Assembly (NCBI GenBank): GCA_002731375.1
Contig: PCBT01000002.1
Span: 68,913 to 132,912, forward strand
Source of the DNA: Rhodospirillaceae bacterium
GTDB taxonomy: Bacteria; Pseudomonadota; Alphaproteobacteria; GCA-2731375
Length of the DNA: 64,000 nt
Direction of reading: 5' to 3'
Shown: positions 1 to 64,000 of the stretch, piece after piece
How the letters are laid out: each line of letters opens with the position of its first letter
Position numbering within the stretch: the first letter of the stretch is position 1
Program-made: the position numbers and the translations under genes
Notes under the pieces: model-generated
Databases searched by the model: none
What the model was told of the DNA's origin: nothing
The model's input: only the letters and a program-made list of their open reading frames with translations

Positions 1-503
1 GGCGGCATGCGTTCGGCATTGTCACTGGGATAGGCGGGATCGCCGACCAGGCCGGAAGTGCCCATCATGCGGTCATTTTCGGCGTAGTAGGGCGCCAGGG
101 TGTTGTAGTCGATGGGCCAGTCATCGGCCACGCCGTCGAGGCTTCTAACGCAGAAGTCGGATGGGTGAAACCGAGGGAAATGTGCGGCATAGAGGACTGT
201 GCCGCCGCCGACGCCGTTAAAATTGACAACTTTGATGGGGGAGTCCGACTCGACGATCGGATAGTCAGAGGGCCGTTGTCGTTGATTCGGGCTGGCGGAG
301 AAATCGCCTTGCCGTCGCGCCTCCCAATCCCGTCCGGTGGCGGGGTAACTCAGTGGGTTAGGCATCGCGCCCTGTTCCAGACAGACGATCCTCATGCGCG
401 TATCGGCCAGGCTCCAGGCCATCGCGGCACCGGAGGCGCCGGCGCCGATGATCAATACATCGGCGGGTGCATCGCTGGTTTCAGCTGTTGCTTGGCTGTT
501 CAT
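1..503 (-). CDS. GMC-family FAD oxidoreductase, N-terminal part (cut by window edge)
   Basis: The frame is open from an ATG at 503 down to base 1, so about 167 N-terminal residues are present and the rest lies outside the window. Residues 16-26 form the FAD dinucleotide-binding strand and GxGxxG loop (G20, G22, G25). E43, at the end of the second strand (VCLEQG), would bind the ribose. A later GVGGGTVLYAA stretch matches the GMC pattern in which a glycine-rich loop follows the first substrate-domain crossing. The family oxidises alcohols such as choline, glucose or polyethylene glycol; the substrate here is unknown. The ATG overlaps the TGA of the upstream lyase-family gene (ATGA), so the two are probably co-translated. 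Confidence 0.85.
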   Translation of the reverse strand, partial: MNSQATAETSDAPADVLIIGAGASGAAMAWSLADTRMRIVCLEQGAMPNPLSYPATGRDWEARRQGDFSASPNQRQRPSDYPIVESDSPIKVVNFNGVGGGTVLYAAHFPRFHPSDFCVRSLDGVADDWPIDYNTLAPYYAENDRMMGTSGLVGDPAYPSDNAERMP

Positions 504-1324
504 GTCTGCTCCGGACGCTTCATATGCTGGGAAATCTTGCCGAACGAAGCGGCGTTATCAACGAAGGTGTAGCTGCCGGCCTGGATTTCCTCCGCCGCCG
601 CTATGAAGGCACCCAACGCGGCCCGTGCCAGGACGCCGCCCAGGGAAATACGGCGGACACCGGCATCGGCCAGTTGCGCCGTGCTCATCGTGCCGCCAGT
701 CAGGCCCATGACGACGTTGACCGGCCTGCCAACTGATTGACAGATCGTACGGATTGCCTCCAGGCTGGGCAGACCGGGGGCGTAGAGCACGTCGGCGCCC
801 GCCGCCTCGAACGCCTGCAGCCGCCGGATGGTATCGTCCAGATCGGGATTGCCGCGAATGAAGTTTTCCGACCTAGCCGTCAGGGCGAATGGAAAATCCT
901 GGGCCTGCGCCGCCGCCGCCGCCGCCTCGACCTTCTCCACCGCCAAATTGAAGTCGATGATGGCGCCGTCCGTACAATCTTCGATGGATGCGCCCACCAG
1001 ACCCGTGCCGGCAGCTAGCCGGATGGTCTCCGCCGCCTCTTCCGGTATATTCCCGTAACAATCCTCCAGATCAGCGGAAATGGGCAAGTGGGTCGCGGCC
1101 ACGATCTCGGCGGCATGGGCTAGCATCTCGTCCCGGCCGATGATGCCGTCCGTGCAGCCCCGGCTAAAGGCATAACCGGCAGAGGTCGTGGCAAGTGCCT
1201 TGAAACCCATGCCGGTCAATATTTGCGTCGTCCCTATGTCCCATGGATTGGGAATAACGAAGGTCTCCGGCCCGGCATGTAGCGAGGCAAATGTTTTCGC
1301 CTTGTCCAACTGTTCCTGGCTCAT
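500..1324 (-). CDS. Isocitrate lyase/PEP mutase superfamily protein
   Basis: This is a 274-residue single-domain TIM-barrel protein of the isocitrate lyase/phosphoenolpyruvate mutase superfamily. The metal-binding segment reads ADLEDCYG at residues 84-91, and a second acidic motif, SIEDCTD, follows near residue 113. The KKCGH/KRCGH catalytic-cysteine motif of true isocitrate and methylisocitrate lyases is absent. It therefore belongs to the divergent subgroup often annotated as carboxyphosphonate or PEP phosphonomutase-like, whose reactions are mostly untested. I chose the ATG at 1324 because homology begins there and the 25 codons upstream look non-coding. Its stop overlaps the GMC oxidoreductase start, which suggests a small operon with that enzyme. 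Substrate unknown. Confidence 0.85.
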   Translation of the reverse strand: MSQEQLDKAKTFASLHAGPETFVIPNPWDIGTTQILTGMGFKALATTSAGYAFSRGCTDGIIGRDEMLAHAAEIVAATHLPISADLEDCYGNIPEEAAETIRLAAGTGLVGASIEDCTDGAIIDFNLAVEKVEAAAAAAQAQDFPFALTARSENFIRGNPDLDDTIRRLQAFEAAGADVLYAPGLPSLEAIRTICQSVGRPVNVVMGLTGGTMSTAQLADAGVRRISLGGVLARAALGAFIAAAEEIQAGSYTFVDNAASFGKISQHMKRPEQT

Positions 1325-1472
1325 GCCGTGCTCCCCTGTTTCAGGCTGTCGATTTGGGCTTAGGTTATGCGGGTTTCGACGAGAATTCCATTCAATCAAG
1401 CGCGGTACGGCTGACCAAAGTTCTCAGGGGCGAGGCTGACGACCGCATCCTATCCTTTGTTGTCTTCCCTTT

Positions 1473-2369
1473 TTAATCCTGCTTATCGGTTTTAAAATTC
1501 GAGGCATCGTAACGCGCGCCATTGGCCAGCATATCCGACGTGCCGATCAGAGTGTTCATCTCGTCAAAGTCGATCATCTGACCGCGAAACGGTGCGGTAT
1601 CTCCGTGGGCGCGCAGGGAGGCTAAATAGCGGTCCATCATATGGCCCACCGCGCGGGCCAGGCCGCCGGGGAAAATCACCAGGGAATAGCCGAATTCCTG
1701 TAACTCCGCCGCTGGCAGGATCGGTGTCTTGCCCCCCTCCACCATATTGGCCAGCAATGGTGTTTGATCGCCCAGGCGGGCGGTGACGGCGCGCATCTCC
1801 TCCACGTCGCGGGGCGCTTCTACGAACAGAATATCGGCGCCGGCCTCGCGGTAGCGCTCCGCCCGTGCCAGGGCGGCATCCAGACCTTCAACGGCAATGG
1901 CGTCCGTGCGTGCCATGATCAGGGTGTCGACACTGGTCCTGGCATCACGGGCGGCCTTGATCTTGCCCATCATCTCAGCCGCCGAGACCAGGGTTTTGCC
2001 GGCCAGATGGCCGCAGCGTTTGGGTAGGCTTTGGTCCTCCAACTGGATCACATTGGCGCCATTACGTTCGAACAGTTTTACTGTACGGATCACATTGAGG
2101 GCATTGCCATAGCCCGTATCCGCATCGACGATCAGGGGCACATCGACCCGCTCACCGATGGCCGAGAGTACATTGGCGACTTCATCCATTCCGACCAAGC
2201 CCAGGTCCGGCCGGCCAAACCTGGTATAGGCGATGGAGGCGCCGGAGATATAGGCGGCTGGAAAGCCCGCCCGCTCCACCATCAGGGCACCGAAAGCATC
2301 ATAGATACCCGGCGCGATCAGGATTTCAGGGCGCCGTAGCAAATTACGAAGTGCGGTATTGTTGGTCAT
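1473..2369 (-). CDS. Methylisocitrate lyase-like enzyme (ICL/PEP mutase superfamily)
   Basis: This 298-residue TIM-barrel enzyme carries DADTGYG at residues 82-88, the Mg-binding motif, and KRCGH at 117-121, with C119 as the expected acid/base cysteine. Both are kept in 2-methylisocitrate lyases and dimethylmalate or oxaloacetate-type lyases, so C-C bond cleavage is likely. I expect a 2-hydroxy dicarboxylate or tricarboxylate substrate but cannot name it. No prpC or prpD lies nearby, so a role in the methylcitrate cycle is not supported by context. The start at 2369 has a clear GGGAGG ribosome-binding site 8-13 bases upstream. The gene heads a minus-strand run with the second superfamily member and the GMC oxidoreductase. 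Confidence 0.87.
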   Translation of the reverse strand: MTNNTALRNLLRRPEILIAPGIYDAFGALMVERAGFPAAYISGASIAYTRFGRPDLGLVGMDEVANVLSAIGERVDVPLIVDADTGYGNALNVIRTVKLFERNGANVIQLEDQSLPKRCGHLAGKTLVSAAEMMGKIKAARDARTSVDTLIMARTDAIAVEGLDAALARAERYREAGADILFVEAPRDVEEMRAVTARLGDQTPLLANMVEGGKTPILPAAELQEFGYSLVIFPGGLARAVGHMMDRYLASLRAHGDTAPFRGQMIDFDEMNTLIGTSDMLANGARYDASNFKTDKQD

Positions 2370-2797
2370 GGTCGTGGGCCTCCCAGGCAGGATCAATGTG
2401 GCACGCATTACGATAGGGAGGAATCCGATCAACACCATCGAAAAATGTCGCCTGCCAGCAACGTGGTGGTTGCTGTGCATTATTCGAAGTGAGCCGGGGT
2501 GTAATTGTCTTGATTTCTGGGAACCAGACTAGGGCTGGCTTAGGTCTGCTGGGCCCTGCAATCGGAGCGTCGAGTCGAAGATTTCCGTGACGGCGTATAC
2601 AAAGTCGTTGCTTGACACTAGTCGCCATAGTCATGTTTGATGAAATGGTCTGATTAGGTTTAGCCTGAATTTAGCGTTGGATAACCGGTATTCATGCACT
2701 GCAAGGATAATGCAGTCGAAAATCCGGGCTCCGGGAGGTCGTTAAGGGAGGTGGTTCGGATGAGGCGATTAGAGAAGAATACCAGTGTCTCTTTGTC
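2370..2797. other. Divergent intergenic region upstream of the ABC transporter operon
   Basis: About 430 bases separate the minus-strand lyase gene from the plus-strand transporter. The region contains an operator-like inverted repeat at 2698-2716 and a strong ribosome-binding site at 2744-2754 leading into a short open frame at 2760. It must hold promoters for both directions. I could not pick a convincing -35/-10 pair by eye. No other coding signal is visible. Confidence 0.6.
2698..2716. promoter_or_regulatory. Inverted repeat, possible operator
   Basis: ACTGCA and TGCAGT form perfect 6-base arms around a 7-base AT-rich centre, about 45 bases upstream of the transporter leader. The size fits a dimeric repressor site, but no adjacent regulator gene points to a ligand. 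By-eye call only. Confidence 0.3.
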
Positions 2798-2843
2798 GTG
2801 TTTCGTAATCCCCGAACAAGGTCCATCGTGTACAATTATCTGA
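2760..2843 (+). CDS. Possible 27-codon leader peptide overlapping the permease start
   Basis: An ATG at 2760 sits 8 bases after a near-ideal AAGGGAGGTGG ribosome-binding site. It opens a 27-codon frame ending in TGA at 2841-2843. The permease's likely GTG start (2828) lies inside it in another frame, so translation of the leader would run through the permease start site. The peptide (MRRLEKNTSVSL...) resembles nothing I know. It may be a coupling leader, or the strong site may belong to an older, now frameshifted permease start. Confidence 0.35.
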   Translation: MRRLEKNTSVSLSCFVIPEQGPSCTII

Positions 2844-3790
2844 TCCGCCGCCTGCTGGCCATGGTACCGACGCTGTTTTTTGCCAGTATTATATGTTTTT
2901 CGGTCGTCCGTATGGTGCCAGGCGACATTCTTGATCTGATGCTGACAGAGAACGATTTCGGCTCCGGAGATCCGAAAACGAGGGCCGACTTGCAGGTCGC
3001 TCTTGGCATCGACAAACCGATTTACGTACAGTACGGCGTCTGGATCACCGGCATTGTCACCCGCTTCGATTTCGGCAACTCGCTGTGGCAGAACACACCC
3101 GTCATCGATGACATTGTCGAACGTCTGCCGACGACTTTTGAACTTGGGCTGCTGTCGTTGATCATTGCCCTGATCGTTGCTATCCCCATCGGTATCTATT
3201 CCGCCGTCCGTCAGGAGACATTGTGGGATTACGTGGGCCGCACTGTTTCTATCCTCGGCTTGGCAGTACCTAGCTTCTGGCTTGGCACCATGGTCGTGCT
3301 CCTACCGGCAATCTGGTGGGGCTGGTCACCACCGGTCGAAATGGTGCCCTTCTTCGAGGATCCGGTCGGCAATCTTCAGGTCTTCATTATTCCCAGCATG
3401 ATCCTGGGCTTCTCCCTCTCGGCAGTAACTATGCGCATGACCCGAACGATGATGCTGGAGGTACTGCGTCAGGACTATGTCCGGACTGCCTGGGCCAAGG
3501 GCCTGAAAGAACGTGTCGTGGTCATGCGGCATGCCCTGAAGAACGCACTGATCCCGGTGGTTACTCTGATCGGCCTCCTAGTGCCAATCTTGATCGGCGG
3601 CACCGTGATTATCGAACAAATCTTTATCCTGCCCGGAATGGGACAACTACTACTGGATGCGGTCTCGTCGCGTGATTACCCGATCATTACCGGCGTCTTC
3701 CTGATCATTGGTATCGCTGTGGTTTTCATCAACCTGGCGATCGATATTTGTTACGGTTTCCTCGACCCAAAGGTGCGATATGATCAATAG
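2828..3790 (+). CDS. ABC transporter permease, DppB/OppB type
   Basis: This 320-residue inner-membrane permease of the peptide/opine/nickel uptake family opens with the typical YLIRRLLAMVPTLF first helix and RMVPGD motif. About six hydrophobic segments follow. The ATPase-contacting EAA-like loop lies near residues 215-245 (DYVRTAWAKG, then HALKNALIPV). The GTG at 2828 has AAGG six bases upstream and starts exactly at the family N-terminus; an upstream in-frame GTG at 2798 has no ribosome-binding site. Next come the second permease (gap of 17 bases), the binding protein and two ATPases, making a complete importer. The family moves dipeptides, oligopeptides, nickel, opines or glycosides; the ligand is unknown. 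Confidence 0.9.
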   Translation: MYNYLIRRLLAMVPTLFFASIICFSVVRMVPGDILDLMLTENDFGSGDPKTRADLQVALGIDKPIYVQYGVWITGIVTRFDFGNSLWQNTPVIDDIVERLPTTFELGLLSLIIALIVAIPIGIYSAVRQETLWDYVGRTVSILGLAVPSFWLGTMVVLLPAIWWGWSPPVEMVPFFEDPVGNLQVFIIPSMILGFSLSAVTMRMTRTMMLEVLRQDYVRTAWAKGLKERVVVMRHALKNALIPVVTLIGLLVPILIGGTVIIEQIFILPGMGQLLLDAVSSRDYPIITGVFLIIGIAVVFINLAIDICYGFLDPKVRYDQ

Positions 3791-3807
3791 CGGTCGCGCA
3801 AAACGAT

Positions 3808-4740
3808 ATGGCTGATACAGCAATCGGTGGCGCTAAACCCGTTAACGCAAGGAAGTCGCGCGGCTTTTGGCTCGATTTGCTGATCCGCCTGGTGCGTGAA
3901 AAGCCGCTAGGCGCATTGGGTGGCCTAATTTTTTTGATCTTACTATTCGTCGGCGTTTTCGCCGATTTTATCGCCTATGAGGGCGAGAATGTTATTCACC
4001 CAATCGACAGGCTACAGGCTGCCAGCGCGAAATACTGGTTCGGCACTGACCAGATAGGCAGGGACCTGTTTTCCCGCATGGTTTTTGGTGCCCAACTTTC
4101 CGTCATCGTTGCCTTTTCGGCGACGACCCTGTCGATCATCGTCTCCATCGTGATCGGTCTGTCGACGGGTTATATTGGCGGTAAGTTCGATTTAGTGGTG
4201 CAGCGGTTCGTCGATGCCTGGATGAGCTTTCCTGACTTGATTATCCTCATTGTCGCAGTCTCGGTGCTAGGTCCCGGCGTTTGGCAGGTGGTCCTGGTAC
4301 TGGGCTTGCTTTTCGGTATTGCAGGCAGCCGAATAATCCGGGGCGCGGTGCTGTCAGTGAAGGAAAATGTCTATGTCCAGGCCGGCCAGTCGATCGGCAC
4401 GCCACCGCACATGGTGGTGTTCAAACATATCTTGCCCAACGTAATGGCGCCGATTATCGTCTTGTTTACAACACGCCTGGCTGCCGTAATCTTGGCAGAA
4501 TCAGGCCTGAGTTTTCTCGGCCTCGGCATTCCGCCGCCGGCGCCGAGCTGGGGCGGCATGCTGAGCCTCGACGGTCGCACCTATATGTTCCAGGCGCCGT
4601 GGCTGGCGATCGCGCCGGGCGTGGCGATTACCGTCGTGGTTTATGGCATCAATGTATTCGGAGACGCCCTACGCGATCTGTTGGATCCGCGCATGCGCGG
4701 TGGCGGGACGTCGTATAGCGGCGGCGCTGTACGTCATTAA
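3808..4740 (+). CDS. ABC transporter permease, DppC/OppC type
   Basis: This 310-residue partner permease of the upstream DppB-like protein begins with a cytoplasmic tail. A first membrane helix follows near residues 35-55, then the family's periplasmic WFGTDQIGRDLFSR motif and five further helices. The EAA-like loop (ENVYVQAGQSIG ... HILPNVMAPI) is near residues 190-220 and should dock on one of the two ATPases. The ATG at 3808 follows the first permease's stop by 17 bases. The two permeases would form the heterodimeric channel of the importer. Confidence 0.92.
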   Translation: MADTAIGGAKPVNARKSRGFWLDLLIRLVREKPLGALGGLIFLILLFVGVFADFIAYEGENVIHPIDRLQAASAKYWFGTDQIGRDLFSRMVFGAQLSVIVAFSATTLSIIVSIVIGLSTGYIGGKFDLVVQRFVDAWMSFPDLIILIVAVSVLGPGVWQVVLVLGLLFGIAGSRIIRGAVLSVKENVYVQAGQSIGTPPHMVVFKHILPNVMAPIIVLFTTRLAAVILAESGLSFLGLGIPPPAPSWGGMLSLDGRTYMFQAPWLAIAPGVAITVVVYGINVFGDALRDLLDPRMRGGGTSYSGGAVRH

Positions 4741-4801
4741 CTTACCTACGTGTTGCAAATTTGCGGTCGTGGCCGTGAGAACCAAAACAGGAGAATGTCA
4801 A

Positions 4802-6529
4802 ATGTTAGATAGATTTCTGAAGGTAGGCGCATTGGGTGCCTTTGCCCTGTCATTGGGCCTTACGTCCATGACATTGGGGATCAACAGCCCCTCGGCTTGG
4901 GCCGAAGAACCCCAAACCGACAGCGTGGTCAAGATGATCACCCGCTATCGTACCCTTAACCCACTCAGTTGGGATTTTCACCGTTGGGTTTGGAAAACTA
5001 GTTTCGACGGGCTGCACACCACGCAGTTAATGGCCGGTGATCTTGACAGGGGCCCAGTCAACAACGGCGCCAATAAGTTCATCGCGCCGGGCTGGATCCC
5101 ACCAGAGGATACCAAAGGCGAAATTGCCGAAAGCTGGGAAACGAAACAAGATCCGCTTCGGATCGAGTTCACGATCCGTAAGGGCGTGATGTGGATGGCC
5201 AAGGAAGGCATCATGAAGTCGCGCGAAGTCGTTGCCAAGGATGTCGCCCATCATTTCAACTTGATGAGAAGCCAGAAACGCTACATCCCGACCTACTGGG
5301 ATTTTGTCAAGGAATGGAAAGCGGAAGGCAAATACAAGGCTACTGCCTACCTCAATTCCTATAACGGAAATTGGCCTTATCGTTTTGGATGGGGCTATTT
5401 CTCGCCGTTGTTGCCGCCCGAGTGGCATGCGTTGAGCGATGAGAAAAGGGCCGACTGGAAGAACGCCGTTGGCGCCGGTCCATACATGGTCACCGATGTC
5501 AAAAAGAGCAGCAAGGTCACCTATAAGCGCAACGACAACTACTGGGATAGCCAAGTCATTAACGGCAAGAAATATCAACTGCCGTTGAACGCCGGCCTTA
5601 ACTACATGTTTATCAAGGACGAAGCGACGGCGATCGCGGCAATACGCACGGCCAAAGCCGATCTCATGGAGAATATTCGCTGGCAGTTTGTTGATGAGCT
5701 AAAAAAGAGCGCGCCTGATCTCATCATCAAGGGCGACATGGAGGCCAACTTCCAGCTTTTGGCCTTGCGCAACGACAAGAAGCCATTCAGCGATGTACGC
5801 GTGCGCCGAGCGATGAATATGGCGGTCAACCAGTTGGAGATCAAGCAGGCATTGATTAACGGTAAAGGTGAAGTCCTGAATTCCCCGTTGTCAATGGGCT
5901 GGACCAGCGTCTACACGCCTCTGCAGGAACTGTCACCGCAAGCACAGGAAATGTTCGGCTACCATCCTGATAAGGCGAAGAAGCTGTTGAAGGAAGCCGG
6001 CTATCCGAACGGTTTCAAGTTCGAAATGATGTATTGTACCTGTTCGCCATACCATGTCGATATAGTGCCGATGCTGCAGGCATATTTCCAGGTGGTTGGC
6101 GTCACGCTTATTCCGAAACCACTGGAGTATGCGGCTTTCCGTTCACAAATGCGTAAAGACACGCAAGCTGCCGGCTATCTGTACCAGGTAGCGGATAACA
6201 ATCCGTTCACTTCCCTACGCGCCTACCATAAGGGCGGCCAGACCTGGAACGCCTCCATGATGGACGATCCCAAACACAACAAGGCCTGGGACACTGCCTT
6301 GGCGGAAACTGATCAGGCCAAGCAGGACAAGATGGTCAAGGCCATGGGCCGCTACATCATCGAGGAGGCAGCGCCCTATGTCTGGCTGCCGACCCCGTTC
6401 AGTTACCGCGCATGGTGGCCGTGGGTGAAGAACTACCATGGTGAAATGTCGGTCGGCGCCATCCGCCCGGCCCCGATCTATGCCCGGATGTGGATCGACA
6501 AGGACCTGAAGAAGAAAATGGGCCACTAG
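4802..6529 (+). CDS. ABC transporter substrate-binding protein, family 5 (peptide/nickel type)
   Basis: This 575-residue periplasmic binding protein starts with a Sec signal peptide: MLDRFLK, a hydrophobic stretch to about residue 30, then a likely cleavage after SAWA near 36. The mature part has the family 5 layout (ESWETKQDPLRIEFTIRKG, then KDVAHHF, then VRRAMNMAV near residue 340). A frame extending back into the permease gene is rejected because the signal peptide and the AACAGGAGA ribosome-binding site both place the start at 4802. It supplies ligand to the two upstream permeases. A terminator-like hairpin follows before the ATPase genes, as is common when the binding protein is made in excess. 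Confidence 0.92.
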   Translation: MLDRFLKVGALGAFALSLGLTSMTLGINSPSAWAEEPQTDSVVKMITRYRTLNPLSWDFHRWVWKTSFDGLHTTQLMAGDLDRGPVNNGANKFIAPGWIPPEDTKGEIAESWETKQDPLRIEFTIRKGVMWMAKEGIMKSREVVAKDVAHHFNLMRSQKRYIPTYWDFVKEWKAEGKYKATAYLNSYNGNWPYRFGWGYFSPLLPPEWHALSDEKRADWKNAVGAGPYMVTDVKKSSKVTYKRNDNYWDSQVINGKKYQLPLNAGLNYMFIKDEATAIAAIRTAKADLMENIRWQFVDELKKSAPDLIIKGDMEANFQLLALRNDKKPFSDVRVRRAMNMAVNQLEIKQALINGKGEVLNSPLSMGWTSVYTPLQELSPQAQEMFGYHPDKAKKLLKEAGYPNGFKFEMMYCTCSPYHVDIVPMLQAYFQVVGVTLIPKPLEYAAFRSQMRKDTQAAGYLYQVADNNPFTSLRAYHKGGQTWNASMMDDPKHNKAWDTALAETDQAKQDKMVKAMGRYIIEEAAPYVWLPTPFSYRAWWPWVKNYHGEMSVGAIRPAPIYARMWIDKDLKKKMGH

Positions 6530-6558
6530 TACACACCTGCGACGAAACTGGGAAACGT

Positions 6559-6583
6559 GGGACCGCCCGCCTTGGGCGGTCCC
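6559..6583 (+). terminator. Intercistronic hairpin after the binding-protein gene
   Basis: Perfect 10-base arms GGGACCGCCC and GGGCGGTCCC enclose a 5-base loop, 29 bases after the binding-protein stop. Only a weak T-rich tail follows (ATATTTC). It probably acts as a partial terminator or an mRNA 3'-end stabiliser separating the membrane/binding genes from the ATPases. Confidence 0.7.
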
Positions 6584-6659
6584 ATATTTCCCCCGTTCCG
6601 TTTCCTTCCTATTTTTGTTGGCCGCTAGCACCGGTGGTCACGCTTTTTGGAGACCGGCC

Positions 6660-7640
6660 TTGGCTCCCTTGTTGCAAGTCAATAACCTAAAAACCTTCTT
6701 TTATGGTGACAACTCCATCGTCAAGGCGGTCAATGACGTCAGTTTCGATGTCCGCCACGGCGAAACTCTGGCGATCGTTGGTGAAAGCGGCTCAGGCAAA
6801 AGTGTCACTGCGATGTCAATCCTGCGCCTGATCCCCAGCCCGCCGGGTGAAATTGTAGGCGGTGAAATCTTCCTCGAGGGCGAAAACATATTAGCGATGG
6901 ACGAGGACCGAGTCCGCGACATTCGCGGGAACAAGATCGCGATGATCTTCCAGGAGCCGATGACCTCGCTGAACCCAGTACTGACGATTGGCCGGCAGAT
7001 CGCTGAGCCGATCGAAATTCACCAGAATGTTGATAGGAAAAGCATCATTGCACGCTGCGTCGAACTCCTGCGCAAGGTGCAAATTCCAGATCCCGAAAAC
7101 CGGACCGAAGCTTATCCCCATCAGTTTTCCGGCGGCATGCGTCAACGCGCCATGATCGCTATGAGCCTGGCCTGCGAGCCCAAGTTGATCATCGCCGACG
7201 AGCCGACCACGGCGCTCGATGTCACGGTGCAGGCGCAAATTCTCGAATTGTTGCAGGATTTAATCAAATCGGGTCGTTCATCGATGATCCTGATCACCCA
7301 TGACTTGGGCGTAGTTGCCAGATATGCCGACCGCATCAACGTGATGTACGCTGGCCGCATCGTTGAACAGGGCACCGCCCGTAACATCTACAACACCCCG
7401 AAACATCCCTACTCCATCGGCTTGATGCAATCGGTGCCCCGCCTCGACCAGGATACTAAGGAAAAACTACGACCGATTGAGGGGCAACCACCGGACCTGG
7501 GCGATCCGCCGCCTGGTTGTTCGTTCCATCCCCGCTGCGGTTTCGCCACCGACCGCTGTAGTCGGGAAAGTCCACCGCTGGAACATAGCGGTGGCGAACA
7601 TTGGAAGGCATGTTGGGTTGATGTTGATTCCGCGAACTGA
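6660..7640 (+). CDS. Peptide-type ABC transporter ATPase, DppD/OppD type
   Basis: This 326-residue nucleotide-binding subunit has Walker [11 protein letters not shown] near residue 40, the signature FSGGMRQR near 160, and Walker [12 protein letters not shown] near 180, followed by the H-loop (LITHDLG). The C-terminal extension keeps the family's cysteine pattern (GCSFHPRC ... C), which in several members binds an iron-sulfur cluster. I chose the TTG at 6660 because GGAG lies 7 bases upstream and the protein then starts at the family N-terminus ([11 protein letters not shown]); a TTG at 6615 would add an unrelated tail. It overlaps the next ATPase gene by 20 bases. Confidence 0.9.
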
Positions 7641-8613
7641 AAATCTACTGGAGGTCAGGGACCTCAAGGTTCACTTCCCCGTCCGTGGTGGCATTATGGG
7701 TCAGAGGGACCTGGGCTCAATCAAGGCCGTCGATAGTGTGAGCTTCACTGTGCGCAGGGGCGAGACGTTGGGCATGGTTGGAGAATCGGGCTGCGGCAAA
7801 TCGACTACGGGTCTGGCCATTCTGCGCATGGTCGATATCACCGGCGGCAGCATTATTCTCGATGGCCAGGACATCACGAACCTGAGCAGCGCGGAGCTGC
7901 GCCCAATGCGGCGCCAGATGCAGATGGTGTTCCAGGATCCTTATGGCGCGCTTAATCCACGCTTGCGGGTCCTCGACATCGTTGGCGAGCCTCTAGTTGC
8001 GCACGGCATGGCCCCATCCCGACCACAATTGCGCCTACGGGTCGCCGAACTGTTGGAGTTGGTCGGCCTCGCCGGCAACATGATAGAACGCTATGCGCAT
8101 GAATTTTCCGGCGGTCAACGCCAACGCATCGGCATCGCCCGGGCCTTGGCAGTCAATCCAAACTTAGTGGTCTGCGATGAGCCGGTTTCCGCGCTTGATG
8201 TCTCGATCCAAGCCCAGATCATCAACTTGATGGAAGATTTGCAGAAAGAACTGGGCCTGACCTACCTGTTTATCGCCCATGACCTGGCGGTGGTGCGCCA
8301 TATTTCCGACCGTATCATCGTTATGTACCTGGGTAAAATCGTCGAAATTGCCTCCCGTGATGATCTTTACAGCGATCCAAAGCATCCCTATACCCAGGCG
8401 CTGTTGTCGGCGATCCCCGTGGCCAGTCCCGACGCTGAGGCGGAACGGCAACTCAACCTGTTGGAGGGTGAGGTGCCGAGCGCGCTGAATCCGCCGTCGG
8501 GCTGCCATTTCAATCCACGCTGTCCGATGGCCCATGATGACTGTACCGCCCGGGAGCCGGATCTGGAGCAACAAGGAAATGACCATTTCGTCGCCTGCCA
8601 CCTTCATGATTAG
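7621..8613 (+). CDS. Peptide-type ABC transporter ATPase, DppF/OppF type
   Basis: This 330-residue second ATPase has Walker [12 protein letters not shown], signature FSGGQRQR, Walker [12 protein letters not shown] and H-loop IAHDLAVV, then the C-terminal cysteine segment GCHFNPRCP. It should form the ATPase heterodimer with the preceding DppD-like protein. The ATG at 7621 lies within the last codons of that gene, giving a 20-base overlap that implies translational coupling. The frame runs much further upstream, but that part reads antisense-like residues and is not family sequence. It ends the transporter operon. Confidence 0.9.
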
Positions 8614-8640
8614 GTGAATTTGCCGATAGGAGGCCAGACC

Positions 8641-8745
8641 ATGAAGATCGCCATTCCGGAGAATAACCCTTATACCGTGCCGGCGTCCCCGAGCCTCGGT
8701 GGGCCGGTTGGAACCCCTGCTTTCGTAACAGGTCGTACCGGATAG
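8641..8745 (+). CDS. Orphan 34-codon open frame with strong ribosome-binding site
   Basis: An ATG at 8641 is preceded by ATAGGAGGCCAGACC, a textbook ribosome-binding site with 7-base spacing. The frame runs 34 codons to TAG and is proline/glycine rich (MKIAIPENNPYTVPASPSLG...). I do not recognise it. It could be a real small protein, a leader for the CoA-transferase gene 79 bases downstream, or the surviving head of a decayed gene. The remaining intergenic bases (to 8824) show nothing else. Confidence 0.3.
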   Translation: MKIAIPENNPYTVPASPSLGGPVGTPAFVTGRTG

Positions 8746-8824
8746 TGTGCGAAAGGGCATATTGCCTGATCTGGTTTGATAGACGGTAATCTGCTATGCC
8801 CCTATTTGTGAGAGTTGCATCCCC

Positions 8825-10036
8825 ATGAAATTGCCATTTTCCGGTATCCGTATTCTCGATCTGACCCGTGTTCTGGCGGGCCCTTACTGTACTTACCAAC
8901 TTGGCCTGTTGGGGGCTGAGGTGACCCGAGTGGAACAGCCTGGACGGTCCGATTTCGTTCGTTTCGGCGGCCCCGACCCCGAGTTGGCGGCGGCGGGCCT
9001 GGGACCGGGGTTTCTCGCCCAGAATGCCAACAAACGCTCCATTGCCGTCGATCTGAAGACGCCGGAGGGTAAGGAAATTGTCCGCCGCCTGGCAGTGCAG
9101 GCGGATGTCTTGACGGAGAACTTCCGCCCGGGCGTTATGGACCGGCTGGAGTTGGGCGCCGAGCAATTGAAAAGGGCCAATCCGGCGCTGATTTATTGTG
9201 CCATTTCGGGCTATGGCCAGGACGGTCCCATGTCCGAACGTCCCGCATACGATCACGTGGTGCAGGCCGTATCAGGCATGATGATGAGCAACAGTGATGA
9301 CAGCGGCAGGCCGTGGCGGGTGGGCTTTCCCGTGATCGATTATGTAGCGGGTCAGTCGGCGGCATTTGCAATTTCCACCGCCTTGTTTCAGCGGGAGCGC
9401 ACCGGTGTCGGGCAAGTCGTTGATGTTGCCATGCTGGACGCCGCTGTGGCTATCATGGCTCCGGCGTTGGCGCCGCAGCTGCAAGGGATAACGCCGCCAG
9501 CGCGCAAGGGCGACCGGGCCGCCAGCGGCAGTCCTTATTCGGGCATGTTCGAAACCACGGATGGTTTGCTAGCCCTGGCCGCCAACGCACCGCATCAGGC
9601 CGCCGCCCTGGCGCGGCAAATCGGCCGACCGGAGTTGTTGGAGGATCCACGGCTCAAGGACTGGGGCAACAACGCAGATTATGTCGATTTGGTTCAGGAT
9701 GCCTTGGCGGCGGCCTTTAAGACCGCATCGGCAATTGAATGGGAAACGCGTCTAAGCAATCTGGGTGTACCGGCGGGCAAGGTGCGAAGCCTCGGCGACA
9801 TTGCCGACAGTGTCCAACTGGCGACGCGCGGCATGGTGCAGACCATAGCTGATGGCATCACCGGGCGAGATTATAAGGTGCCAGGCGTTGGTTTCAAGCT
9901 GGCCGGTGATAGTATGGCGGCAACCGCACCACCGCCGCGGCTAGGCCAGGACACCGAGGCAGTTCTTTCCGATCTGGGCTATGATGAAGCCCATATCGCC
10001 CGGCTGCTGACCGACGGTGTTGTCGCCAACAAATAG
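8825..10036 (+). CDS. CaiB/BaiF family (class III) CoA-transferase
   Basis: This 403-residue family III CoA-transferase moves CoA between carboxylic acids through an aspartyl-CoA adduct. The start reads GIRILDLTRVLAGPYCTYQLG, the usual N-terminus. FRPGVMDRLELG near residue 105 is the family CoA-pocket motif, and the Asp in FPVIDYVAGQSAA near residue 175 is at the expected catalytic position. Downstream lie a GMC oxidoreductase and an acyl-CoA ligase, all same strand and closely spaced. I infer an operon that takes up an organic substrate through the ABC system, oxidises it and activates it with CoA. The substrate cannot be told from sequence. Confidence 0.92.
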   Translation: MKLPFSGIRILDLTRVLAGPYCTYQLGLLGAEVTRVEQPGRSDFVRFGGPDPELAAAGLGPGFLAQNANKRSIAVDLKTPEGKEIVRRLAVQADVLTENFRPGVMDRLELGAEQLKRANPALIYCAISGYGQDGPMSERPAYDHVVQAVSGMMMSNSDDSGRPWRVGFPVIDYVAGQSAAFAISTALFQRERTGVGQVVDVAMLDAAVAIMAPALAPQLQGITPPARKGDRAASGSPYSGMFETTDGLLALAANAPHQAAALARQIGRPELLEDPRLKDWGNNADYVDLVQDALAAAFKTASAIEWETRLSNLGVPAGKVRSLGDIADSVQLATRGMVQTIADGITGRDYKVPGVGFKLAGDSMAATAPPPRLGQDTEAVLSDLGYDEAHIARLLTDGVVANK

Positions 10037-10057
10037 AGGCTGTGTGGGAGAGCGCCA

Positions 10058-11659
10058 GTGAATGATTGCTACGACTATATCGTGATCGGGGCCGGTTCCG
10101 CCGGCTGCGCTCTGGCCAATCGCCTATCCGCCGATCCCGCTAACAAGGTACTTTTGCTGGAGGCGGGCGGCCCGGACCGCAATCCCTGGATACACATCCC
10201 CGTGGGCTACTACCGCACGATTTATAATCCGAAACTGGGTTGGGGTTATAAGACCCAGGGCAGCCCGGGCTTTGATGGCCGCAGCATCGTTTATCCCCGC
10301 GGCAAAGTGTTGGGTGGTTGCAGCTCCATCAACGGCCTGGCTTATGTACGTGGCCAGAAGGAGGACTATGAACAATGGCGCCAATTGGGCAATACGGGTT
10401 GGTCCTATGAGGATGTGCTGCCCTATTTCAAACGCTCGGAAAGCAACGAGCGTGGCGCTAGCCATTTTCATGGCGCCGATGGCCCGCTGAAAGTCTCCGA
10501 CATCCCCGACAGACGGGCGATCTGCGAGGCCTTCATTGAGGGCGCGGTACAATACGGCCTGTCCCACAACGACGACTACAATGGCGCCGAACAGGAAGGT
10601 GTCGGCTATTTTCAGACTACGACATACAAAGGGCGCCGTTGTTCAGCCGCCGTGGGCTATTTAAAGCCGATCCGGAACAGGGCCAATTTGCGTGTGGAAA
10701 CCCATGCCCTGAGTACACGGATTATCTTGCAGGACGGCCGTGCCAGCGGCGTGCTCTATCGACAGGGTGGCGAGGAGAAAGAGGTTATTGTGGGTGGAGA
10801 GATCGTGCTGGCGGGCGGTGCCGTCAACTCACCGCAACTGTTGCAACTTTCCGGTATAGGGCCGGGCGAACATTTGCGCAAACTGGGTATTGAGGTAGCC
10901 GTCGAATCGCGCGGCGTGGGTGCCAATTTACAGGATCATTTTCAGGTCCGCACGGTGCAAAAACTGAATGCGCCGATGTCCTTGAACAGCGATGTCGACA
11001 ACCCCCTGCGCAAGTTGAAGGTAGGCCTGCAATATCTGCTAACCCGCACGGGCCCCCTAACCATCAGCGCCGGCCAAGTGGCGGCCTTTGCCCGCACTCG
11101 GCCGGAGTTAGCCAGCCCGGATATCCAGTTTCACTTTATTCCCTTCTCTGCCGATGGCCATGGCCGCAACCTGCACGAATTTCCCGGCGTGACCTTTTCG
11201 GTCTGTCAGTTACGTCCCGAAAGTCGGGGCAGCGTGATGATCCAATCCGCCGATCCCAAAGATCATCCACTGATCCAGCCAAACTACCTGGGCGAGGAGC
11301 TCGACCGCCAGACCCTGATCGCTGGTTTCCGCGTCTCCCGAGGCATCGCCAATACACCCGCTTTCGCCCAGCATGTGGTCGAGGAGCATATTCCTGGCCC
11401 GGAGGTGCAAAGCGATGATGAAATAGTGAGCTTCGCCAAGGCCACGGGCACCACTATTTTCCATCCCGCTGGTACCTGCCGCATGGGCGTGGACGAATAT
11501 GCGGTGGTGGATGAGCGTCTGCGCGTTAAGGGCTTGCGGGGCTTGCGGGTGGCAGATTGCGCCATCATGCCTACCCTGATTTCTGGAAACACCAACGCGC
11601 CTGCGATTATGATTGGTGAGAAAGCCTCGGATATGATCCTGCAGGACAATGTTAACTAG
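10058..11659 (+). CDS. GMC-family FAD alcohol dehydrogenase (choline dehydrogenase-like)
   Basis: This 533-residue flavoprotein opens with DYIVIGAGSAGCALANRLS, the FAD-binding motif, and reaches the ribose-binding glutamate in LLLEAGG at about residue 33. The GMC signature blocks are clear: GKVLGGCSSINGLAYVRG near residues 85-102 and GGAVNSPQLLQLSGIGP near 255. At the C-terminus, HPAGTC (His near 470) and SGNTNAPAIMIGEKA (Asn near 515) provide the catalytic His/Asn pair. I use a GTG start at 10058 with GGGAG 8-12 bases upstream. Its stop lies inside the first codons of a possible early start of the ligase gene, so the two are tightly linked. Substrate likely a primary alcohol, unidentified. 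Confidence 0.92.
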   Translation: MNDCYDYIVIGAGSAGCALANRLSADPANKVLLLEAGGPDRNPWIHIPVGYYRTIYNPKLGWGYKTQGSPGFDGRSIVYPRGKVLGGCSSINGLAYVRGQKEDYEQWRQLGNTGWSYEDVLPYFKRSESNERGASHFHGADGPLKVSDIPDRRAICEAFIEGAVQYGLSHNDDYNGAEQEGVGYFQTTTYKGRRCSAAVGYLKPIRNRANLRVETHALSTRIILQDGRASGVLYRQGGEEKEVIVGGEIVLAGGAVNSPQLLQLSGIGPGEHLRKLGIEVAVESRGVGANLQDHFQVRTVQKLNAPMSLNSDVDNPLRKLKVGLQYLLTRTGPLTISAGQVAAFARTRPELASPDIQFHFIPFSADGHGRNLHEFPGVTFSVCQLRPESRGSVMIQSADPKDHPLIQPNYLGEELDRQTLIAGFRVSRGIANTPAFAQHVVEEHIPGPEVQSDDEIVSFAKATGTTIFHPAGTCRMGVDEYAVVDERLRVKGLRGLRVADCAIMPTLISGNTNAPAIMIGEKASDMILQDNVN

Positions 11660-11672
11660 GAGCAACGGCGCC

Positions 11673-13529
11673 ATGCGCGAACTTCTTCGAAACAGCGGTG
11701 ATGCCAGGGCGCTGGAACAGACGCCGATCGAGGATTTGCTAACCGCGACCAACGCCTTTGATGCAATCCGCCAGCGGGCGGAACAAGATCCGGATAATAT
11801 TGCCTTGAAGTTTCTGGTGCCGGGCGATGTAGAGGCGCCGCCATGGGATATCAGATACGGTCATTTCATAGCCGGCTGCTATCAAACGGCAAACATGTTG
11901 CACGATCATGGTCTGCGGCCCGGTGAGGTCGTGTCGTTCCTGTTACCTCTGTGCGAGGAGGCATATTGCACCATCGTTGGTGGTGAGGCGGCGGGTATCG
12001 TCAATGCAGTCAATCCAATGTTGGAAGATTGGCAGATAGTAAAGATCTTGAAGGCGGCCAATACCAAGATTCTGATTGCCGCCGGGCCGGAGTTGAGTGC
12101 TGAAATCTGGGACAAGGTCGCGGCCTTGCGGGCGGAATTACCGGAACTGGCGGTCACCTTCCGGGTTGGCGACGGCCCGGTTGTCTACGGCGTCAAGCCT
12201 TTCACGGAAACCCGCGCAGGCTATCCGGACGACCATCTGGTCAGCGGTAGGCAAATTCAGCCTGGAGAGACCGCATCCTATTTCCATACCGGTGGCACCA
12301 CGGGTACGCCAAAGCTGGCCCAGCACACCCACTATATGCAGGCGACGCAGATTTGGAGCACCGGCGAGGCCATAGATTACGGCCCCGGCGACAGTCTGAC
12401 CACGGGTCTGCCATTGTTCCACATTGGCGGCTCCATCGTTTGCGGTCTGGTGCCCTTGGCCCATGGCACGACCTTGGTAGTGGTCAGCCCAGCCGGCTTT
12501 CGCGATCCCTCCACCGTACGCGATATGTGGCGACTGGTGGAGCGGCACCGGATCACCATTCTTGGCACGGTGCCGACGGTCTTTGGCGCATTGTTGAACA
12601 GTCCCGTGGGCGAGACGGATATTTCTTCCCTCCGACACGGCTTTACGGGTGGTGCGCCTTTACCCACCGAAGTGGGCCGCGCCCTGATCAAGACCATGGG
12701 CAAGCCGCTGCTGGAAGGCTACGGCATGACCGAGACCACATCGTTTGTCACAATGTTGCCCCGAAACGGTCCGGCCGCCGTGGGTAGTGCCGGCATGGTG
12801 ATACCTCATTGCAAGGCCAAAACTGCCGTGCTTGATGATGATGGCAATATCCTGCGCGATTGTGCCGTGGACGAGATCGGCGTTGTCCTCATGGGTGGTC
12901 CCGGCGTGACGCCGGGCTATGTGCAGGAACAATATAATGCCGGCGCCCTGTTGGCGGATGGCTGGTTGAATTCCGGTGATCTTGGCCGCTTCGATGGCGA
13001 TGGTCTGTTGTGGCTCACCGGGCGGGCCAAGGACCTGATCATTCGCGGCGGTCATAACATTGATCCGGCGGTGATCGAGGAAACCCTGCACCAGCACCCG
13101 GCGGTAGAATTGGCAGCGGCCATTGGCAAGCCAGATTCTTATGCTGGCGAACTGCCCATCGCCTATGTGCAACTGAAGCCCGGCGCCGAAGCCAGCGCCG
13201 AGGAACTGCAGGCCTTCGCGCGTGAGCATATTCCGGAGCGGGCGGCTAACCCTGTGAACCTGTTCCTGATTGACGTCATGCCGCAAACGGCTGTTGGCAA
13301 AATCTTCAAGCCGGCCCTGCGCTGGGATGCCACCGAACGCGTTTTCTCGGAACTGCTTGCCCCGGTGGCCGAGGCCGCCGGTGCCGAAATTAACGTTTCC
13401 GCCGGTGTTAGCGATGCGCACGGCACTTTGGTCACCGTCAGCGTGAACAGTGCGCGCGATCGTGAAGCTTTGGCCGAAGACATTAATCGAGTATTGTCGC
13501 CGTTTACGACTAAGTATCAGATATCTTAG
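11673..13529 (+). CDS. AMP-dependent acyl-CoA synthetase/ligase
   Basis: This 618-residue adenylate-forming enzyme activates a carboxylic acid to acyl-AMP and then acyl-CoA. Signature motifs are the P-loop-like HTGGTTGTPK near residue 208, GYGMTETT near 350, and LNSGDLGRFDGDGLLWLTGRAKD near 435-455 with the hinge aspartate. The C-terminal catalytic lysine is in AVGKIFKPALR near 545. A tail of about 60 residues beyond that lysine is longer than usual and resembles no domain I know. The ATG at 11673 has AGGAG nine bases upstream; an earlier in-frame ATG at 11649 lies within the previous gene. It is the last gene of the presumed catabolic operon. Confidence 0.92.
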   Translation: MRELLRNSGDARALEQTPIEDLLTATNAFDAIRQRAEQDPDNIALKFLVPGDVEAPPWDIRYGHFIAGCYQTANMLHDHGLRPGEVVSFLLPLCEEAYCTIVGGEAAGIVNAVNPMLEDWQIVKILKAANTKILIAAGPELSAEIWDKVAALRAELPELAVTFRVGDGPVVYGVKPFTETRAGYPDDHLVSGRQIQPGETASYFHTGGTTGTPKLAQHTHYMQATQIWSTGEAIDYGPGDSLTTGLPLFHIGGSIVCGLVPLAHGTTLVVVSPAGFRDPSTVRDMWRLVERHRITILGTVPTVFGALLNSPVGETDISSLRHGFTGGAPLPTEVGRALIKTMGKPLLEGYGMTETTSFVTMLPRNGPAAVGSAGMVIPHCKAKTAVLDDDGNILRDCAVDEIGVVLMGGPGVTPGYVQEQYNAGALLADGWLNSGDLGRFDGDGLLWLTGRAKDLIIRGGHNIDPAVIEETLHQHPAVELAAAIGKPDSYAGELPIAYVQLKPGAEASAEELQAFAREHIPERAANPVNLFLIDVMPQTAVGKIFKPALRWDATERVFSELLAPVAEAAGAEINVSAGVSDAHGTLVTVSVNSARDREALAEDINRVLSPFTTKYQIS

Positions 13530-13577
13530 CTATCGCACTGTTTGTGCCGCTGATCACCGAATAGAGAAATATTTTCG

Positions 13578-14423
13578 ATGCAAAGTCTTGATGTTGATGT
13601 ATCCGCGTTGGTCGAGGAGATCTATGGCCTGATCCTGGCCTATGGCTTGGATATTCTGGGCGCCATTGTCATTCTTTTTGCCGGCTGGTGGATTGCTGGA
13701 AGGGTGGAGCGCGCCGTGGGTCGAGCCCTGGGGCGGGTGCCGCGTATGGACGAGACCCTGCGGCCGTTTTTGAGCTCTCTTGCTCGCTACGCCATTCTCG
13801 CGGTGACACTTGTCGCGGTGCTGTCCCAATTTGGCGTTGAAACCACATCGATCATTGCGGTGTTGGGTGCCGCCGGCCTGGCCATCGGCCTTGCCTTGCA
13901 AGGCACCCTGCAGAATATCGCGGCTGGCGTAATGCTATTGTTTCTGCGGCCCTTCAAGGTGGGTGATTATATCGATGCCGGCGGCATTTCGGGTACTGTC
14001 AACAGCATTGGCCTGTTTACCTCCGAGATGACGACCTACGACGGGGTCTATCTTTACGTGCCGAATGGACAGCTGTGGAATACGGCGATCACCAATTTTT
14101 CCCGCAATGCGACGCGGCGCATGGATATTGTTATTGGCATCGGCTATGGCGACGATATTGACCAGGGCTTGGCCGTTTTGCTGACCTTGATGACGGAGGA
14201 TCCGCGTGCCCTGGATGACCCCGCCCCGCAAACCATGGTCAAGGCCTTGGGCGCGTCATCGGTTGATCTCAATATGCGTTGCTGGAGTGACTCCAGCGAT
14301 TTTTGGGCTCTGCAATTCGATCTGCACAAAGCCGCCAAGGAAGCCCTGGATAGAGCCGGCATTTCCATTCCCTATCCGCAACGGGATGTGCACATGCACC
14401 ATGTTGGGCCTAGTCCTGATTGA
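13578..14423 (+). CDS. Small-conductance mechanosensitive channel (MscS family)
   Basis: This 281-residue inner-membrane channel releases solutes under hypo-osmotic stress. It has three hydrophobic helices within the first 125 residues. The pore helix reads GLAIGLALQGTLQNIAAGVML and is followed by RPFKVGDYIDAGGISGTV, the start of the beta domain. The NGQLWNTAITNFSRN segment then leads into the alpha/beta C-terminal domain. Length matches the basic MscS form. Its last 14 bases overlap the 3' end of the convergent cyclase gene. Confidence 0.93.
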   Translation: MQSLDVDVSALVEEIYGLILAYGLDILGAIVILFAGWWIAGRVERAVGRALGRVPRMDETLRPFLSSLARYAILAVTLVAVLSQFGVETTSIIAVLGAAGLAIGLALQGTLQNIAAGVMLLFLRPFKVGDYIDAGGISGTVNSIGLFTSEMTTYDGVYLYVPNGQLWNTAITNFSRNATRRMDIVIGIGYGDDIDQGLAVLLTLMTEDPRALDDPAPQTMVKALGASSVDLNMRCWSDSSDFWALQFDLHKAAKEALDRAGISIPYPQRDVHMHHVGPSPD

Positions 14424-15687
14424 GGCGCTGTTCGAAATCCAGCTGTATCAGGCGTAGTTCCTCGATCGCGGCGCGGATGTCGGAGCTGTCGATAATATTC
14501 ACTTCCACGTGGTCGCTGGCCAGATATAGACGCTTGCGCTGGGAGATATGTTCGTCGGAACGAAAATCCTCAACCTGATAGACCTTTACCGCGCGGGCAA
14601 AGCCCTTGGGCTTGATCTGGTCGATCTCGTGGCAATCGATATATTCGCTGACCAGGCTGTGGGTGGTTTCATCGATCAGGATATGATCAGGTTTGGCCAT
14701 TGCTTGCAGGCGGGCGGCCAAGTTAACCGGACTGCCAAGGACGGTGTAATCCAGGCGCTGCTCCGAACCGAAATTCCCTACTGTGCAGTAACCGTTGGTC
14801 ACCCCCATGCGCACATGCAGGCCACGGGAGACACCTTGCTTTTGCCAATAATTCTGTAATTCCTTGACCCGTATTTGCATGCGGATCGCCATTTCCAGGC
14901 ACTTTAGGGCGTCTTCTGTATCGCCTTCGCTTTCTGGATCCCCAAAGAAGACGAGAATGGCGTCACCGATGAATTTGTCGATGGTTCCACCGCATTCAAG
15001 GGCGATGGAGGCCATTTCCGAGAGATAGGAATTGATCACCAGGGCCAGGCGTTCGGGCTCCAGGGTGTCGCTCAGATCGGTGAACTGAACGATGTCGGAA
15101 AAAAAGACGGTCAGGTTTTTCCGCGCATGGGTGGTGACCTGTCCCGGCGATTCCGAGAAAATGCTCTGATAAATTTGTGGTGAAAGATACTTTGCCAGCT
15201 TGGTCGCTAGATCTTCCAATTGGCGACTTTTTTCCTCGATGATTTCCCGGTCGTGCAGTTTTTGCTCCAATAGCTGCTCGCGTTCCTTTTTCAGGTTCCA
15301 CTCCTCGGTACGGTCCACGAACTGGCCCTGTACGCCATTGAGATAGGAAAACGCGTCGTCATGGGTGCGGGTGGAGAGCAGGGAAAAGACCCGATTCTCT
15401 CCATCTATGGTGATGTGGACCTCGGGGATCAGAACGAAGCCCTTGCGGGAAATATTCTCCACGAACTCCTCGATTTGCGCACCGGGGAGGCCGAGTTGTT
15501 CCAGAATATGGGGGAAATAGATATTCGTGACATTGCCCAGGATAGGAAAAAAGCTCTCGAAATTCCCGTTGACCTTTTGCACTTCCAACGCCTCATTGGC
15601 GAAATAGGCCGCTGTGATGGCATTCCTGAAATTAAAGAAGCTCAGATCAACAATATTGGGCCGATTGAAGAAATCTTCGATCTTCAT
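14410..15687 (-). CDS. Class III adenylate/guanylate cyclase with N-terminal sensor region
   Basis: This 425-residue soluble cyclase has a PAS-like region at residues 1-125 and a predicted coiled coil at about 130-170 (EEWNLKKEREQLLEQ...). The cyclase homology domain runs from about 185 to 370. The first metal aspartate is in VFFSDIVQFTDLSD and the second in DKFIGDAILVFFG. The Lys before FIGD and the Asp in LDYTVLG are the adenine-specifying pair, so cAMP rather than cGMP is likely. NLAARLQ supplies the transition-state Asn and Arg. I start at the ATG at 15687, 25 bases after the stop of the NrtS-like gene. A GTG at 15777 would instead overlap that gene. The pair look like one operon. Confidence 0.88.
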   Translation of the reverse strand: MKIEDFFNRPNIVDLSFFNFRNAITAAYFANEALEVQKVNGNFESFFPILGNVTNIYFPHILEQLGLPGAQIEEFVENISRKGFVLIPEVHITIDGENRVFSLLSTRTHDDAFSYLNGVQGQFVDRTEEWNLKKEREQLLEQKLHDREIIEEKSRQLEDLATKLAKYLSPQIYQSIFSESPGQVTTHARKNLTVFFSDIVQFTDLSDTLEPERLALVINSYLSEMASIALECGGTIDKFIGDAILVFFGDPESEGDTEDALKCLEMAIRMQIRVKELQNYWQKQGVSRGLHVRMGVTNGYCTVGNFGSEQRLDYTVLGSPVNLAARLQAMAKPDHILIDETTHSLVSEYIDCHEIDQIKPKGFARAVKVYQVEDFRSDEHISQRKRLYLASDHVEVNIIDSSDIRAAIEELRLIQLDFEQRLNQD

Positions 15688-15712
15688 GCGACGTTGTTCC
15701 GGTTTGGGTTTC

Positions 15713-16033
15713 TTAGTTGTTTTGATCCCGCAGCCACTGTGCTCGTTTCCCCATGATTGCACCCCACGTGGTAACACAATACGGTACGCAATAGGTCAGC
15801 ACCACTTTCAATAGTGGCGGTGCCCCGCCGGCGAGAAATACATCTCCATGATTAATCATTGTCAGAATAGTCCCGACGACTAGTGCCGTGAGGAATGCCT
15901 TCTTCGGCGTCTTGTCAGCAAATATCATCTGCGACAATGGTGGTGCGGACATCTGATTTAAGGTTCGTGACATGGTTGAGCTCATTTTTACGCCGATTGG
16001 TATCTTGGATTCGGGATAATGGCCTATTTTCAC
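15713..16033 (-). CDS. nrtS: NrtS-like small membrane protein (nitrate/nitrite transporter family)
   Basis: This protein is 106 residues from a GTG at 16033; inner ATGs at 15985 or 15973 are equally possible because none has a good ribosome-binding site. The core reads KKAFLTALVVGTILTMINHGD, then LLKVVLTYCVPYCVTTWG. This two-helix pattern (ALVVGTxLxxINxGD ... LTYxVPYCV) is what I recall for the NrtS family, a nitrate/nitrite transporter of about 75 residues first described in cyanobacteria. The assignment is by memory of the motif. It lies 25 bases upstream of the cyclase gene, suggesting a functional link between anion uptake or sensing and cAMP. Confidence 0.7.
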   Translation of the reverse strand: MKIGHYPESKIPIGVKMSSTMSRTLNQMSAPPLSQMIFADKTPKKAFLTALVVGTILTMINHGDVFLAGGAPPLLKVVLTYCVPYCVTTWGAIMGKRAQWLRDQNN

Positions 16034-16194
16034 TTTCTAATCCATCAACCATGGATCACGATTTAGCGGGCGGCACATGGCAGCTAGCCCACGGGAATAC
16101 CGAAAGCAGTAGTTAGAAAATTCAGATCGCTCTCAAACATTGGAGCGCATAGTGTCCAGGCTACTCTCTGCAAGATAAGGGATTTTTGCTATAA

Positions 16195-16225
16195 GCTTCG
16201 CATGCAGGACTAACAGGAGCGAAGC
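16195..16225 (+). promoter_or_regulatory. Inverted repeat enclosing the ribosome-binding site of the PLP-NifU gene
   Basis: GCTTCGC (16195-16201) and GCGAAGC (16219-16225) are perfect 7-base arms. The right arm ends directly before the ATG at 16226, and the AGGAG ribosome-binding site overlaps its start. If it folds in mRNA, it would mask the start site. A TATAAG hexamer just upstream overlaps the left arm, so whether the arm is transcribed depends on the real start point. Confidence 0.4.
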
Positions 16226-17941
16226 ATGAGTGGCGATAGGGCTGGCGGCGGTGGGAAAAAACTGTCGCCCGAAACATTAAGCGCCCAAGCCCTGGGCCGG
16301 GTCGATCCCGTCTCCAAGGCCTTGACCCCATCTCTGCATCCGTCAACCACGTTTGAGCGGGATACAGATGGCGGCTACAGCTCCGGTCGCGGCTATGCCC
16401 GGCCGCACAATCCCACCTATGACGAGGCCGAGGATTTGCTGCAGGCCCTTGAGGGCGGGAACGATTGTCTGTTGTTTGCCTCCGGCATGGCGGCGGCCAA
16501 CGCGGTTTTCCAATCCCTGCTGCCCGGTGATCATGTGGTCGCGCCCAAGGTTATGTATTGGGCCCTGCGCAAATGGCTGGTGGATTTCGCCGTCTCTTGG
16601 GGCTTGGAAGTTGAATTCGTCGAGACCCAGGATATGGATGCCCTGCGCGCCGCCATGCGGCCGGGCAAGACCCAATTAGTCTGGCTGGAAACGCCGGCGA
16701 ACCCCATGTGGACGATCACCGATATCAAGGCGGCGGCGGAGATAGCGCACGCGGCGGGCGCCCGTCTGGTAGTGGACAGTACCATTGCCTCGCCGGTACT
16801 GACCCGGCCTATCGAGCACGGCGCTGATCTGGTGGTGCATTCCGCCTCGAAATATCTGAACGGTCACAGCGATGTTCTGGCCGGCGCCATTGTGGGCGCC
16901 AGGGATGATGGTTTCTGGCAGCGCATCCGGGCCTGGCGCCGGGATGGCGGCGCGATCCTGGGTACGTTGGAGGCGTGGTTGCTGCAACGGGGCATGCGGA
17001 CCTTGTTTGTCCGTGTTGGCCGCGCCTCGGAAAGCGCGATGACCATCGCCAGGCATTTCGAGGGGCATCCGCGTATCTCGCACGTGCTCTATCCCGGTCT
17101 GCCGGCCCATCCCGGCCATGATATTGCCGCACGTCAGATGCAGGGGGGCTACAGCGGTATGATGTCTCTGCGCATTAGGGGTGGGGAGGCGGCGGCCATG
17201 GCCGTGGCGGCGGCGGTCGGTATCTTCAAGCGCGCCACCTCACTGGGTGGCGTGGAAAGCCTGATTGAACATCGCGCCAGTATTGAAGGGCCAACCACGC
17301 CGGTACCCAGTGACCTGTTGCGGCTGTCCATTGGCTTGGAACATGTGGCTGACCTGATCGCGGATTTGGAACAGGCACTCGACGCGGTACCAGGTGATAT
17401 TACCAACGATCCACCAGAAGAGGCCCCGGAGGCCGCTGAAGCCTCCGCAGGCTCACCTATTGAGGCGGTTCTGGAAAATCATGTCGCCGCGATGGTGCGC
17501 GAGCGCGGCGGTGATTTGGAAGTGCGTGATTTCACCGATGGTGTCTTGACCCTGGCCATGTTGGGATCCCCCGGTGCCTCGGTGCCGTTGGGCACCACGA
17601 TTGGCAATACCGTCCGCCACTACCTGCCCGAGGTTCGCGAGGTTCGCATTGCCGCCGGGCCGGACAAGGCGGTGTCGGCTGATGCGCAAGGCGTGCTGGA
17701 TGATGTTATCAACCCCGCCATTGCGGCCCATGGCGGCAAGGCGATTATCGACAAGTTGGCAGGCGGCACATTGTTTCTACGTTTCGAAGGCGGCTGTCAG
17801 GGCTGCGCCATGGTCGAATTGACCCTGCGCCAGGGGATAGAGCCGATCCTGACAAAACAAATCCCGGAGATCACTGCGGTGGTGGATGAGACCGACCATG
17901 GTGCCGGCACCGTGCCCTATTTTAAGACCAAGAAATCCTGA
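16226..17941 (+). CDS. Cystathionine synthase/lyase-type PLP enzyme fused to tandem NifU domains
   Basis: This 571-residue fusion has residues 15-390 as a Cys/Met-metabolism PLP enzyme (cystathionine gamma-synthase/beta-lyase fold). It shows the phosphate-loop FASGMAAANA near 84-93, the PLP aspartate D184 in VVDSTIASP, and the Schiff-base lysine K209 in HSASKYLNGHSD. A Glu/Ala/Pro-rich linker spans about 393-410. Residues 411-480 form a NifU-like domain lacking cysteines, and 484-571 a NifU domain with CxxC at 524/527 (GGCQGCAM). Known families would supply sulfur chemistry plus an iron-sulfur carrier, so I infer cluster assembly or sulfur delivery. The start has AGGAG at good spacing. The gene lies tail-to-tail with the nitrile hydratase operon. 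Confidence 0.9.
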   Translation: MSGDRAGGGGKKLSPETLSAQALGRVDPVSKALTPSLHPSTTFERDTDGGYSSGRGYARPHNPTYDEAEDLLQALEGGNDCLLFASGMAAANAVFQSLLPGDHVVAPKVMYWALRKWLVDFAVSWGLEVEFVETQDMDALRAAMRPGKTQLVWLETPANPMWTITDIKAAAEIAHAAGARLVVDSTIASPVLTRPIEHGADLVVHSASKYLNGHSDVLAGAIVGARDDGFWQRIRAWRRDGGAILGTLEAWLLQRGMRTLFVRVGRASESAMTIARHFEGHPRISHVLYPGLPAHPGHDIAARQMQGGYSGMMSLRIRGGEAAAMAVAAAVGIFKRATSLGGVESLIEHRASIEGPTTPVPSDLLRLSIGLEHVADLIADLEQALDAVPGDITNDPPEEAPEAAEASAGSPIEAVLENHVAAMVRERGGDLEVRDFTDGVLTLAMLGSPGASVPLGTTIGNTVRHYLPEVREVRIAAGPDKAVSADAQGVLDDVINPAIAAHGGKAIIDKLAGGTLFLRFEGGCQGCAMVELTLRQGIEPILTKQIPEITAVVDETDHGAGTVPYFKTKKS

Positions 17942-17957
17942 CCCTGTTTCAGATTAG

Positions 17958-18611
17958 TTACCCGCGTGCCAGATAGTCGCGCCAGATGTTGAAGTTCAGG
18001 CTGTCGCCCGCCGGCGCGTCCGGGCCCCAGACCTCCCGTGCCGCGAAGCGGACGCTATAGACCGCTTGCGGGCCGCGTGCCTTGGCTTCTCCATCCGCGC
18101 CAGCGACCTCGGGAAAAGTGAAATCTCCCATACGGCGGATGACAACGCCTTGTTTACCGCGCAGAAACAAAGGCAGATGGGCATGGCCGACGGGTTCGAC
18201 GTCACGCACCAGCACCTGATCGCCGACCGTGATATCTTCGTCAGCAGTTTCGCTTACCTGCATCTCAGCCAGCTTGGCATCTAGCTCGTCACGGCTTAAC
18301 AGGCCCTTTTCCACCAGAAGGTTTTCACAGGCTGTTTGCCACAGCACGGCGTAGTTCCTGTTGATGCCTTTGCCGTCACCACTCAGCACGGCCTCTGCCG
18401 CGTCCGCCTCCGCTGCTGTTTGCGTGTAATGTCCCGGCGGCGCGATTTGCACACTGAACTTGTCGACCCATTCGGGCCAGTCATAATGTCCTTGTTCGTG
18501 TAGTTTCATCACTATGGCGATGCTGCGGGCGGCTGCCTGATGAGCGTACTTCTCGCCATCATCGTCCCGGATCAATTGCGCCAGATCCACCTCGTCCCGT
18601 GCTTCACTCAT
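17958..18611 (-). CDS. Nitrile hydratase activator/beta-C-like fusion protein 2
   Basis: This 217-residue protein is the last gene of the nitrile hydratase operon. Residues about 15-50 (SIAIVMKLHEQGHYDWPEWVD) resemble the helical region of nitrile hydratase accessory proteins and the beta subunit N-half. Residues about 115-217 resemble the SH3-like beta C-terminal barrel (VGDQVLVRDVEPVGHAHLPLFLRGKQG ... YSVRFAAREVWG ... LNFNIWRDYL). The Arg of the usual GHTRLPR motif is His here. The start at 18611 has GGAG 8-11 bases upstream, 10 bases after the previous stop. It is paralogous to the next gene upstream. I infer a maturation factor or an extra structural subunit; sequence alone does not decide. 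Confidence 0.8.
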   Translation of the reverse strand: MSEARDEVDLAQLIRDDDGEKYAHQAAARSIAIVMKLHEQGHYDWPEWVDKFSVQIAPPGHYTQTAAEADAAEAVLSGDGKGINRNYAVLWQTACENLLVEKGLLSRDELDAKLAEMQVSETADEDITVGDQVLVRDVEPVGHAHLPLFLRGKQGVVIRRMGDFTFPEVAGADGEAKARGPQAVYSVRFAAREVWGPDAPAGDSLNFNIWRDYLARG

Positions 18612-18621
18612 CACTTGTCTC

Positions 18622-19338
18622 CTAGGCCGATTGCAACTGGTAATCCCAAAGATTGAAGTGAACGTTGTGGCTTCCCTCTCCCCAAATATCGGAAGCCGCG
18701 AAACGTATGCAGTAGACGTGCTGTAGGGTATCGATGTCCGCGTGATCATGAACGTGACCATGAGAATGCCCGTGGCTGATCATTTCAGGGAACATGAACA
18801 GACCCTTGTCACTGTCCACCTCGCCCGTTACGCCTTTCAGGTAGAGGGGCAGATGAGTATGGCCTTCCCGTTTGATGTCGCGCACCGTCACGCGCTGCCC
18901 AGGCTCGAAACGCGACCCTTCGCATTCTGCCTTAGCGAAATCGGCAACCCGTGCCTCAAGTTCGTCCTTGGTTACCAGGTCCATGGCGTCCAGCAACTGT
19001 TCGGCGGCAGCCTGCCAGAGATGATAATAGCTGGCGCCGTCGCTTTCGCATTCGGCCAGAAAGCGGCTGTAGTTGGCGCCTGGGGTATCCGTTTCCGCTG
19101 GATCGTTTGCCGACGTCTCCTTTTCGCCGAAATGTCCCGGCGCCTGGATGTGATAACCCAGATAATCGTCCCATTCGGCCCAGCTATAGTGGCCGTCATT
19201 GTAAAGGGACATCACCATGGCGAAGGTATGGGCCTGCCAAGGTTCCTCGAAGACGGGATCGCCACGATCACGCGGCAAGGCGGCGCCGGCTTGTTGCGCG
19301 GGCACGGTCAGTTTCGGCACCGCCAGCATCTTACGCAT
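18622..19338 (-). CDS. Nitrile hydratase activator/beta-C-like fusion protein 1 with His-rich loop
   Basis: This 238-residue protein starts with DPVFEEPWQAHTFAMVMSL at residues 27-45, typical of nitrile hydratase accessory (P14K-type) proteins, and continues YSWAEWDDYLGYHI. Residues about 145-238 are a beta-C SH3-like barrel ending in VHFNLWDYQL. Between two barrel strands sits a metal-binding-like run, HGHSHGHVHDH, at 189-199. The alpha subunit is of the cobalt type, so a cobalt-loading role is an attractive inference. The barrel's GHTHLPLY replaces the canonical GHTRLPRY Arg. The start overlaps the preceding stop by 8 bases. An ATG three codons in (19329) is an alternative. Confidence 0.82.
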   Translation of the reverse strand: MRKMLAVPKLTVPAQQAGAALPRDRGDPVFEEPWQAHTFAMVMSLYNDGHYSWAEWDDYLGYHIQAPGHFGEKETSANDPAETDTPGANYSRFLAECESDGASYYHLWQAAAEQLLDAMDLVTKDELEARVADFAKAECEGSRFEPGQRVTVRDIKREGHTHLPLYLKGVTGEVDSDKGLFMFPEMISHGHSHGHVHDHADIDTLQHVYCIRFAASDIWGEGSHNVHFNLWDYQLQSA

Positions 19339-19693
19339 CGTCGATGGGCCCTAGATAATCTTCCCAAAGATCGATATTCAGGCTGTCTGTCGTCGGCGCC
19401 CCCGTGCCCCAAAGTTCCTGGGCATTGAAACGCACCGAGTAATTATGTTGCGGCTGATCACCGTCGCCGGCGACCCTGGCATCGGGCAGATGAAAAACAC
19501 CGTTATCGCGTTCAACGACACCTTCCTTTCCCCGCACATAACGGGGCAGGCGGGTATGGCCGGCGGGATTGATGTTGCGCGCCCTGACCCGATCGCCGGG
19601 CTTGAAGCTAGGCTCTATGTCCATTTTCAAGCGCACCGCGCCGGCCTTCTGGTACAGGCGGCTCACAACCTCGAGATCAACTTTTCGTGCCAT
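19331..19693 (-). CDS. Nitrile hydratase beta subunit, stand-alone C-terminal domain
   Basis: This 120-residue protein corresponds to the C-terminal SH3-like barrel of nitrile hydratase beta. The pattern is FKPGDRVRARNINPAGHTRLP, then RYVRGKEGVVERDNGVFHLPD, then YSVRFNAQELWG and LNIDLWEDYL. The Arg residues of GHTRLPRYVRG are kept, unlike in the two fusion proteins. Short split-beta proteins of this type occur in thiocyanate hydrolase and in three-subunit (toyocamycin-type) nitrile hydratases. Its ATG shares one base with the upstream stop (TAATG), so it is co-translated with the beta-N gene. Confidence 0.9.
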   Translation of the reverse strand: MARKVDLEVVSRLYQKAGAVRLKMDIEPSFKPGDRVRARNINPAGHTRLPRYVRGKEGVVERDNGVFHLPDARVAGDGDQPQHNYSVRFNAQELWGTGAPTTDSLNIDLWEDYLGPIDDA

Positions 19694-20001
19694 TATGTCT
19701 CTCCACGCAGATCAGCCAGCCGGGCATTAAATTCTTCCTGTGTGACCACGCCTTTTTCCACCATCAGGGTGATGCTGCCCTCCAGCCAGCGTTCGTAATA
19801 GCTCGAGGTTAGATAGTAGGATGGCTCGATCCGTTCCATTGCATGACGGAATTCGTCAAGGTTGAAATGCATGCCGGCCAGCAAAACACGAGCAAGTGCC
19901 AGGGTACGTCCTTCCCATTCTTCGTGAAAGACGACATCGTCTGATTCCGTCTTGATCGGGCCCAGGCCATGCATGCCGCCCATGTCGTGTACGCCGTTCA
20001 T
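19693..20001 (-). CDS. Nitrile hydratase beta subunit, stand-alone N-terminal domain (copy 2)
   Basis: This 102-residue protein starts with MNGVHDMGGMHGLGPI, the hallmark N-terminus of nitrile hydratase beta. It continues with FHEEWEGRTLALARVLLAG and MERIEPSYYLTSSYYERWL, which keeps the Arg before the YYL helix. It stops after LVEKGVVTQEEFNARLADL, where full-length beta would continue to the barrel. It begins ATGA-coupled to copy 1 and shares a base with the beta-C gene that follows. It can pair with that gene to make a split beta subunit. Confidence 0.92.
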   Translation of the reverse strand: MNGVHDMGGMHGLGPIKTESDDVVFHEEWEGRTLALARVLLAGMHFNLDEFRHAMERIEPSYYLTSSYYERWLEGSITLMVEKGVVTQEEFNARLADLRGET

Positions 20002-20321
20002 GCTTGGCCTCCTTCGTGTTTCGTGCGTAGATCAGCAATCTGGGCGTCGAATTCAGCCTGGCTGAACACGCCTTTTTCAATCAATAATGTCAGGGTGCCT
20101 TCCAGCCAGTGTTCGTAGTAGCTTGAATCCAGATAATGGGCCGGTGCCATGCGTTCGATGGCGTAGCGGAATTCATCGACGCTAAACTGAAAGCCGGCCA
20201 TCGCCGCATTGACCATGCCCATGGTGCGCCGCTCCCACGCTTCATGAAACTGCGGCGCATCCACGGTTTTCATGATCGAGCCGAAGCCATGCATGCCGCC
20301 CATGTCATGTATGCCATTCAT
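19998..20321 (-). CDS. Nitrile hydratase beta subunit, stand-alone N-terminal domain (copy 1)
   Basis: This 107-residue paralogue of the next gene starts MNGIHDMGGMHGFGSI and contains IERMAPAHYLDSSYYEHWL and LIEKGVFSQAEFDAQIADL. It differs at many positions throughout its length, so the duplication is not recent. No matching beta-C domain follows directly. It may share the single beta-C protein or pair with one of the barrel-bearing fusions downstream. It starts 12 bases after the alpha stop and overlaps copy 2 as ATGA. Confidence 0.92.
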   Translation of the reverse strand: MNGIHDMGGMHGFGSIMKTVDAPQFHEAWERRTMGMVNAAMAGFQFSVDEFRYAIERMAPAHYLDSSYYEHWLEGTLTLLIEKGVFSQAEFDAQIADLRTKHEGGQA

Positions 20322-20333
20322 GCTGAAGTCTTT

Positions 20334-20936
20334 CTATCCAGGCGGCGCTACATTCGTGACGCCGATCATGGAATCACGGGTCACCAGCTTGGCCAGGGCC
20401 TCCGTGTCCAGGCCGTCCGTGCCGGCGGGCCGTTCGGGCAGGACCATGTACCGCAGCTCGGCATTGCTGTCCCAGACTCGGACTTCCGTATCGGCAGCGA
20501 TCTCTGTTCCGAATTCCGCCAACACACCGCGTGGGTCGGATGCGGCGCGGGAACGGAAGGGCGCTGATTTATACCAGACGGGGGGCAATCCCAAGGTCGC
20601 CCAGGGGAAACAGGAACATAGTGTACAGACTACCATGTTGTGGACCTGGGGGGTATTTTCGACCACCACCATATCCTCGCCCTGGACCGCCTCAAAGCCC
20701 ATGTCGGCAATTGCGTCGGTGCCGTCCTTCAACAGCCAAGCCTTGTATTTGGGATCGCTCCAAGCCCGCGCTACCACCTGCGCGCCGTTCCAGGGGCCGA
20801 GGCGGTTTTCGAACATATCGATCAGCGCATCAATGGCGTTGCTTTCGACTAAGCCTTTTTCCAAAAGCAGGGATTCCATGGCCTTGACCCGCAAGGCGAC
20901 TTCTGAATCCGGTCCAGGTATGCCGTTTGAGCTCAT
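20334..20936 (-). CDS. nthA: Nitrile hydratase alpha subunit, cobalt type
   Basis: This 200-residue catalytic subunit converts nitriles to amides with a non-corrin metal held by one claw motif. The motif VCTLCSC spans residues 103-109, with ligands C104, C107 and C109. Threonine in CTLC marks cobalt-type enzymes, where iron types have [19 protein letters not shown] near residues 115-130 and an N-terminal helical arm also match. The gamma subunit of thiocyanate hydrolase shares this motif, so thiocyanate is an alternative substrate. I start at the ATG at 20936 (GGGGA upstream) because upstream codons are not family-like. It is first in a six-gene operon. No amidase is visible in the window. 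Confidence 0.93.
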
Positions 20937-21082
20937 GCCATTTCCCCAGGGTTGTTTGTTGTTGCGTGCGAAGGAAGAAACCATGCCATAGGCATAATAT
21001 CATATCAATGTTTGGGGCAATGTCCTGTGGCCTTACGCCAAGCTTGGTATAGTATCGATGCAATCAAAGCGGGGGAACAAGC
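20937..21082. promoter_or_regulatory. Divergent promoter region between nitrile hydratase and Rieske oxygenase genes
   Basis: The 146 bases between the two starts must serve both operons. A TATAGT at 21048-21053, 30 bases before the oxygenase start, could be its -10 element, but I see no matching -35. The shared region makes joint regulation possible. No operator repeat stood out. Confidence 0.35.
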
Positions 21083-22339
21083 ATGACTTTGTCGAGTGTG
21101 AAAGAAATGACCGAGCCTTTGCAATGGCCTGAACCTGGGGTGACGCGGATACCGTATCGGGTCTATTCAGACCCGGAAATCTATGCTCTGGAGCAACGGC
21201 GGATCTTTCGCGGCCCGGTCTGGAATTTCCTCTGTCTCGAAATTGATATTCCCAACCCCGGTGATTACAAGACATCCACGGTCGGCGAGATTCCGGTCAT
21301 CGTGACCCGGGACGAAGACGGCGACATCCACGCCATGGTCAACCGCTGCACCCACAAGGGCGCCTTGGTTTGTCTGAAGGAAAAGGGCAACGCCAAGATG
21401 CTGACCTGCATCTATCATTCCTGGTCCTTTGATATGGCCGGCAAACTAAAGGGCATCGCCTTTCGTAATGGTTTGCAGGGTAAGGGCGGTTTGCCCAAGG
21501 ATTTCGATCCCGATAAGCATGCTCTGGAACTATTGCGGGTCGAAGTATTCTGCGGCCTGGTCTTCGGTACCTTTTCGGAGGCGACGCCGTCGGTTGAGAG
21601 TTTCCTGGGCCAGCCCATGTCCAAGTTCATCCGCCGCAATCTGGGCAAGCCATTGAAGCCCCTGGGCATGCACAGCCAGATCATCCACAATAACTGGAAG
21701 CTGTATGCCGAGAATGTTCGGGATTCCTACCACGCCACCTTGCTGCATACCTTCTATACCACCTTCAAAATCAACCGCTTGGATATGGATGGCGGCATTG
21801 TTCTGGCCGAGGACAAGTGGCATCATATCAGCTATGCCAAGCGCGAGACGTTCGAAGAGGCCGAGGAGTATCAGCGCGATAAAATCCATGCAGCGCAATA
21901 CGATTCTCATCTTGAAGGACCGCATCTGTTGAATGCCTGGAATGAATTCGACGATGGCATCACCCATTCCATTCAGGCAATCTTCCCGAACCTGGCGATC
22001 CAGTTCACCTTGAATTCCTTGGCGGTGCGCTTTTTTGTGCCCCGTGGCGTGGACAAGACGGAGCTGTTCTGGTTCTACGTCGGTTATGAAGACGACGACG
22101 AAGCACAGACGGCGATGCGGGTGATGCAGGGCAATCTGACCGGCGCCGCCGGTTTGGTGTCGTTGGAAGACGGTTGCATCAACGAGTTCGTCCAGCGCGG
22201 CACCCATGGCAGCGAGATGGAAATGGGCCTGGCCGAAATGGGAGGGTGGGAGGTTGAATCCTCCGATGCCTCCCGCGCCACCGAGACGGCGATCCGTGGT
22301 TTCTGGACCGGCTACCGCAAGATCATGGAGTTCAATTGA
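21083..22339 (+). CDS. Rieske-type aromatic-ring hydroxylating oxygenase, alpha subunit
   Basis: This 418-residue large subunit receives electrons at a [2Fe-2S] Rieske centre and activates O2 at a mononuclear iron. Rieske ligands are visible as NRCTHKG near residues 88-94 and CIYHSW near 110-115. The iron site is DSYHATLLH near 214-222 (Asp-x2-His-x4-His), with a later Asp in EDGC as the third ligand. The overall style is like anthranilate/salicylate-type large subunits. The small subunit follows after one base, but no ferredoxin or reductase gene is nearby. The substrate is unknown. Confidence 0.92.
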   Translation: MTLSSVKEMTEPLQWPEPGVTRIPYRVYSDPEIYALEQRRIFRGPVWNFLCLEIDIPNPGDYKTSTVGEIPVIVTRDEDGDIHAMVNRCTHKGALVCLKEKGNAKMLTCIYHSWSFDMAGKLKGIAFRNGLQGKGGLPKDFDPDKHALELLRVEVFCGLVFGTFSEATPSVESFLGQPMSKFIRRNLGKPLKPLGMHSQIIHNNWKLYAENVRDSYHATLLHTFYTTFKINRLDMDGGIVLAEDKWHHISYAKRETFEEAEEYQRDKIHAAQYDSHLEGPHLLNAWNEFDDGITHSIQAIFPNLAIQFTLNSLAVRFFVPRGVDKTELFWFYVGYEDDDEAQTAMRVMQGNLTGAAGLVSLEDGCINEFVQRGTHGSEMEMGLAEMGGWEVESSDASRATETAIRGFWTGYRKIMEFN

Positions 22340-22340
22340 T

Positions 22341-22796
22341 ATGGAGGAAATAGAGGAACTGATCATCGCCTACGCTCATGATATCGATGATAGCAAGCTG
22401 GTCGGCTGGCCGGAATATTTCACCGAGGACGGTACCTATACGGTTCTGACCCGGGAAAATCTGGCCCAAGGCCTGCCCATGGGCATCATGTATTGCCAGG
22501 GCCGTGGCATGATGGCCGACCGTATCAAGGCCATGCAGACTGCTAATATTTTCGAGGCCCATACCTATTGCCATCTGTTGGGCCGCAGTCAAATCAGCGC
22601 CGGGTCCGACGGCCGCTATTCCGCACGAACCAATTTCAATATCACCCGCACCATGCAGGATGGTGCCTCTGAGATGTTCGCGGTGGGTAAGTATCTTGAC
22701 GTGATCGAAATTCAGAACGGCAGGCCGCTGTTCAAGGATCGCAAGGTCGTGTTGGAATCCCGCCGCGTGGATATTCTTTTGGTTTATCCGCTGTAA
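22341..22796 (+). CDS. Aromatic-ring hydroxylating oxygenase, beta subunit
   Basis: This 151-residue NTF2-fold small subunit is structural in alpha3beta3 oxygenases. It begins EEIEELIIAYAHDIDD and contains WPEYFTEDGTYTV near residue 25 and the strand-rich end FKDRKVVLESRRVDIL, both typical of the family. The ATG at 22341 comes one base after the alpha subunit stop; an open frame extends upstream inside the alpha gene but is not family sequence. Stoichiometric coupling with alpha is expected. Confidence 0.9.
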   Translation: MEEIEELIIAYAHDIDDSKLVGWPEYFTEDGTYTVLTRENLAQGLPMGIMYCQGRGMMADRIKAMQTANIFEAHTYCHLLGRSQISAGSDGRYSARTNFNITRTMQDGASEMFAVGKYLDVIEIQNGRPLFKDRKVVLESRRVDILLVYPL

Positions 22797-22806
22797 GGAA
22801 CGAAAG

Positions 22807-23598
22807 ATGTCCAAAGACACCTATTACAAGGACCATTGGGTTGATATCGAGCCTGAGCGATTGGAGCGTTACGAGGCGCAATTCATCCTTGGCAAACGTG
22901 GTGATAAACTGTTGGCGACGGCGGAAATTGCCGTGGGGCAGATCGTGGCCGATTACGGCTGCGGGCCCGGCTATCTATCGGTGGAACTGGCGAACCGGGT
23001 GGGCCCGGAGGGCCATGTGCACGCCTTTGATATCAACGCTGACTTCGTCGAACGCACCAGGAAACGCGTGGCCGATGAAGGCCTGGTCGACCGGGTGACG
23101 GTGACCCATTTGACCACCGATATGGTGCCACTCGACGACGACAGCCTGAACCGTTTAGTGATCAAGAATGTGCTGGTCTATGTGGATGATCCTCTGTCCA
23201 GCCTGCGCGAATTTCGCCGCGTGGTCATGCCGGGCGGAAAGGTGCATGCAATCGACAGTGATTTTTACATGGCGGCGTTTGATCCCATCGACGTGGACGA
23301 TTGGCGCCATGTTCTCGATGCAGGCATCCATGCATTCCGCACCCCGGCGATTGGCCGCAAGATGTATGGCATGGCTTTGGGCGCTGGTTTTACGGAGGTT
23401 GCCGTGGAGGTGGTTTCCGTGCCGGACTCCACCGGCCGCATGCTCAGCTTCATCATCAATACCGCCGGCTACGCACGCGAGGGCGGCAGGCATGACGAGG
23501 AGGTGGTCAGCCGTGTTGTCGAGGTGGCGTCCAAGGCGGTGGAGGACGGCACCTTTTTCGCCCTGAACCCGCAGTTTCTGGTTACGGCGACCGTATAG
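22807..23598 (+). CDS. Class I SAM-dependent methyltransferase
   Basis: This 263-residue Rossmann-fold methyltransferase has SAM motif I as VADYGCGPGYLSVELANRVG near residues 37-56, with the acidic residue after strand 2 in HAFDIN. The post-motif reads VIKNVLVYVDDP near 118-129, followed by the PGGKVHAID turn. The C-terminal third resembles UbiE/Coq5-like enzymes. It follows the oxygenase small subunit by 10 bases. It may methylate a hydroxylated product of that oxygenase, which is inference from position only. Confidence 0.88.
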   Translation: MSKDTYYKDHWVDIEPERLERYEAQFILGKRGDKLLATAEIAVGQIVADYGCGPGYLSVELANRVGPEGHVHAFDINADFVERTRKRVADEGLVDRVTVTHLTTDMVPLDDDSLNRLVIKNVLVYVDDPLSSLREFRRVVMPGGKVHAIDSDFYMAAFDPIDVDDWRHVLDAGIHAFRTPAIGRKMYGMALGAGFTEVAVEVVSVPDSTGRMLSFIINTAGYAREGGRHDEEVVSRVVEVASKAVEDGTFFALNPQFLVTATV

Positions 23599-23670
23599 AA
23601 TATGGCGGTGACGGAACAATGCGCGGAAGACGGACTGATGATCACATTATGACCGGAGCGGTGTGGAAAA

Positions 23671-24050
23671 ATGGCGGATTTTGAAAAAGCGGCCCTGGCG
23701 GTACTGGATGACTATTTCGCGGCTCTGAACGCCCGGATAGCGCGGGCATGCGGGATAGTTTTCATTTTCCCCACTACCGCATCGCGGGCGGTCGCATGCA
23801 GGTGTTCGAGACCGCCGCGGACTACAGCATGAAGGATTTCCATGGCCGCACCGATACGGGTGGCTGGGCCTATACCAAATGGGATTATCGCCACCTGGTG
23901 CACGGCGACGAGACCAAGGTGCACTTCGACGTTCAGTTCACCCGCTACCGTGCCGATGACAGCGTCCTGGGCCAGTTCAAATCCCTCTGGATCGTCACCA
24001 ATCAGGACGGTAAATGGGGCGTTATGGCACGCTCAAGCTATGCGGCTTAG
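23671..24050 (+). pseudogene. SnoaL/NTF2-like protein with a frameshift
   Basis: The ATG at 23671 opens an N-terminus (ADFEKAALAVLDDYFAALNAR) that fits the start of an NTF2-like protein. After the Arg codon at 23734-23736 the family sequence continues one frame over: DSAGMRDSFHFPHYRIAGGRM ... to a stop at 24048-24050. One missing G near 23735 would explain it. The part after the shift (MQVFETAADYSMKDF ... VHFDVQFTRYRADDS) is well kept, so the damage is recent or is a sequencing error. The gene would otherwise belong to the oxygenase/methyltransferase operon. Its end meets the convergent hydantoinase B gene. Confidence 0.7.
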
Positions 24051-25771
24051 CTATCAACGCCATAAATCCGTTTGGCCGCATCCGCGCTGACATAGCCGTT
24101 CTTCAAATCGTCGGCCAGGGCGGCAGGGTCGCGGGCCGAGGCCGGGCCGAAACCGCCCGAGCCGGGAACCTCAAAGATAATCCGGCCCTCCGCCGCGACC
24201 GTGAAGGCGCCTTTGCTGAGCGGATGGCGGATGCCGCCGTCGGGATCTTCCAGGGTGATGCGCATGGGGGAACCTGACTGCCCGCCGGCCAAACCGAACG
24301 GCGCTGATTTGCTGCGTTCGCAACAGACCGCGCCCCGGGTCTGATTGCCCAATACGCGCCAGATCCGCCGGGCGCCGCAACCGCCCCGGTATTGCCCCGC
24401 GCCACCGCTGTCAGCCAGGACGGAATATTCTTCTACCCGCACGGGGAAGCTCATTTCCAGCACCTCTATGGGCGTGTTCATCATGTTCGAGATGCCGGCG
24501 GCGACGCAATTGATGCCGTCCTTCGTGGGCCGGGCGCCGAAACCACCTTTGATACTCTCGTAGCTGACATATGACTCGCCGGTACGGTAATCCACCCCGC
24601 CCAGGGTCAATACGCTGGAGGTGCCCTGTGAACAGGCCATGACCCGCTCTGGCAGAAAGGCGTACAAGGCGCCGAACAACATGTCCGAGACCCGGTGTGA
24701 CATTTCATGATTGGCATAGACCACCGGTGCCGGGAACGATGCATTTACAACAGAGGCTTCTGGCGCGGTCACGTTTATGGCGCGCCAACAGCCGGAGTTG
24801 GGCGGTATCATGCCGTTGGGGTCGACCACCATCTTGACCGCCGTGTAGATCCCCGAGGTGGAGACTGACAGCGGCGCATTCATGGGCCCGGCGACCTGAG
24901 GGTCGGAGCCGGCGAAATCCACCGTTAGACGATCGCCTGATTTAACCGCGTGCATGCGAATGGTGAAGGTTTCGTCCTCGGTCTCGCCCGGTTCCAGAAC
25001 CCCATCGCCATCGCAGAAATCCTCAAAACGGCCTTCGCCATCGGGCAGTTCGGAGAGGAACTTGCGCATCATGGTCTCGGAATAATCCATCACCTCAGCC
25101 ATGATCCGGCGCAGGGTCTCCACGCCATATTTCTCCGCCAGTTCCGATAATCGGGCACTGCCACGGCGGTTGGCCGCGATTTGCGCATTCATGTCGCCTC
25201 GGCGTTCATCAGGCGTACGTACATTGGTGAAAATGATCGCATCCACATCCCGGTTCAGCACACCGGCGGCATACAGGCGCACTGGCGGCAGGCGCAAACC
25301 CTCGCCAAAGACATCCGTGACCGCGCCGTAGCTGCCCGGCGTGGCGCTGCCAACATCCGGCCAATGGGCCCGCACGCAAGCGAAACCAAGCAGCTCGCCC
25401 TTGTGAAAGGACGGCGAGACGATATTCACATCCGGCAGGTGCGAACCACCGAAATAGGGGTCGTTATGGATGAAGACATCGCCGTCCTCGAACGCGCCAA
25501 AGGCCTGGATTACCGCCTTCACCGCATCGGGCATGGAGCCCAGATGGATCGGCAGATCGGGACCTTGCGCGATCATCTCGCCGTCCGCATCGAACAGGCC
25601 GCAGGAATAATCGCCGGCGACTTTCAACAGAGGCGAATAAGCGGTCTTGGCCAGGACGATCTTCATTTCCTCGGCCGCCGCGTACAGGCTGTTTTTGACC
25701 ACTTCGAAGGTGGCGGCGTCAGTCCTAATTGGGGTTCTCATGGAGGGATCCTGGGAGGCTCTATTATCCAT
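24047..25771 (-). CDS. hyuB: Hydantoinase B/oxoprolinase family protein
   Basis: This 574-residue protein partners hydantoinase A in ATP-dependent opening of hydantoin, 5-oxoproline or related rings, or of acetone-type substrates. Family features include EEMKIVLAKTAYSPLLKVAGDYSCGLFD near residues 35-60, the HLGSMPDAV and HNDPYFGGSHLPDV metal-binding segments near 75-115, and the GGGGARRIWRVLG-like glycine-rich stretch toward the C-terminus. The ATG at 25771 has GGAG with 7-base spacing and overlaps the end of hyuA by 8 bases. An in-frame ATG at 25741 is less likely. Confidence 0.9.
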   Translation of the reverse strand: MDNRASQDPSMRTPIRTDAATFEVVKNSLYAAAEEMKIVLAKTAYSPLLKVAGDYSCGLFDADGEMIAQGPDLPIHLGSMPDAVKAVIQAFGAFEDGDVFIHNDPYFGGSHLPDVNIVSPSFHKGELLGFACVRAHWPDVGSATPGSYGAVTDVFGEGLRLPPVRLYAAGVLNRDVDAIIFTNVRTPDERRGDMNAQIAANRRGSARLSELAEKYGVETLRRIMAEVMDYSETMMRKFLSELPDGEGRFEDFCDGDGVLEPGETEDETFTIRMHAVKSGDRLTVDFAGSDPQVAGPMNAPLSVSTSGIYTAVKMVVDPNGMIPPNSGCWRAINVTAPEASVVNASFPAPVVYANHEMSHRVSDMLFGALYAFLPERVMACSQGTSSVLTLGGVDYRTGESYVSYESIKGGFGARPTKDGINCVAAGISNMMNTPIEVLEMSFPVRVEEYSVLADSGGAGQYRGGCGARRIWRVLGNQTRGAVCCERSKSAPFGLAGGQSGSPMRITLEDPDGGIRHPLSKGAFTVAAEGRIIFEVPGSGGFGPASARDPAALADDLKNGYVSADAAKRIYGVDS

Positions 25772-27845
25772 TGTTGTTCTCCATGAGTATATGGCCTGTG
25801 CCATTCATACGTGCCTGCCAGCCGGGCGGGATAACGATGGTGGTGTCCACAGCTTCGATCACCGCCGGTCCGGAAATCTCGGATCCGACCGCTAATTTGG
25901 CGCAGTCATAGATGGCGCAGTCCTGACGCCCGCCCTGGTGGAACCATACCGAGCGGTTACCCTTTTGCGCATCCGCCGCCGCGCTCGCGCCGTAGCTGAG
26001 TTCAATATCGTCGAAACGGCCAATCGCGGTCAGGCGCAGATTGACCATCTGGATCATTTCGTCCGGATTGTCATGGCCGTAGGTCAAGCGGTGTTTCTCG
26101 TGAAACAATTGGGCCAACTCGGCCAAGGTATCCACGTTAACATCGCCGGCCCGGGCCGGCACGGTCAGCTCATAGGCCTGCCGGCCATATCGTAGATCGG
26201 CTGAACGTTCCATAACCCAGTCTTTCTTGGGTATCTTGGCTGCCCGCAGCATCTCCTTGGCGGATGCTTCCATCTCTTCATAGGCCGCATTGACGGCTGC
26301 AGGGTCTGCCTGATCAAGAGGAATGAAGTGGGTTTTCACATAGTCCCGCTTTAGATCCGTAGCGATCAGACCAAGGGCAGAAAAGCCGCCTGGAATGGGC
26401 GGAATTATAACCTCGATGATACCCAGTTCGGTGGCGAGTTCGGCGGCGTGCATGGGCCCGGCACCGCCAAACGCCACCAGGCTGAATTCGCGGGCGTCAT
26501 GTCCCCGTTCGACGGAGACGATGCGCAAAGCTTCTGCCATGGATGCGTTGACTACGTTTAGGACGCCCGCGGCGGCGTCATCGCTGCCGATACCCAGCGG
26601 GTTGGCCAGGTTCTTGTCAATGGCCGCTTTGGCCTTGTCGGAGCGGATGGCCAGCCTGCCCGCTAGCAGAGCGCTAGAATCCAGATAGCCGAGGGTCAGA
26701 TTACAATCGGTCACGGTAGGTTCCGTACCACCCGCGTCATAGCAAACTGGACCTGGTTCGGCGCCGGCGCTTTTCGGGCCGACCTTGAGCGATCCGCCCG
26801 GATCGATCCAGGCAATGGAGCCGCCGCCCGCGCTGACCTCCGCCATATCGATCACCGGCACCCGGATGGGATGACCTGTGCCGTTCATCCAGCGGTTGAC
26901 GTTGCCGTCGCCGCCGACCTCGTACTCGGAGGTAGTTTCGACGATGCCGTCCTTGATCAGGCTGGCTTTCGCCGTGGTCCCGCCCATATCGAATGACAGC
27001 AGGTTCGGTTTGTCCAATTGCTGACCGATCAGAGCGGCAGCGATAACACCGGCGGCGGGGCCGGATTCAATCGCCATCGCGGGCATTTTTAAGCCTTCCG
27101 CCACGTCGAAAACGCCGCCCGATGAACCCATGACATAAAGATCGGGCAAGCCCATCTCTCCCGTCGCACCGGCGAGGCGCTGTAGATAACTTTCCAGGAT
27201 CGGGCCCACGTAGGCGCAGACGGCAGTGGTGGAGGCGCGCTCGAACTCGCGGATCTCCGGCAATACCTCAGACGAGAGAAAGACTGGAATATCGGGTAGC
27301 GCGGCGCGCAGTTTTTCGCCGATGCGGCGTTCATGCACATCGTTCAGGAAGGAAAACATCAGCGAGACGGCGATGGCTTCGATCTTGTTTTCCTTGGCAA
27401 ACGAAATGACCGCGTCAATGTCGTCTTCATCCAGCGGCGTGACGATCTGGCCGGCGGCATCCAGGCGTTCGCTAACCTCGACCCGGCAGTAGCGGGGGAT
27501 CAGCAGTCCCGGCGCATCCTGGAACATATCGTACAGGCTGGAGCGGGACGAACGCCGCAGTTCCAGCACATCGCGGAAGCCCTTGGTGGAAACCAGCATG
27601 GCATGGGCGCCCTTGCCCTCCAGTATGGCGTTGGTCACCACCGTGGTGGCGTGGGAGAGCAGGGACACATTGCCGCCGGCGATGCCATGTTCCTCAAGTG
27701 CGATGGAAAGTCCATGAACCACGCCCTGACCGAAATCGTGCGGCGTCGTGGGAACCTTGGCGATGCCGATTTGTCCCGTTTCCTCGTCCACCAGGGCGAC
27801 ATCTGTAAAAGTGCCGCCAATATCCACGCCTACCCGCCAACTCAT
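25764..27845 (-). CDS. hyuA: Hydantoinase A/oxoprolinase family protein
   Basis: This 693-residue ATP-binding partner of the B protein starts with RVGVDIGGTFTDVALVDEETG, the actin/hexokinase-like phosphate-1 loop. It contains LLSHATTVVTNAILEGKGA near residue 65, the SFDMGGTTAKASLI phosphate-2 motif near 285, and FGGAGPMHAAELA near 450. Length is normal for the family. The ATG at 27845 has AGGAG nine bases upstream; the frame's earlier ATG would overlap the divergent gene's promoter. Likely substrates are cyclic amides or imides, which would fit a neighbourhood handling nitrogen compounds, but that is inference. Confidence 0.92.
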   Translation of the reverse strand: MSWRVGVDIGGTFTDVALVDEETGQIGIAKVPTTPHDFGQGVVHGLSIALEEHGIAGGNVSLLSHATTVVTNAILEGKGAHAMLVSTKGFRDVLELRRSSRSSLYDMFQDAPGLLIPRYCRVEVSERLDAAGQIVTPLDEDDIDAVISFAKENKIEAIAVSLMFSFLNDVHERRIGEKLRAALPDIPVFLSSEVLPEIREFERASTTAVCAYVGPILESYLQRLAGATGEMGLPDLYVMGSSGGVFDVAEGLKMPAMAIESGPAAGVIAAALIGQQLDKPNLLSFDMGGTTAKASLIKDGIVETTSEYEVGGDGNVNRWMNGTGHPIRVPVIDMAEVSAGGGSIAWIDPGGSLKVGPKSAGAEPGPVCYDAGGTEPTVTDCNLTLGYLDSSALLAGRLAIRSDKAKAAIDKNLANPLGIGSDDAAAGVLNVVNASMAEALRIVSVERGHDAREFSLVAFGGAGPMHAAELATELGIIEVIIPPIPGGFSALGLIATDLKRDYVKTHFIPLDQADPAAVNAAYEEMEASAKEMLRAAKIPKKDWVMERSADLRYGRQAYELTVPARAGDVNVDTLAELAQLFHEKHRLTYGHDNPDEMIQMVNLRLTAIGRFDDIELSYGASAAADAQKGNRSVWFHQGGRQDCAIYDCAKLAVGSEISGPAVIEAVDTTIVIPPGWQARMNGTGHILMENNNG

Positions 27846-28004
27846 TCGTACTGTCTCCTGACTATGCGTGCGTCCGCTATAGACTAGGGTATAGCAATGG
27901 TGCGACCCCATCAAAGCTTTCAATCAGCGTGCAATTTGCTTGCGCCGGTCTTTGTGTTATTTGTAAGTGCAAATTCTCAGAATCTCGACGTTAGGGTCCA
28001 TCAC

Positions 28005-28763
28005 ATGTTGTTTCGCGAAATGGCCCAGCAGGGTAGTGTTCTCTTCCGTTGGCGAGGGTATTTACCCCTTTTTCTGCTTCCATTGACGATTTACGCCATG
28101 ACCCAATCGGGCTATTTCGAAGCACAATTCGGCGACGCGGCGGAAGAGGGCTTGATGCTGCTGTCAGGCCTGGTATCAATTCTAGGACTGGTGGTCAGGG
28201 TGGTGACCATCGGGTATACGCCAGCGGGGACGTCAGGGCGCAACGCGCGAGAACAACGGGCCGAAGTGCTGAACACTGTTGGTATTTACAGTATTGTGCG
28301 GAACCCGCTGTATCTGGGTAACTATTTCATGTTGCTTGGGGTCTCCCTGGCCACCATGGTCTGGTGGCTGCCGGTAATCGTGACGCTGACATTCATTCTT
28401 TACTATGAACGGATCATCTTTGCCGAGGAAGCGTTCCTGGCGGCGAAATTTCGCTCGCGGTACAGTGACTGGGCGGCTCGCACACCGCTAATCATACCCC
28501 GCTTTAGGCAGTGGAAAAACACTGAGCTTTCGTTTTCCCCGCGCACCGTTCTTCGACGGGAATACAATGGTTTCTATGCCCTGGTGGTTTGCTTCACCCT
28601 GGTTGAACTGGCGACGGATCTCTTGGGTGAAGGCATGAGCATAGCCGAATGGCTTGCCGATGATTTCTATTGGGTCTGGATATTTGCCGGCGGTACTGCC
28701 GTTTTTCTGATCCTGCGGACCCTAAAGCGGCATACTGGTCTATTGACTGTATCGGGCCGCTGA
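28005..28763 (+). CDS. Integral membrane methyltransferase, isoprenylcysteine/phospholipid methyltransferase-like
   Basis: This 252-residue membrane protein has four to six hydrophobic segments. The family's SAM-binding core is NTVGIYSIVRNPLYLGNYFMLLG near residues 88-110 and YYERIIFAEEAFLAAKF near 130-150, the RNPxYxG/EExxL pattern of the ICMT/PEMT superfamily. A C-terminal extension of about 80 residues has two more helices. I start at the ATG at 28005; the long upstream extension has no such motifs. Substrate (lipid, LPS core sugar or other) unknown. Confidence 0.8.
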   Translation: MLFREMAQQGSVLFRWRGYLPLFLLPLTIYAMTQSGYFEAQFGDAAEEGLMLLSGLVSILGLVVRVVTIGYTPAGTSGRNAREQRAEVLNTVGIYSIVRNPLYLGNYFMLLGVSLATMVWWLPVIVTLTFILYYERIIFAEEAFLAAKFRSRYSDWAARTPLIIPRFRQWKNTELSFSPRTVLRREYNGFYALVVCFTLVELATDLLGEGMSIAEWLADDFYWVWIFAGGTAVFLILRTLKRHTGLLTVSGR

Positions 28764-28970
28764 AGCCAACAACCGTTTTCCATCGGCGGTACACGGTGGC
28801 GAGGCCAGGGTTGTTCATTTCACCGTTGCCGGGACCTTCACCTAACATACCTTCTCGAAGAATCTGTTGGTGCTCACAAAACCTTTTGTGTGCATGCTAA
28901 ACTCCGCACCCAGGGCTGCTTGAAGCATGGTTCTTGCTTCAAGCTATTTTTGGAATGGGTCAGGAATATC

Positions 28971-29651
28971 ATGTTGGTGAATGGGGCAGCATTGATCGCG
29001 CACCACTCCGGCGCCTTGTTTTGGCCGGAGCAGTCATTGTTGATCGTCGCTGATCTGCATCTGGAAAAGGGCTCGGCGCGGGCGGATAAGGGGCATTTCC
29101 TGCCCCCCTACGATACGGCGGCAACCCTTCGTCAGTTAGCTTCTGTTGTCGCGAAATTCACACCGGCGGCGGTCGCATGTTTGGGCGATAGTTTTCATGA
29201 TGCGCGTGCCGAAGGGCGCCTGAATACGGCTGACGCGGAAGCGATCCGGGCTTTGACCCAAGGCCGGGAATGGTTCTGGATCGATGGTAACCATGACCCT
29301 TGTCCGCCAGCCCATTTGGGTGGCGTTGGCATCGCGTCGCTGGTGCGCGGTCCGTTGATCCTGAAACATCAAGCCGTGGGCCGGGAAGCGGGGGAGATCG
29401 CCGGTCATCTGCATCCTAAGGCTAGCGTCCGCCTGGCTGGGCGACGTCTGACCCGGCGCTGTTTCGTCACGGATGATCTTCGTTTGGTGCTGCCGGCGTT
29501 CGGTGCCTACGCAGGCGGGCTCGATGTCGGCGATCCCGCATTCAGCACGATCTTTCCAGGCCCCTTTCGAGTCTATCTGTTAGGGCAGAACAAGGTGCAT
29601 GCCTTCCCCTCAACCCGCCCGACGGCGCGATTACCCCTCAAGAGAGTCTAG
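28971..29651 (+). CDS. pdeM: Metallophosphoesterase of the PdeM (ligase-associated) family
   Basis: This 226-residue calcineurin-like phosphoesterase shows the family metal ligands in order: VADLHLEKGS near residues 26-35, CLGDSFHD near 68-75, IDGNHDP near 100-106, and AGHLHPKAS near 135-143. The layout and length match the ligase-associated DNA damage response endonuclease PdeM. The DNA ligase and Lhr-type helicase usually found with it are not in the window. The ATG at 28971 has AGGA upstream at six-base spacing. It converges on the small coiled-coil gene. Confidence 0.82.
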   Translation: MLVNGAALIAHHSGALFWPEQSLLIVADLHLEKGSARADKGHFLPPYDTAATLRQLASVVAKFTPAAVACLGDSFHDARAEGRLNTADAEAIRALTQGREWFWIDGNHDPCPPAHLGGVGIASLVRGPLILKHQAVGREAGEIAGHLHPKASVRLAGRRLTRRCFVTDDLRLVLPAFGAYAGGLDVGDPAFSTIFPGPFRVYLLGQNKVHAFPSTRPTARLPLKRV

Positions 29652-29944
29652 TCGCCGAACAAACGTGACAGCAGGCTGCGCCGGGGTGGCCGCGACGGCC
29701 GTGACGATTGCGACGCGCTTAAATCCTGCTCATGGCGTTGTTCCAGCTGTTGCGAAAGGCGCATAACCTTGCGTTCCAAAGGCGCCATCGCAAGATTAGC
29801 TAGTTCCGCCTTTTCCTCCGCCTCCCGCACGCGGTCCTGCATCGGCCCCACATTCTTGCCTAGTTGCAGAGTCTCGAATTTAGCGTCGATGTTTTCTTCC
29901 AGCTGACGCACGCTTTCCTTTTCCAGCGCAACGCAGACCGGCAC
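29648..29944 (-). CDS. Small coiled-coil protein of unknown function
   Basis: This 98-residue protein is rich in Glu, Arg, Leu and Ala, with heptad-like spacing from about residue 8 to 72 (LEENIDAKFETLQLG ... RVREAEEKAELANLA). It ends in a basic Pro/Arg/Ser tail closing with RRSLLSRLFGD. An amphipathic LLSRLFG end could bind membrane or a partner. No signal peptide or known domain. The end overlaps the convergent pdeM stop by 4 bases. A real gene is likely from its composition, but I cannot name it. Confidence 0.6.
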   Translation of the reverse strand: MPVCVALEKESVRQLEENIDAKFETLQLGKNVGPMQDRVREAEEKAELANLAMAPLERKVMRLSQQLEQRHEQDLSASQSSRPSRPPRRSLLSRLFGD

Positions 29945-29997
29945 GGGTTTAATACCCTAAATACGGGCATTGGTATAATTCAGCCGATTACAGCCAA

Positions 29998-30975
29998 TTA
30001 TCCCCACATCTGCTCTTGCGCCATGCCGAGAATTTTGTCTGGTGTGATCCGCAAAAGGTCTTCCAGGGGCTTGGCGTAGGAAATCGGTGCGCGGGGCGCG
30101 CCCAGACGGCGGATGGGCGCCACCAGTACATGTGCCATGTGTTCGGCCACGGTGGCGGCGATCTCGGCTCCGAAACCGCCGACCTGCACGGCTTCGTGAA
30201 CAACCATCAGCCGCTTGGTCCTCGCCACCGAGGCAAAGACCATTTCCTGATCCCATGGCCACAACGTACGCAGATCGACAATCTCTATCTCGATGCCTTT
30301 TGCTGCGGCCTGCTCGGCGGCCTGTTCCGCTACACCGACCATTTTCGACCAGGTCACCACGGTCAGATCCGCGCCCTCCCGTGCCAAGCGGGCCGGCCCC
30401 AGGGGCATCAGGTAGTCATCGTCATCGGGCACTTCGCCTTCCAGGGTCCAGTTATCTTTGTGTTCAATATAGATTACTGGGTCATCACAACGGATGGCGG
30501 ATTTCAACAGGCCCTTGTTGTCTGCCGGCGTATAGGGCGCGGCCACGACAAGACCTGGAATATGGGTGTACCAGGCCTCCAGCGATTGAGAATGCTGTGC
30601 GGCGGAGCTGCGCCACATGCCGCTGGGCTGGCGGATCACCATGGGCACGCGGGCCTGGCCGCCGAACATGAAGCGCGCCTTGGCCGCCTGATTGACCATC
30701 TCATCTACGGCACACAAGGCGAAATCGGCAAAACGCATCTCCACAATCGGGCGGGTGCCCACTAGTGCCGCGCCGACCGATGCACCCATGATGGTGGCTT
30801 CCGAGATCGGAGTGTCGGCGATGCGCTCAGGCCCGAACTCGTCCACCAAACCGCGATACTGGCCGAACACGCCGCCCCGGCCCAGATCTTCGCCCAGAGC
30901 CCAGACGCGTTCATCGCGGCGCATTTCCTCCGCAACGGCCTGCAGACCGGCTTCCTGATAACTGATGACGCTCAT
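29998..30975 (-). CDS. 2-oxoacid dehydrogenase E1 component, beta subunit (acetoin/pyruvate type)
   Basis: This 325-residue transketolase-like beta subunit contains YQEAGLQAVAEEMRRDERV at the N-terminus and LGEDLGRGGVFGQYRGL near residues 30-45. MRFADFALCAVDEMVNQAAK follows near 85, and SLEAWYTHIPGLVVAAPYTP near 130-150. The C-terminal domain has the DLRTLWPWD motif. It acts with the alpha subunit to decarboxylate a 2-oxoacid or acetoin. No E2 or E3 gene lies next to it. The ATG at 30975 overlaps the alpha stop (ATGA); a frame five codons longer is less likely. Confidence 0.92.
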   Translation of the reverse strand: MSVISYQEAGLQAVAEEMRRDERVWALGEDLGRGGVFGQYRGLVDEFGPERIADTPISEATIMGASVGAALVGTRPIVEMRFADFALCAVDEMVNQAAKARFMFGGQARVPMVIRQPSGMWRSSAAQHSQSLEAWYTHIPGLVVAAPYTPADNKGLLKSAIRCDDPVIYIEHKDNWTLEGEVPDDDDYLMPLGPARLAREGADLTVVTWSKMVGVAEQAAEQAAAKGIEIEIVDLRTLWPWDQEMVFASVARTKRLMVVHEAVQVGGFGAEIAATVAEHMAHVLVAPIRRLGAPRAPISYAKPLEDLLRITPDKILGMAQEQMWG

Positions 30976-31985
30976 GACCGCGACCCCCAAACCGGCGCAC
31001 CGACATCCTGAATATCCGCGAAGGCATGTTCCAATGCCGGGGTATCGGCGGCCTCCGCCGTCTCGGCGACCCGGCCCATTTCACCCACCGCCGCGCTGTC
31101 GATGTCGCTCAGGTCGCTATCGCCGAGGCCCAGTCGATGCAGTTCGTTCGCGGCGCGCACCAGGGGGTCGACGTTCCATTGCGCCGCCGCATAGTCCTGA
31201 TCCCGGTACAAAGCCGGATCGACCGAGGTGTGACCCTTCAACCGATAAGTACGGGCGCTGAGGAACATCGGTCCAGCCCCGCCCCGGATGCGCGGGATCA
31301 GGTCGCCGACCAGACCGTCCACGGCGGCAACGTCGTTGCCATCGACATCGAAGGCTTCCAGACCCAGGCTCTCGGCCCGCGCATTGGCACCGCCACCGCC
31401 CGTGACCGCGTCGGAATGGGTGGTGGATGCAAAACCATTGTGTTCGCAGACGAACAAGACCGGCAATTTGAACACCGTGGCCCAATTTAGCCCCTCCATG
31501 AAGGGGCCGCGGTTGATCGCTCCGTCGCCAAAAAAACAGACCACGACCTTGTCCTCGCCCATTAACTTGGCGCCATGGGCCGCGCCAACCGCGATAGGGA
31601 TGCCGGCGGCGACCACGCCGTTGGCGCCCAGCATGCCGACCTCGAAATCCGCGATGTGCATGGAGCCGCCCTTGCCGCCGCAGGTGCCGCCCTCCTTGCC
31701 GAACAGTTCCAGCATCATGGCGCCCGGGTCCGTGCCCTTGGCGATGCAGTGACCGTGTCCGCGATGGGTCGTGGTGATCTGATCCGTCCGGCGCAGATTA
31801 GCACAGACGCCAGCGGCGACCGCTTCCTGACCGATAGACAGATGCACCGCGCCACCGACCTGTCCGTTGAGGGAGGCCTTTTCGGCGGCCTCTTCAAAGG
31901 CGCGGATACGGCGCATGGTACGATAGAGGTCGACCAGGCGGTCCCGGTCGATATTATGGCTGGAATAAACGGCGTCGTTGGGCAC
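30972..31985 (-). CDS. 2-oxoacid dehydrogenase E1 component, alpha subunit (acetoin/pyruvate type)
   Basis: This 337-residue ThDP-binding alpha subunit has the ThDP motif beginning at GDGAINRGPFMEG near residue 163 and ending at the Asn of CEHNGFAS about 30 residues on. RGHGHCIAKG near 75 and KGGSMHIAD near 107 are further family blocks. The pyruvate/branched-chain/acetoin groups cannot be separated by eye. The SKxP-type phosphorylation loops of eukaryotic enzymes are irrelevant here. It is translationally coupled to the beta subunit. A divergent gene starts 70 bases upstream. Confidence 0.92.
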   Translation of the reverse strand: MPNDAVYSSHNIDRDRLVDLYRTMRRIRAFEEAAEKASLNGQVGGAVHLSIGQEAVAAGVCANLRRTDQITTTHRGHGHCIAKGTDPGAMMLELFGKEGGTCGGKGGSMHIADFEVGMLGANGVVAAGIPIAVGAAHGAKLMGEDKVVVCFFGDGAINRGPFMEGLNWATVFKLPVLFVCEHNGFASTTHSDAVTGGGGANARAESLGLEAFDVDGNDVAAVDGLVGDLIPRIRGGAGPMFLSARTYRLKGHTSVDPALYRDQDYAAAQWNVDPLVRAANELHRLGLGDSDLSDIDSAAVGEMGRVAETAEAADTPALEHAFADIQDVGAPVWGSRS

Positions 31986-32055
31986 TATCTTTCTCCACTA
32001 AGCGAACTCACGGCGCACTTGTATCGGGTTTTTTGCTTCTATAGAAGGGCGGCTG

Positions 32056-32865
32056 ATGGATATTCAAATTGTTACCGCGCCGACGGTCACCAAATTGGGC
32101 CAGGAACATGTGGACCAGGTTCTGATCGCGGGTAGTCACGGCGGCGTCTATGCGGGCTATCTTGCCGCCAAGGCAGGCGCCAGGGCGATTATATTGAACG
32201 ATGCCGGCGGCGGTCTGGACGGTGCCGGTTTTGCCTCGCTGTCGTACCTGGACGATTTGCGCCGGCCCGGAGCCACAGTGGCCCATGACAGCGCCCGCAT
32301 CGGTGACGGCGACGATATGGCGGTCCGTGGCATTATCAGCCATGTCAACGAGACGGCCGCCGCTCTGGGTTGCGCCGTGGGTCAGACGGCCATGGCCTGC
32401 GCCGAGGCCATGCGTGGGGCGCCCAGCCCCTCCGGCGAGGCGCCGGCCTACGAAGAGGCGCGTTTTCTGTTTTCCAACCAGGGTGAGAGCCCGGCCATCT
32501 GGGGCATCGATTCCGCTTCGTTGCTAAATACCGATGATGTGGGTCAGATCGTTTTGACGGCCTCGCACGGTGCCCTGCTGGGGGGTGAGGCGGCATCCGC
32601 CATCAAATATGATGTTCTGGCCTGCGCCTTTAATGATGCCGGTGTCGGGATCGAAAATATTGGCGTTTCCCGTCTGCCGGCCCTGGATCAACGCAAGATC
32701 GCCGCTGTAACGGTTGATTGCCAAACCGCGCGCATCGGTGATGCCCGCTCCATGTGGCTGACCGGCATGGTATCTCATGTAAACGAAACCGCTGCCGCCC
32801 TTGGCGTGGCCGTCGGTGGAAGCCTGCAAGAATTCGCAAAGAAAGCCCAATCGGGAGAGAGTTAA
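32056..32865 (+). CDS. Internally duplicated protein of unknown function
   Basis: This 269-residue protein is built from two copies of one unit, about residues 20-108 and 168-260. Both share SHG(G/A), a NDAG(G/V)G turn, then ARIGD(G/A)x4-5M and end with SHVNETAAALG(C/V)AVG. The unit looks like an alpha/beta fold with a glycine-rich nucleotide-like loop. I do not recognise the family. No signal peptide or membrane segment is visible. It ends five bases before a ThDP-dependent enzyme gene, so the two are almost certainly co-expressed. It could be a partner or regulator of that enzyme, or an independent hydrolase-like enzyme. Confidence 0.8.
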   Translation: MDIQIVTAPTVTKLGQEHVDQVLIAGSHGGVYAGYLAAKAGARAIILNDAGGGLDGAGFASLSYLDDLRRPGATVAHDSARIGDGDDMAVRGIISHVNETAAALGCAVGQTAMACAEAMRGAPSPSGEAPAYEEARFLFSNQGESPAIWGIDSASLLNTDDVGQIVLTASHGALLGGEAASAIKYDVLACAFNDAGVGIENIGVSRLPALDQRKIAAVTVDCQTARIGDARSMWLTGMVSHVNETAAALGVAVGGSLQEFAKKAQSGES

Positions 32866-32870
32866 AGAGC

Positions 32871-34622
32871 ATGTCCGAAGAAAAACTGAGTAACCAACCC
32901 CCCCGCACCATGACTGGTGGCCGCGCCCTGGCTGAGATGTTAAAGCTGCACGACGCCGCGCCCATGTTCGGCATGGGCGGCTTCCAGTTGCTGCCGTTCT
33001 ACGATGCGGTACGCGATGTGGGTCTGACCCATACCCTGATTAATGATGAACGTTGCGGCACCTTCGCCGCTGACGCCTTCGCCAGGGTTTCTGGCCGGCC
33101 AGGCGTCTGCGATGCCACCTTGGGGCCGGGGGCGACCAACCTGACCACGGGCCTGGTGGAAAGCCTGAATGCAGGTGTTCCCTTGGTTGCCATTACCGGC
33201 GACAGCAACCGGGATTATTCCTGGAAGAACATGACCCAAGAATCGAAACAACTAGAAATTTTGGCTCCGGCGGTCAAGGAAGTGATCCGTGTCGAAGCCA
33301 TCCAGCGGGTGCCCGAACTGGTGCGCCGGGCCTATGGCGTCGCGACCTCCGGGCGGGCTGGCCCCGTGTTGCTGGATGTGCCCGAGGATATCGCGCACGG
33401 CGAATATGATTTCGACGAAAACGATTTTTATGCCGATACCTCGGCCATCAGTTCGCCGGCCTATCGCAGCCGGCCTGCCCGCGACTATCTGGCGCGTGCC
33501 GCTGCTCTGCTGGCCAAGGCCAAGCGTCCGGTGATTTTGGCGGGCGGCGGCGTGCATCTGTCCGGTGCGCAGCAGGCCCTGACCGCATTCGCCGAAAGCC
33601 TGAACATTCCCGTTGCCCACACATTGAGCGGCAAGGGTTCCATTCCTTGCACCCATGCCTTGGCCCTGGGGCTGTTTGGCCGCTATAGCCGGATCGCCAA
33701 TGACATCATCGAGAGTTCCGATTGCATATTGGTGATCGGCTGCAAGATGGGCGAGGTTGCGACCAAGCGCTATACCCTGCCGCCTCGGCATATTCCGCTG
33801 ATCCATCTGGAGGTCCTGGCGGAGGAAATTGGCCGCTGCGTACCCGCCGATATCCCCTTGTGGGGTGATGCCCTGGCAGGTATCGAGGATTTTGTGGCGG
33901 AGCTCTCCGACAGTGCCGCCAGTCAGCATGCCGCTCGGGGTGAATACGCTGCGGAAGTTGCCCAACGCATGACCACGTGGCGCATGGAAGTACAGGAACG
34001 CCTGACATCTAACGAGCAGCCGGTGAACATGGCGCGGATGTGCCAGGAGCTGAATAATACCCTGCCCGAGGATGGTATCCTGGTCGCAGATGGCGGCTTT
34101 GCGGCTCATTGGACGGGGCTGTTGTGCGAGACCAAGACCGCTGGCCGTACCTATATTGCAAACCGTGGTTTTGCCTCCATTGGCTATGGCCTGCCGGGCA
34201 GCATGGGCGCGCAATTGGCGGCAGGCGAGCGGCCCGTGGTCGGCGTGACCGGCGATGGCGGTTTCAACATGGTGATTGGTGAGTTGGAGACGGCGGGGCG
34301 GTTGCAGCTTGGCCTAACCATCCTGATCGTCAACAACGCGGCATCGGGCTACGTCAAGGCCCTGCAGCAGGCGCAGTTCGGTGGACGCTTCCAGTCATCC
34401 GATCTAAACGAAATGAACTATGCTAATTTGGCGGAAAATTTTGGCTGTCAGGGTATCCGGGTGGAAGACCCCAACGATCTTGCCGGTGCTATCCAAACCG
34501 GTATGGCGGAGCGGGACCGCCCCACGGTGGTAGATGTGGTTGTCACCCGTGATCCGACCAAGATGCTCCCCGGTGTTGATAACCGCACGGCACCGATCAA
34601 AAAAGGCGATCGTATAGCCTAG
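32871..34622 (+). CDS. Thiamine-diphosphate-dependent enzyme (acetolactate synthase-like)
   Basis: This 583-residue, three-domain enzyme has the catalytic glutamate in LINDERCGTFAADAFAR near residues 55-70. GPGATNLTTGL near 85-95 and a central Rossmann-like domain (VILAGGGVHLSGA near 225) follow. The ThDP motif starts at GDGGFNMVIGELE near 462 and ends in VNN about 24 residues on. It belongs to the acetolactate synthase/benzoylformate decarboxylase/sulfoacetaldehyde acetyltransferase superfamily; the exact reaction is not fixed by these motifs. I start at 32871, five bases after the duplicated protein, rather than at an upstream in-frame codon inside that gene. A strong hairpin follows its stop. 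Confidence 0.9.
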   Translation: MSEEKLSNQPPRTMTGGRALAEMLKLHDAAPMFGMGGFQLLPFYDAVRDVGLTHTLINDERCGTFAADAFARVSGRPGVCDATLGPGATNLTTGLVESLNAGVPLVAITGDSNRDYSWKNMTQESKQLEILAPAVKEVIRVEAIQRVPELVRRAYGVATSGRAGPVLLDVPEDIAHGEYDFDENDFYADTSAISSPAYRSRPARDYLARAAALLAKAKRPVILAGGGVHLSGAQQALTAFAESLNIPVAHTLSGKGSIPCTHALALGLFGRYSRIANDIIESSDCILVIGCKMGEVATKRYTLPPRHIPLIHLEVLAEEIGRCVPADIPLWGDALAGIEDFVAELSDSAASQHAARGEYAAEVAQRMTTWRMEVQERLTSNEQPVNMARMCQELNNTLPEDGILVADGGFAAHWTGLLCETKTAGRTYIANRGFASIGYGLPGSMGAQLAAGERPVVGVTGDGGFNMVIGELETAGRLQLGLTILIVNNAASGYVKALQQAQFGGRFQSSDLNEMNYANLAENFGCQGIRVEDPNDLAGAIQTGMAERDRPTVVDVVVTRDPTKMLPGVDNRTAPIKKGDRIA

Positions 34623-34633
34623 AATGTTGGTTG

Positions 34634-34662
34634 ATCACGGCCATCGGCCTGGTGGCCGTGAT
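34634..34662 (+). terminator. Terminator-like hairpin after the ThDP enzyme gene
   Basis: ATCACGGCCA and TGGCCGTGAT are perfect 10-base arms with a 9-base loop, 11 bases after the stop codon. There is no T-run, so it may need Rho or act as an mRNA stabiliser. Confidence 0.55.
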
Positions 34663-35022
34663 ACCAAGATTCTGCCTAATTCGCGGTTGCTGTCGCCGTG
34701 CTGCTCGAAGCATCGGCCGTGCTGACGGAATCGCTGTCGGAAGTCGCGGCATGCTCACGCCTAGCCTGTTGGCCTGTCGCCTCGCCCGGCTCTGGCCCCC
34801 GGCGCCGTCTGAATGTTCTGTACTCCAACTGGAGACGGCGGGCTGGCGGATGGCCGCAACTGCGGCCACGACCACTGGCTCGTGAATAAGCCGTATCACG
34901 CCTATCCCCCAAGTCTTAATTATGGTCAATATTACTGACGGGGAATGTGATGATGATGTTTAATAACAGAGTCAACCTGAGCCTAGTCCGGCCAGAAAGG
35001 TGATTATCGATACATCCTGCTG
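34663..35022. other. Intergenic region without a convincing gene
   Basis: About 360 bases lie between two tail-to-tail genes. A minus-strand frame (34676-34912) ends in a Ser/Thr/Ala-rich tail but starts with TTG, lacks a good ribosome-binding site and resembles nothing known. Short plus-strand frames are equally unconvincing. I see no RNA gene or repeat. Confidence 0.5.
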
Positions 35023-35715
35023 TTATCGAAGTTCCGCCAACCCGAGTATCTGGCTGCCGTCGCTGCGAAAGTTTTCATCCGCCAACCAGGCTTCGAACGC
35101 TGATTTGACGGCGGGCCAATCCTGATCGGTAATGGCGAACCAGGCGGTATCCCGGTTGCGGCCCTTGTAAATCATGTGCTGGCGGAACAGGCCTTCGTAG
35201 CTGAAGCCCAGACGCGCGGCGGCGCGGCGGGAGGCGGCGTTATGGCTGTCGCATTTCCATTCATAACGGCGATAGCCCAGATCTTCGAATACATGCCGGG
35301 CCATCAGATACATCGCTTCGGTCGCCGCCCGGCTGCGCTTTAATGAAGGCGCGTACCAGATAGAGCCGATCTCGCATGTTGCCCATTGCGGCGTGATACG
35401 CATATAGCTGGCCATGCCACAGGCCCTGCCGGAGGCGACGTCGATCAAGGCAAAGACCAATGGATCCGTGCTTGCCCCTTGGGGCGCTAACCATTCGTCA
35501 AAATCGTCCTTGTCCGCAAATGGCCCAAAGCTCATGTAGGTCCACATATCGTTGCTGGGGTCGCCGCCGGGCCCGCAGGCGGCTGAATAGAGATCGTCGC
35601 CATGACGGGGCGGATCAACGGGTTCTACGATTACTGAACGGCCGGCGAATTTTTGCCGTGCGGGTTTTCTGCCGTCGGGCAGGGTGGGTAACGTTTCGCC
35701 GACGGGTAAAGTCAT
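35023..35715 (-). CDS. GNAT-family N-acetyltransferase (RimJ/RimL-like)
   Basis: This 230-residue acetyltransferase contains GMASYMRITPQWATCEIGSIWYAP near residues 95-120. The acetyl-CoA loop (R-x-x-G/A pattern, here LKRSRAATEAMYLMARHVF) follows near 122-140, then YEWKCDSHNAASRRAAARLGFSYEG near 150-175. That last block is characteristic of RimJ/RimL-type GNATs acting on N-termini or small molecules. The ATG at 35715 overlaps the stop of the O-methyltransferase gene (ATGA), making it the last gene of a four-gene minus-strand operon. Confidence 0.9.
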   Translation of the reverse strand: MTLPVGETLPTLPDGRKPARQKFAGRSVIVEPVDPPRHGDDLYSAACGPGGDPSNDMWTYMSFGPFADKDDFDEWLAPQGASTDPLVFALIDVASGRACGMASYMRITPQWATCEIGSIWYAPSLKRSRAATEAMYLMARHVFEDLGYRRYEWKCDSHNAASRRAAARLGFSYEGLFRQHMIYKGRNRDTAWFAITDQDWPAVKSAFEAWLADENFRSDGSQILGLAELR

Positions 35716-36752
35716 GCCGGTTTCCACGCCTCAATTAGGCCCAGGCGGTTGTCGAGTAGCCAATCATATTTAGCATCCGTAAAGCCGACCTCTTCCAGGT
35801 ATGAGACGTACTCCGGGCCGGATGGCACATGTCCCGTATAGTGGCCTTCGCTGATCGCTTGCAGATGATAGAAAGCAGGATCGACCGGGCCCGACCGCTC
35901 ATCATTCAGCATATAACCGACGATCAGAATGCCGCCGCCGGCGGGCAGGGCGGTGTGGGCCCGGCGCAGGGTAGCCAGAACATCGTCGCGCAGATACCAA
36001 TGCAGAGGTGTGATGAAGGAAATCAGATCACAGTCATCGGGAAAATCGGCTGCCTTCAGAAAATCGCCGGGCTGGGCGGTGATGCGGTCCTCCAAGCCAT
36101 GCTTGACGATGAACTCCTTGGTTACCGGGATCACATTGGGGTGATCCTTGACCGTTACCTTGAAACCGTCCTGGCGTTCACAGGCCGCGATGGCATAGCA
36201 ACCAGAGCCGCCGGCAAAGTCTAGCCAGTGGTTGAAGCGGGAAAAGTCAAAACGCTTGGCCAGACGATGCGCCAGGGCGATGGCGGAGTTATAGCCCGCG
36301 GTGGTGAACTTGCGGGCCCGCTCCGGGTCGTCCAGGTCGCCTTCGTAGAGTTTGGAATAGGGTTTGTCGGCACTGACGCCGGCCAGGGTTTTGGCGAAAC
36401 CAGACCATTCGTCATATTCCACGCCAATGGTAAAGCGCAGATAATCGCCGAAGAACGTCGGCGCCTCGCGCACCAGGAAACGCTCCACATCTTCGTGATT
36501 GACATTGCGGCCATCCACCTCGGCCACCAGATCCATAGCCTTGCAGATGATCAGTAGGCGGTCAGCGGTTTCAGCATCTATGCCGCAATGGCTGGCGATC
36601 TCAATTGGCGTGCTGGCGCCCTTTGACAATGAGGTGAATAGGTCGCACTCCAGGGCAGCGGCCAGAGCCTGGCTTTTCTTGAATGAGAATGCCAACTCGT
36701 TCAGGCGCTCGGAATTCTTGCCGACCGTGGGATCATTTGGGATCTTGCTCAT
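35712..36752 (-). CDS. SAM-dependent O-methyltransferase (plant/hydroxyneurosporene OMT-like family)
   Basis: This 346-residue enzyme has an N-terminal winged-helix dimerisation domain at about residues 15-90 (ALAAALECDLFTSLSKGASTPIEIA). A Rossmann methyltransferase domain follows, with LDFAGGSGCYAIAAC near 178 as the SAM loop, where DVGGGxG is usual. PALHWY-like ITPLHWYLRDD near 250 and PAGGGILIVGYMLND near 280 also match. Family members methylate hydroxyl groups of small aromatics or polyketides. It is ATGA-coupled at both ends, to the CoA-transferase upstream and the GNAT downstream. Confidence 0.88.
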   Translation of the reverse strand: MSKIPNDPTVGKNSERLNELAFSFKKSQALAAALECDLFTSLSKGASTPIEIASHCGIDAETADRLLIICKAMDLVAEVDGRNVNHEDVERFLVREAPTFFGDYLRFTIGVEYDEWSGFAKTLAGVSADKPYSKLYEGDLDDPERARKFTTAGYNSAIALAHRLAKRFDFSRFNHWLDFAGGSGCYAIAACERQDGFKVTVKDHPNVIPVTKEFIVKHGLEDRITAQPGDFLKAADFPDDCDLISFITPLHWYLRDDVLATLRRAHTALPAGGGILIVGYMLNDERSGPVDPAFYHLQAISEGHYTGHVPSGPEYVSYLEEVGFTDAKYDWLLDNRLGLIEAWKPA

Positions 36753-37843
36753 TTGGCCGTCCTTGTTGTGAGTTCTTGTTGATTGGCGCCGGGTTCGGGC
36801 GCGGGTTCAAGATTAGGTGTCGCCCGTGGGGTTGCTGGAAAGCCGATTTGGCGTAGGACATTTCCAGCCTGGTCCTGGGTATCTAGAACCATGTTACGGG
36901 CCATGAGCTGGCGATTATCGAAGGCCTCCTCGGGGGTTTTCACCATGCCGATTTCGATCTCCAACGGCGTCAGGGTATCGACCCAATGTTGCGCGTCGTT
37001 GCCGGCGAATTGCGCTTGCAGAAAATCCTTGGCCTGATTTTTCGGGTTGCCGGTTTCCAGGCCTTGTTGCCATAGCTCCTCGTCGCCGAAATAGCCAAAT
37101 AGCGCCCGGCTGGATTTTTCACTCATGGCGGTGATGACAATGTGGCGGCCGTCCCGCGTGCGGTAGATGTTGTTGGCCGGCCGCAGAGAGCGGTCGGCGG
37201 CATCCTTGCCGCTGACGGCTTCGCCATCCCGCATGGTGCCGTGCGAGACCGAAAGCAGGGAGAATGCCGTCTCCTGCATGGACAGATCGATATGACGGCC
37301 TTCCCCGGTTTGATTGCGCCCCTGCAGGGCGGCGCAAATGGCGAAGGCGGCCATCAAACCATTGGCAGCATCGGCCATATATGTCTGCGGCGCGGTCATT
37401 TCCGCTGCGTTGGCATTCAGAGCGTGCAGCAGGCCTGTTTCTGCCTGGAACAGCATGTCATAGGCGGCGCGCCCGGCTTCGGGCCCGGTTTGCCCAAAGC
37501 CGGATTGGGAGCAATAGATGATCCCAGGGTTGATGGCGCGAATGGCGTCATAATCGATGCCCAGGCGGGTGGTGACGCCGGGGCGGTAGCTCTCGATTAG
37601 GACGTCCGCCGTCCGTGTCAGTTCCAGAAATGTTGCGTGATCATCCGGTGCGCGCAGGTTCAGGACAATGGACCGCTTGCCTCGGTTTAACAACAGGTCT
37701 TCATTGGTGATCCCGCTGGCTGCATGCTCCCGTTCGATACGGATAGAGGCCGCACCCCATCCCGTCATCAAAAAGCCGCAATACTGGCCCGGCGTCATGA
37801 CGCCGACTTCCAGGATCGTTATGCCTTTGAGGGCGCCATGCAT
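36749..37843 (-). CDS. CaiB/BaiF family (class III) CoA-transferase
   Basis: This 364-residue family III CoA-transferase contains GITILEVGVMTPGQYCGFLM at the start, GKRSIVLNLRAPDD near residue 54, and SYRPGVTTRLGIDYDAIRAINPGIIYC near 85-110. Asp in TYMADAANGLMAAFA near 158 is at the expected catalytic position. It is a paralogue of the enzyme at 8.8-10.0 kb but only distantly similar. It sits between a VOC protein and an O-methyltransferase in the same operon. The substrate pair is unknown. Confidence 0.9.
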   Translation of the reverse strand: MHGALKGITILEVGVMTPGQYCGFLMTGWGAASIRIEREHAASGITNEDLLLNRGKRSIVLNLRAPDDHATFLELTRTADVLIESYRPGVTTRLGIDYDAIRAINPGIIYCSQSGFGQTGPEAGRAAYDMLFQAETGLLHALNANAAEMTAPQTYMADAANGLMAAFAICAALQGRNQTGEGRHIDLSMQETAFSLLSVSHGTMRDGEAVSGKDAADRSLRPANNIYRTRDGRHIVITAMSEKSSRALFGYFGDEELWQQGLETGNPKNQAKDFLQAQFAGNDAQHWVDTLTPLEIEIGMVKTPEEAFDNRQLMARNMVLDTQDQAGNVLRQIGFPATPRATPNLEPAPEPGANQQELTTRTAK

Positions 37844-37869
37844 ACTCTACTCCATCAGACGGCCCGGGC

Positions 37870-38250
37870 TCAGCCGGTGGCGGCTTCTTCCTCGCTGAAT
37901 GTTAGTTCCAGCTTCAGGCCATCGGGGCTCTGGATAAACAATTGGGTCAGATTGAATTTTGGCACCACCCTTTCGTCGTATTCCACGCCGGCGGCTTCCA
38001 GCCTGTTCTTGATCTCACCATAGCCGGTGCAGCGAAAAGCCACGTGATCGACCCGGCCCGTGCCCTCGGGTATCTCGTCGCGCTCGATCAAATGCAACAC
38101 TGGTTTGTCGGCGGCATAGACCCAGGCGCCGGGAAATGCAAAGGGTGGCCGATCGCCGATGCGCATGCCTAGTACATCAACATAGAACTTGGCCGAGGCC
38201 GCCGCGTCCGTGGTGACGACATTGTAGTGATCGATATATTCCAACGGCAT
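37870..38250 (-). CDS. VOC (glyoxalase/dioxygenase) superfamily protein
   Basis: This 126-residue protein has two beta-alpha-beta-beta-beta modules. The first starts YIDHYNVVTTDAAASAKFYVDVLG and the second has VDHVAFRCTGYGEIKNRLEAAGVEY. Metal ligands are plausible at H8 (IDHYN), H near residue 68 (VDHVAF) and the Glu in LKLELTF near 118. The superfamily covers glyoxalase I, epimerases, resistance proteins and extradiol dioxygenases, and I cannot choose between them. It is the first gene of the VOC/CaiB/OMT/GNAT operon, 26 bases upstream of the CoA-transferase. Confidence 0.88.
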   Translation of the reverse strand: MPLEYIDHYNVVTTDAAASAKFYVDVLGMRIGDRPPFAFPGAWVYAADKPVLHLIERDEIPEGTGRVDHVAFRCTGYGEIKNRLEAAGVEYDERVVPKFNLTQLFIQSPDGLKLELTFSEEEAATG

Positions 38251-38420
38251 GTGAAATCCCCTACTGGCATTCCGCGTAAAATTTGAAGGCTAGTATGAAG
38301 GCTATGACCGTTCCGGGCAATGCATCCAGCCGCTATTGCCTTTGGCGCCCATTAGCAATTATTTAGCCAGGTGGCATAATAATGGCGACCTGATCGTCGA
38401 CGTACTTTAGGAGCGAGACC

Positions 38421-39596
38421 ATGAGCGATACCGCCGAAGGCACGGCGCGGCAGGCGGACCTTCCCTTGCTGTTTCAGCCCATCACCATAAAATCCGTTAC
38501 CGCGCGCAACGGCATCGTGGTGCCGCCGCTGTGCCAGTATTCCGCCGTTGATGGCATTCCCAATGACTGGCATCTGGTACATTACGGCAGTTACGCCCGT
38601 GGTGGTGTCGGCACCATATTTATCGAGGCCACGGGGGTTGAGCCACGAGGGCGCATCAGCCATGGCTGTCTGGGTATTTGGGATGATGAACATGGCGCGG
38701 CGTTGCAGCCCTTAGTCAATATCATGAAGCGCCATGGCGCCGTGCCGGGTATCCAGATTGCACACGCCGGGCGCAAGGCTTCAACCCAGCGCCCCTGGAA
38801 TGGCCTAGGCGCCCTGAACGATGACGATATCGCCCGTGGCGATGTGCCTTGGGAGGTGGTTGGGCCATCGCCTATTCCTGCCGATGATGGCTGGCTGGTG
38901 CCCAAGCAATTGGATGAGGCGGAGATTGGCGAGATCGTCAAAGCTTTTGGCCAGGCCGCCCGGCGCTCACATGAGGCTGGCTTCGAGGCCTTGGAGATCC
39001 ATGGCGCGCACGGTTATCTGATCCAATCGTTCCTCTCGCCATTGTCCAATAAACGCAACGATGGCTATGGCGGCGATTTGGCCGGCCGTATGCGCCTGGC
39101 CCTGGAAGTAACCAACGAAGTGCGCGGCCAGTGGCCCGATGACAAGCCGCTGTTTTTCCGCGTTTCCTCGGTCGATGGTTCGGACGGTGGCTGGCAGATC
39201 GAAGATTCCATTGCCTTGGCCAAGGAACTGAAGGCCCTGGGCGTCGATTGCATTGATTGCTCTTCAGGCGGCAATGCGGCCTCCGCCACGCTGACCCTGG
39301 TGCCCCGTGGCCTAGGCTTTCAGGTGCCGTTTTCTTCCGCCATTCGGGCCGGGGCGGATATCATGACTATGGCAGTGGGTCTAATTCTGGATGGCGAGCA
39401 GTCGGAGGCGATCCTGCAGGCGGGCGATGCGGATCTGATCGCCGTGGGCCGAGAAATCATGTATAATCCGTTCTGGGCCGTACAGGCCGCCCAGGATCTG
39501 GGCATTGATGCCAATTTCGAGATGTGGCCGGCCCAATATGGCTGGTGGCTGGATAAACGGGAACGTACATTCCAGCGCATGGGACACAAGAGGTAG
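38421..39596 (+). CDS. Old yellow enzyme-family NADH:flavin oxidoreductase (YqjM/xenobiotic reductase type)
   Basis: This 391-residue FMN TIM barrel contains NGIVVPPLCQYSAVDG near residues 34-49, the YqjM-class Cys in the flavin loop. HYGSYARGG follows near 54, QIAHAGRKA near 113-121, and EIHGAHGYLIQSFLSPLSNKRNDGYGG near 190-215, with the His pair that binds the substrate carbonyl. The C-terminal phosphate site is GREIMYNP near 350. It reduces activated C=C bonds. Its stop is two bases before the start of the glutaredoxin-DinB gene, whose ribosome-binding site lies within its last codons, so the two are translationally linked. Confidence 0.92.
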   Translation: MSDTAEGTARQADLPLLFQPITIKSVTARNGIVVPPLCQYSAVDGIPNDWHLVHYGSYARGGVGTIFIEATGVEPRGRISHGCLGIWDDEHGAALQPLVNIMKRHGAVPGIQIAHAGRKASTQRPWNGLGALNDDDIARGDVPWEVVGPSPIPADDGWLVPKQLDEAEIGEIVKAFGQAARRSHEAGFEALEIHGAHGYLIQSFLSPLSNKRNDGYGGDLAGRMRLALEVTNEVRGQWPDDKPLFFRVSSVDGSDGGWQIEDSIALAKELKALGVDCIDCSSGGNAASATLTLVPRGLGFQVPFSSAIRAGADIMTMAVGLILDGEQSEAILQAGDADLIAVGREIMYNPFWAVQAAQDLGIDANFEMWPAQYGWWLDKRERTFQRMGHKR

Positions 39597-39598
39597 AT

Positions 39599-40378
39599 AT
39601 GAAGGACGCAACGGCAAGCGAAGTGGTCAGGGTTTTCTGGCAACCTGGATGAAGCAGCTGTCTCCGCCTGAAGGAGCATTTGTCGGCCCGTGCGGTTGAC
39701 TTCCAATCGATCAATGTCGCTGCCGATCCTGACGGTTTGGCACAATTGCAGAAACTTGGCGTCCGTACCGTGCCCGTGGTGGCCAGGGGCGAACGTTATG
39801 TCATGGGGCTGTCCCTGCGCGACGTGGGCGAATTTCTGGGCCTGGATGATCAGGGCCCCGGCATGCTGCCGCCGGCGCAATTGGTGCAGCGCCTGGACCG
39901 GGTCCTAAATGCCGCGCAACGCTACCTGCGGCAATTGCCTGACGATCTGATGACGGCGGAACTACCGGGCCGGGCCCGCAGTTACCGTGATTTGACCTAT
40001 CACATCTTTCAGATCGCCCGCGCCTTTCTGGGCGTCGCCTCGGGTGAGGAACTGACTTATCAGAAACTTGGTGAGCAACCGGGCGATGATCTGGTTACTT
40101 TTGCCGATATTGCCGACGATGGCGACGCCACGCGCCGGGATATCCTGGCCTGGTGGGCGGAACAGGGCGCCGATAGAGACTTCGATGCCACCGTCGCGAC
40201 CTATTACGGGCCGCAGTCCCTGCACGAAACGTTGGAGCGCACGACCTGGCATACGGCACAGCATGTGCGGCAAATGCTGATGATCCTCGACGGACTTGAT
40301 ATAGTGCCCGACGGCGGCGCTATCGGCGAACGGGAACTGGCCGGACTGCCCCTGCCAAAGGAAGTTTGGGACGGCTAA
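39599..40378 (+). CDS. Glutaredoxin-like/DinB-like protein with in-frame TGA at the first active-site cysteine (candidate selenoprotein)
   Basis: Read through one TGA (39650-39652), this is a 259-residue protein. Residues 9-83 are a glutaredoxin-like fold: VVRVFWQPG, then the redox motif U18-S-S-C21, LRLKEHL, and the cis-proline turn VRTVP (P59). From about residue 95 to 240 it resembles DinB/YfiT-type helical bundles, with a likely metal His in WHTAQH. The TGA replaces exactly the Cys I expect in a CxxC motif. The ATG at 39599 has AGAGG upstream and follows the old yellow enzyme stop by two bases. A TTG at 39680 could start a headless protein, but it would destroy the fold. Selenocysteine is my inference; a nonsense mutation is the alternative. 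Confidence 0.7.
39659..39678 (+). promoter_or_regulatory. Hairpin downstream of the in-frame TGA, possible bacterial SECIS
   Basis: CTCC (39662-39665) pairs with GGAG (39673-39676), extended by TG/CA beyond one bulged T. The 7-base loop GCCTGAA starts with G, as known bacterial SECIS loops do. The loop begins 13 bases after the TGA, slightly closer than usual. It is a short stem and could be chance. Confidence 0.35.
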
Positions 40379-40394
40379 AATTGCCTTGGTTCAC

Positions 40395-41167
40395 ATGGTG
40401 ATTACCCTATTCGAACCTTTCCGTGCCTTGTTCTATACGCCGTTTTACGCTGCCCATACGCTTGACGCTTATGGGGCGGAAGGCATCGACGTTCGGCTGG
40501 TGACTTCCGGCGCCGAGGCCACGGTAACCGGCCCGATTTTCTGATGCCGGATCTGATGAATGTCAGACTTGGTGCGGTGTCCGAGGTCAATACGCCGTGG
40601 CTATGCCTGCAGGAGGATTTGCGCCGCGCCGGATTGGACCCGGCCCAGGTCCATCGGGTGGAGGGCAATGCAATGGCGGAAAACGACGCCGCCTTGCGGG
40701 TGGGCGATCTGGAAGCCATCCAGATTTTCCAGCCCTTCGTGGAACAACTAGTAGCCGATGGCGCGGGTCATATCTGGTACGCCGCCGCGTCCAGGGGGCC
40801 AACCAGCTACACTACGTTGAGCGCACTAAGCGAAACCTTGCAAGCCAAGCGCGATCAATTGGGCCGGATGACACGGGCATTGTACCGTACCCAGAAATGG
40901 CTGCAGGGTGCGGATGCCCCGGCTATTGCCGTCGCCGTCGCGGAATTCTTTCCTGACTTGCGCCGGGGAACCTTGGCCGCCTGCATCAAGCGCTATAAGG
41001 AGCTCGGCCTGTGGGGCGTGAACCCAATTCTGCCCAGGGATGGCTTTGACCGTTTGCAAGCCAGCGGCCTGTCCGGCGGACTCTACGAATCCGGCTCACC
41101 CTACGATACGTGCGTCGACACTAGTCTGGCACGTGAAGCAATAGAGGCTGACCCGCCGTCGATGTGA
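40395..41167 (+). pseudogene. ABC-type substrate-binding protein (ThiY/NMT1-like) with internal deletion and frame change
   Basis: An ATG at 40395 opens ITLFEPFRALFYTPFYAAHTL ... GIDVRLVTSG, the N-terminus of an NMT1/ThiY-like binding protein, but it stops at TGA 40542-40544 after 49 codons. In a second frame, from about 40532 to 41167, the family continues with PDFLMPDLMNVRLGAVSEV and runs to a normal C-terminus. Roughly 50-60 residues expected between the two parts, including the middle of lobe 1, are missing. This fits a deletion that also changed frame, so no full protein can be made. It follows the glutaredoxin-DinB gene by 16 bases. Confidence 0.75.
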
Positions 41168-41199
41168 TCAAGGCGCCTGTTTTGGACTGCAAACGCGGT

Positions 41200-42840
41200 C
41201 TATTCCGGAACGATGATTGGCTCTATCGCCGCCTTGCCCAGTAACATGTCGGAACCCTTTTCGCCGATCATCATGGTTGCGGCGTTGAGGTTGGCCGAGA
41301 CCATGGTGGGCATGACGGAAGCGTCGATCACGCGCAAACATTCCATGCCGCGGACGCGAAGCTGATCATCGACCACCGACGTGGGGTCTGTCTCTGGTCC
41401 CATGCGGCAGGTGCCCATCAGATGGAAGGTGGTGCCGCCCCAATGGCGTGCGGCCTCCAGATACTCATCATCGCTTTGCACATCCTCGCCCGGATAAGCC
41501 TCTGACTCGATATAAGGCATCATCGGCTCAGTATACATCAGACGACGCGCCAGTTTCATGGCGCAGACCACGATCCTGCGGTCCTCTTCGTCGTCGAGAT
41601 AATTCGGCTGGATCAGTGGTTTCTCGAATGGATCGGACGAGCGGGCACGCAGCCAGCCCTTGCTCTCCGGGCGGTGCTGCCAGGCCGCGATGGTGAAACC
41701 CGGAACGTCGTCGAGCAGCCCATGCACCCCTAACTTGTAACTAGCGGGCGTGAAGATAAATTGCAGATCATTGCTCCGCGCCGCTTCGTCGGAATGCCAG
41801 AAACCGTAGACCATGGAGGGGCTGAGATTGACGACGCTTTTGCCGCCGGCGAAATACTTGATCACCTCGCCCACCAGGCTCAGGCCACGGGCCCGTTCGT
41901 TGAGGGTTTCTATATTCTTAACCCGGGCGCTGAGACGGGGGGCGTAATGGTCGCGCAGATTCTCGCCTACGCCGGCGATTTCGTGCTCCACCTGGATACC
42001 GAGCGATTGCAGCAAGCTCCCGGGCCCAATGCCCGAGAGTTGTAGCAATTGCGGTGAATTGACCACGCCGCCACTAAGGATCACTTCCCGGTTGGCGCGG
42101 ACCTCGACCATTTTGCCGCCGCGTCCGCCCTTGGAATATGCCACGCCGACCGCCTTCTTGCCCTCAAGCAGAATTTGCGTGGCAAAGGCATTTGTCCGCA
42201 CGGTCAGATTGGTGCGCGATTTCGCTGGGTTCAGGAATGCCCGTGCTGTGCTGACCCGGCGCCGTTTATGGGCCGTGCGCTGGACGTAAGAGATGCCCTC
42301 CTGCACAGCGCCGTTATAATCTTTGTTGTGCGGAATGCCGATGCTATGGGCGCCGGCCATGAAGATATCGCAAAAGGGATGCTGGTAATTCAGGTCGGTG
42401 ACCTGAAGGTTGCCCTCCCGGCCCCGAAACGTATCATCGCCGCTGCCTATGCGTTGCTCACAGCGTTTGAAATACGGCAACACGTCGGCATAGCCCCAAT
42501 TGCGGTTGCCGCGTTGGGACCAGCCATCAAAATCCATGCGCTGGCCACGATTATAGATATGGCCGTTGATGGAGGAGGAGCCACCCAGGGTCTTGCCGCG
42601 TGGCACATCGATGGAACGGCCGCCCGTCCAATGGCTTGGTTCGGCCTGATACATCCAGTTCAGGTTTGGGTTATTCAGGGTCTTGATGAAGCCTGCCGGG
42701 ATATGAATGAAAGGATGCCAATCCGGCGGCCCGGCCTCTAGCAGGCAGACGCTATGTTTGCCGTCGGCGGTTAGGCGGTTGGCCAGGATGCACCCGGCTG
42801 AGCCCGCGCCAACGATCACATAGTCAAAAGTATCAGCCAA
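41200..42840 (-). CDS. GMC-family FAD alcohol dehydrogenase (choline dehydrogenase-like)
   Basis: This 546-residue flavoprotein has FDYVIVGAGSAGCILANRL at the N-terminus and ribose glutamate in CLLEAGPP. GKTLGGSSSINGHIYNRGQ lies near residues 84-101 and GGVVNSPQLLQLSGIGPG near 257. The C-terminus has FHLMGTCRMG (catalytic His near 472) and SANLNAATMMIGEKGSD (Asn near 518). It is a paralogue of the enzyme at 10-11.7 kb. It lies 30 bases downstream of an old yellow enzyme on the same strand, suggesting a two-gene redox operon. Substrate unknown. Confidence 0.92.
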   Translation of the reverse strand: MADTFDYVIVGAGSAGCILANRLTADGKHSVCLLEAGPPDWHPFIHIPAGFIKTLNNPNLNWMYQAEPSHWTGGRSIDVPRGKTLGGSSSINGHIYNRGQRMDFDGWSQRGNRNWGYADVLPYFKRCEQRIGSGDDTFRGREGNLQVTDLNYQHPFCDIFMAGAHSIGIPHNKDYNGAVQEGISYVQRTAHKRRRVSTARAFLNPAKSRTNLTVRTNAFATQILLEGKKAVGVAYSKGGRGGKMVEVRANREVILSGGVVNSPQLLQLSGIGPGSLLQSLGIQVEHEIAGVGENLRDHYAPRLSARVKNIETLNERARGLSLVGEVIKYFAGGKSVVNLSPSMVYGFWHSDEAARSNDLQFIFTPASYKLGVHGLLDDVPGFTIAAWQHRPESKGWLRARSSDPFEKPLIQPNYLDDEEDRRIVVCAMKLARRLMYTEPMMPYIESEAYPGEDVQSDDEYLEAARHWGGTTFHLMGTCRMGPETDPTSVVDDQLRVRGMECLRVIDASVMPTMVSANLNAATMMIGEKGSDMLLGKAAIEPIIVPE

Positions 42841-42870
42841 ATTTCCGTCTCCTGTTCCCCTCGGTGCACC

Positions 42871-43959
42871 CTAGTTTAGGCCGCTTAGCGACTTCTTGGT
42901 ATAGGGTTCAATTTCCTGATAACGGCCTTCGCGGATTTTGTTGGCCCATTCGGCTTCCGACAGTAACTGCCGGCCCACCGCGGCTAGATCGAATTCGCCC
43001 TTCTCCATGCGTTTGACCAATACATCCACGTCGGTGGAATTGGCGCCGGCCCAGGAAGGATCATCTAGGCCGATACTGCCCACGGTGATGGCTGGCTTGC
43101 CCGTGAGTTTCTTGCACCAACCAGCGAGGTTCAGGTCCGAGCCCTCGAATTCGGGCTCCCAGAATCGCCTTGTGCTGGCGTGAAAGACATCGACTCCGGC
43201 ATCGGTCAAGGTTTTCAGGAAGCGTTCCAGTTCCTCCGGAGTCTTGGCGATCTTGGCCTCGTAGTCATCGCTTTTCCATTGCGAGAAACGGTAGACGATC
43301 AGGAAATCCGGGCCCACCGCCGCACGGATCGACTCGACTATTTCCTTGCCAAAACGGTTGCGGTTTTCGAAACTGCCGCCGTATTCATCGGTCCGCTGGT
43401 TTGAGCGTTCCCAATAAAACTGATCAATCAAATAGCCGTGGGCGCCGTGTACCTCGATACCGTCAAAGCCGACCTCCCTGGCATTGACCGCGGCTTCGGT
43501 GAAGGCGGTAATACAATCCTTGATGTCATCCTTGCTCATGGCGATCGGAACATCCCGCTCGCCGGTGGCGACGGCGGATGGGGCATAGCCAGGTACCTCT
43601 CGATCAGGCTCGGTGCCTTTGACCCGCTGCGCGCCCACATGCCAAAGTTGCGGAATGATCTTGGCGCCACCGGCATGGGCCTCTTCGATGACATGCTTCC
43701 AGCCGTCCAGGGCGGCTGGATTGTAGATGTCGGGTACGCTGTCATAGCCGTTGGCGGCCTTGTGATTGATGAAGGTTCCTTCGGTGATGATCAGCCCGAC
43801 GCCACCTTCGGCGCGGCGGCGGTAGTAGGCCGCGACATCCGCACCGGGTACGTTGCCGGGGCTTTTGCGCCGGGTCATGGGCGCCATGACGATACGGTTT
43901 GGCAGGGTTACGCCTTTTACGGTAAAGGGCTCGAACAAAATTTCGACGTTCGCTGACAT
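42871..43959 (-). CDS. Old yellow enzyme-family NADH:flavin oxidoreductase (alkene reductase)
   Basis: This 362-residue FMN TIM barrel is closer to NemA/OYE-type alkene reductases than the enzyme at 38.4 kb. Features are LPNRIVMAPMTRRKS near residues 18-33, IIPQLWHVGAQ near 99-109 and GFDGIEVHGAHGYLIDQFYWERSNQRTDEYGG near 163-195. VGRQLLSEAEW lies near 330. The His pair for substrate carbonyl binding is present as HGAH. It starts with an ATG at 43959, divergent from the aminotransferase gene, with about 100 bases between for both promoters. Confidence 0.92.
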   Translation of the reverse strand: MSANVEILFEPFTVKGVTLPNRIVMAPMTRRKSPGNVPGADVAAYYRRRAEGGVGLIITEGTFINHKAANGYDSVPDIYNPAALDGWKHVIEEAHAGGAKIIPQLWHVGAQRVKGTEPDREVPGYAPSAVATGERDVPIAMSKDDIKDCITAFTEAAVNAREVGFDGIEVHGAHGYLIDQFYWERSNQRTDEYGGSFENRNRFGKEIVESIRAAVGPDFLIVYRFSQWKSDDYEAKIAKTPEELERFLKTLTDAGVDVFHASTRRFWEPEFEGSDLNLAGWCKKLTGKPAITVGSIGLDDPSWAGANSTDVDVLVKRMEKGEFDLAAVGRQLLSEAEWANKIREGRYQEIEPYTKKSLSGLN

Positions 43960-44059
43960 GATATTTCCTCGTTTGTTGCGACGGTTTTCTACCGTTTTTC
44001 CGATTTGTCCCTGTTATGGCATAGACTGGTCCCCACGTCAGCTTAAAGAGGTAGCTTCC

Positions 44060-45457
44060 ATGAACGATATTCCAGACCAGCGCGCGGTGTTTCAGGGCCA
44101 GCCCGGTGGACCGCAGGATCTTTTCTTTGCCCAATCCGATACGGTGCCGCGCCCAACTTTCATTCGCGGCGAGGGGGTTTGGCTGTATGACGATGCCGGG
44201 CGCGGTTTCATGGATATGTCGTCGGGGCCGGTGACGGCGAATATTGGTCATGGCGATAAGGATATTGCCGCCGCGATGGCGGAGCAGGCGGGGCGCTTGG
44301 CCTTTGTCAGCGCGCGTCAGGGCCGCCATCAGGCCAATATGGATCTTTCCAAACGGGTCGCGGAGCTGGCCGGTCCTGGATTTGAGCGGGTGTTGTTCGC
44401 TTCCGGTGGCTCGGAAGCGGTGGAATTCGCTATCAAGCTGCTGCGCCAGAGGGCGTTGGCCAACGAACAGCCGGAGAGGTACCACGTCATCACCTGCATG
44501 CCGTCCTATCACGGCAGCACCATCGGCGCCTTGGGTTTGTCAGGCGACCCGGCGAACCAGCTATTTTTGAACGGTTTCGGCCATGACCACCCGAAGGTTC
44601 CGGCCCCGCTCAGCTATCGTTTGCCGGACAATCATACGGTGGAGACTCACGCACTGGCCTGCGCGCAGGCGCTGGACGAGAAAATTCAGAGCCTTGGCCC
44701 CGAAACAGTGCTGGCGTTTCTGGTCGAGCCGGTGGGCGGCTTGGCCTCGGGCGCAGTGGAGCCGCCCGAGAGTTATCTGCGGTCGGTGCGCGAAATCTGC
44801 GACCGCCATGGCGTCGCCCTGGTGTTTGACGAAGTCCTTTGCGGCGCCGGGCGTACAGGGCGATTTCTGGCCAGCCATCATTATGATGGCATTAGACCCG
44901 ACCTGACAGTGTTGGCCAAGGGCCTATCCGCCGGCTATGCGCCGTTGGGCGCCGTCCTGGCACCGGCGGATATGGTTGACAGGCTCTCTGAACGGCTTGG
45001 TTTTGGCTACACCCATACCTACAGCGCCCATCCGGTCTCCGCCGCTGCCGCCCTGGCGGTGCTGGATCGGTTCGAGCGTGAGGATCTGGCTGGGCGCGCG
45101 GAACGGGTTGGGGCCTATTTGCGGCAAAAGCTCGAAACCCTGGCGCAGCGTTCCGCCATAATCGGCGATGTACGCGGCAAGGGGTTGTTATTCGGTATCG
45201 AGCTGGTGGCGGATAAAACGACAAAGGCCACCATTTCCTGCACGCCTGGCCCGACGGACACGATCCGGCGGCGGGGTTTGGAGCAGGGGCTGTTGATCTA
45301 TGCCCGGCGCACCGCCGGCAGCCGCTATGGTGACTGGATCATGGCGACGCCGCCGTTGATCATTACCGAGGCGGAATGCGACGAATTGGTCGAGAAATTG
45401 GCAACGACCCTTGCGGCGGCGGAAGCTGACTTCCGTGCCGCCGGGGCCATCGCCTGA
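44060..45457 (+). CDS. Class III PLP-dependent aminotransferase
   Basis: This 465-residue fold-type I aminotransferase has ARGFMDMSSGPVTANIGHGD-like entry (GRGFMDMSSGPV) near residue 52 and the PLP-phosphate site FASGGSEAVEFAIKL near 114-128. The ring-stacking region is PSYHGSTIGALGLSG near 150. The PLP aspartate is in LVFDEVLCGAGRTG near 255, and the Schiff-base lysine in VLAKGLSAGYAPLGAV near 290. The class covers omega-amino acid, taurine, GABA and diamine aminotransferases. The ATG at 44060 has AGAGGTAGC upstream; the long upstream frame lies in the opposite gene. It converges on the TetR/DUF2852 relic. Confidence 0.93.
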   Translation: MNDIPDQRAVFQGQPGGPQDLFFAQSDTVPRPTFIRGEGVWLYDDAGRGFMDMSSGPVTANIGHGDKDIAAAMAEQAGRLAFVSARQGRHQANMDLSKRVAELAGPGFERVLFASGGSEAVEFAIKLLRQRALANEQPERYHVITCMPSYHGSTIGALGLSGDPANQLFLNGFGHDHPKVPAPLSYRLPDNHTVETHALACAQALDEKIQSLGPETVLAFLVEPVGGLASGAVEPPESYLRSVREICDRHGVALVFDEVLCGAGRTGRFLASHHYDGIRPDLTVLAKGLSAGYAPLGAVLAPADMVDRLSERLGFGYTHTYSAHPVSAAAALAVLDRFEREDLAGRAERVGAYLRQKLETLAQRSAIIGDVRGKGLLFGIELVADKTTKATISCTPGPTDTIRRRGLEQGLLIYARRTAGSRYGDWIMATPPLIITEAECDELVEKLATTLAAAEADFRAAGAIA

Positions 45458-45466
45458 GGCAATAAC

Positions 45467-45831
45467 TTAGGTGCCGGGTTGGTCTTGACCGTTCCCAAAT
45501 GGTTCCTGGGGTGGTTCGGAAGGCCGGCTATGACGTTCGTCCATGAACTGGTCGAATTCGGCCTTGTCTTTGGCGTGGCGCAGCTGTTCCAGGAAATTCC
45601 CGAATTCGTTCCGTTCGTCTTCCAGGCGCTTCAAGGTTTTCTCGTGGTAGGCGTCAAATGCCGATACGGCGCCGCCGGTGAGACACCAACCGCGCGGGTC
45701 ACTTCGGCGGAGGTTAAGCCGGCAGGATCGAATTTTTCGATTAGTTCGAACGCGGCCCGCACCAGCGCTTCACTTAGGTTCCCATGGTGATAGCCGCGCC
45801 GGACACTTCTCTGACGTTTCGATTTGATCAT
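45467..45831 (-). pseudogene. Junction relic: TetR regulator N-terminus joined out of frame to a DUF2852-like C-terminus
   Basis: From 45831 the frame reads RRGYHHGNLSEALVRAAFEL, then GLTSAEVTRAVGVSPAAPYRH, a TetR-family helix-turn-helix. It breaks at about 45655 and ends eleven residues later. At that same point another frame starts with AFDAYHEKTLKRLEDERNEF and continues to RHAKDKAEFDQFMDERHS, stopping at 45467. This second part resembles the C-terminus of the alphaproteobacterial DUF2852 family as I remember it. The junction sits where TetR proteins read YRHF and DUF2852 reads AFDxY, so a deletion joined two neighbours. The ligand-binding half of the regulator is gone. Confidence 0.6.
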
Positions 45832-45917
45832 GTAAAAGGGTTTTGCATCATGCTGCGGTCAAGTGCACGTGCCGAAGAAGCGGTGGATCATGAAGGTAAA
45901 AGATAGGCAACGCCAAC
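45832..45917. other. Short intergenic stretch between the relic and lolA
   Basis: These 86 bases lie upstream of the TetR relic and downstream of lolA. I see no hairpin terminator for lolA and no gene. Confidence 0.5.
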
Positions 45918-46562
45918 CTACTCCTTGGGCCATCCAGGATCGGTTAGAACGAACAGTTTCGGATCCAGCTTTTGGTTGACACGGATATCGGTCAAGGACA
46001 GCGCTGTGATACCGCCCTGGGCATCCTTAATTTTCCATTGCCGCAATAACAAAGGCGGTTCGGTAAAGGTGACGCCCATCCAGCCCTCGTCAGGCAATTC
46101 CCGGTCAATGATCTTCAGGCGTAGGACGCCAAGGCCTTCTTCCACTTCCACCACCTCGACCCGTTCACGCAGGTTTACCGGGTCGTCAACCAGTACGCTC
46201 AGGGGGTTTTCATATAGCGGAAAGCGGTTGATCTGCTCTAACTCCCGGTCGTGGAGCACCAGCCAGACACCATCGGCGACCAGGAGTAGGGGCGAGGGGG
46301 CATCATACTCGAAACGCAGGCGCCCAGGCCGCCGCATGTAAAGTTGGCCCTGCACCACATTACCCGCGCTATCGACCTGCAGGAACCGTGCCGAGAAGCT
46401 CTTGACCCCATTCAGGTACGCTTCCACCCGGGCGACGACCGCGGCATGGGTCGTACTGGTTTCGGTGCCTTCGGCGGCCAGAGGCGAGCGCAGCACCATG
46501 GGCATTGTTGCCATGGTTAGGGTGCTGGTCAAAAGCTGGCGCCGGTCTAAGGTTTTATTCAT
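45918..46562 (-). CDS. lolA: Outer-membrane lipoprotein carrier protein LolA
   Basis: This 214-residue periplasmic chaperone takes lipoproteins from LolCDE to the outer membrane. The N-terminus MNKTLDRRQLLTSTLTMA has adjacent arginines before a hydrophobic core and ends near residue 30 (SPLAAEG). It could be a Sec or Tat-type signal. The mature part has VARVEAYLNGVKSFSARFLQVD and GQLYMRRPGRLRFEYD near residues 45-90, and the VADGVWLVLHDRELEQINRFPL strand pair, all typical of LolA. The start at 46562 fits the signal peptide; an ATG at 46595 would overlap ftsK. It follows ftsK on the same strand, a common alphaproteobacterial pair. Confidence 0.9.
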   Translation of the reverse strand: MNKTLDRRQLLTSTLTMATMPMVLRSPLAAEGTETSTTHAAVVARVEAYLNGVKSFSARFLQVDSAGNVVQGQLYMRRPGRLRFEYDAPSPLLLVADGVWLVLHDRELEQINRFPLYENPLSVLVDDPVNLRERVEVVEVEEGLGVLRLKIIDRELPDEGWMGVTFTEPPLLLRQWKIKDAQGGITALSLTDIRVNQKLDPKLFVLTDPGWPKE

Positions 46563-46581
46563 CCCGGGCGTCTTGGCCAAG

Positions 46582-49002
46582 TCAGTTATCCTCATCGGGG
46601 TTTCGCACCAGGATCTCGCGCTTGCCCACATGGTTGGCGCGGCCGATCACGCCTTCCTGTTCCATCCGGTCGATCAGGTCGGCGGCGCGGTTATAGCCGA
46701 TTTTCAACTGCCGCTGCAAAAACGAAGTTGAGGCCTTCTGGTTCCGCGCGACCACATCCACCGCCGCATCGAACAGGGCATTGCCGCTGATGCCGCCAGA
46801 TCCGCTGTTGGCGCCATCGTCGGGCTGGGCGAAGCCTGTTTCGCCGCTGCCTTCCGCATCCTCGGTTACCGCGTTGAGATATTCCGGACGGCCCTGGCTT
46901 TTCAAATGCTTGACCACGGCCTCTACTTCGTCGTCACCGACAAACGGGCCATGCACCCGGCTGATGCGACCACCGCCGGCCATGTACAGCATATCACCCA
47001 TGCCCAACAATTGTTCTGCGCCCTGCTCGCCCAGAATAGTCCGGCTATCAACCTTGGCTGTGACCTGAAAGCTGACCCGGGTCGGGAAATTCGCCTTGAT
47101 GGTGCCGGTAATGACATCTACCGAGGGCCGCTGCGTCGCCATCATGACATGAATGCCCGCGGCCCGAGCCATTTGGGCTAGGCGTTGTACGGCGGCATCA
47201 ATTTCCTTGCCCGCGACCATCATCAGGTCAGCCATTTCGTCGACGATAACGACGATAAAGGGCATCGGTTTGGTATCAAGCAATTGATCCTCGAATACCG
47301 GCTGGCCTGTGTCGGCGTCAAAGCCAGTCTGTACCGTGCGCTTTAGTTCCTCGCCGCGCTTCGCCGCCTCGGCTATACGCTGGTTATAGCCATCGATATT
47401 ACGCACGCCGAGGCTAGCCATGGCGCGGTAACGGTTCTCCATCTCGCGGACGGCCCATTTCAGGGCCATGATCGCCTTGCCTGGATCGGTGACCACGGGG
47501 GTGAGCAGATGGGGGATGTCGTCATAGACGCTTAATTCCAGCATCTTCGGATCGATCATGATCATGCGGCAGCGTTCGGGCGGCAGGCAGTACAGCAGCG
47601 ATAGGATCATGGTGTTGATGGCCACGGACTTGCCTGAACCCGTGGTGCCTGCGATCAGCAGATGCGGCATCTTCGCCAGATCAACCAGTACCGGCGCGCC
47701 GGAGATGTCCTTGCCCAGGGCAAGCGGCAGCATCAGTTTGGATTTCTCATAGTCGGCGGTCGAAAGCAACTCGCGCAAATAGACGGTTTCGCGGTCCTGG
47801 TTCGGCAGCTCTATGCCGATGGCATTGCGCCCCGGCACCACCGCGATGCGGACGCTACGGGCGGACATGGAACGGGCGATATCGTCAGAAAGGCCCACCA
47901 CGCGGGAAGTCTTGGTCCCTGGTGCCGGCTCCAGTTCGTATAAGGTGACCACTGGGCCGGGACGGACCTGTACGATACAGCCGTGCACGCCATAGTCATC
48001 CAGGACGGTTTCCAGCATGCGGGCGTTCTGTTCCAGGGCGCTTTCGTTGATAGCCTGGCCATTTCGGCCCTGCTGTTGACGTACCGGCGTAGCGAGTAGA
48101 AGCAGGGCGGGAAGTTGATAGTCTTCACGCTCGGACAGGGCCAGGGCGGGTTGTTGTTCCTTTTGCGCCCGGCGGCTTTTGCGGACCTTGCGCTTGGGTT
48201 TGCTGACCCGGCCAGCGGATTGTTCGGGTGCAGTTCTGTCACCGACCTGGATAGATGGGGCGGTTGTTTCCGCCATTTCATCAGCAGCCAGCATGGGCGG
48301 TTCACGGCGAAAAATCGGATGCGTGGCAGCCTGGCGGCCCAGGCGCTCGGCGGTGGCCGCGGCGAAATGGGCCGCGCCCATGGTGCGCATTAGGCCGGCG
48401 GCACCTGCTTTCGCCAGGGCCAGCCATTCGGTGAGTTGAATGCCCAACAGATATAACAGCATTAGTACGGCGGCGAGGTGCAGCGCTGCGATGACCGCGG
48501 GTGACTGTGGTGTCAGGCCCAACAGGGCCAGTGGCGGCGCCCCTATCCGCAACAGCCAATCGCCGCCATAGCCGCCCAGGCCAGCGGCCTGTGGCCATTG
48601 TTCCGGCACCGTCACCGAGGCCGCGCAGGCGGCCACTAGGAACAGGCAGGGGGGGCTGAGGAATAGGCGCAGGCCGTACCAGGGCAAGCCCCGGTGCGAG
48701 GCGATCCGCCAGGCCCAACGAGCCATAAGGCCGACCACGGCGATGCTGGCCAGGCCCAGGCTTTGCAACAACAGATCTGCCGCATAGGCGCCCGGCGTGC
48801 CCAGCCAATTGGCCGGCGGCTGGCCGGTTGCAACGTTCAAGGCGCCATCGTCGGGATGATAGCTGGCAAGCGCCAACGCCAAGGCCGTTGCCAGGGCGAG
48901 CAGCGCCTTACCGGCGGCTTCCACCGCGCGCCGTTGCATGAATGCTACCGCACCCGGCGGTAGCAAGGCGATCTTGCGCGGCGTTCCGCTATGCTGTGAC
49001 AT
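46582..49002 (-). CDS. ftsK: DNA translocase FtsK/SpoIIIE
   Basis: This 806-residue divisome translocase has about four membrane helices in residues 30-200, a short low-complexity linker ([19 protein letters not shown] near 270-290), and the RecA-like motor. Walker A is [18 protein letters not shown] near 455-472 and Walker B is [15 protein letters not shown] near 575. The C-terminal gamma winged-helix domain ([24 protein letters not shown] near 745-770) reads polar KOPS sequences. It is responsible for chromosome dimer resolution and septal DNA clearance. The linker is shorter than in E. coli, as is normal in alphaproteobacteria. Confidence 0.95.
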
Positions 49003-49050
49003 CTCGATCTTCCCTCAAAAGTCTCGTCATACTCTGTCTCGTGCCGTCTT

Positions 49051-50307
49051 TTACAGTGTCTCGGCCATACGGCCTAGGACGTCCGCCATCACCACCTTGT
49101 CATGGACCATCGCAACCCGAATATAGCGGTTGCCAGGGTTTTCTCCGCTGCCGCTATCAGCCGATAAATAGGCGCCGGGCAGGACGCGGAGCCCGGCGCG
49201 CCGCCACAATTCCACCGTCGCCGCCTCGCCATCGCCCACATCCAGCCATAGGAAAAAGCCGCCCTCGGGGCGGTAAAAGCCAAAGCGGTTGGATAGTATT
49301 CGTTCGGCAAGATCGAATTTCTCCACATATAGTGCCCGGTTGGCGGACACGTGTCCTTCATCGCGCCACAACGCCGCAGCCGCGGCGTAAACGGGCAGGG
49401 GAGATGGGTTGCCGCCATATTCGCTCAGCTGCCGGAACAGCGTCAGCATATCCGGATCGCCGGCCACGAAGCCGGATCGCAAGCCGGCCACGTTGGAACG
49501 TTTGGACAGGGAATGAAAAACCAATACGCCTGACATTATCCCATCTTGCGCACAGACCTGCAGGGTGCCAGCAGGAGGGGTGGCGCCGTTATAGATCTCG
49601 GCATAGCATTCATCCACCACCAGGGTGAAATCGTATTGCCGCGACAGCGCGACCAGATTTTCCAGATATTCCAGACTAGCCACCGCACCTTGCGGATTGC
49701 CCGGCGTGCAGAAATAAACCAAGGCGGTGCGGGCCAGGACATCCTCGTCCAAGGCAGCGAAGTCAGGCAGAAAGCCATTTTCCACCAGGGCCGAGACGAA
49801 GACCGGTTCGGCCCCCGCCGCGATCGCCGCGCCGGCATAGCATTGATAGAACGGGTTTGGCATCAGCACGGCGGGCTGCCGTCCGGCCTTGGTTGGCGGC
49901 ACGGCCATGAATGCGGTGCGAAACAACGCCTCCCGCGTACCCGCGCAAGGTGCGACATGACGCTCCGCCTCGACCATGCCCTGGGGCAGTGCATAGCGGC
50001 GGGTAAGCCAATCAGCGACGGCGCGGCAAAAATCCGGGGTGCCGGCCACCGGGGGATATTTGCCATATAAGTGGCGATTGGCGTGCAAAATCTCGCCCAC
50101 GAAATCGGGATAGGGATGCTGCGGTTCTCCCAGGCTCAGGGCGACCGGGTCCAAATTCTTGGGTGCTGACAGGGGATCAAGCAGGCCGCGCAGGCGTTCA
50201 AACGGGTAATCGGGAAGTTCGTCCAGGCGCGGATTTACAATTCGGTCATGGGGCCGGCGATGGGCGTCGTTGGTCTGGGTTGTCACGATCCGTACGCCTG
50301 CCTTCAA
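49051..50307 (-). CDS. dapC: Class I/II aminotransferase, N-succinyldiaminopimelate aminotransferase-like
   Basis: This fold-type I aminotransferase has up to 418 residues. LDELPDYPFERLRGLLD and ALSLGEPQHPYPDFV near the start, NPFYQCYAGAA near residue 150, and VYFCTPGNPQGAVASLEYL near 195-213 match DapC-like enzymes of lysine/peptidoglycan biosynthesis. VVDECYAEIYNG lies near 233 and the PLP lysine is in FHSLSKRSNVAGLRSGF near 268-284. The start is uncertain: TTG at 50307 or GTG at 50286, neither with a strong ribosome-binding site. The upstream region holds DnaA-box-like sites and a palindrome. Confidence 0.82.
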   Translation of the reverse strand: MKAGVRIVTTQTNDAHRRPHDRIVNPRLDELPDYPFERLRGLLDPLSAPKNLDPVALSLGEPQHPYPDFVGEILHANRHLYGKYPPVAGTPDFCRAVADWLTRRYALPQGMVEAERHVAPCAGTREALFRTAFMAVPPTKAGRQPAVLMPNPFYQCYAGAAIAAGAEPVFVSALVENGFLPDFAALDEDVLARTALVYFCTPGNPQGAVASLEYLENLVALSRQYDFTLVVDECYAEIYNGATPPAGTLQVCAQDGIMSGVLVFHSLSKRSNVAGLRSGFVAGDPDMLTLFRQLSEYGGNPSPLPVYAAAAALWRDEGHVSANRALYVEKFDLAERILSNRFGFYRPEGGFFLWLDVGDGEAATVELWRRAGLRVLPGAYLSADSGSGENPGNRYIRVAMVHDKVVMADVLGRMAETL

Positions 50308-50310
50308 ATG

Positions 50311-50344
50311 TTATCCACAGCTGCCGTGGAAATGCTGTGGATGA
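50311..50344. promoter_or_regulatory. Inverted pair of DnaA-box-like 9-mers
   Basis: TTATCCACA (50311-50319) is a perfect DnaA box. TGTGGATGA (50336-50344) is a one-mismatch box in the opposite orientation, 16 bases away. Both lie directly upstream of the dapC-like gene, followed by an AT-rich stretch. They may mark DnaA control of this promoter; origin function is not supported otherwise. Confidence 0.4.
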
Positions 50345-50366
50345 TTCGCAAGGTGATTTGCGAATC
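50343..50366. promoter_or_regulatory. Perfect 9-base inverted repeat, possible operator
   Basis: GATTCGCAA and TTGCGAATC flank a 6-base spacer. It lies 36-59 bases upstream of the dapC-like start and overlaps the second DnaA-like box by two bases. No T-run follows on either strand, which favours an operator over a terminator. Confidence 0.4.
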
Positions 50367-50498
50367 GAGAACATAATATAAACGAATAATAGATAATGTA
50401 GCTACCTTTCATTGTGTATACAAGGACTTGCGTTGAGAACTTCTCATTTGATCACAACTTATAACAGGCCACGAATCGGCTTTCGCTTTTTGTTCTTA

Positions 50499-50520
50499 TT
50501 GGCCGCGGATGTGCGGCCAA
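50499..50520 (-). terminator. Second hairpin downstream of amtB
   Basis: TTGGCCGC and GCGGCCAA are perfect 8-base arms with a 6-base loop, just beyond the first amtB hairpin. No T-run follows on the minus strand. It may back up termination or protect the mRNA end. Confidence 0.4.
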
Positions 50521-50527
50521 AACGCTA

Positions 50528-50555
50528 GGGCCCGGAGGTTGCAACCTCCGAGCCC
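50528..50555 (-). terminator. Hairpin terminator downstream of amtB
   Basis: The 18-base palindrome centred at 50541/50542 (CGGAGGTT...AACCTCCG) is extended by GGGC/GCCC across one mismatch. On the minus strand it lies 36 bases after the amtB stop and is followed by TAGCGTTTT. A good candidate for the glnK-amtB terminator. Confidence 0.65.
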
Positions 50556-50590
50556 ATGATTTGCGGCCCATATTCTATCGTTGTTCGTGC

Positions 50591-51886
50591 TTAGGCAATG
50601 CTTTCGCCATGCAGGCTGGTGTCCAGGCCCTCGCGTTCCTCGTCTTCCTCGACGCGCAGGCCCATGACCGCACCGACCAGCTTGACCAGGATAAAGGTGA
50701 CGACGGCGCTGTAGGCGACCGTCACGCCGATGCCATATAGCTGCAGACCAACCTGGTCCACGTTGCCTTCCAGCATGCCTGGCGTACCGCTGACCGCTTC
50801 GGCGGCGAAGACACCGGTCAGGACGGCACCAATAATGCCGCCGATGCCATGCACGCCAAAGACGTCCAAGGCATCGTCATAGCCCAATTTTCGTTTCAGC
50901 CACATCACGGCAAAGAAGCAGCCGAGGCCGGCGAGCAGGCCCAGGATCAAGGCGCCGCCAGGCAGGACAAAGCCCGCCGCCGGGGTAATGGCGACCAGGC
51001 CCGCGACGGCGCCCGAGGCGATGCCCAGGACCGAGGGTTTGCCACGGGTCAGCCATTCTGCAAACATCCAGGACAGGGCGGCGGCCGCGGCCGCGATTTG
51101 CGTGACCGCCATGGCCATGCCCGCTCTGTTGTCGGCGGCCAATTCCGAACCGGCGTTGAAGCCGAACCAGCCGACCCATAGCAATGAGGCGCCGATAATG
51201 GTGAGTACCAGGTTATGAGGTGCCAGATTCTCGCGTCCGTAGCCAACCCGCTTACCCAGCACCAGACACAGTACAAGAGCCGCGACACCGCTGTTGATGT
51301 GAACCACGGTGCCGCCAGCGAAATCCAACACGCCCGCGCCGCCCAGGAAACCGCCGCCGCCCCAGACCCAATGGCAGACCGGGGCATAGACCACGATCAG
51401 CCAGAGGCCGAGGAAAACCATCAACGAGGAAAATTTGATCCGCTCGGCCACCGCGCCCGTGATCAGGGCCGGCGTGATAATGGCGAAAGTCATCTGAAAC
51501 ATCATGAAGACGGATTCGGGGATTGTGCCGCTCATGGAATCGACGCCGATCCCCATCAGGAACAACTGGTCCAGGTCGCCGACAAACGGCCCCTCGCCGG
51601 AAAATGCCAGGCTATAGCCGACCGCCATCCAGATAACGGTGGCCATGCAGCAAACCGCAAAACTTTGCATCAAGGTCGCCAGCACATTCTTCTTGCGCAC
51701 CATGCCGCCGTAAAACAGGGCGACGCCGGGCACGGTCATCAACAGCACCAACAGCGACGAGGTCAACATCCAGGCGGTATCACCCGAATTCAGTTCGTCT
51801 GCGGCCAGGGCCGGTTCGGAAAATCCGAGAAGAAGAGTGGCGGCAATGAAGCCAGTGGCACTGGCACGCCCGAGTGGATTAGACAT
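50591..51886 (-). CDS. amtB: Ammonium transporter
   Basis: This 431-residue trimeric membrane channel has a signal-like first helix (ATGFIAATLLLGFSEPALA, residues 9-27) before the 11 core helices, as in E. coli AmtB. The pore twin-histidine residues are in VVHINSGVAALV near 203 and DVFGVHGIGGIIGAVL near 350, and DxxTAW-type NSGDTAWMLTSSL opens the core. The cytoplasmic tail is acidic (VEEDEEREG). The ATG at 51886 has AGGAGAA upstream; upstream codons back to 52000 overlap glnK and are rejected. It follows glnK by 34 bases, the classic nitrogen-controlled pair. Confidence 0.95.
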   Translation of the reverse strand: MSNPLGRASATGFIAATLLLGFSEPALAADELNSGDTAWMLTSSLLVLLMTVPGVALFYGGMVRKKNVLATLMQSFAVCCMATVIWMAVGYSLAFSGEGPFVGDLDQLFLMGIGVDSMSGTIPESVFMMFQMTFAIITPALITGAVAERIKFSSLMVFLGLWLIVVYAPVCHWVWGGGGFLGGAGVLDFAGGTVVHINSGVAALVLCLVLGKRVGYGRENLAPHNLVLTIIGASLLWVGWFGFNAGSELAADNRAGMAMAVTQIAAAAAALSWMFAEWLTRGKPSVLGIASGAVAGLVAITPAAGFVLPGGALILGLLAGLGCFFAVMWLKRKLGYDDALDVFGVHGIGGIIGAVLTGVFAAEAVSGTPGMLEGNVDQVGLQLYGIGVTVAYSAVVTFILVKLVGAVMGLRVEEDEEREGLDTSLHGESIA

Positions 51887-51920
51887 GAAAATTCTCCTGA
51901 TTGGATCAATATTAACAATA

Positions 51921-52588
<668 letters not shown>

Positions 52589-53740
52589 TTGGGTGGCAAA
52601 CTATGGGTCGCAATTAATGGGGAGCGGCGAGCTAACGGCGGCGACGGTTTGGATTGGTTGCGGTTGATCCGCAGCGGGAATGTCGCCCCCATAATTTTTT
52701 GCCAATTGCTGGCGCCTTGGTTCCGCAGGGGCGGTGCTGCAGGCCTTGCCGGAATTGGCGCGACGTGGCGGCGGGCGCTGCATCAAGCTGTGACTGGTCG
52801 CGGCGGTGGAAGCCGAGTTGGCTGCCGCCGAGGCTATCGGCGCCAGGCCCTTGGCCAGTTGCGAGGCTGCTTATCCGCCTCGCCTTGGTGCGTTGGACGA
52901 CCTGCTGCCCTTGATTTATGTGCTGGGCGATGTGGCACGGCTGGCAGAGCCTGCGGTGGCCATCGTTGGCGCGCGCAACGCCTTGGCCTCGGCCATTCGC
53001 TATACCCAGCGCCTGGCGCGTGATTTGGGCGCTGGGGGCCTGCTGGTCGCCTCCGGTCTGGCCCGGGGGAACGATACCGCGGCCCTTGGTGGAGCTCTGA
53101 AGTTCAGTGCCGTTAGTGGAACTGCGGCAGTATTGGCGGTGGCGTCGATGTAGTCTATCCGGCCGAAAACAAAGCTTTATACGGAGATATAATTGCCCAG
53201 GGCGTGATCATATCGGAGTTACCGCCGGGTACCCGGCCGCAGACCCGGCATTTTCCCTGCCGCAACCGTCTGGTCTCCGGCCTTGCCCTGGGCGTGGTGG
53301 TGATCGAAGCGGCGGAACGTTCGGGCTCCTTGATCACGGCACGCTTTGCCCTAGAGCAGGGGCGGGAGGTTTTCGCGGTGCCTGGTTCGCCCATGGATTC
53401 GCACTGCCGTGGCTGGAACCGGTTGATCCGCCAGTGTGCCACATTGATCCAGAATGCCGACGAGGTGTTGGAGGTCGTCGGTCCCATGCTGCCGCAACCG
53501 GCACTTTGGGAAGGCTCGGCCGAAGGGAGGCAGGGCTATGCGGCGCCGAGCGCGGATCCAGTCGATTCTGGCGCCGAGCAACAACGTTTAACGGCTCTTT
53601 TGGGGGTCACGCCGGTTGGTGTGGATGATCTAATCCGCCTGTCCGAGTTGACACCGGCCCTTGTCATCACCATTTTGCTTGAACTTGAGCTAGCAGGTCG
53701 TATAGACCGTCATGCCGGTAATCGAGTACCGATATCTTAA
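52589..53740 (+). pseudogene. dprA: dprA (DNA processing protein A), broken in at least three places
   Basis: DprA sequence is recognisable across three frames. DWLRLIRSGNVAPIIFCQLLA (to about 52715) is the N-terminal SAM-like domain. A second frame gives LQALPELARRGGG, an in-frame TGA at 52791, then LLPLIYVLGDV, AIVGARNA and VASGLARG. After another shift near 53140 the frame gives VIISELPPGTRPQTRHFPCRN, GSLITARFALEQGREVFAVPGS and the C-terminal winged helix to 53740. Conserved GIDTAAH reads GNDTAAL. An intact gene would load RecA on incoming ssDNA; this copy cannot. Its place before topA is the usual alphaproteobacterial one, so this is probably the native gene gone bad or badly sequenced. 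Confidence 0.85.
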
Positions 53741-53825
53741 CCATCTGCGGTCCGTATTAGTGGGATATCGATATTTTTTTGTCGTGTAGCCATCCCGAGT
53801 GTCAGCAAAGGCGAGTCTTTCCATC

Positions 53826-56462
53826 ATGGACGTAGTGGTCGTCGAATCCCCGGCCAAGGCCAAAACGATAAACAAATATCTGGGCGATGATTACATCGTG
53901 CTGGCTTCGTACGGTCATGTGCGCGATCTGCCGTCCAAGGACGGCTCGGTCGTGCCCGACGACGATTTCGCCATGACGTATGTCACGGACGACAAATCAG
54001 CCAAGCATGTGAAAGCCATAGCCGACGCCATGCGGGGCAGCGATAAGCTGTTCCTGGCCACTGACCCCGACCGCGAGGGCGAAGCAATTTCCTGGCATGT
54101 GATGAAGGCGTTGGCCGACGACTATGGCATGCGGGATATTCCGGCAAAGCGCGTGGTCTTTAACGAGATCACCAAGAAGGCGGTGGTCGATGGCATCAAT
54201 AACCCCCGCGACCTGGACATGGATCTGATCAATGCCCAGCAGGCGCGCCGTGCCTTGGACTACCTCGTTGGCTTTACCCTATCGCCTGTTTTGTGGCGCA
54301 AATTGCCGGGCGCCAAGTCGGCTGGACGGGTGCAATCGGTGGCCTTGCGGCTGATCTGCGAGCGCGAGATCGAAATTGAGGCGTTCAGGCCACGGGAATA
54401 TTGGTCGGTCGAGGTCGATTTCAAGACCGCCGCCGATGCCCTGCTGATTGGCCGTCTGACTCACCTGAACGGCGTCAAGCTGGACCGTTTTTCAATTGCC
54501 GATGGCGAGGCGGCTGAGGCGGCCAAGCGTACGCTGGAGGTGGGTAAATTCTCCATCGCCAAGGTCGAAACCAAGCCGACCAAGCGTAATCCCGCGCCAC
54601 CCTTCACGACCGCGACCCTGCAGCAGGAAGCCTCGCGCAAGCTTGGCTTCGGCGCCAAGCGCACCATGCAGATTGCCCAGCGCCTGTATGAAGGCTTTGA
54701 TATCGGCGGCGAAACTGTCGGCCTGATCACCTATATGCGGACCGATGGCGTGCAGATGGCCAACGAGGCCATATCCGCTTCCCGCGATGTGATCGACCAG
54801 GAATTCGGCGCCGATTACGTGCCGGGGCAGGCGCGGGTCTACCGCAGCAAGGCGAAAAACGCCCAGGAAGCCCATGAAGCCATCCGGCCGACGGATTTCT
54901 CCCGCCTGCCGCGGGATATGGAGGTTTATCTCGATAGCGAACAGCAGCGCCTGTACGATCTGATCTGGAAGCGGGCCATGGCCTCGCAGATGGAATCGGC
55001 CCGTCTCTCGCGCACTACGGTTGAGATCGCCGCCCATGACGGCTCCTCAGATTTGCGCACCACGGGCACGGTAGTGGATTTCCCCGGCTTTCTGAAATTG
55101 TATGAAGAAGGCCGGGACGAGAAAAAAGCCGGCGATGATGATGAACGCCGCTTACCGAAAGTCGCCGAGGGTGAAGCCCTGAGTAACGAAAAAGTCCGGC
55201 CCGAACAGCATTTCACCGAGCCGCCACCCCGCTATTCCGAAGCCACCCTGGTCAAGAAGCTCGAAGAGCTGGGTATTGGCCGCCCCTCCACCTATGCCTC
55301 GATCCTGACCGTGTTACAGGACCGCAATTATGTGGTGCTGGACCGCAAACGCTTCATGCCCGAAGATAGCGGGCGGTTGGTGACGGCATTTCTGGAAAGT
55401 TATTTCCACCGCTATGTGGAGTATGACTTTACAGCCGATCTGGAAGGCCGCCTGGATTCCGTGTCCGCCGGCGATGTGGATTGGAAGGTTGTGCTGCGTG
55501 ATTTTTGGCGCGATTTCTCCAACGCTGTCGAAGATACGTCGGAATTGCGCGTGCGCGAGGTTCTGGACAAGGTCAACGACATGTTGGCGCCCCATCTTTA
55601 TCCCGATGGCGGGGTCGACCGGATCTGCCCGGCCTGCAAAAAAGGCTCGCTCAATCTGCGCGGCGGACGCAACGGTTTCTTTCTGGGCTGTGACGCTTAT
55701 CCCGAATGCCATTACACCCGCGCCATGAAGCAGGCGGAAGAGGGCGATGCGGATGAAATGTTCGCTGCCGGTCCTATTCCCCTGGGCGATGATCCTGAAA
55801 GCGGCATGCACCTGACCCTGCGCAAGGGGCCTTATGGGCTGTATATCCAACTGGGCGAAGCGGTCGAAGGGGATAAGAAAAAGAAGAGGCCGAAACGTGC
55901 CGGCATGCCGGCAGACGTCACGATAGAACAGCTCGACCTGGAACTGGCCCAGAAGATCATTCAATTGCCCCGGCTTGTGGGCGAGCATCCCGATACCGGC
56001 AAATCGATTTTTGCCGGTATCGGCCGCTTCGGCCCCTACGTGATGAGCGAGGCGCGCTATTTCAAACTGGAGAGCACGGCGGACGCCCTTAGCATTGGCC
56101 TGAACCATGCGGTTGCCGTCATTGCCGACGGCTTGGCCAAGGGCGGGGGACGGCGCGGCGCCAATACCATCCGCACCATCGGCGAACATCCAGATGGCGG
56201 CGACGTGAAGATCTTGGATGGCCGCTTTGGCGCCTATATTAAATACAAGAAGCTGAACGCCACTCTGCCTAAAACCACCGACCCGATGGAAATGTCTATG
56301 CAGGACGCCCTGGAATTGTTGCAAGCGAAAGCTGAAAAAGCGGGGCAAAAGCCGACAAAGGCCAAGGCCAAACCAAAGGCGAAAGCCAAAGCCAAGGCCA
56401 AGCCAAAAGCCAAGAAGGCGGCGCCTGCATCGAGTGAAGCGGTGGCCGGGTCCTCGGATTGA
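53826..56462 (+). CDS. topA: DNA topoisomerase I
   Basis: This 878-residue type IA topoisomerase relaxes negative supercoils. The TOPRIM start is VVVVESPAKAKTINKYLG and its acidic triad region is DPDREGEAISWHV near residue 85. The active-site tyrosine is in GLITYMRTDGV near residue 305. One four-cysteine zinc ribbon (CPACKKG ... GCDAYPEC) lies near 600-630. After the repeated topoisomerase C-terminal units comes a Lys/Ala/Pro tail (KAKPKAKAKAKAKPKAKK), typical of alphaproteobacteria. The ATG at 53826 matches the family start; a GTG at 53799 is possible. Its stop overlaps the rnr start. Confidence 0.96.
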   Translation: MDVVVVESPAKAKTINKYLGDDYIVLASYGHVRDLPSKDGSVVPDDDFAMTYVTDDKSAKHVKAIADAMRGSDKLFLATDPDREGEAISWHVMKALADDYGMRDIPAKRVVFNEITKKAVVDGINNPRDLDMDLINAQQARRALDYLVGFTLSPVLWRKLPGAKSAGRVQSVALRLICEREIEIEAFRPREYWSVEVDFKTAADALLIGRLTHLNGVKLDRFSIADGEAAEAAKRTLEVGKFSIAKVETKPTKRNPAPPFTTATLQQEASRKLGFGAKRTMQIAQRLYEGFDIGGETVGLITYMRTDGVQMANEAISASRDVIDQEFGADYVPGQARVYRSKAKNAQEAHEAIRPTDFSRLPRDMEVYLDSEQQRLYDLIWKRAMASQMESARLSRTTVEIAAHDGSSDLRTTGTVVDFPGFLKLYEEGRDEKKAGDDDERRLPKVAEGEALSNEKVRPEQHFTEPPPRYSEATLVKKLEELGIGRPSTYASILTVLQDRNYVVLDRKRFMPEDSGRLVTAFLESYFHRYVEYDFTADLEGRLDSVSAGDVDWKVVLRDFWRDFSNAVEDTSELRVREVLDKVNDMLAPHLYPDGGVDRICPACKKGSLNLRGGRNGFFLGCDAYPECHYTRAMKQAEEGDADEMFAAGPIPLGDDPESGMHLTLRKGPYGLYIQLGEAVEGDKKKKRPKRAGMPADVTIEQLDLELAQKIIQLPRLVGEHPDTGKSIFAGIGRFGPYVMSEARYFKLESTADALSIGLNHAVAVIADGLAKGGGRRGANTIRTIGEHPDGGDVKILDGRFGAYIKYKKLNATLPKTTDPMEMSMQDALELLQAKAEKAGQKPTKAKAKPKAKAKAKAKPKAKKAAPASSEAVAGSSD

Positions 56463-58756
56463 GTGCCCCGCGCGGCCTGCCCGACAAGGCGGCGATCAGG
56501 AAATTCATCATCAATGCGCCCGGTCCCGTGGGCCGGCGTGAAATCGCGCGCGCCTTTGGCATCAAGGGCGCGGAGCGCGCTGAACTGCGCACGATCCTCC
56601 GGGAATTGGCTGAGGAAGGCGTGATCGGGCGAGGCAAGGGCAAACGCTACAACGAAGCCGGGGCGTTGCCGCCCGTGGCGGTACTGCGGATTTCCAGCGT
56701 CGATGACAATGCCATGCTGCTGGCCGAGCCCATGCGCAAGGCAGAGGACGATACAAAAACCGATATTCCGCTACCGCGCATCCGGGTCAATTCGGACAGG
56801 CGCGAGGCTGCTAGCCTGGGTGTTGGCGATCGGATTTTGGCGCGTCTGCAACGCAAAGGCGCAGGCTATGAAGCCAGTATCATCCGGGTTCTACCCAAGG
56901 GTCCCGATCGGGTTATCGGGGTCTATGCGGAGGTGCCTGGCCAGGGCGCGCGGATCAGGCCGACGGACCGGCGGCAAAAATCTGATTATGCAGTGGAAAA
57001 AAGCCAGAACAGTAGTGCCAAGCAGGGTGATCTGGTGCTTGCCGATGTATTGATCGGCCGCCGCCATGGCCTGCGTGAAGCCAGGGTGGTTGAAGTCCTG
57101 GGCGGTATGGATGACCGCCGGGCAATCTCGCTGATCGCCATTCATTCCGGCGATATTCCGGATGTCTTTCCCGCCGAGGCCGTGGCCCAGGCGGAGGCGG
57201 CGCAACCCATGGTCATGAGTGCGGCCAGTGAGCGCGAGGATCTGCGCCATCTGCCCCTAATTACTGTTGATGGCGCCGATGCCCGTGATTTTGATGACGC
57301 CATTTGGGCTGCCCCCGACGACGATGTCAAGAACAAGGGCGGCTGGCAGATCATTGTCGCCATCGCCGATGTCTCCCATTACGTCACTTTCAACAGCGCC
57401 CTGGACCGGGAGGCCCGGCGGCGGGGCAATTCGGTCTATTTTCCTGACCGTGTCGTGCCCATGCTGCCCGAGGCACTGTCGAACAATCTCTGTTCCCTGC
57501 GCCCGGGCGAGGACCGGCCCGTGCTGGCGGTCACCATGCGCCTGGATGCCAAGGGCAAGCGCATCGAGCATCAATTCCACCGCGCCATGATCCGCTCCGC
57601 CGCGCGGGTCATATACGAAGATCTGCAGGCGGCCCACGATCGCGAGCCGAACGAACAGACGGCGCCTCTTCTAGAATCGGTGATAGAGCCGCTGTATGGC
57701 GCCTGGGGCGCCCTGATGAAGGCGCGGGAAGGCCGCCAGCCCCTGGATCTGGATTTGCCAGAGATGAAGATCTCACTGGGCGAGGATGGCCATGTGGATG
57801 ATGTGCGCCAGCGTGAGCGGCTGGACGCCCATCGGGTAATCGAGGAATTCATGATCGAGGCCAACGTAGCGGCGGCGGATACTTTAGAGGCGCAGAAAAT
57901 GCCCTGCGTCTATCGGGTGCACGATCAGCCAGACCGGGAAAAGCTGCTGGGGCTGAAGGATTTTCTCTCCAGCCTCGGCCTATCTTTTGCCATGGGCGAA
58001 CGTCTGCGCCCTGAGCTGTTCAACCGGATTCTGGCGAAGGCTAGGGGTTCCGATCATTGGGAAGCGGTCAACCAATCAATCCTACGCTCGCAGTCCCAGG
58101 CCCGTTATGATCCCGATAACATCGGCCATTTTGGCCTCTCCCGTGCCCGATATGCGCATTTTACCTCGCCCATCCGCCGTTATTCCGATCTGCTGGTGCA
58201 CCGTGCCCTGATCCGAGGCGGCAGCTTTGGCATGGACGGCCTGCGCGATGAGGAGGCGGTGCATCTGGCGGAGACGGCGGAGCATATTTCCAACACTGAA
58301 CGCCGCGCCATGGTGGCCGAACGGGACGCCAACGACCGCTATATGGCTGCCTTCATGACGGAGCAAACCGGTGCCGAATTCATCGCCCGCATCAATGGCG
58401 TGACCCGGGCTGGGTTGTTTCTGACCCTCGTCGATACGGGTGCTGACGGTCTGTTGCCCATGCGCTATCTGCACAACGATTACTATCAGGTGGATGAGGC
58501 GCAAAAGGCGTTGATCGGCGAACGATCGGGGGGTCGTTACCGCCTGGGCGACAGCGTTACCGTACGGTTGGTGGAAGTGAACACCCTGACCGGCGGCCTG
58601 ATCTTTGAATTACCCTCGATGAGCGCGGAAACGACGGAAGGCGCCTATGGCCATCCCCGCATCGGCAAACCGCGCAAGGAGCGCGTCAAACGCGGCAGCG
58701 ACCGGAAACATAGCAAGCACGGCAAACGAAAAGGCCGCCGGCGGTCTGGAGCATGA
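56459..58756 (+). CDS. rnr: Ribonuclease R
   Basis: This 765-residue 3'-5' exoribonuclease degrades structured RNA. The N-terminal winged helix runs over residues about 8-60 (VGRREIARAFGIKG), followed by cold-shock domains. The RNB catalytic core has VDGADARDFDDAIWA near 270-285 (Mg-binding aspartates) and SHYVTFNSALDREARRRGNSVYFPDRV near 300-330. An S1 domain lies near 640-720 and a Lys/Arg-rich tail ends in KHGKRKGRRRSG. The start is a TTG that shares bases with the topA stop (TTGA), so translation depends on topA. Confidence 0.95.
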   Translation: MSAPRGLPDKAAIRKFIINAPGPVGRREIARAFGIKGAERAELRTILRELAEEGVIGRGKGKRYNEAGALPPVAVLRISSVDDNAMLLAEPMRKAEDDTKTDIPLPRIRVNSDRREAASLGVGDRILARLQRKGAGYEASIIRVLPKGPDRVIGVYAEVPGQGARIRPTDRRQKSDYAVEKSQNSSAKQGDLVLADVLIGRRHGLREARVVEVLGGMDDRRAISLIAIHSGDIPDVFPAEAVAQAEAAQPMVMSAASEREDLRHLPLITVDGADARDFDDAIWAAPDDDVKNKGGWQIIVAIADVSHYVTFNSALDREARRRGNSVYFPDRVVPMLPEALSNNLCSLRPGEDRPVLAVTMRLDAKGKRIEHQFHRAMIRSAARVIYEDLQAAHDREPNEQTAPLLESVIEPLYGAWGALMKAREGRQPLDLDLPEMKISLGEDGHVDDVRQRERLDAHRVIEEFMIEANVAAADTLEAQKMPCVYRVHDQPDREKLLGLKDFLSSLGLSFAMGERLRPELFNRILAKARGSDHWEAVNQSILRSQSQARYDPDNIGHFGLSRARYAHFTSPIRRYSDLLVHRALIRGGSFGMDGLRDEEAVHLAETAEHISNTERRAMVAERDANDRYMAAFMTEQTGAEFIARINGVTRAGLFLTLVDTGADGLLPMRYLHNDYYQVDEAQKALIGERSGGRYRLGDSVTVRLVEVNTLTGGLIFELPSMSAETTEGAYGHPRIGKPRKERVKRGSDRKHSKHGKRKGRRRSGA

Positions 58757-58949
58757 AGGGCGTATCCCGGCTGATGGCATGACATGCAAGGATGGTATCG
58801 TAATCAGGATTAGGCGCGAAACCCGATTCTGATGCTGCGTGACCTGTGTTGGCATTTCCCATATAAGCAACGTTATTGGAGAAGCGTAATCTTTCGATTT
58901 ATTTTGGCGCCGTCATTTGTGAGCGCGGGTAGCCGGATGGGGAATAAGC

Positions 58950-59345
58950 ATGAGTACCGCACCAACCATTGAATATTCGCAAAGGCGGCTGGTCCAGGCC
59001 ATGGGACGTGGCGCACTGGCCCGTTGCCCGGCCTGCGGTCAGGGGGCGGTATTTGGCCGTTATCTAAAAGTGAACAGTGATTGTACCGCCTGTGGCCTGG
59101 CTTTACATCACCACCGCGCCGATGATGCGCCACCCTATTTCACCATGCTTATTCTAGGTCATGTTCTGGTGCCGTTGACCTTGATTTTGGAGCGTGCTGT
59201 TTCGCCGCCATTATGGCTGCATTTTTCCCTGTGGCTGCCCCTGACCTTGATCCTGTCCGTACTCATTTTGCCGCGCATCAAGGGCGCCTTGATCGGCTTT
59301 CAATGGGCCCACCGCATGCATGGTTTCGCCGGGGGGGCTGATTAG
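58950..59345 (+). CDS. DUF983 family membrane protein
   Basis: This 131-residue protein has two CPACG/CTACG knuckles at about residues 26-30 and 50-54, forming a likely zinc ribbon. LALHHHRADDAPPYFTMLILGH is the DUF983 signature. Two membrane helices follow at about 68-85 and 92-112. The function is unknown. Position after topA-rnr matches the conserved alphaproteobacterial cluster. The ATG at 58950 is preceded by GGGGAATAAGC. Confidence 0.9.
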   Translation: MSTAPTIEYSQRRLVQAMGRGALARCPACGQGAVFGRYLKVNSDCTACGLALHHHRADDAPPYFTMLILGHVLVPLTLILERAVSPPLWLHFSLWLPLTLILSVLILPRIKGALIGFQWAHRMHGFAGGAD

Positions 59346-60589
59346 GCCACCTCGATCACGAATTCCAGCTTGTCATGAGCCTCCCGCAGGGTTGCCTCGG
59401 CTAATTCCGGCGTGTCACCGCTGGCAAATATGAAGCCCAGATACCGATCGCCTTCTGGCACCGGCACCAAGGTGTCGCCCTGGGGTATGGAGATAGCTAT
59501 ATCCGCAATGCCCGCTACCGCGCGGGCAGCCTCGAGCCCATCGACTCGGCTTAGAACACCGGCGCCGGGTATAGGGATCATCATCACGCCGGAGGCCGAC
59601 GGCGCATCGGTATCGATGGCGGCAAGGCCAAGAGCGGCCCGAATGATCAGGTCTTCCAATCGTCCGGCAGCACCAAAATCCAGCGCCCGCGCACACAGCC
59701 CGCCGATGGACCGGGCCGCGACCTCGATCAACCAAGCACCTTGATCATTTATTCGCAATTCCGCATGGATTGGTCCATGGCGCAGTCCGAGCGTCGCCAC
59801 GCCCTTGGCTACGGTAGCGGCGACATTGCTCTGTACCTCGCTGGGCAGCCGCGAGGGGGTAATATAGATGGTCTCTTCAAAAAAGGGACCTTCTAGGGGA
59901 TCGGGTTTATCGAACAAGGCTAAAACCCGCAGCCGGCCGTCCTCAAGCAGGCCTTCAAGTGCGACCTCCTGACCTGGAATATAGCCCTCGATCAGGATAT
60001 GGCTGGCCGCCTCGCCACTTTGCTCGCTGTTGGCGAGGATGGCTTCGATCCGCTTGCAGGCAGTCAGGAACTGGTCCGGATCGTTGGCGCGGATAACGCC
60101 GCGGCTGGCTGATAGGGCCAGGGGCTTCAGCACAACGGGGTAAGGCAGGTTCCGACAATGAGCCATGGGATCGTCCGACAGGTCGAGCAAGTTGAACCAC
60201 GGCGCGGGTAGGCCGGAATTGGCAAGCCGGTAGCGGAAACGATACTTGTTTCCGGCCGCTTCCACCGACGCCGGAGCATTGTGGCGCAGCGCCAGGGCCT
60301 CGCCCGCCATGGCTGCAAGTAGGGTGGTTTCCTGATCAACGCCGATGATCGCGGCCAGAGGGTAGTCGCGGTGATAGCCGGTGATCTGATCGAGGCCGCG
60401 CGCAAGATCCCTGAAATCCACCGTCATGGTGTGGCCAGGGGAGAATTGCGCCAATATGTTTTGTTGGTCCGATCCCACGGCTACATCAACGCCCAGCCGT
60501 TCGGCGGCTTGCAGAAAATCACCGACGCGGTACGACGTGGTGGGTACCAACAGCAGCAAACGGCCGCTGACGGTTACTTCTCTAGCCAC
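59342..60589 (-). CDS. ATP-grasp domain protein of unknown substrate
   Basis: This protein is about 415 residues from a GTG at 60589. An N-terminal Rossmann-like domain reads LLLLVPTTSYRVGDFLQAA and SDQQNILAQF. The ATP-grasp domain follows, with NKYRFRYRLANSGLPAPWF near 115, VLKPLALSASRGVIRAND near 150-168, and EGYIPGQEVALEGLLEDG near 200. The Mg-binding end is AELRINDQGAWLIEVAARSIGG near 275-297. The architecture is that of carbamoyl-phosphate synthase-like or peptide ligases. An ATG at 60628 gives 13 more residues but lies deeper inside the upstream Nfu gene. The 8-base overlap with that gene suggests co-expression. Confidence 0.82.
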   Translation of the reverse strand: MAREVTVSGRLLLLVPTTSYRVGDFLQAAERLGVDVAVGSDQQNILAQFSPGHTMTVDFRDLARGLDQITGYHRDYPLAAIIGVDQETTLLAAMAGEALALRHNAPASVEAAGNKYRFRYRLANSGLPAPWFNLLDLSDDPMAHCRNLPYPVVLKPLALSASRGVIRANDPDQFLTACKRIEAILANSEQSGEAASHILIEGYIPGQEVALEGLLEDGRLRVLALFDKPDPLEGPFFEETIYITPSRLPSEVQSNVAATVAKGVATLGLRHGPIHAELRINDQGAWLIEVAARSIGGLCARALDFGAAGRLEDLIIRAALGLAAIDTDAPSASGVMMIPIPGAGVLSRVDGLEAARAVAGIADIAISIPQGDTLVPVPEGDRYLGFIFASGDTPELAEATLREAHDKLEFVIEVA

Positions 60590-61415
60590 CTTTGCCTGGC
60601 TGGTAGTAGGGGTTGGAGCCGCCCGCATGATCGGTCATGTCCAGCACATGGACTATGGAGGGGACCAGGGCCCTGATCTCGGTGGCGACGCCTTGTTTCA
60701 GGGTTACGTCCGCCATGCCGCAGCCCTGGCAGCCGCCTTCGAGACGTAGATAGACCGTATCTTCAACCACATCGACGAGGGTGATATTGCCGCCATGGCC
60801 GGCAACCTGTGGATTGATATGTTCATCCAGAAGTTTCTTGATCGCCAGGCCATCCACCGTCTGCAGGCCGGGCTTTGGCGTCATATCATCGAATTCCACG
60901 ATGCCTTCTATCTCGTGCAGATAGTGGCGCATCATATGTTCGATATTCAGACGCAGGTCGCGGGCCGCGCCGCGCAGTTCCAGGATTACCATACCGTTCC
61001 TGAAACCGCGGTAGATGGCCTCGCCATCGCTGTCGGCCAGGGCAGGGGCTACGTGGCTGTCGAGCAGATCCTTGATGTTGGCGATCAATTCGGGATCGGC
61101 ATCGGCATCGGTTAGGTCTTCTTCATCATCTTCCAGAAAGACGGTTTCGCCGGCGGTGAAATGGTTCATGATGGCGGCCAGGGCAAACGTCTTTAGAAGC
61201 TGCCAGTCCCAATCATCCGTCTTCCAGACGGTGATAGAGTCTTCATCCAGCGAGACACCTGCGACGCCTTCGACTGCGAACAGCCTCTGTGCCAGGGGCG
61301 AACGTTCGGACGTCGCCACATTAGGGAAATGGGCGCTGCCCGAGGGCATCACGGTCTGCCCCGGCAGAAATTTCATCTGCGCCGGGTTCGGCGTGGCCTC
61401 GGTTCGAATGAACAT
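60582..61415 (-). CDS. Nfu-type iron-sulfur scaffold protein with an extra degenerate NifU domain
   Basis: This 277-residue protein starts as canonical Nfu: MFIRTEATPNPAQMKFLPGQ at 1-20 and the Nfu_N fold to about 95. Residues 108-178 then resemble a NifU domain without cysteines. The active NifU domain is at 186-277 with CxxC at C229/C232 (GGCQGCGM) and the closing LDMTDHAGGSNPYY. Usual Nfu proteins are near 185 residues, so the middle domain is the extra part. The same degenerate-plus-active pair ends the PLP fusion at 16.2 kb. It probably carries [4Fe-4S] clusters to apo-enzymes. Confidence 0.9.
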   Translation of the reverse strand: MFIRTEATPNPAQMKFLPGQTVMPSGSAHFPNVATSERSPLAQRLFAVEGVAGVSLDEDSITVWKTDDWDWQLLKTFALAAIMNHFTAGETVFLEDDEEDLTDADADPELIANIKDLLDSHVAPALADSDGEAIYRGFRNGMVILELRGAARDLRLNIEHMMRHYLHEIEGIVEFDDMTPKPGLQTVDGLAIKKLLDEHINPQVAGHGGNITLVDVVEDTVYLRLEGGCQGCGMADVTLKQGVATEIRALVPSIVHVLDMTDHAGGSNPYYQPGKGG

Positions 61416-61591
61416 GGCAAGGTTCCTTAGAGCAGTGGCAATGATCGATGGTTTAACATGTTGCGAAGTTGAAAGAAATCAATGGTTAGGGCAGAATTTC
61501 CGCAATTTTCAGCCATTTTTCCCGAAGACTGGACAGCAGGGGCAGGCTCATGCGATTTTAAGGGTACCGCTAAACCTGCCTTCAGAGTGAT

Positions 61592-62284
61592 ATGTCCAAA
61601 AAACAAACAACACCCAAGCGCGCCGCGCGGCCGCGCGATGCCGCCACACTGGTACTTTTGCGCCAGGTTCGTGGCAAGACCGCCGTGCTCATGGGCCTCC
61701 GCCACGGTAAGCATAAATTCATGCCCGACCAGTGGGTTTTCCCTGGCGGCAGGGTCGATCGCGCGGATGGCTATGCATCCTCCGCCACGGAACTGCGCAG
61801 CCATGTTTCCAACAGCCTGGCTCGGACTTCGTCCCTGCACCGGGCTCGGGCCCTGGCCATGGCGGCGGTGCGCGAGACGTTCGAGGAGACAGGCTTGATT
61901 TTGGGCAAACCTCTGGACCGGATGCCGGAAAAGGCCTCGCCATCCTGGCGGCCGTTTTATGAAACCGGCTTCGCGCCGTGCCTGAAAGACCTGGAATATG
62001 TCTACCGCGCGGTGACGCCACCGTTTCGCCCGATCCGCTTCAATGCTCGGTTTTTCCTGGCCGACGGTAGCAACCTGCACGGAAAATTGCAGGGCGATGG
62101 CGAACTGCTGAACTTGAAATGGGTGCCCATTCCCAAGGCGATTGAGTTGCAGACCCCGCCGATCCAGCAGATCGTGTTAGAAGCCTTGCCAGGCTTGGTC
62201 AATGGGGACGGCAAGATCCGCCGCCGCCGCAAGGTACCGGTGCGCATCATGCGCCATGGCACGCGCCGGGTGGAATACGAATGA
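61592..62284 (+). CDS. Nudix hydrolase (first of a tandem pair)
   Basis: This 230-residue Nudix protein has HKFMPDQWVFPGGRVDRADGY near residues 40-60 and the catalytic helix MAAVRETFEETGLILG near 90-105. The usual short G-x5-E-x7-REUxEExGU box is stretched by some 35 residues between the GG and the RE parts, as in NUDT19/CoA-pyrophosphatase-like relatives. The PVRIMRHGTRRVEYE tail is basic. The ATG at 61592 follows the Nfu gene divergently, 176 bases away. The stop overlaps the next start as ATGA. Confidence 0.88.
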   Translation: MSKKQTTPKRAARPRDAATLVLLRQVRGKTAVLMGLRHGKHKFMPDQWVFPGGRVDRADGYASSATELRSHVSNSLARTSSLHRARALAMAAVRETFEETGLILGKPLDRMPEKASPSWRPFYETGFAPCLKDLEYVYRAVTPPFRPIRFNARFFLADGSNLHGKLQGDGELLNLKWVPIPKAIELQTPPIQQIVLEALPGLVNGDGKIRRRRKVPVRIMRHGTRRVEYE

Positions 62285-62946
62285 GCGCCCTGGAACAAGC
62301 CCAAAAGGTTGGGCGTGACTATGTCCGTCCGGAAAAACCGGTGCGGCCCCGTGATGCCGCCTCGTTGGTGATATTGCGCCAACGCAAGGCTGGGACGGAA
62401 GTCTTGTTGGGCCGGCGCGCCTCGCGCCACCGTTTCATGCCGAACGTCTTTGTCTTTCCTGGCGGGCGGGTCGATGTGGCGGACCGCGATGTTGATGTGG
62501 CGGGCGAACTGGCCAAACCGGTGGCCTCGAAACTGCATAATAAATTTTCGCCCAGGATGTCCCGTGCTCTGGCCGTCGCGGCGGTGCGCGAAACATTCGA
62601 GGAGACGGGTCTGGTTATTGGCGAACGGCAAAAGAGCGGCGTGCGTCCAAACTTGGGCGAACTGGATTATGTGGCACGCGCCATTACGCCTCCCGATAGC
62701 CCGATGCGCTTTCATGCCAGATTTTTCTGTATTGATGTCGAAAATACCTCCGGCCGGGTGCGTGATAGCCATGAATTGCAGCTGTTGCAGTGGTTCCCCC
62801 TGGCCGAGGCGCTGGCCATGCCGCTGGTCGATGTGACTGAGTTCGTATTGCAGGAAATCCAGCGCCGGCAGGAGGGCTGGCGCCCGCCGGGCGTGCCGCT
62901 GTTCAGCTACCGTAACGGACGTGCCGTGATCCGCTACGAAGGTTGA
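62281..62946 (+). CDS. Nudix hydrolase (second of a tandem pair)
   Basis: This 221-residue paralogue of the preceding gene shares PRDAASLVILRQ, RHRFMPNVFVFPGGRVDVADRD and AVAAVRETFEETGLVIGE in the same order. It also ends with an aromatic/basic strand (GRAVIRYEG). The stretched Nudix box is the same length class. The pair arose by duplication and is translationally coupled. Substrates may be CoA or acyl-CoA derivatives by family resemblance, but that is uncertain. The rpmG gene follows. Confidence 0.88.
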   Translation: MSALEQAQKVGRDYVRPEKPVRPRDAASLVILRQRKAGTEVLLGRRASRHRFMPNVFVFPGGRVDVADRDVDVAGELAKPVASKLHNKFSPRMSRALAVAAVRETFEETGLVIGERQKSGVRPNLGELDYVARAITPPDSPMRFHARFFCIDVENTSGRVRDSHELQLLQWFPLAEALAMPLVDVTEFVLQEIQRRQEGWRPPGVPLFSYRNGRAVIRYEG

Positions 62947-63068
62947 ATTTGGGTCGTTCGAGGCCGATCGGCACTTGACAGAACGGTTGGGAAGATTATG
63001 TTCTCAGCTCGGAATTTGTTGGCGAGGGTGTCGCATTTGCGGGCGCCTCGGATATCGGAGAATTGGTG

Positions 63069-63236
63069 ATGGCAAAACCGTCGACCATTAAGATCAGGTT
63101 GGTGAGCAGCGCTGACACTGGTTACTACTATGTGACCAAGAAAAACCCACGCACCCAGACGGAAAAGATGGTGGTCAAGAAATATGACCCCGTGGTCCGC
63201 AAGCACGTGGAATTCAAGGAAGGCAAGATCAAATAG
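63069..63236 (+). CDS. rpmG: 50S ribosomal protein L33
   Basis: This 55-residue basic protein reads [20 protein letters not shown], then [23 protein letters not shown], ending in EGKIK. It has the family length and pattern of the cysteine-free L33 form, so no zinc knuckle. The ATG at 63069 is followed by an uninterrupted frame to TAG at 63234. Its position between nudix genes and pleD is the conserved alphaproteobacterial order. A strong terminator follows after the tandem-repeat spacer. Confidence 0.96.
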
Positions 63237-63304
63237 ACATTTGGTCTTGCTGCCCTGGCATAAGTTTGGGGCATTATGAATTTTCAGCGGAAGAAATATT
63301 CAAG

Positions 63305-63358
63305 TTAGAATATCCGGATTAGAATGCCGGAGTTTGAATATCGGAATTTGAGTATTCA
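63305..63358. repeat. Imperfect tandem repeat of about 14 bases, four units
   Basis: Units at 63305, 63319, 63332 and 63346 resemble TTAGAATATCCGGA with one to five changes each. They lie between rpmG and its terminator. Probably a slippage-born spacer; no function is suggested. Confidence 0.6.
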
Positions 63359-63360
63359 GT

Positions 63361-63386
63361 GGCTGGCGCTTGCGCCGGCCCTTTTT
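63361..63386 (+). terminator. Rho-independent terminator after rpmG
   Basis: GGCTGGCGC and GCGCCGGCC form a 9-base stem (one G-T pair) with a very tight loop, followed by CTTTTTG. This is the clearest intrinsic terminator in the window and ends rpmG transcription. Confidence 0.85.
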
Positions 63387-63418
63387 GTTCGTTTCAGGTG
63401 TTTACCCGTGAATGCGCC

Positions 63419-64000
63419 TCAGGCGTCTTGTGCGGACGCTAAAGGCTCATCCGGTGCATCACAGACAACCCGATCTCGGCCGCTGTTCTTGGCTTCATAA
63501 AGCGCCTCATCACCGCGCCGCATGATGTTCGCCGGGCTATCGCCATCGCCTTGGGATATGGTGACCCCGATACTGACCGTGATGGGAGTTTCGATCCCCT
63601 GATCAGGTACGGGCACCGCGCTTTCGGCAATGGCCTCGCGCAGGCGTTCGGCAACGGCGACACAGGTCTCGCGGGTTGAATCGGCCATGATAACCACGAA
63701 TTCCTCACCCCCCGTGCGGGCCGCCAAATCAATAAAGCGCACATAACGTTTCACCCGTGCCGCGAACTCCTTCAGAACTTCGTCGCCGGCGGCATGGCCG
63801 TGGGTATCGTTGACTACTTTGAAATGATCGATATCGAATGCCAACAGGCCTACCGGCTTATTTTCCAGGTTGGCGCGCTGCATCAGGTTTTCGAGGTGCG
63901 TTTCCAGATAACGGCGATTGTATAGCCCCGTCAGCGGGTCGGTTACCGCGAGGGTCATGCTCATATGATAATTGGAGCGCAGGCGGTCTTCGTATTTCTT
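63419..64000 (-). CDS. pleD: PleD-like response regulator diguanylate cyclase, C-terminal part (cut by window edge)
   Basis: The frame is open past base 64000, so only the last 193 residues are here. They start in the linker KKYEDRLRSNYHMSMTLAV and continue as a GGDEF domain: TDPLTGLYNRRYLETHL, FDIDHFKVVNDTHGHAAGDEVL, then the active loop TGGEEF and SIGVTISQGDG. The variant GGEEF is catalytically competent. An RxxD inhibitory site is present as RYVRFID upstream of the active loop, but its register needs alignment. Receiver domains are expected upstream by the rpmG-pleD gene order. It makes c-di-GMP. Confidence 0.9.
   Translation of the reverse strand, partial: KKYEDRLRSNYHMSMTLAVTDPLTGLYNRRYLETHLENLMQRANLENKPVGLLAFDIDHFKVVNDTHGHAAGDEVLKEFAARVKRYVRFIDLAARTGGEEFVVIMADSTRETCVAVAERLREAIAESAVPVPDQGIETPITVSIGVTISQGDGDSPANIMRRGDEALYEAKNSGRDRVVCDAPDEPLASAQDA

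Follow-up and report, generated by a model that had tools for sequence, protein, structure and literature searches.

Within the window, the 64,000-nucleotide stretch of alphaproteobacterial DNA analyzed here, we identified a gene for a two-domain protein that joins a glutaredoxin domain, predicted to carry selenocysteine (Sec) in place of its first active-site cysteine, to a DinB domain. The evidence strongly favors this overall picture of a glutaredoxin-DinB selenoprotein, in which the recoding of a UGA would be directed by a SECIS hairpin and the product may act by a two-site redox mechanism. The decoding of the UGA at codon 18 as Sec can itself be taken as nearly certain, as far as sequence allows: many related species retain the UGA, the recoding RNA signal and the Sec machinery, which argues for a real selenoprotein family.

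The gene begins with an ATG two bases after the stop codon (TAG, 39594-39596) of an old yellow enzyme (OYE) gene on the same strand, with which it is probably co-transcribed. Its sole in-frame stop is the TGA at codon 18 and, when this is read as a residue, the product comprises 259 aa with the active site U-S-S-C. An earlier reading of this DNA from the sequence only had placed an ATG with a ribosome-binding site two bases past the OYE stop and had seen a lone in-frame TGA on the first cysteine of a CxxC motif, followed by a DinB domain; the coordinates were confirmed, and the frame, the sequence profiles and the homologues all bear out the rest. The features of the locus are as follows:

38421..39596, + strand: upstream OYE gene (old yellow enzyme, Oxidored_FMN); profile match, kept in the relative L040
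39588..39593, + strand: ribosome-binding site AAGAGG, overlapping the end of the OYE gene; read from the sequence
39599..40378, + strand: predicted selenoprotein gene, glutaredoxin-DinB fusion; ATG at 39599, 259 codons, TAA at 40376-40378
39626..39799, + strand: glutaredoxin domain, residues 10-67; PF00462 (1e-9), 7c10 (3e-14) and Foldseek
39650..39652, + strand: UGA codon for the predicted Sec18, first position of UxxC; homologue alignment
39659..39661, + strand: resolving Cys21 of UxxC; invariant in 39 sequences
39662..39676, + strand: hairpin CUCC-GCCUGAA-GGAG of the earlier reading; not conserved, not the SECIS
39682..39700, + strand: bSECIS hairpin; covariation, absence from Cys forms, fold of -7.7 kcal/mol and synonymous conservation
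39773..39775, + strand: Pro59, cis-Pro of TVP; invariant
39893..40276, + strand: DinB / S-transferase-like domain (DinB_2), residues 99-226; PF12867 (2e-9) and Foldseek
40001..40003, + strand: His135, predicted metal ligand; invariant, in the pattern of the Bst His ligands
40250..40252, + strand: His218, predicted metal ligand; invariant
40262..40264, + strand: His222, predicted metal ligand (HxxxH); invariant

Both domains were recovered with sequence profiles as well as by structural comparison. The glutaredoxin profile PF00462 matches at 38.9 bits against a cut-off of 22.9, in a region that holds both the UxxC motif and the cis-Pro; the closest solved chain by sequence is the glutaredoxin 7c10 (cGrx1), and the nearest models to the domain are NrdH/YruB-like. 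The DinB profile PF12867 matches at 38.5 bits against a cut-off of 24.8 and is accompanied by the four-helix fold. AlphaFold2 yields a confident two-domain model (pLDDT 93.5), for which the Foldseek matches include DinB/YfiT proteins, the Mycobacterium tuberculosis mycothiol S-transferase and single glutaredoxins; the DR0053 target has a TM-score of 0.76, and YizA was also matched. No Foldseek match spans both domains well and the E-values are weak, as one would expect when small domains are fused. Seven positions (Sec/Cys18, Cys21, Pro59, His135, His218, Gln221 and His222) are kept with zero exceptions across 39 sequences. The protein has the three conserved histidines of the DinB superfamily, from which a metal site is predicted, and His218 and His222 are spaced as H160 and H164 of the bacillithiol transferases (Bst), whose proposed metal ligands are H67, H160 and H164 (PMC5815605).

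The homologues place the UGA within a conserved coding frame and align it with Cys, the pattern by which selenoproteins are recognized. Each of 28 full-length TGA homologues (15 from 61 related genomes and 13 from a later profile search) contains exactly one TGA at this same codon, at identities down to about 45%, and none has a second stop. All 15 full-length genes from the 61 related genomes carry the single TGA, over an identity range of 90% to 45%, and a sixteenth genome (G008) has the gene split across two contigs with the TGA in the N-terminal piece. The profile search, run on 385 genomes of the class that are mostly drafts like the rest of those compared, returned both additional TGA genes and stop-free genes; among 13 TGA-free homologues the codon was read in 11 and is TGC or TGT in every one. 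On the tree, the Sec/Cys label requires just three changes. A phylum sample of 399 genomes, thin outside the class, gave two matches, both of them alphaproteobacterial. Further Cys-type glutaredoxin-DinB proteins are found in Caballeronia, Variovorax, Roseomonas and Rhizobium, at 31-43% identity and with Cys at the Sec position; their database names are generic ('glutaredoxin domain-containing protein', 'DinB family protein'). The five plasmid homologues that were read are all Cys forms, two of them on Caballeronia plasmids and one on a Variovorax plasmid (Betaproteobacteria). In one genome (G317), a UGA copy occurs together with a TGA-free one (C24:4426-5187 and C25:5256-6008), a natural Sec/Cys pair.

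An RNA signal of the bacterial type is conserved downstream of the codon. The bSECIS model specifies a loop of 3-9 nt, a stem of 4-16 bp, a G within the first two loop positions, a distance of 16-37 nt from the UGA and a minimum free energy of at most -7.5 kcal/mol (PMC13188914 Fig 2). The hairpin at 39682-39700 agrees with it on every count, having a 7-bp stem and a 5-nt apical loop, CGUGC, at 39689-39693 with G in second place, lying 36 nt past the UGA and folding at -7.7 kcal/mol; for a 57-nt fragment of the window taken alone, the minimum-energy prediction is another, longer structure that is more stable than this hairpin. It is this hairpin that RNAalifold chose from 26 distinct UGA genes. 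Almost every UGA gene forms it, with 98.1% of the stem cells paired as against 58% or less in slid-partner controls, and two stem pairs show changes on both sides: the pair at alignment columns 38-46 is U-A in 16 genes and C-G in 9, and a G-C replacement is seen once at columns 34-50. In the Cys genes, read from alphaproteobacterial genomes, the same columns are 36% paired, a level that does not exceed that of shuffles. Codon choice is conserved as well: where divergent Sec genes share an amino acid, they use the same codon in 90.5% of cases in the hairpin stretch versus 45.7% elsewhere. Arg31, the loop codon (columns 40-44), is CGT in 27 of 28 Sec genes, and CGT makes up 12% of the other Arg codons. 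Because every Sec form has this residue and, of the Cys forms read, just one does, it is probably the RNA signal, and not the protein, that sets it, the SECIS loop dictating the amino acid. The SelD gene of the host has a hairpin after its own UGA with a similar loop, CGUGUU, in line with a single SelB reading both genes. The sequence-only reading had correctly anticipated a bSECIS-type hairpin here, but had picked the wrong one, upstream of that at 39682-39700. Its candidate at 39662-39676 was rejected because it lies too near the UGA (loop at 13 nt) and is unconserved: it is weak (-4.6 kcal/mol), has 69% of cells paired with zero compensatory changes and is lost beyond the closest relatives.

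The host genome encodes the full Sec system, comprising a tRNA-Sec with a UCA anticodon, adjoining full-length selA (580 bits) and selB (426 bits) genes, and a SelD that is itself UGA-encoded at its Sec position, in GGGUGCK (L077:437-1558). Across genomes, a SelB scoring above the curated cut-off occurs in 28 of 29 with the TGA form versus 3 of 11 with the Cys form (Fisher p 1.8e-5); we take this association as support and not as proof, because these genomes share ancestry and pairing them on the tree leaves too few independent contrasts. The distribution of tRNA-Sec is broadly that of SelB; with stricter filters, four draft TGA genomes yielded no such tRNA. The checks proposed with the sequence-only reading, namely that the Sec genes be present in the genome and that relatives have either Cys or TGA at this codon and no random stops elsewhere, have thus come out in its favor, and its core inference, a UGA read as Sec in a glutaredoxin/DinB fusion, agrees with machinery, relatives and hairpin alike.

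Several further observations were made in this survey. A second, Cys-type SelD of the host ends a frame of about 740 aa (L078:1060-3285) and looks like the Ndh-SelD fusion reported in PMC2398784. One genome (G025; C36:7185-7946) has a TGA copy and no detected selB or tRNA-Sec; its assembly is 77% complete, and the absence may reflect missing data or a recently orphaned gene. A second tRNA-Sec-like match in the host genome (L002, 50.5 bits) proved to be a tRNA-Ser, and matches of about 52 bits in three Cys-form genomes without selB (G300, G094 and G377) were assigned to tRNA-Ser by score alone. None of the other glutaredoxins in the host genome has an in-frame stop that would make it a Sec candidate.

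The TGA might instead be a nonsense mutation, real or artefactual, in an ordinary Cys gene, and the setting gives this some color: the next downstream gene is broken in the host genome, whose draft assembly has 115 contigs and a contamination of 6.7%. Since the TGA is conserved across genera and families, we consider this refuted for practical purposes; the same single TGA recurs, at identities as low as 45%, in many species whose genomes were assembled independently, the coding constraint continues past it, and a conserved RNA hairpin follows. A reassigned UGA (e.g., UGA=Trp) or unspecific readthrough is every bit as improbable, nothing in its support having been found: 12 of the 34 long ORFs in the window terminate in TGA, the homologues have Cys and not Trp at the site, and there is Sec machinery as well as a SECIS. 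Translation could also start after the TGA, e.g., at TTG 39680, from which the standard code gives a 232-aa ORF; the product would then be a DinB protein with a partial redoxin, and the UGA would lie outside the gene. This, too, is very hard to sustain in view of the ribosome-binding site at 39588-39593 and of the segment IRVFWQP just before the TGA, which is conserved in Sec and Cys forms and supplies the glutaredoxin fold with its first strand.

Having preferred Sec decoding over these alternatives, we compared the protein with known selenoproteins. Selenoprotein glutaredoxins as such have been described, the Sec-Grx references of a 2026 review of prokaryotic selenoproteins including papers on the Clostridium oremlandii Grx. 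They share with our protein the glutaredoxin fold (PF00462) and Sec in the first position of UxxC, but are small and single-domain, whereas here a DinB metalloenzyme domain occupies the same chain. The 119 prokaryotic selenoprotein families and subfamilies in the 2026 inventory include Grx, distant Grx-like and a number of UXX-star families, and no DinB protein is among them; in the open-access literature, DinB is likewise unmentioned in the main text of the GOS (PMC2398784), 2022 and deep-Sep papers. No NCBIfam model matches above its cut-off: the best matches to the glutaredoxin domain are the UXX-star families NF041212, NF041211, NF047338 and NF041114, led by NF041212 at 39.8 bits against 66, with the others lower (cut-offs of 66-100 bits), and compared with UXX-star the motif here retains the resolving Cys. 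BstA-H and the mycothiol S-transferase have in common with the C-terminal half the DinB four-helix fold and three histidines with an HxxxH pair; unlike the protein described here, they are not selenoproteins and lack a glutaredoxin domain. The Cys-type glutaredoxin-DinB proteins have the same two-domain architecture with Cys for Sec, and the alphaproteobacterial ones lack the SECIS. The fusion, being absent from the published lists examined, therefore looks like a new family, a suggestion of the earlier reading that holds when checked against NCBIfam and the table of the 2026 review, with the rider that older metagenome surveys may include fragments of it as 'Grx-like'. Indeed, 42 Grx-like and 2 Grx sequences are entered as UxxC selenoproteins in the GOS survey (PMC2398784), and single reads might span only the N-terminal, glutaredoxin half, so that the family could already be among them with its fusion unnoticed. 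We regard this as possible but rather unlikely: besides the silence of these papers on DinB, the GOS list of fusions gives other partners (PMC2398784), and NCBIfam has no model that passes its cut-off.

As for mechanism, the SelA/SelB/SelC/SelD system would decode UGA 18 under the direction of the hairpin at 39682-39700, and the Sec selenolate would make the fast nucleophilic attack in a glutathione-linked, NrdH/YruB-like redoxin, with Cys21 resolving the intermediate. The glutaredoxin domain could in this way exchange electrons or glutathionyl groups, and the three-His metal site of the DinB domain may bind and activate a thiol and act on a second substrate. This thiol is most likely glutathione, which the host, having a glutathione synthetase (412 bits), can make; some NrdH/YruB-like redoxins use thioredoxin reductase instead of glutathione. 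Jointly, the two domains might conjugate, de-conjugate or reduce an electrophile or a mixed disulfide. Metal-dependent thiol transferases are among the DinB/S-transferase-like enzymes whose activity is known (PMC10950700, PMC5815605). We tentatively propose a role for the protein in detoxification or deglutathionylation, as a glutathione-linked seleno-redoxin coupled to a three-His metal site.

The genomic neighborhood singles out no substrate. By crude gene calling, no partner recurs widely past close relatives: the neighbors are the OYE and an ABC substrate-binding protein here, an amidase and an isochorismatase in Roseomonas, and catabolic genes in Variovorax, a range that fits detoxification or catabolism. 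The NMT1-like ABC substrate-binding gene just downstream (40380-41167) is broken, with residues ~73-116 missing and a frameshift near 40540 relative to an intact 329-aa relative (L040:6725-7714); the damage may be genuine decay or stem from misassembly. A second OYE-like gene (42871-43959) lies on the opposite strand some 3 kb downstream and clusters with the OYE-type gene adjoining the selenoprotein gene in L040. The host belongs to the same genus as the marine metagenome-assembled genomes L038-L040 (labelled Rhodospirillaceae/Alphaproteobacteria), and the isolate names of these same-genus genomes suggest that it, too, is marine.

The standard code yields a truncated ORF, so that ordinary annotation tends to miss the start of such a gene or all of it. 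The family described here adds to the current inventory and to the NCBI family models a conserved architecture that they lack, namely a Sec-glutaredoxin with a DinB metalloenzyme domain. It thereby ties the use of selenium to the thiol transferases of the DinB/S-transferase-like superfamily, which is large and for which few substrates are known. A more speculative and rather doubtful extension is that the Sec and the DinB metal-bound thiol form one composite active site, making the protein a candidate selenium-dependent thiol S-transferase; if true, this would bring selenium chemistry directly into glutathione conjugation or deconjugation, a use of Sec undescribed in the literature examined. 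Natural Sec/Cys pairs, with the SECIS present in one form and absent from the other, make the value of Sec in this family directly testable.
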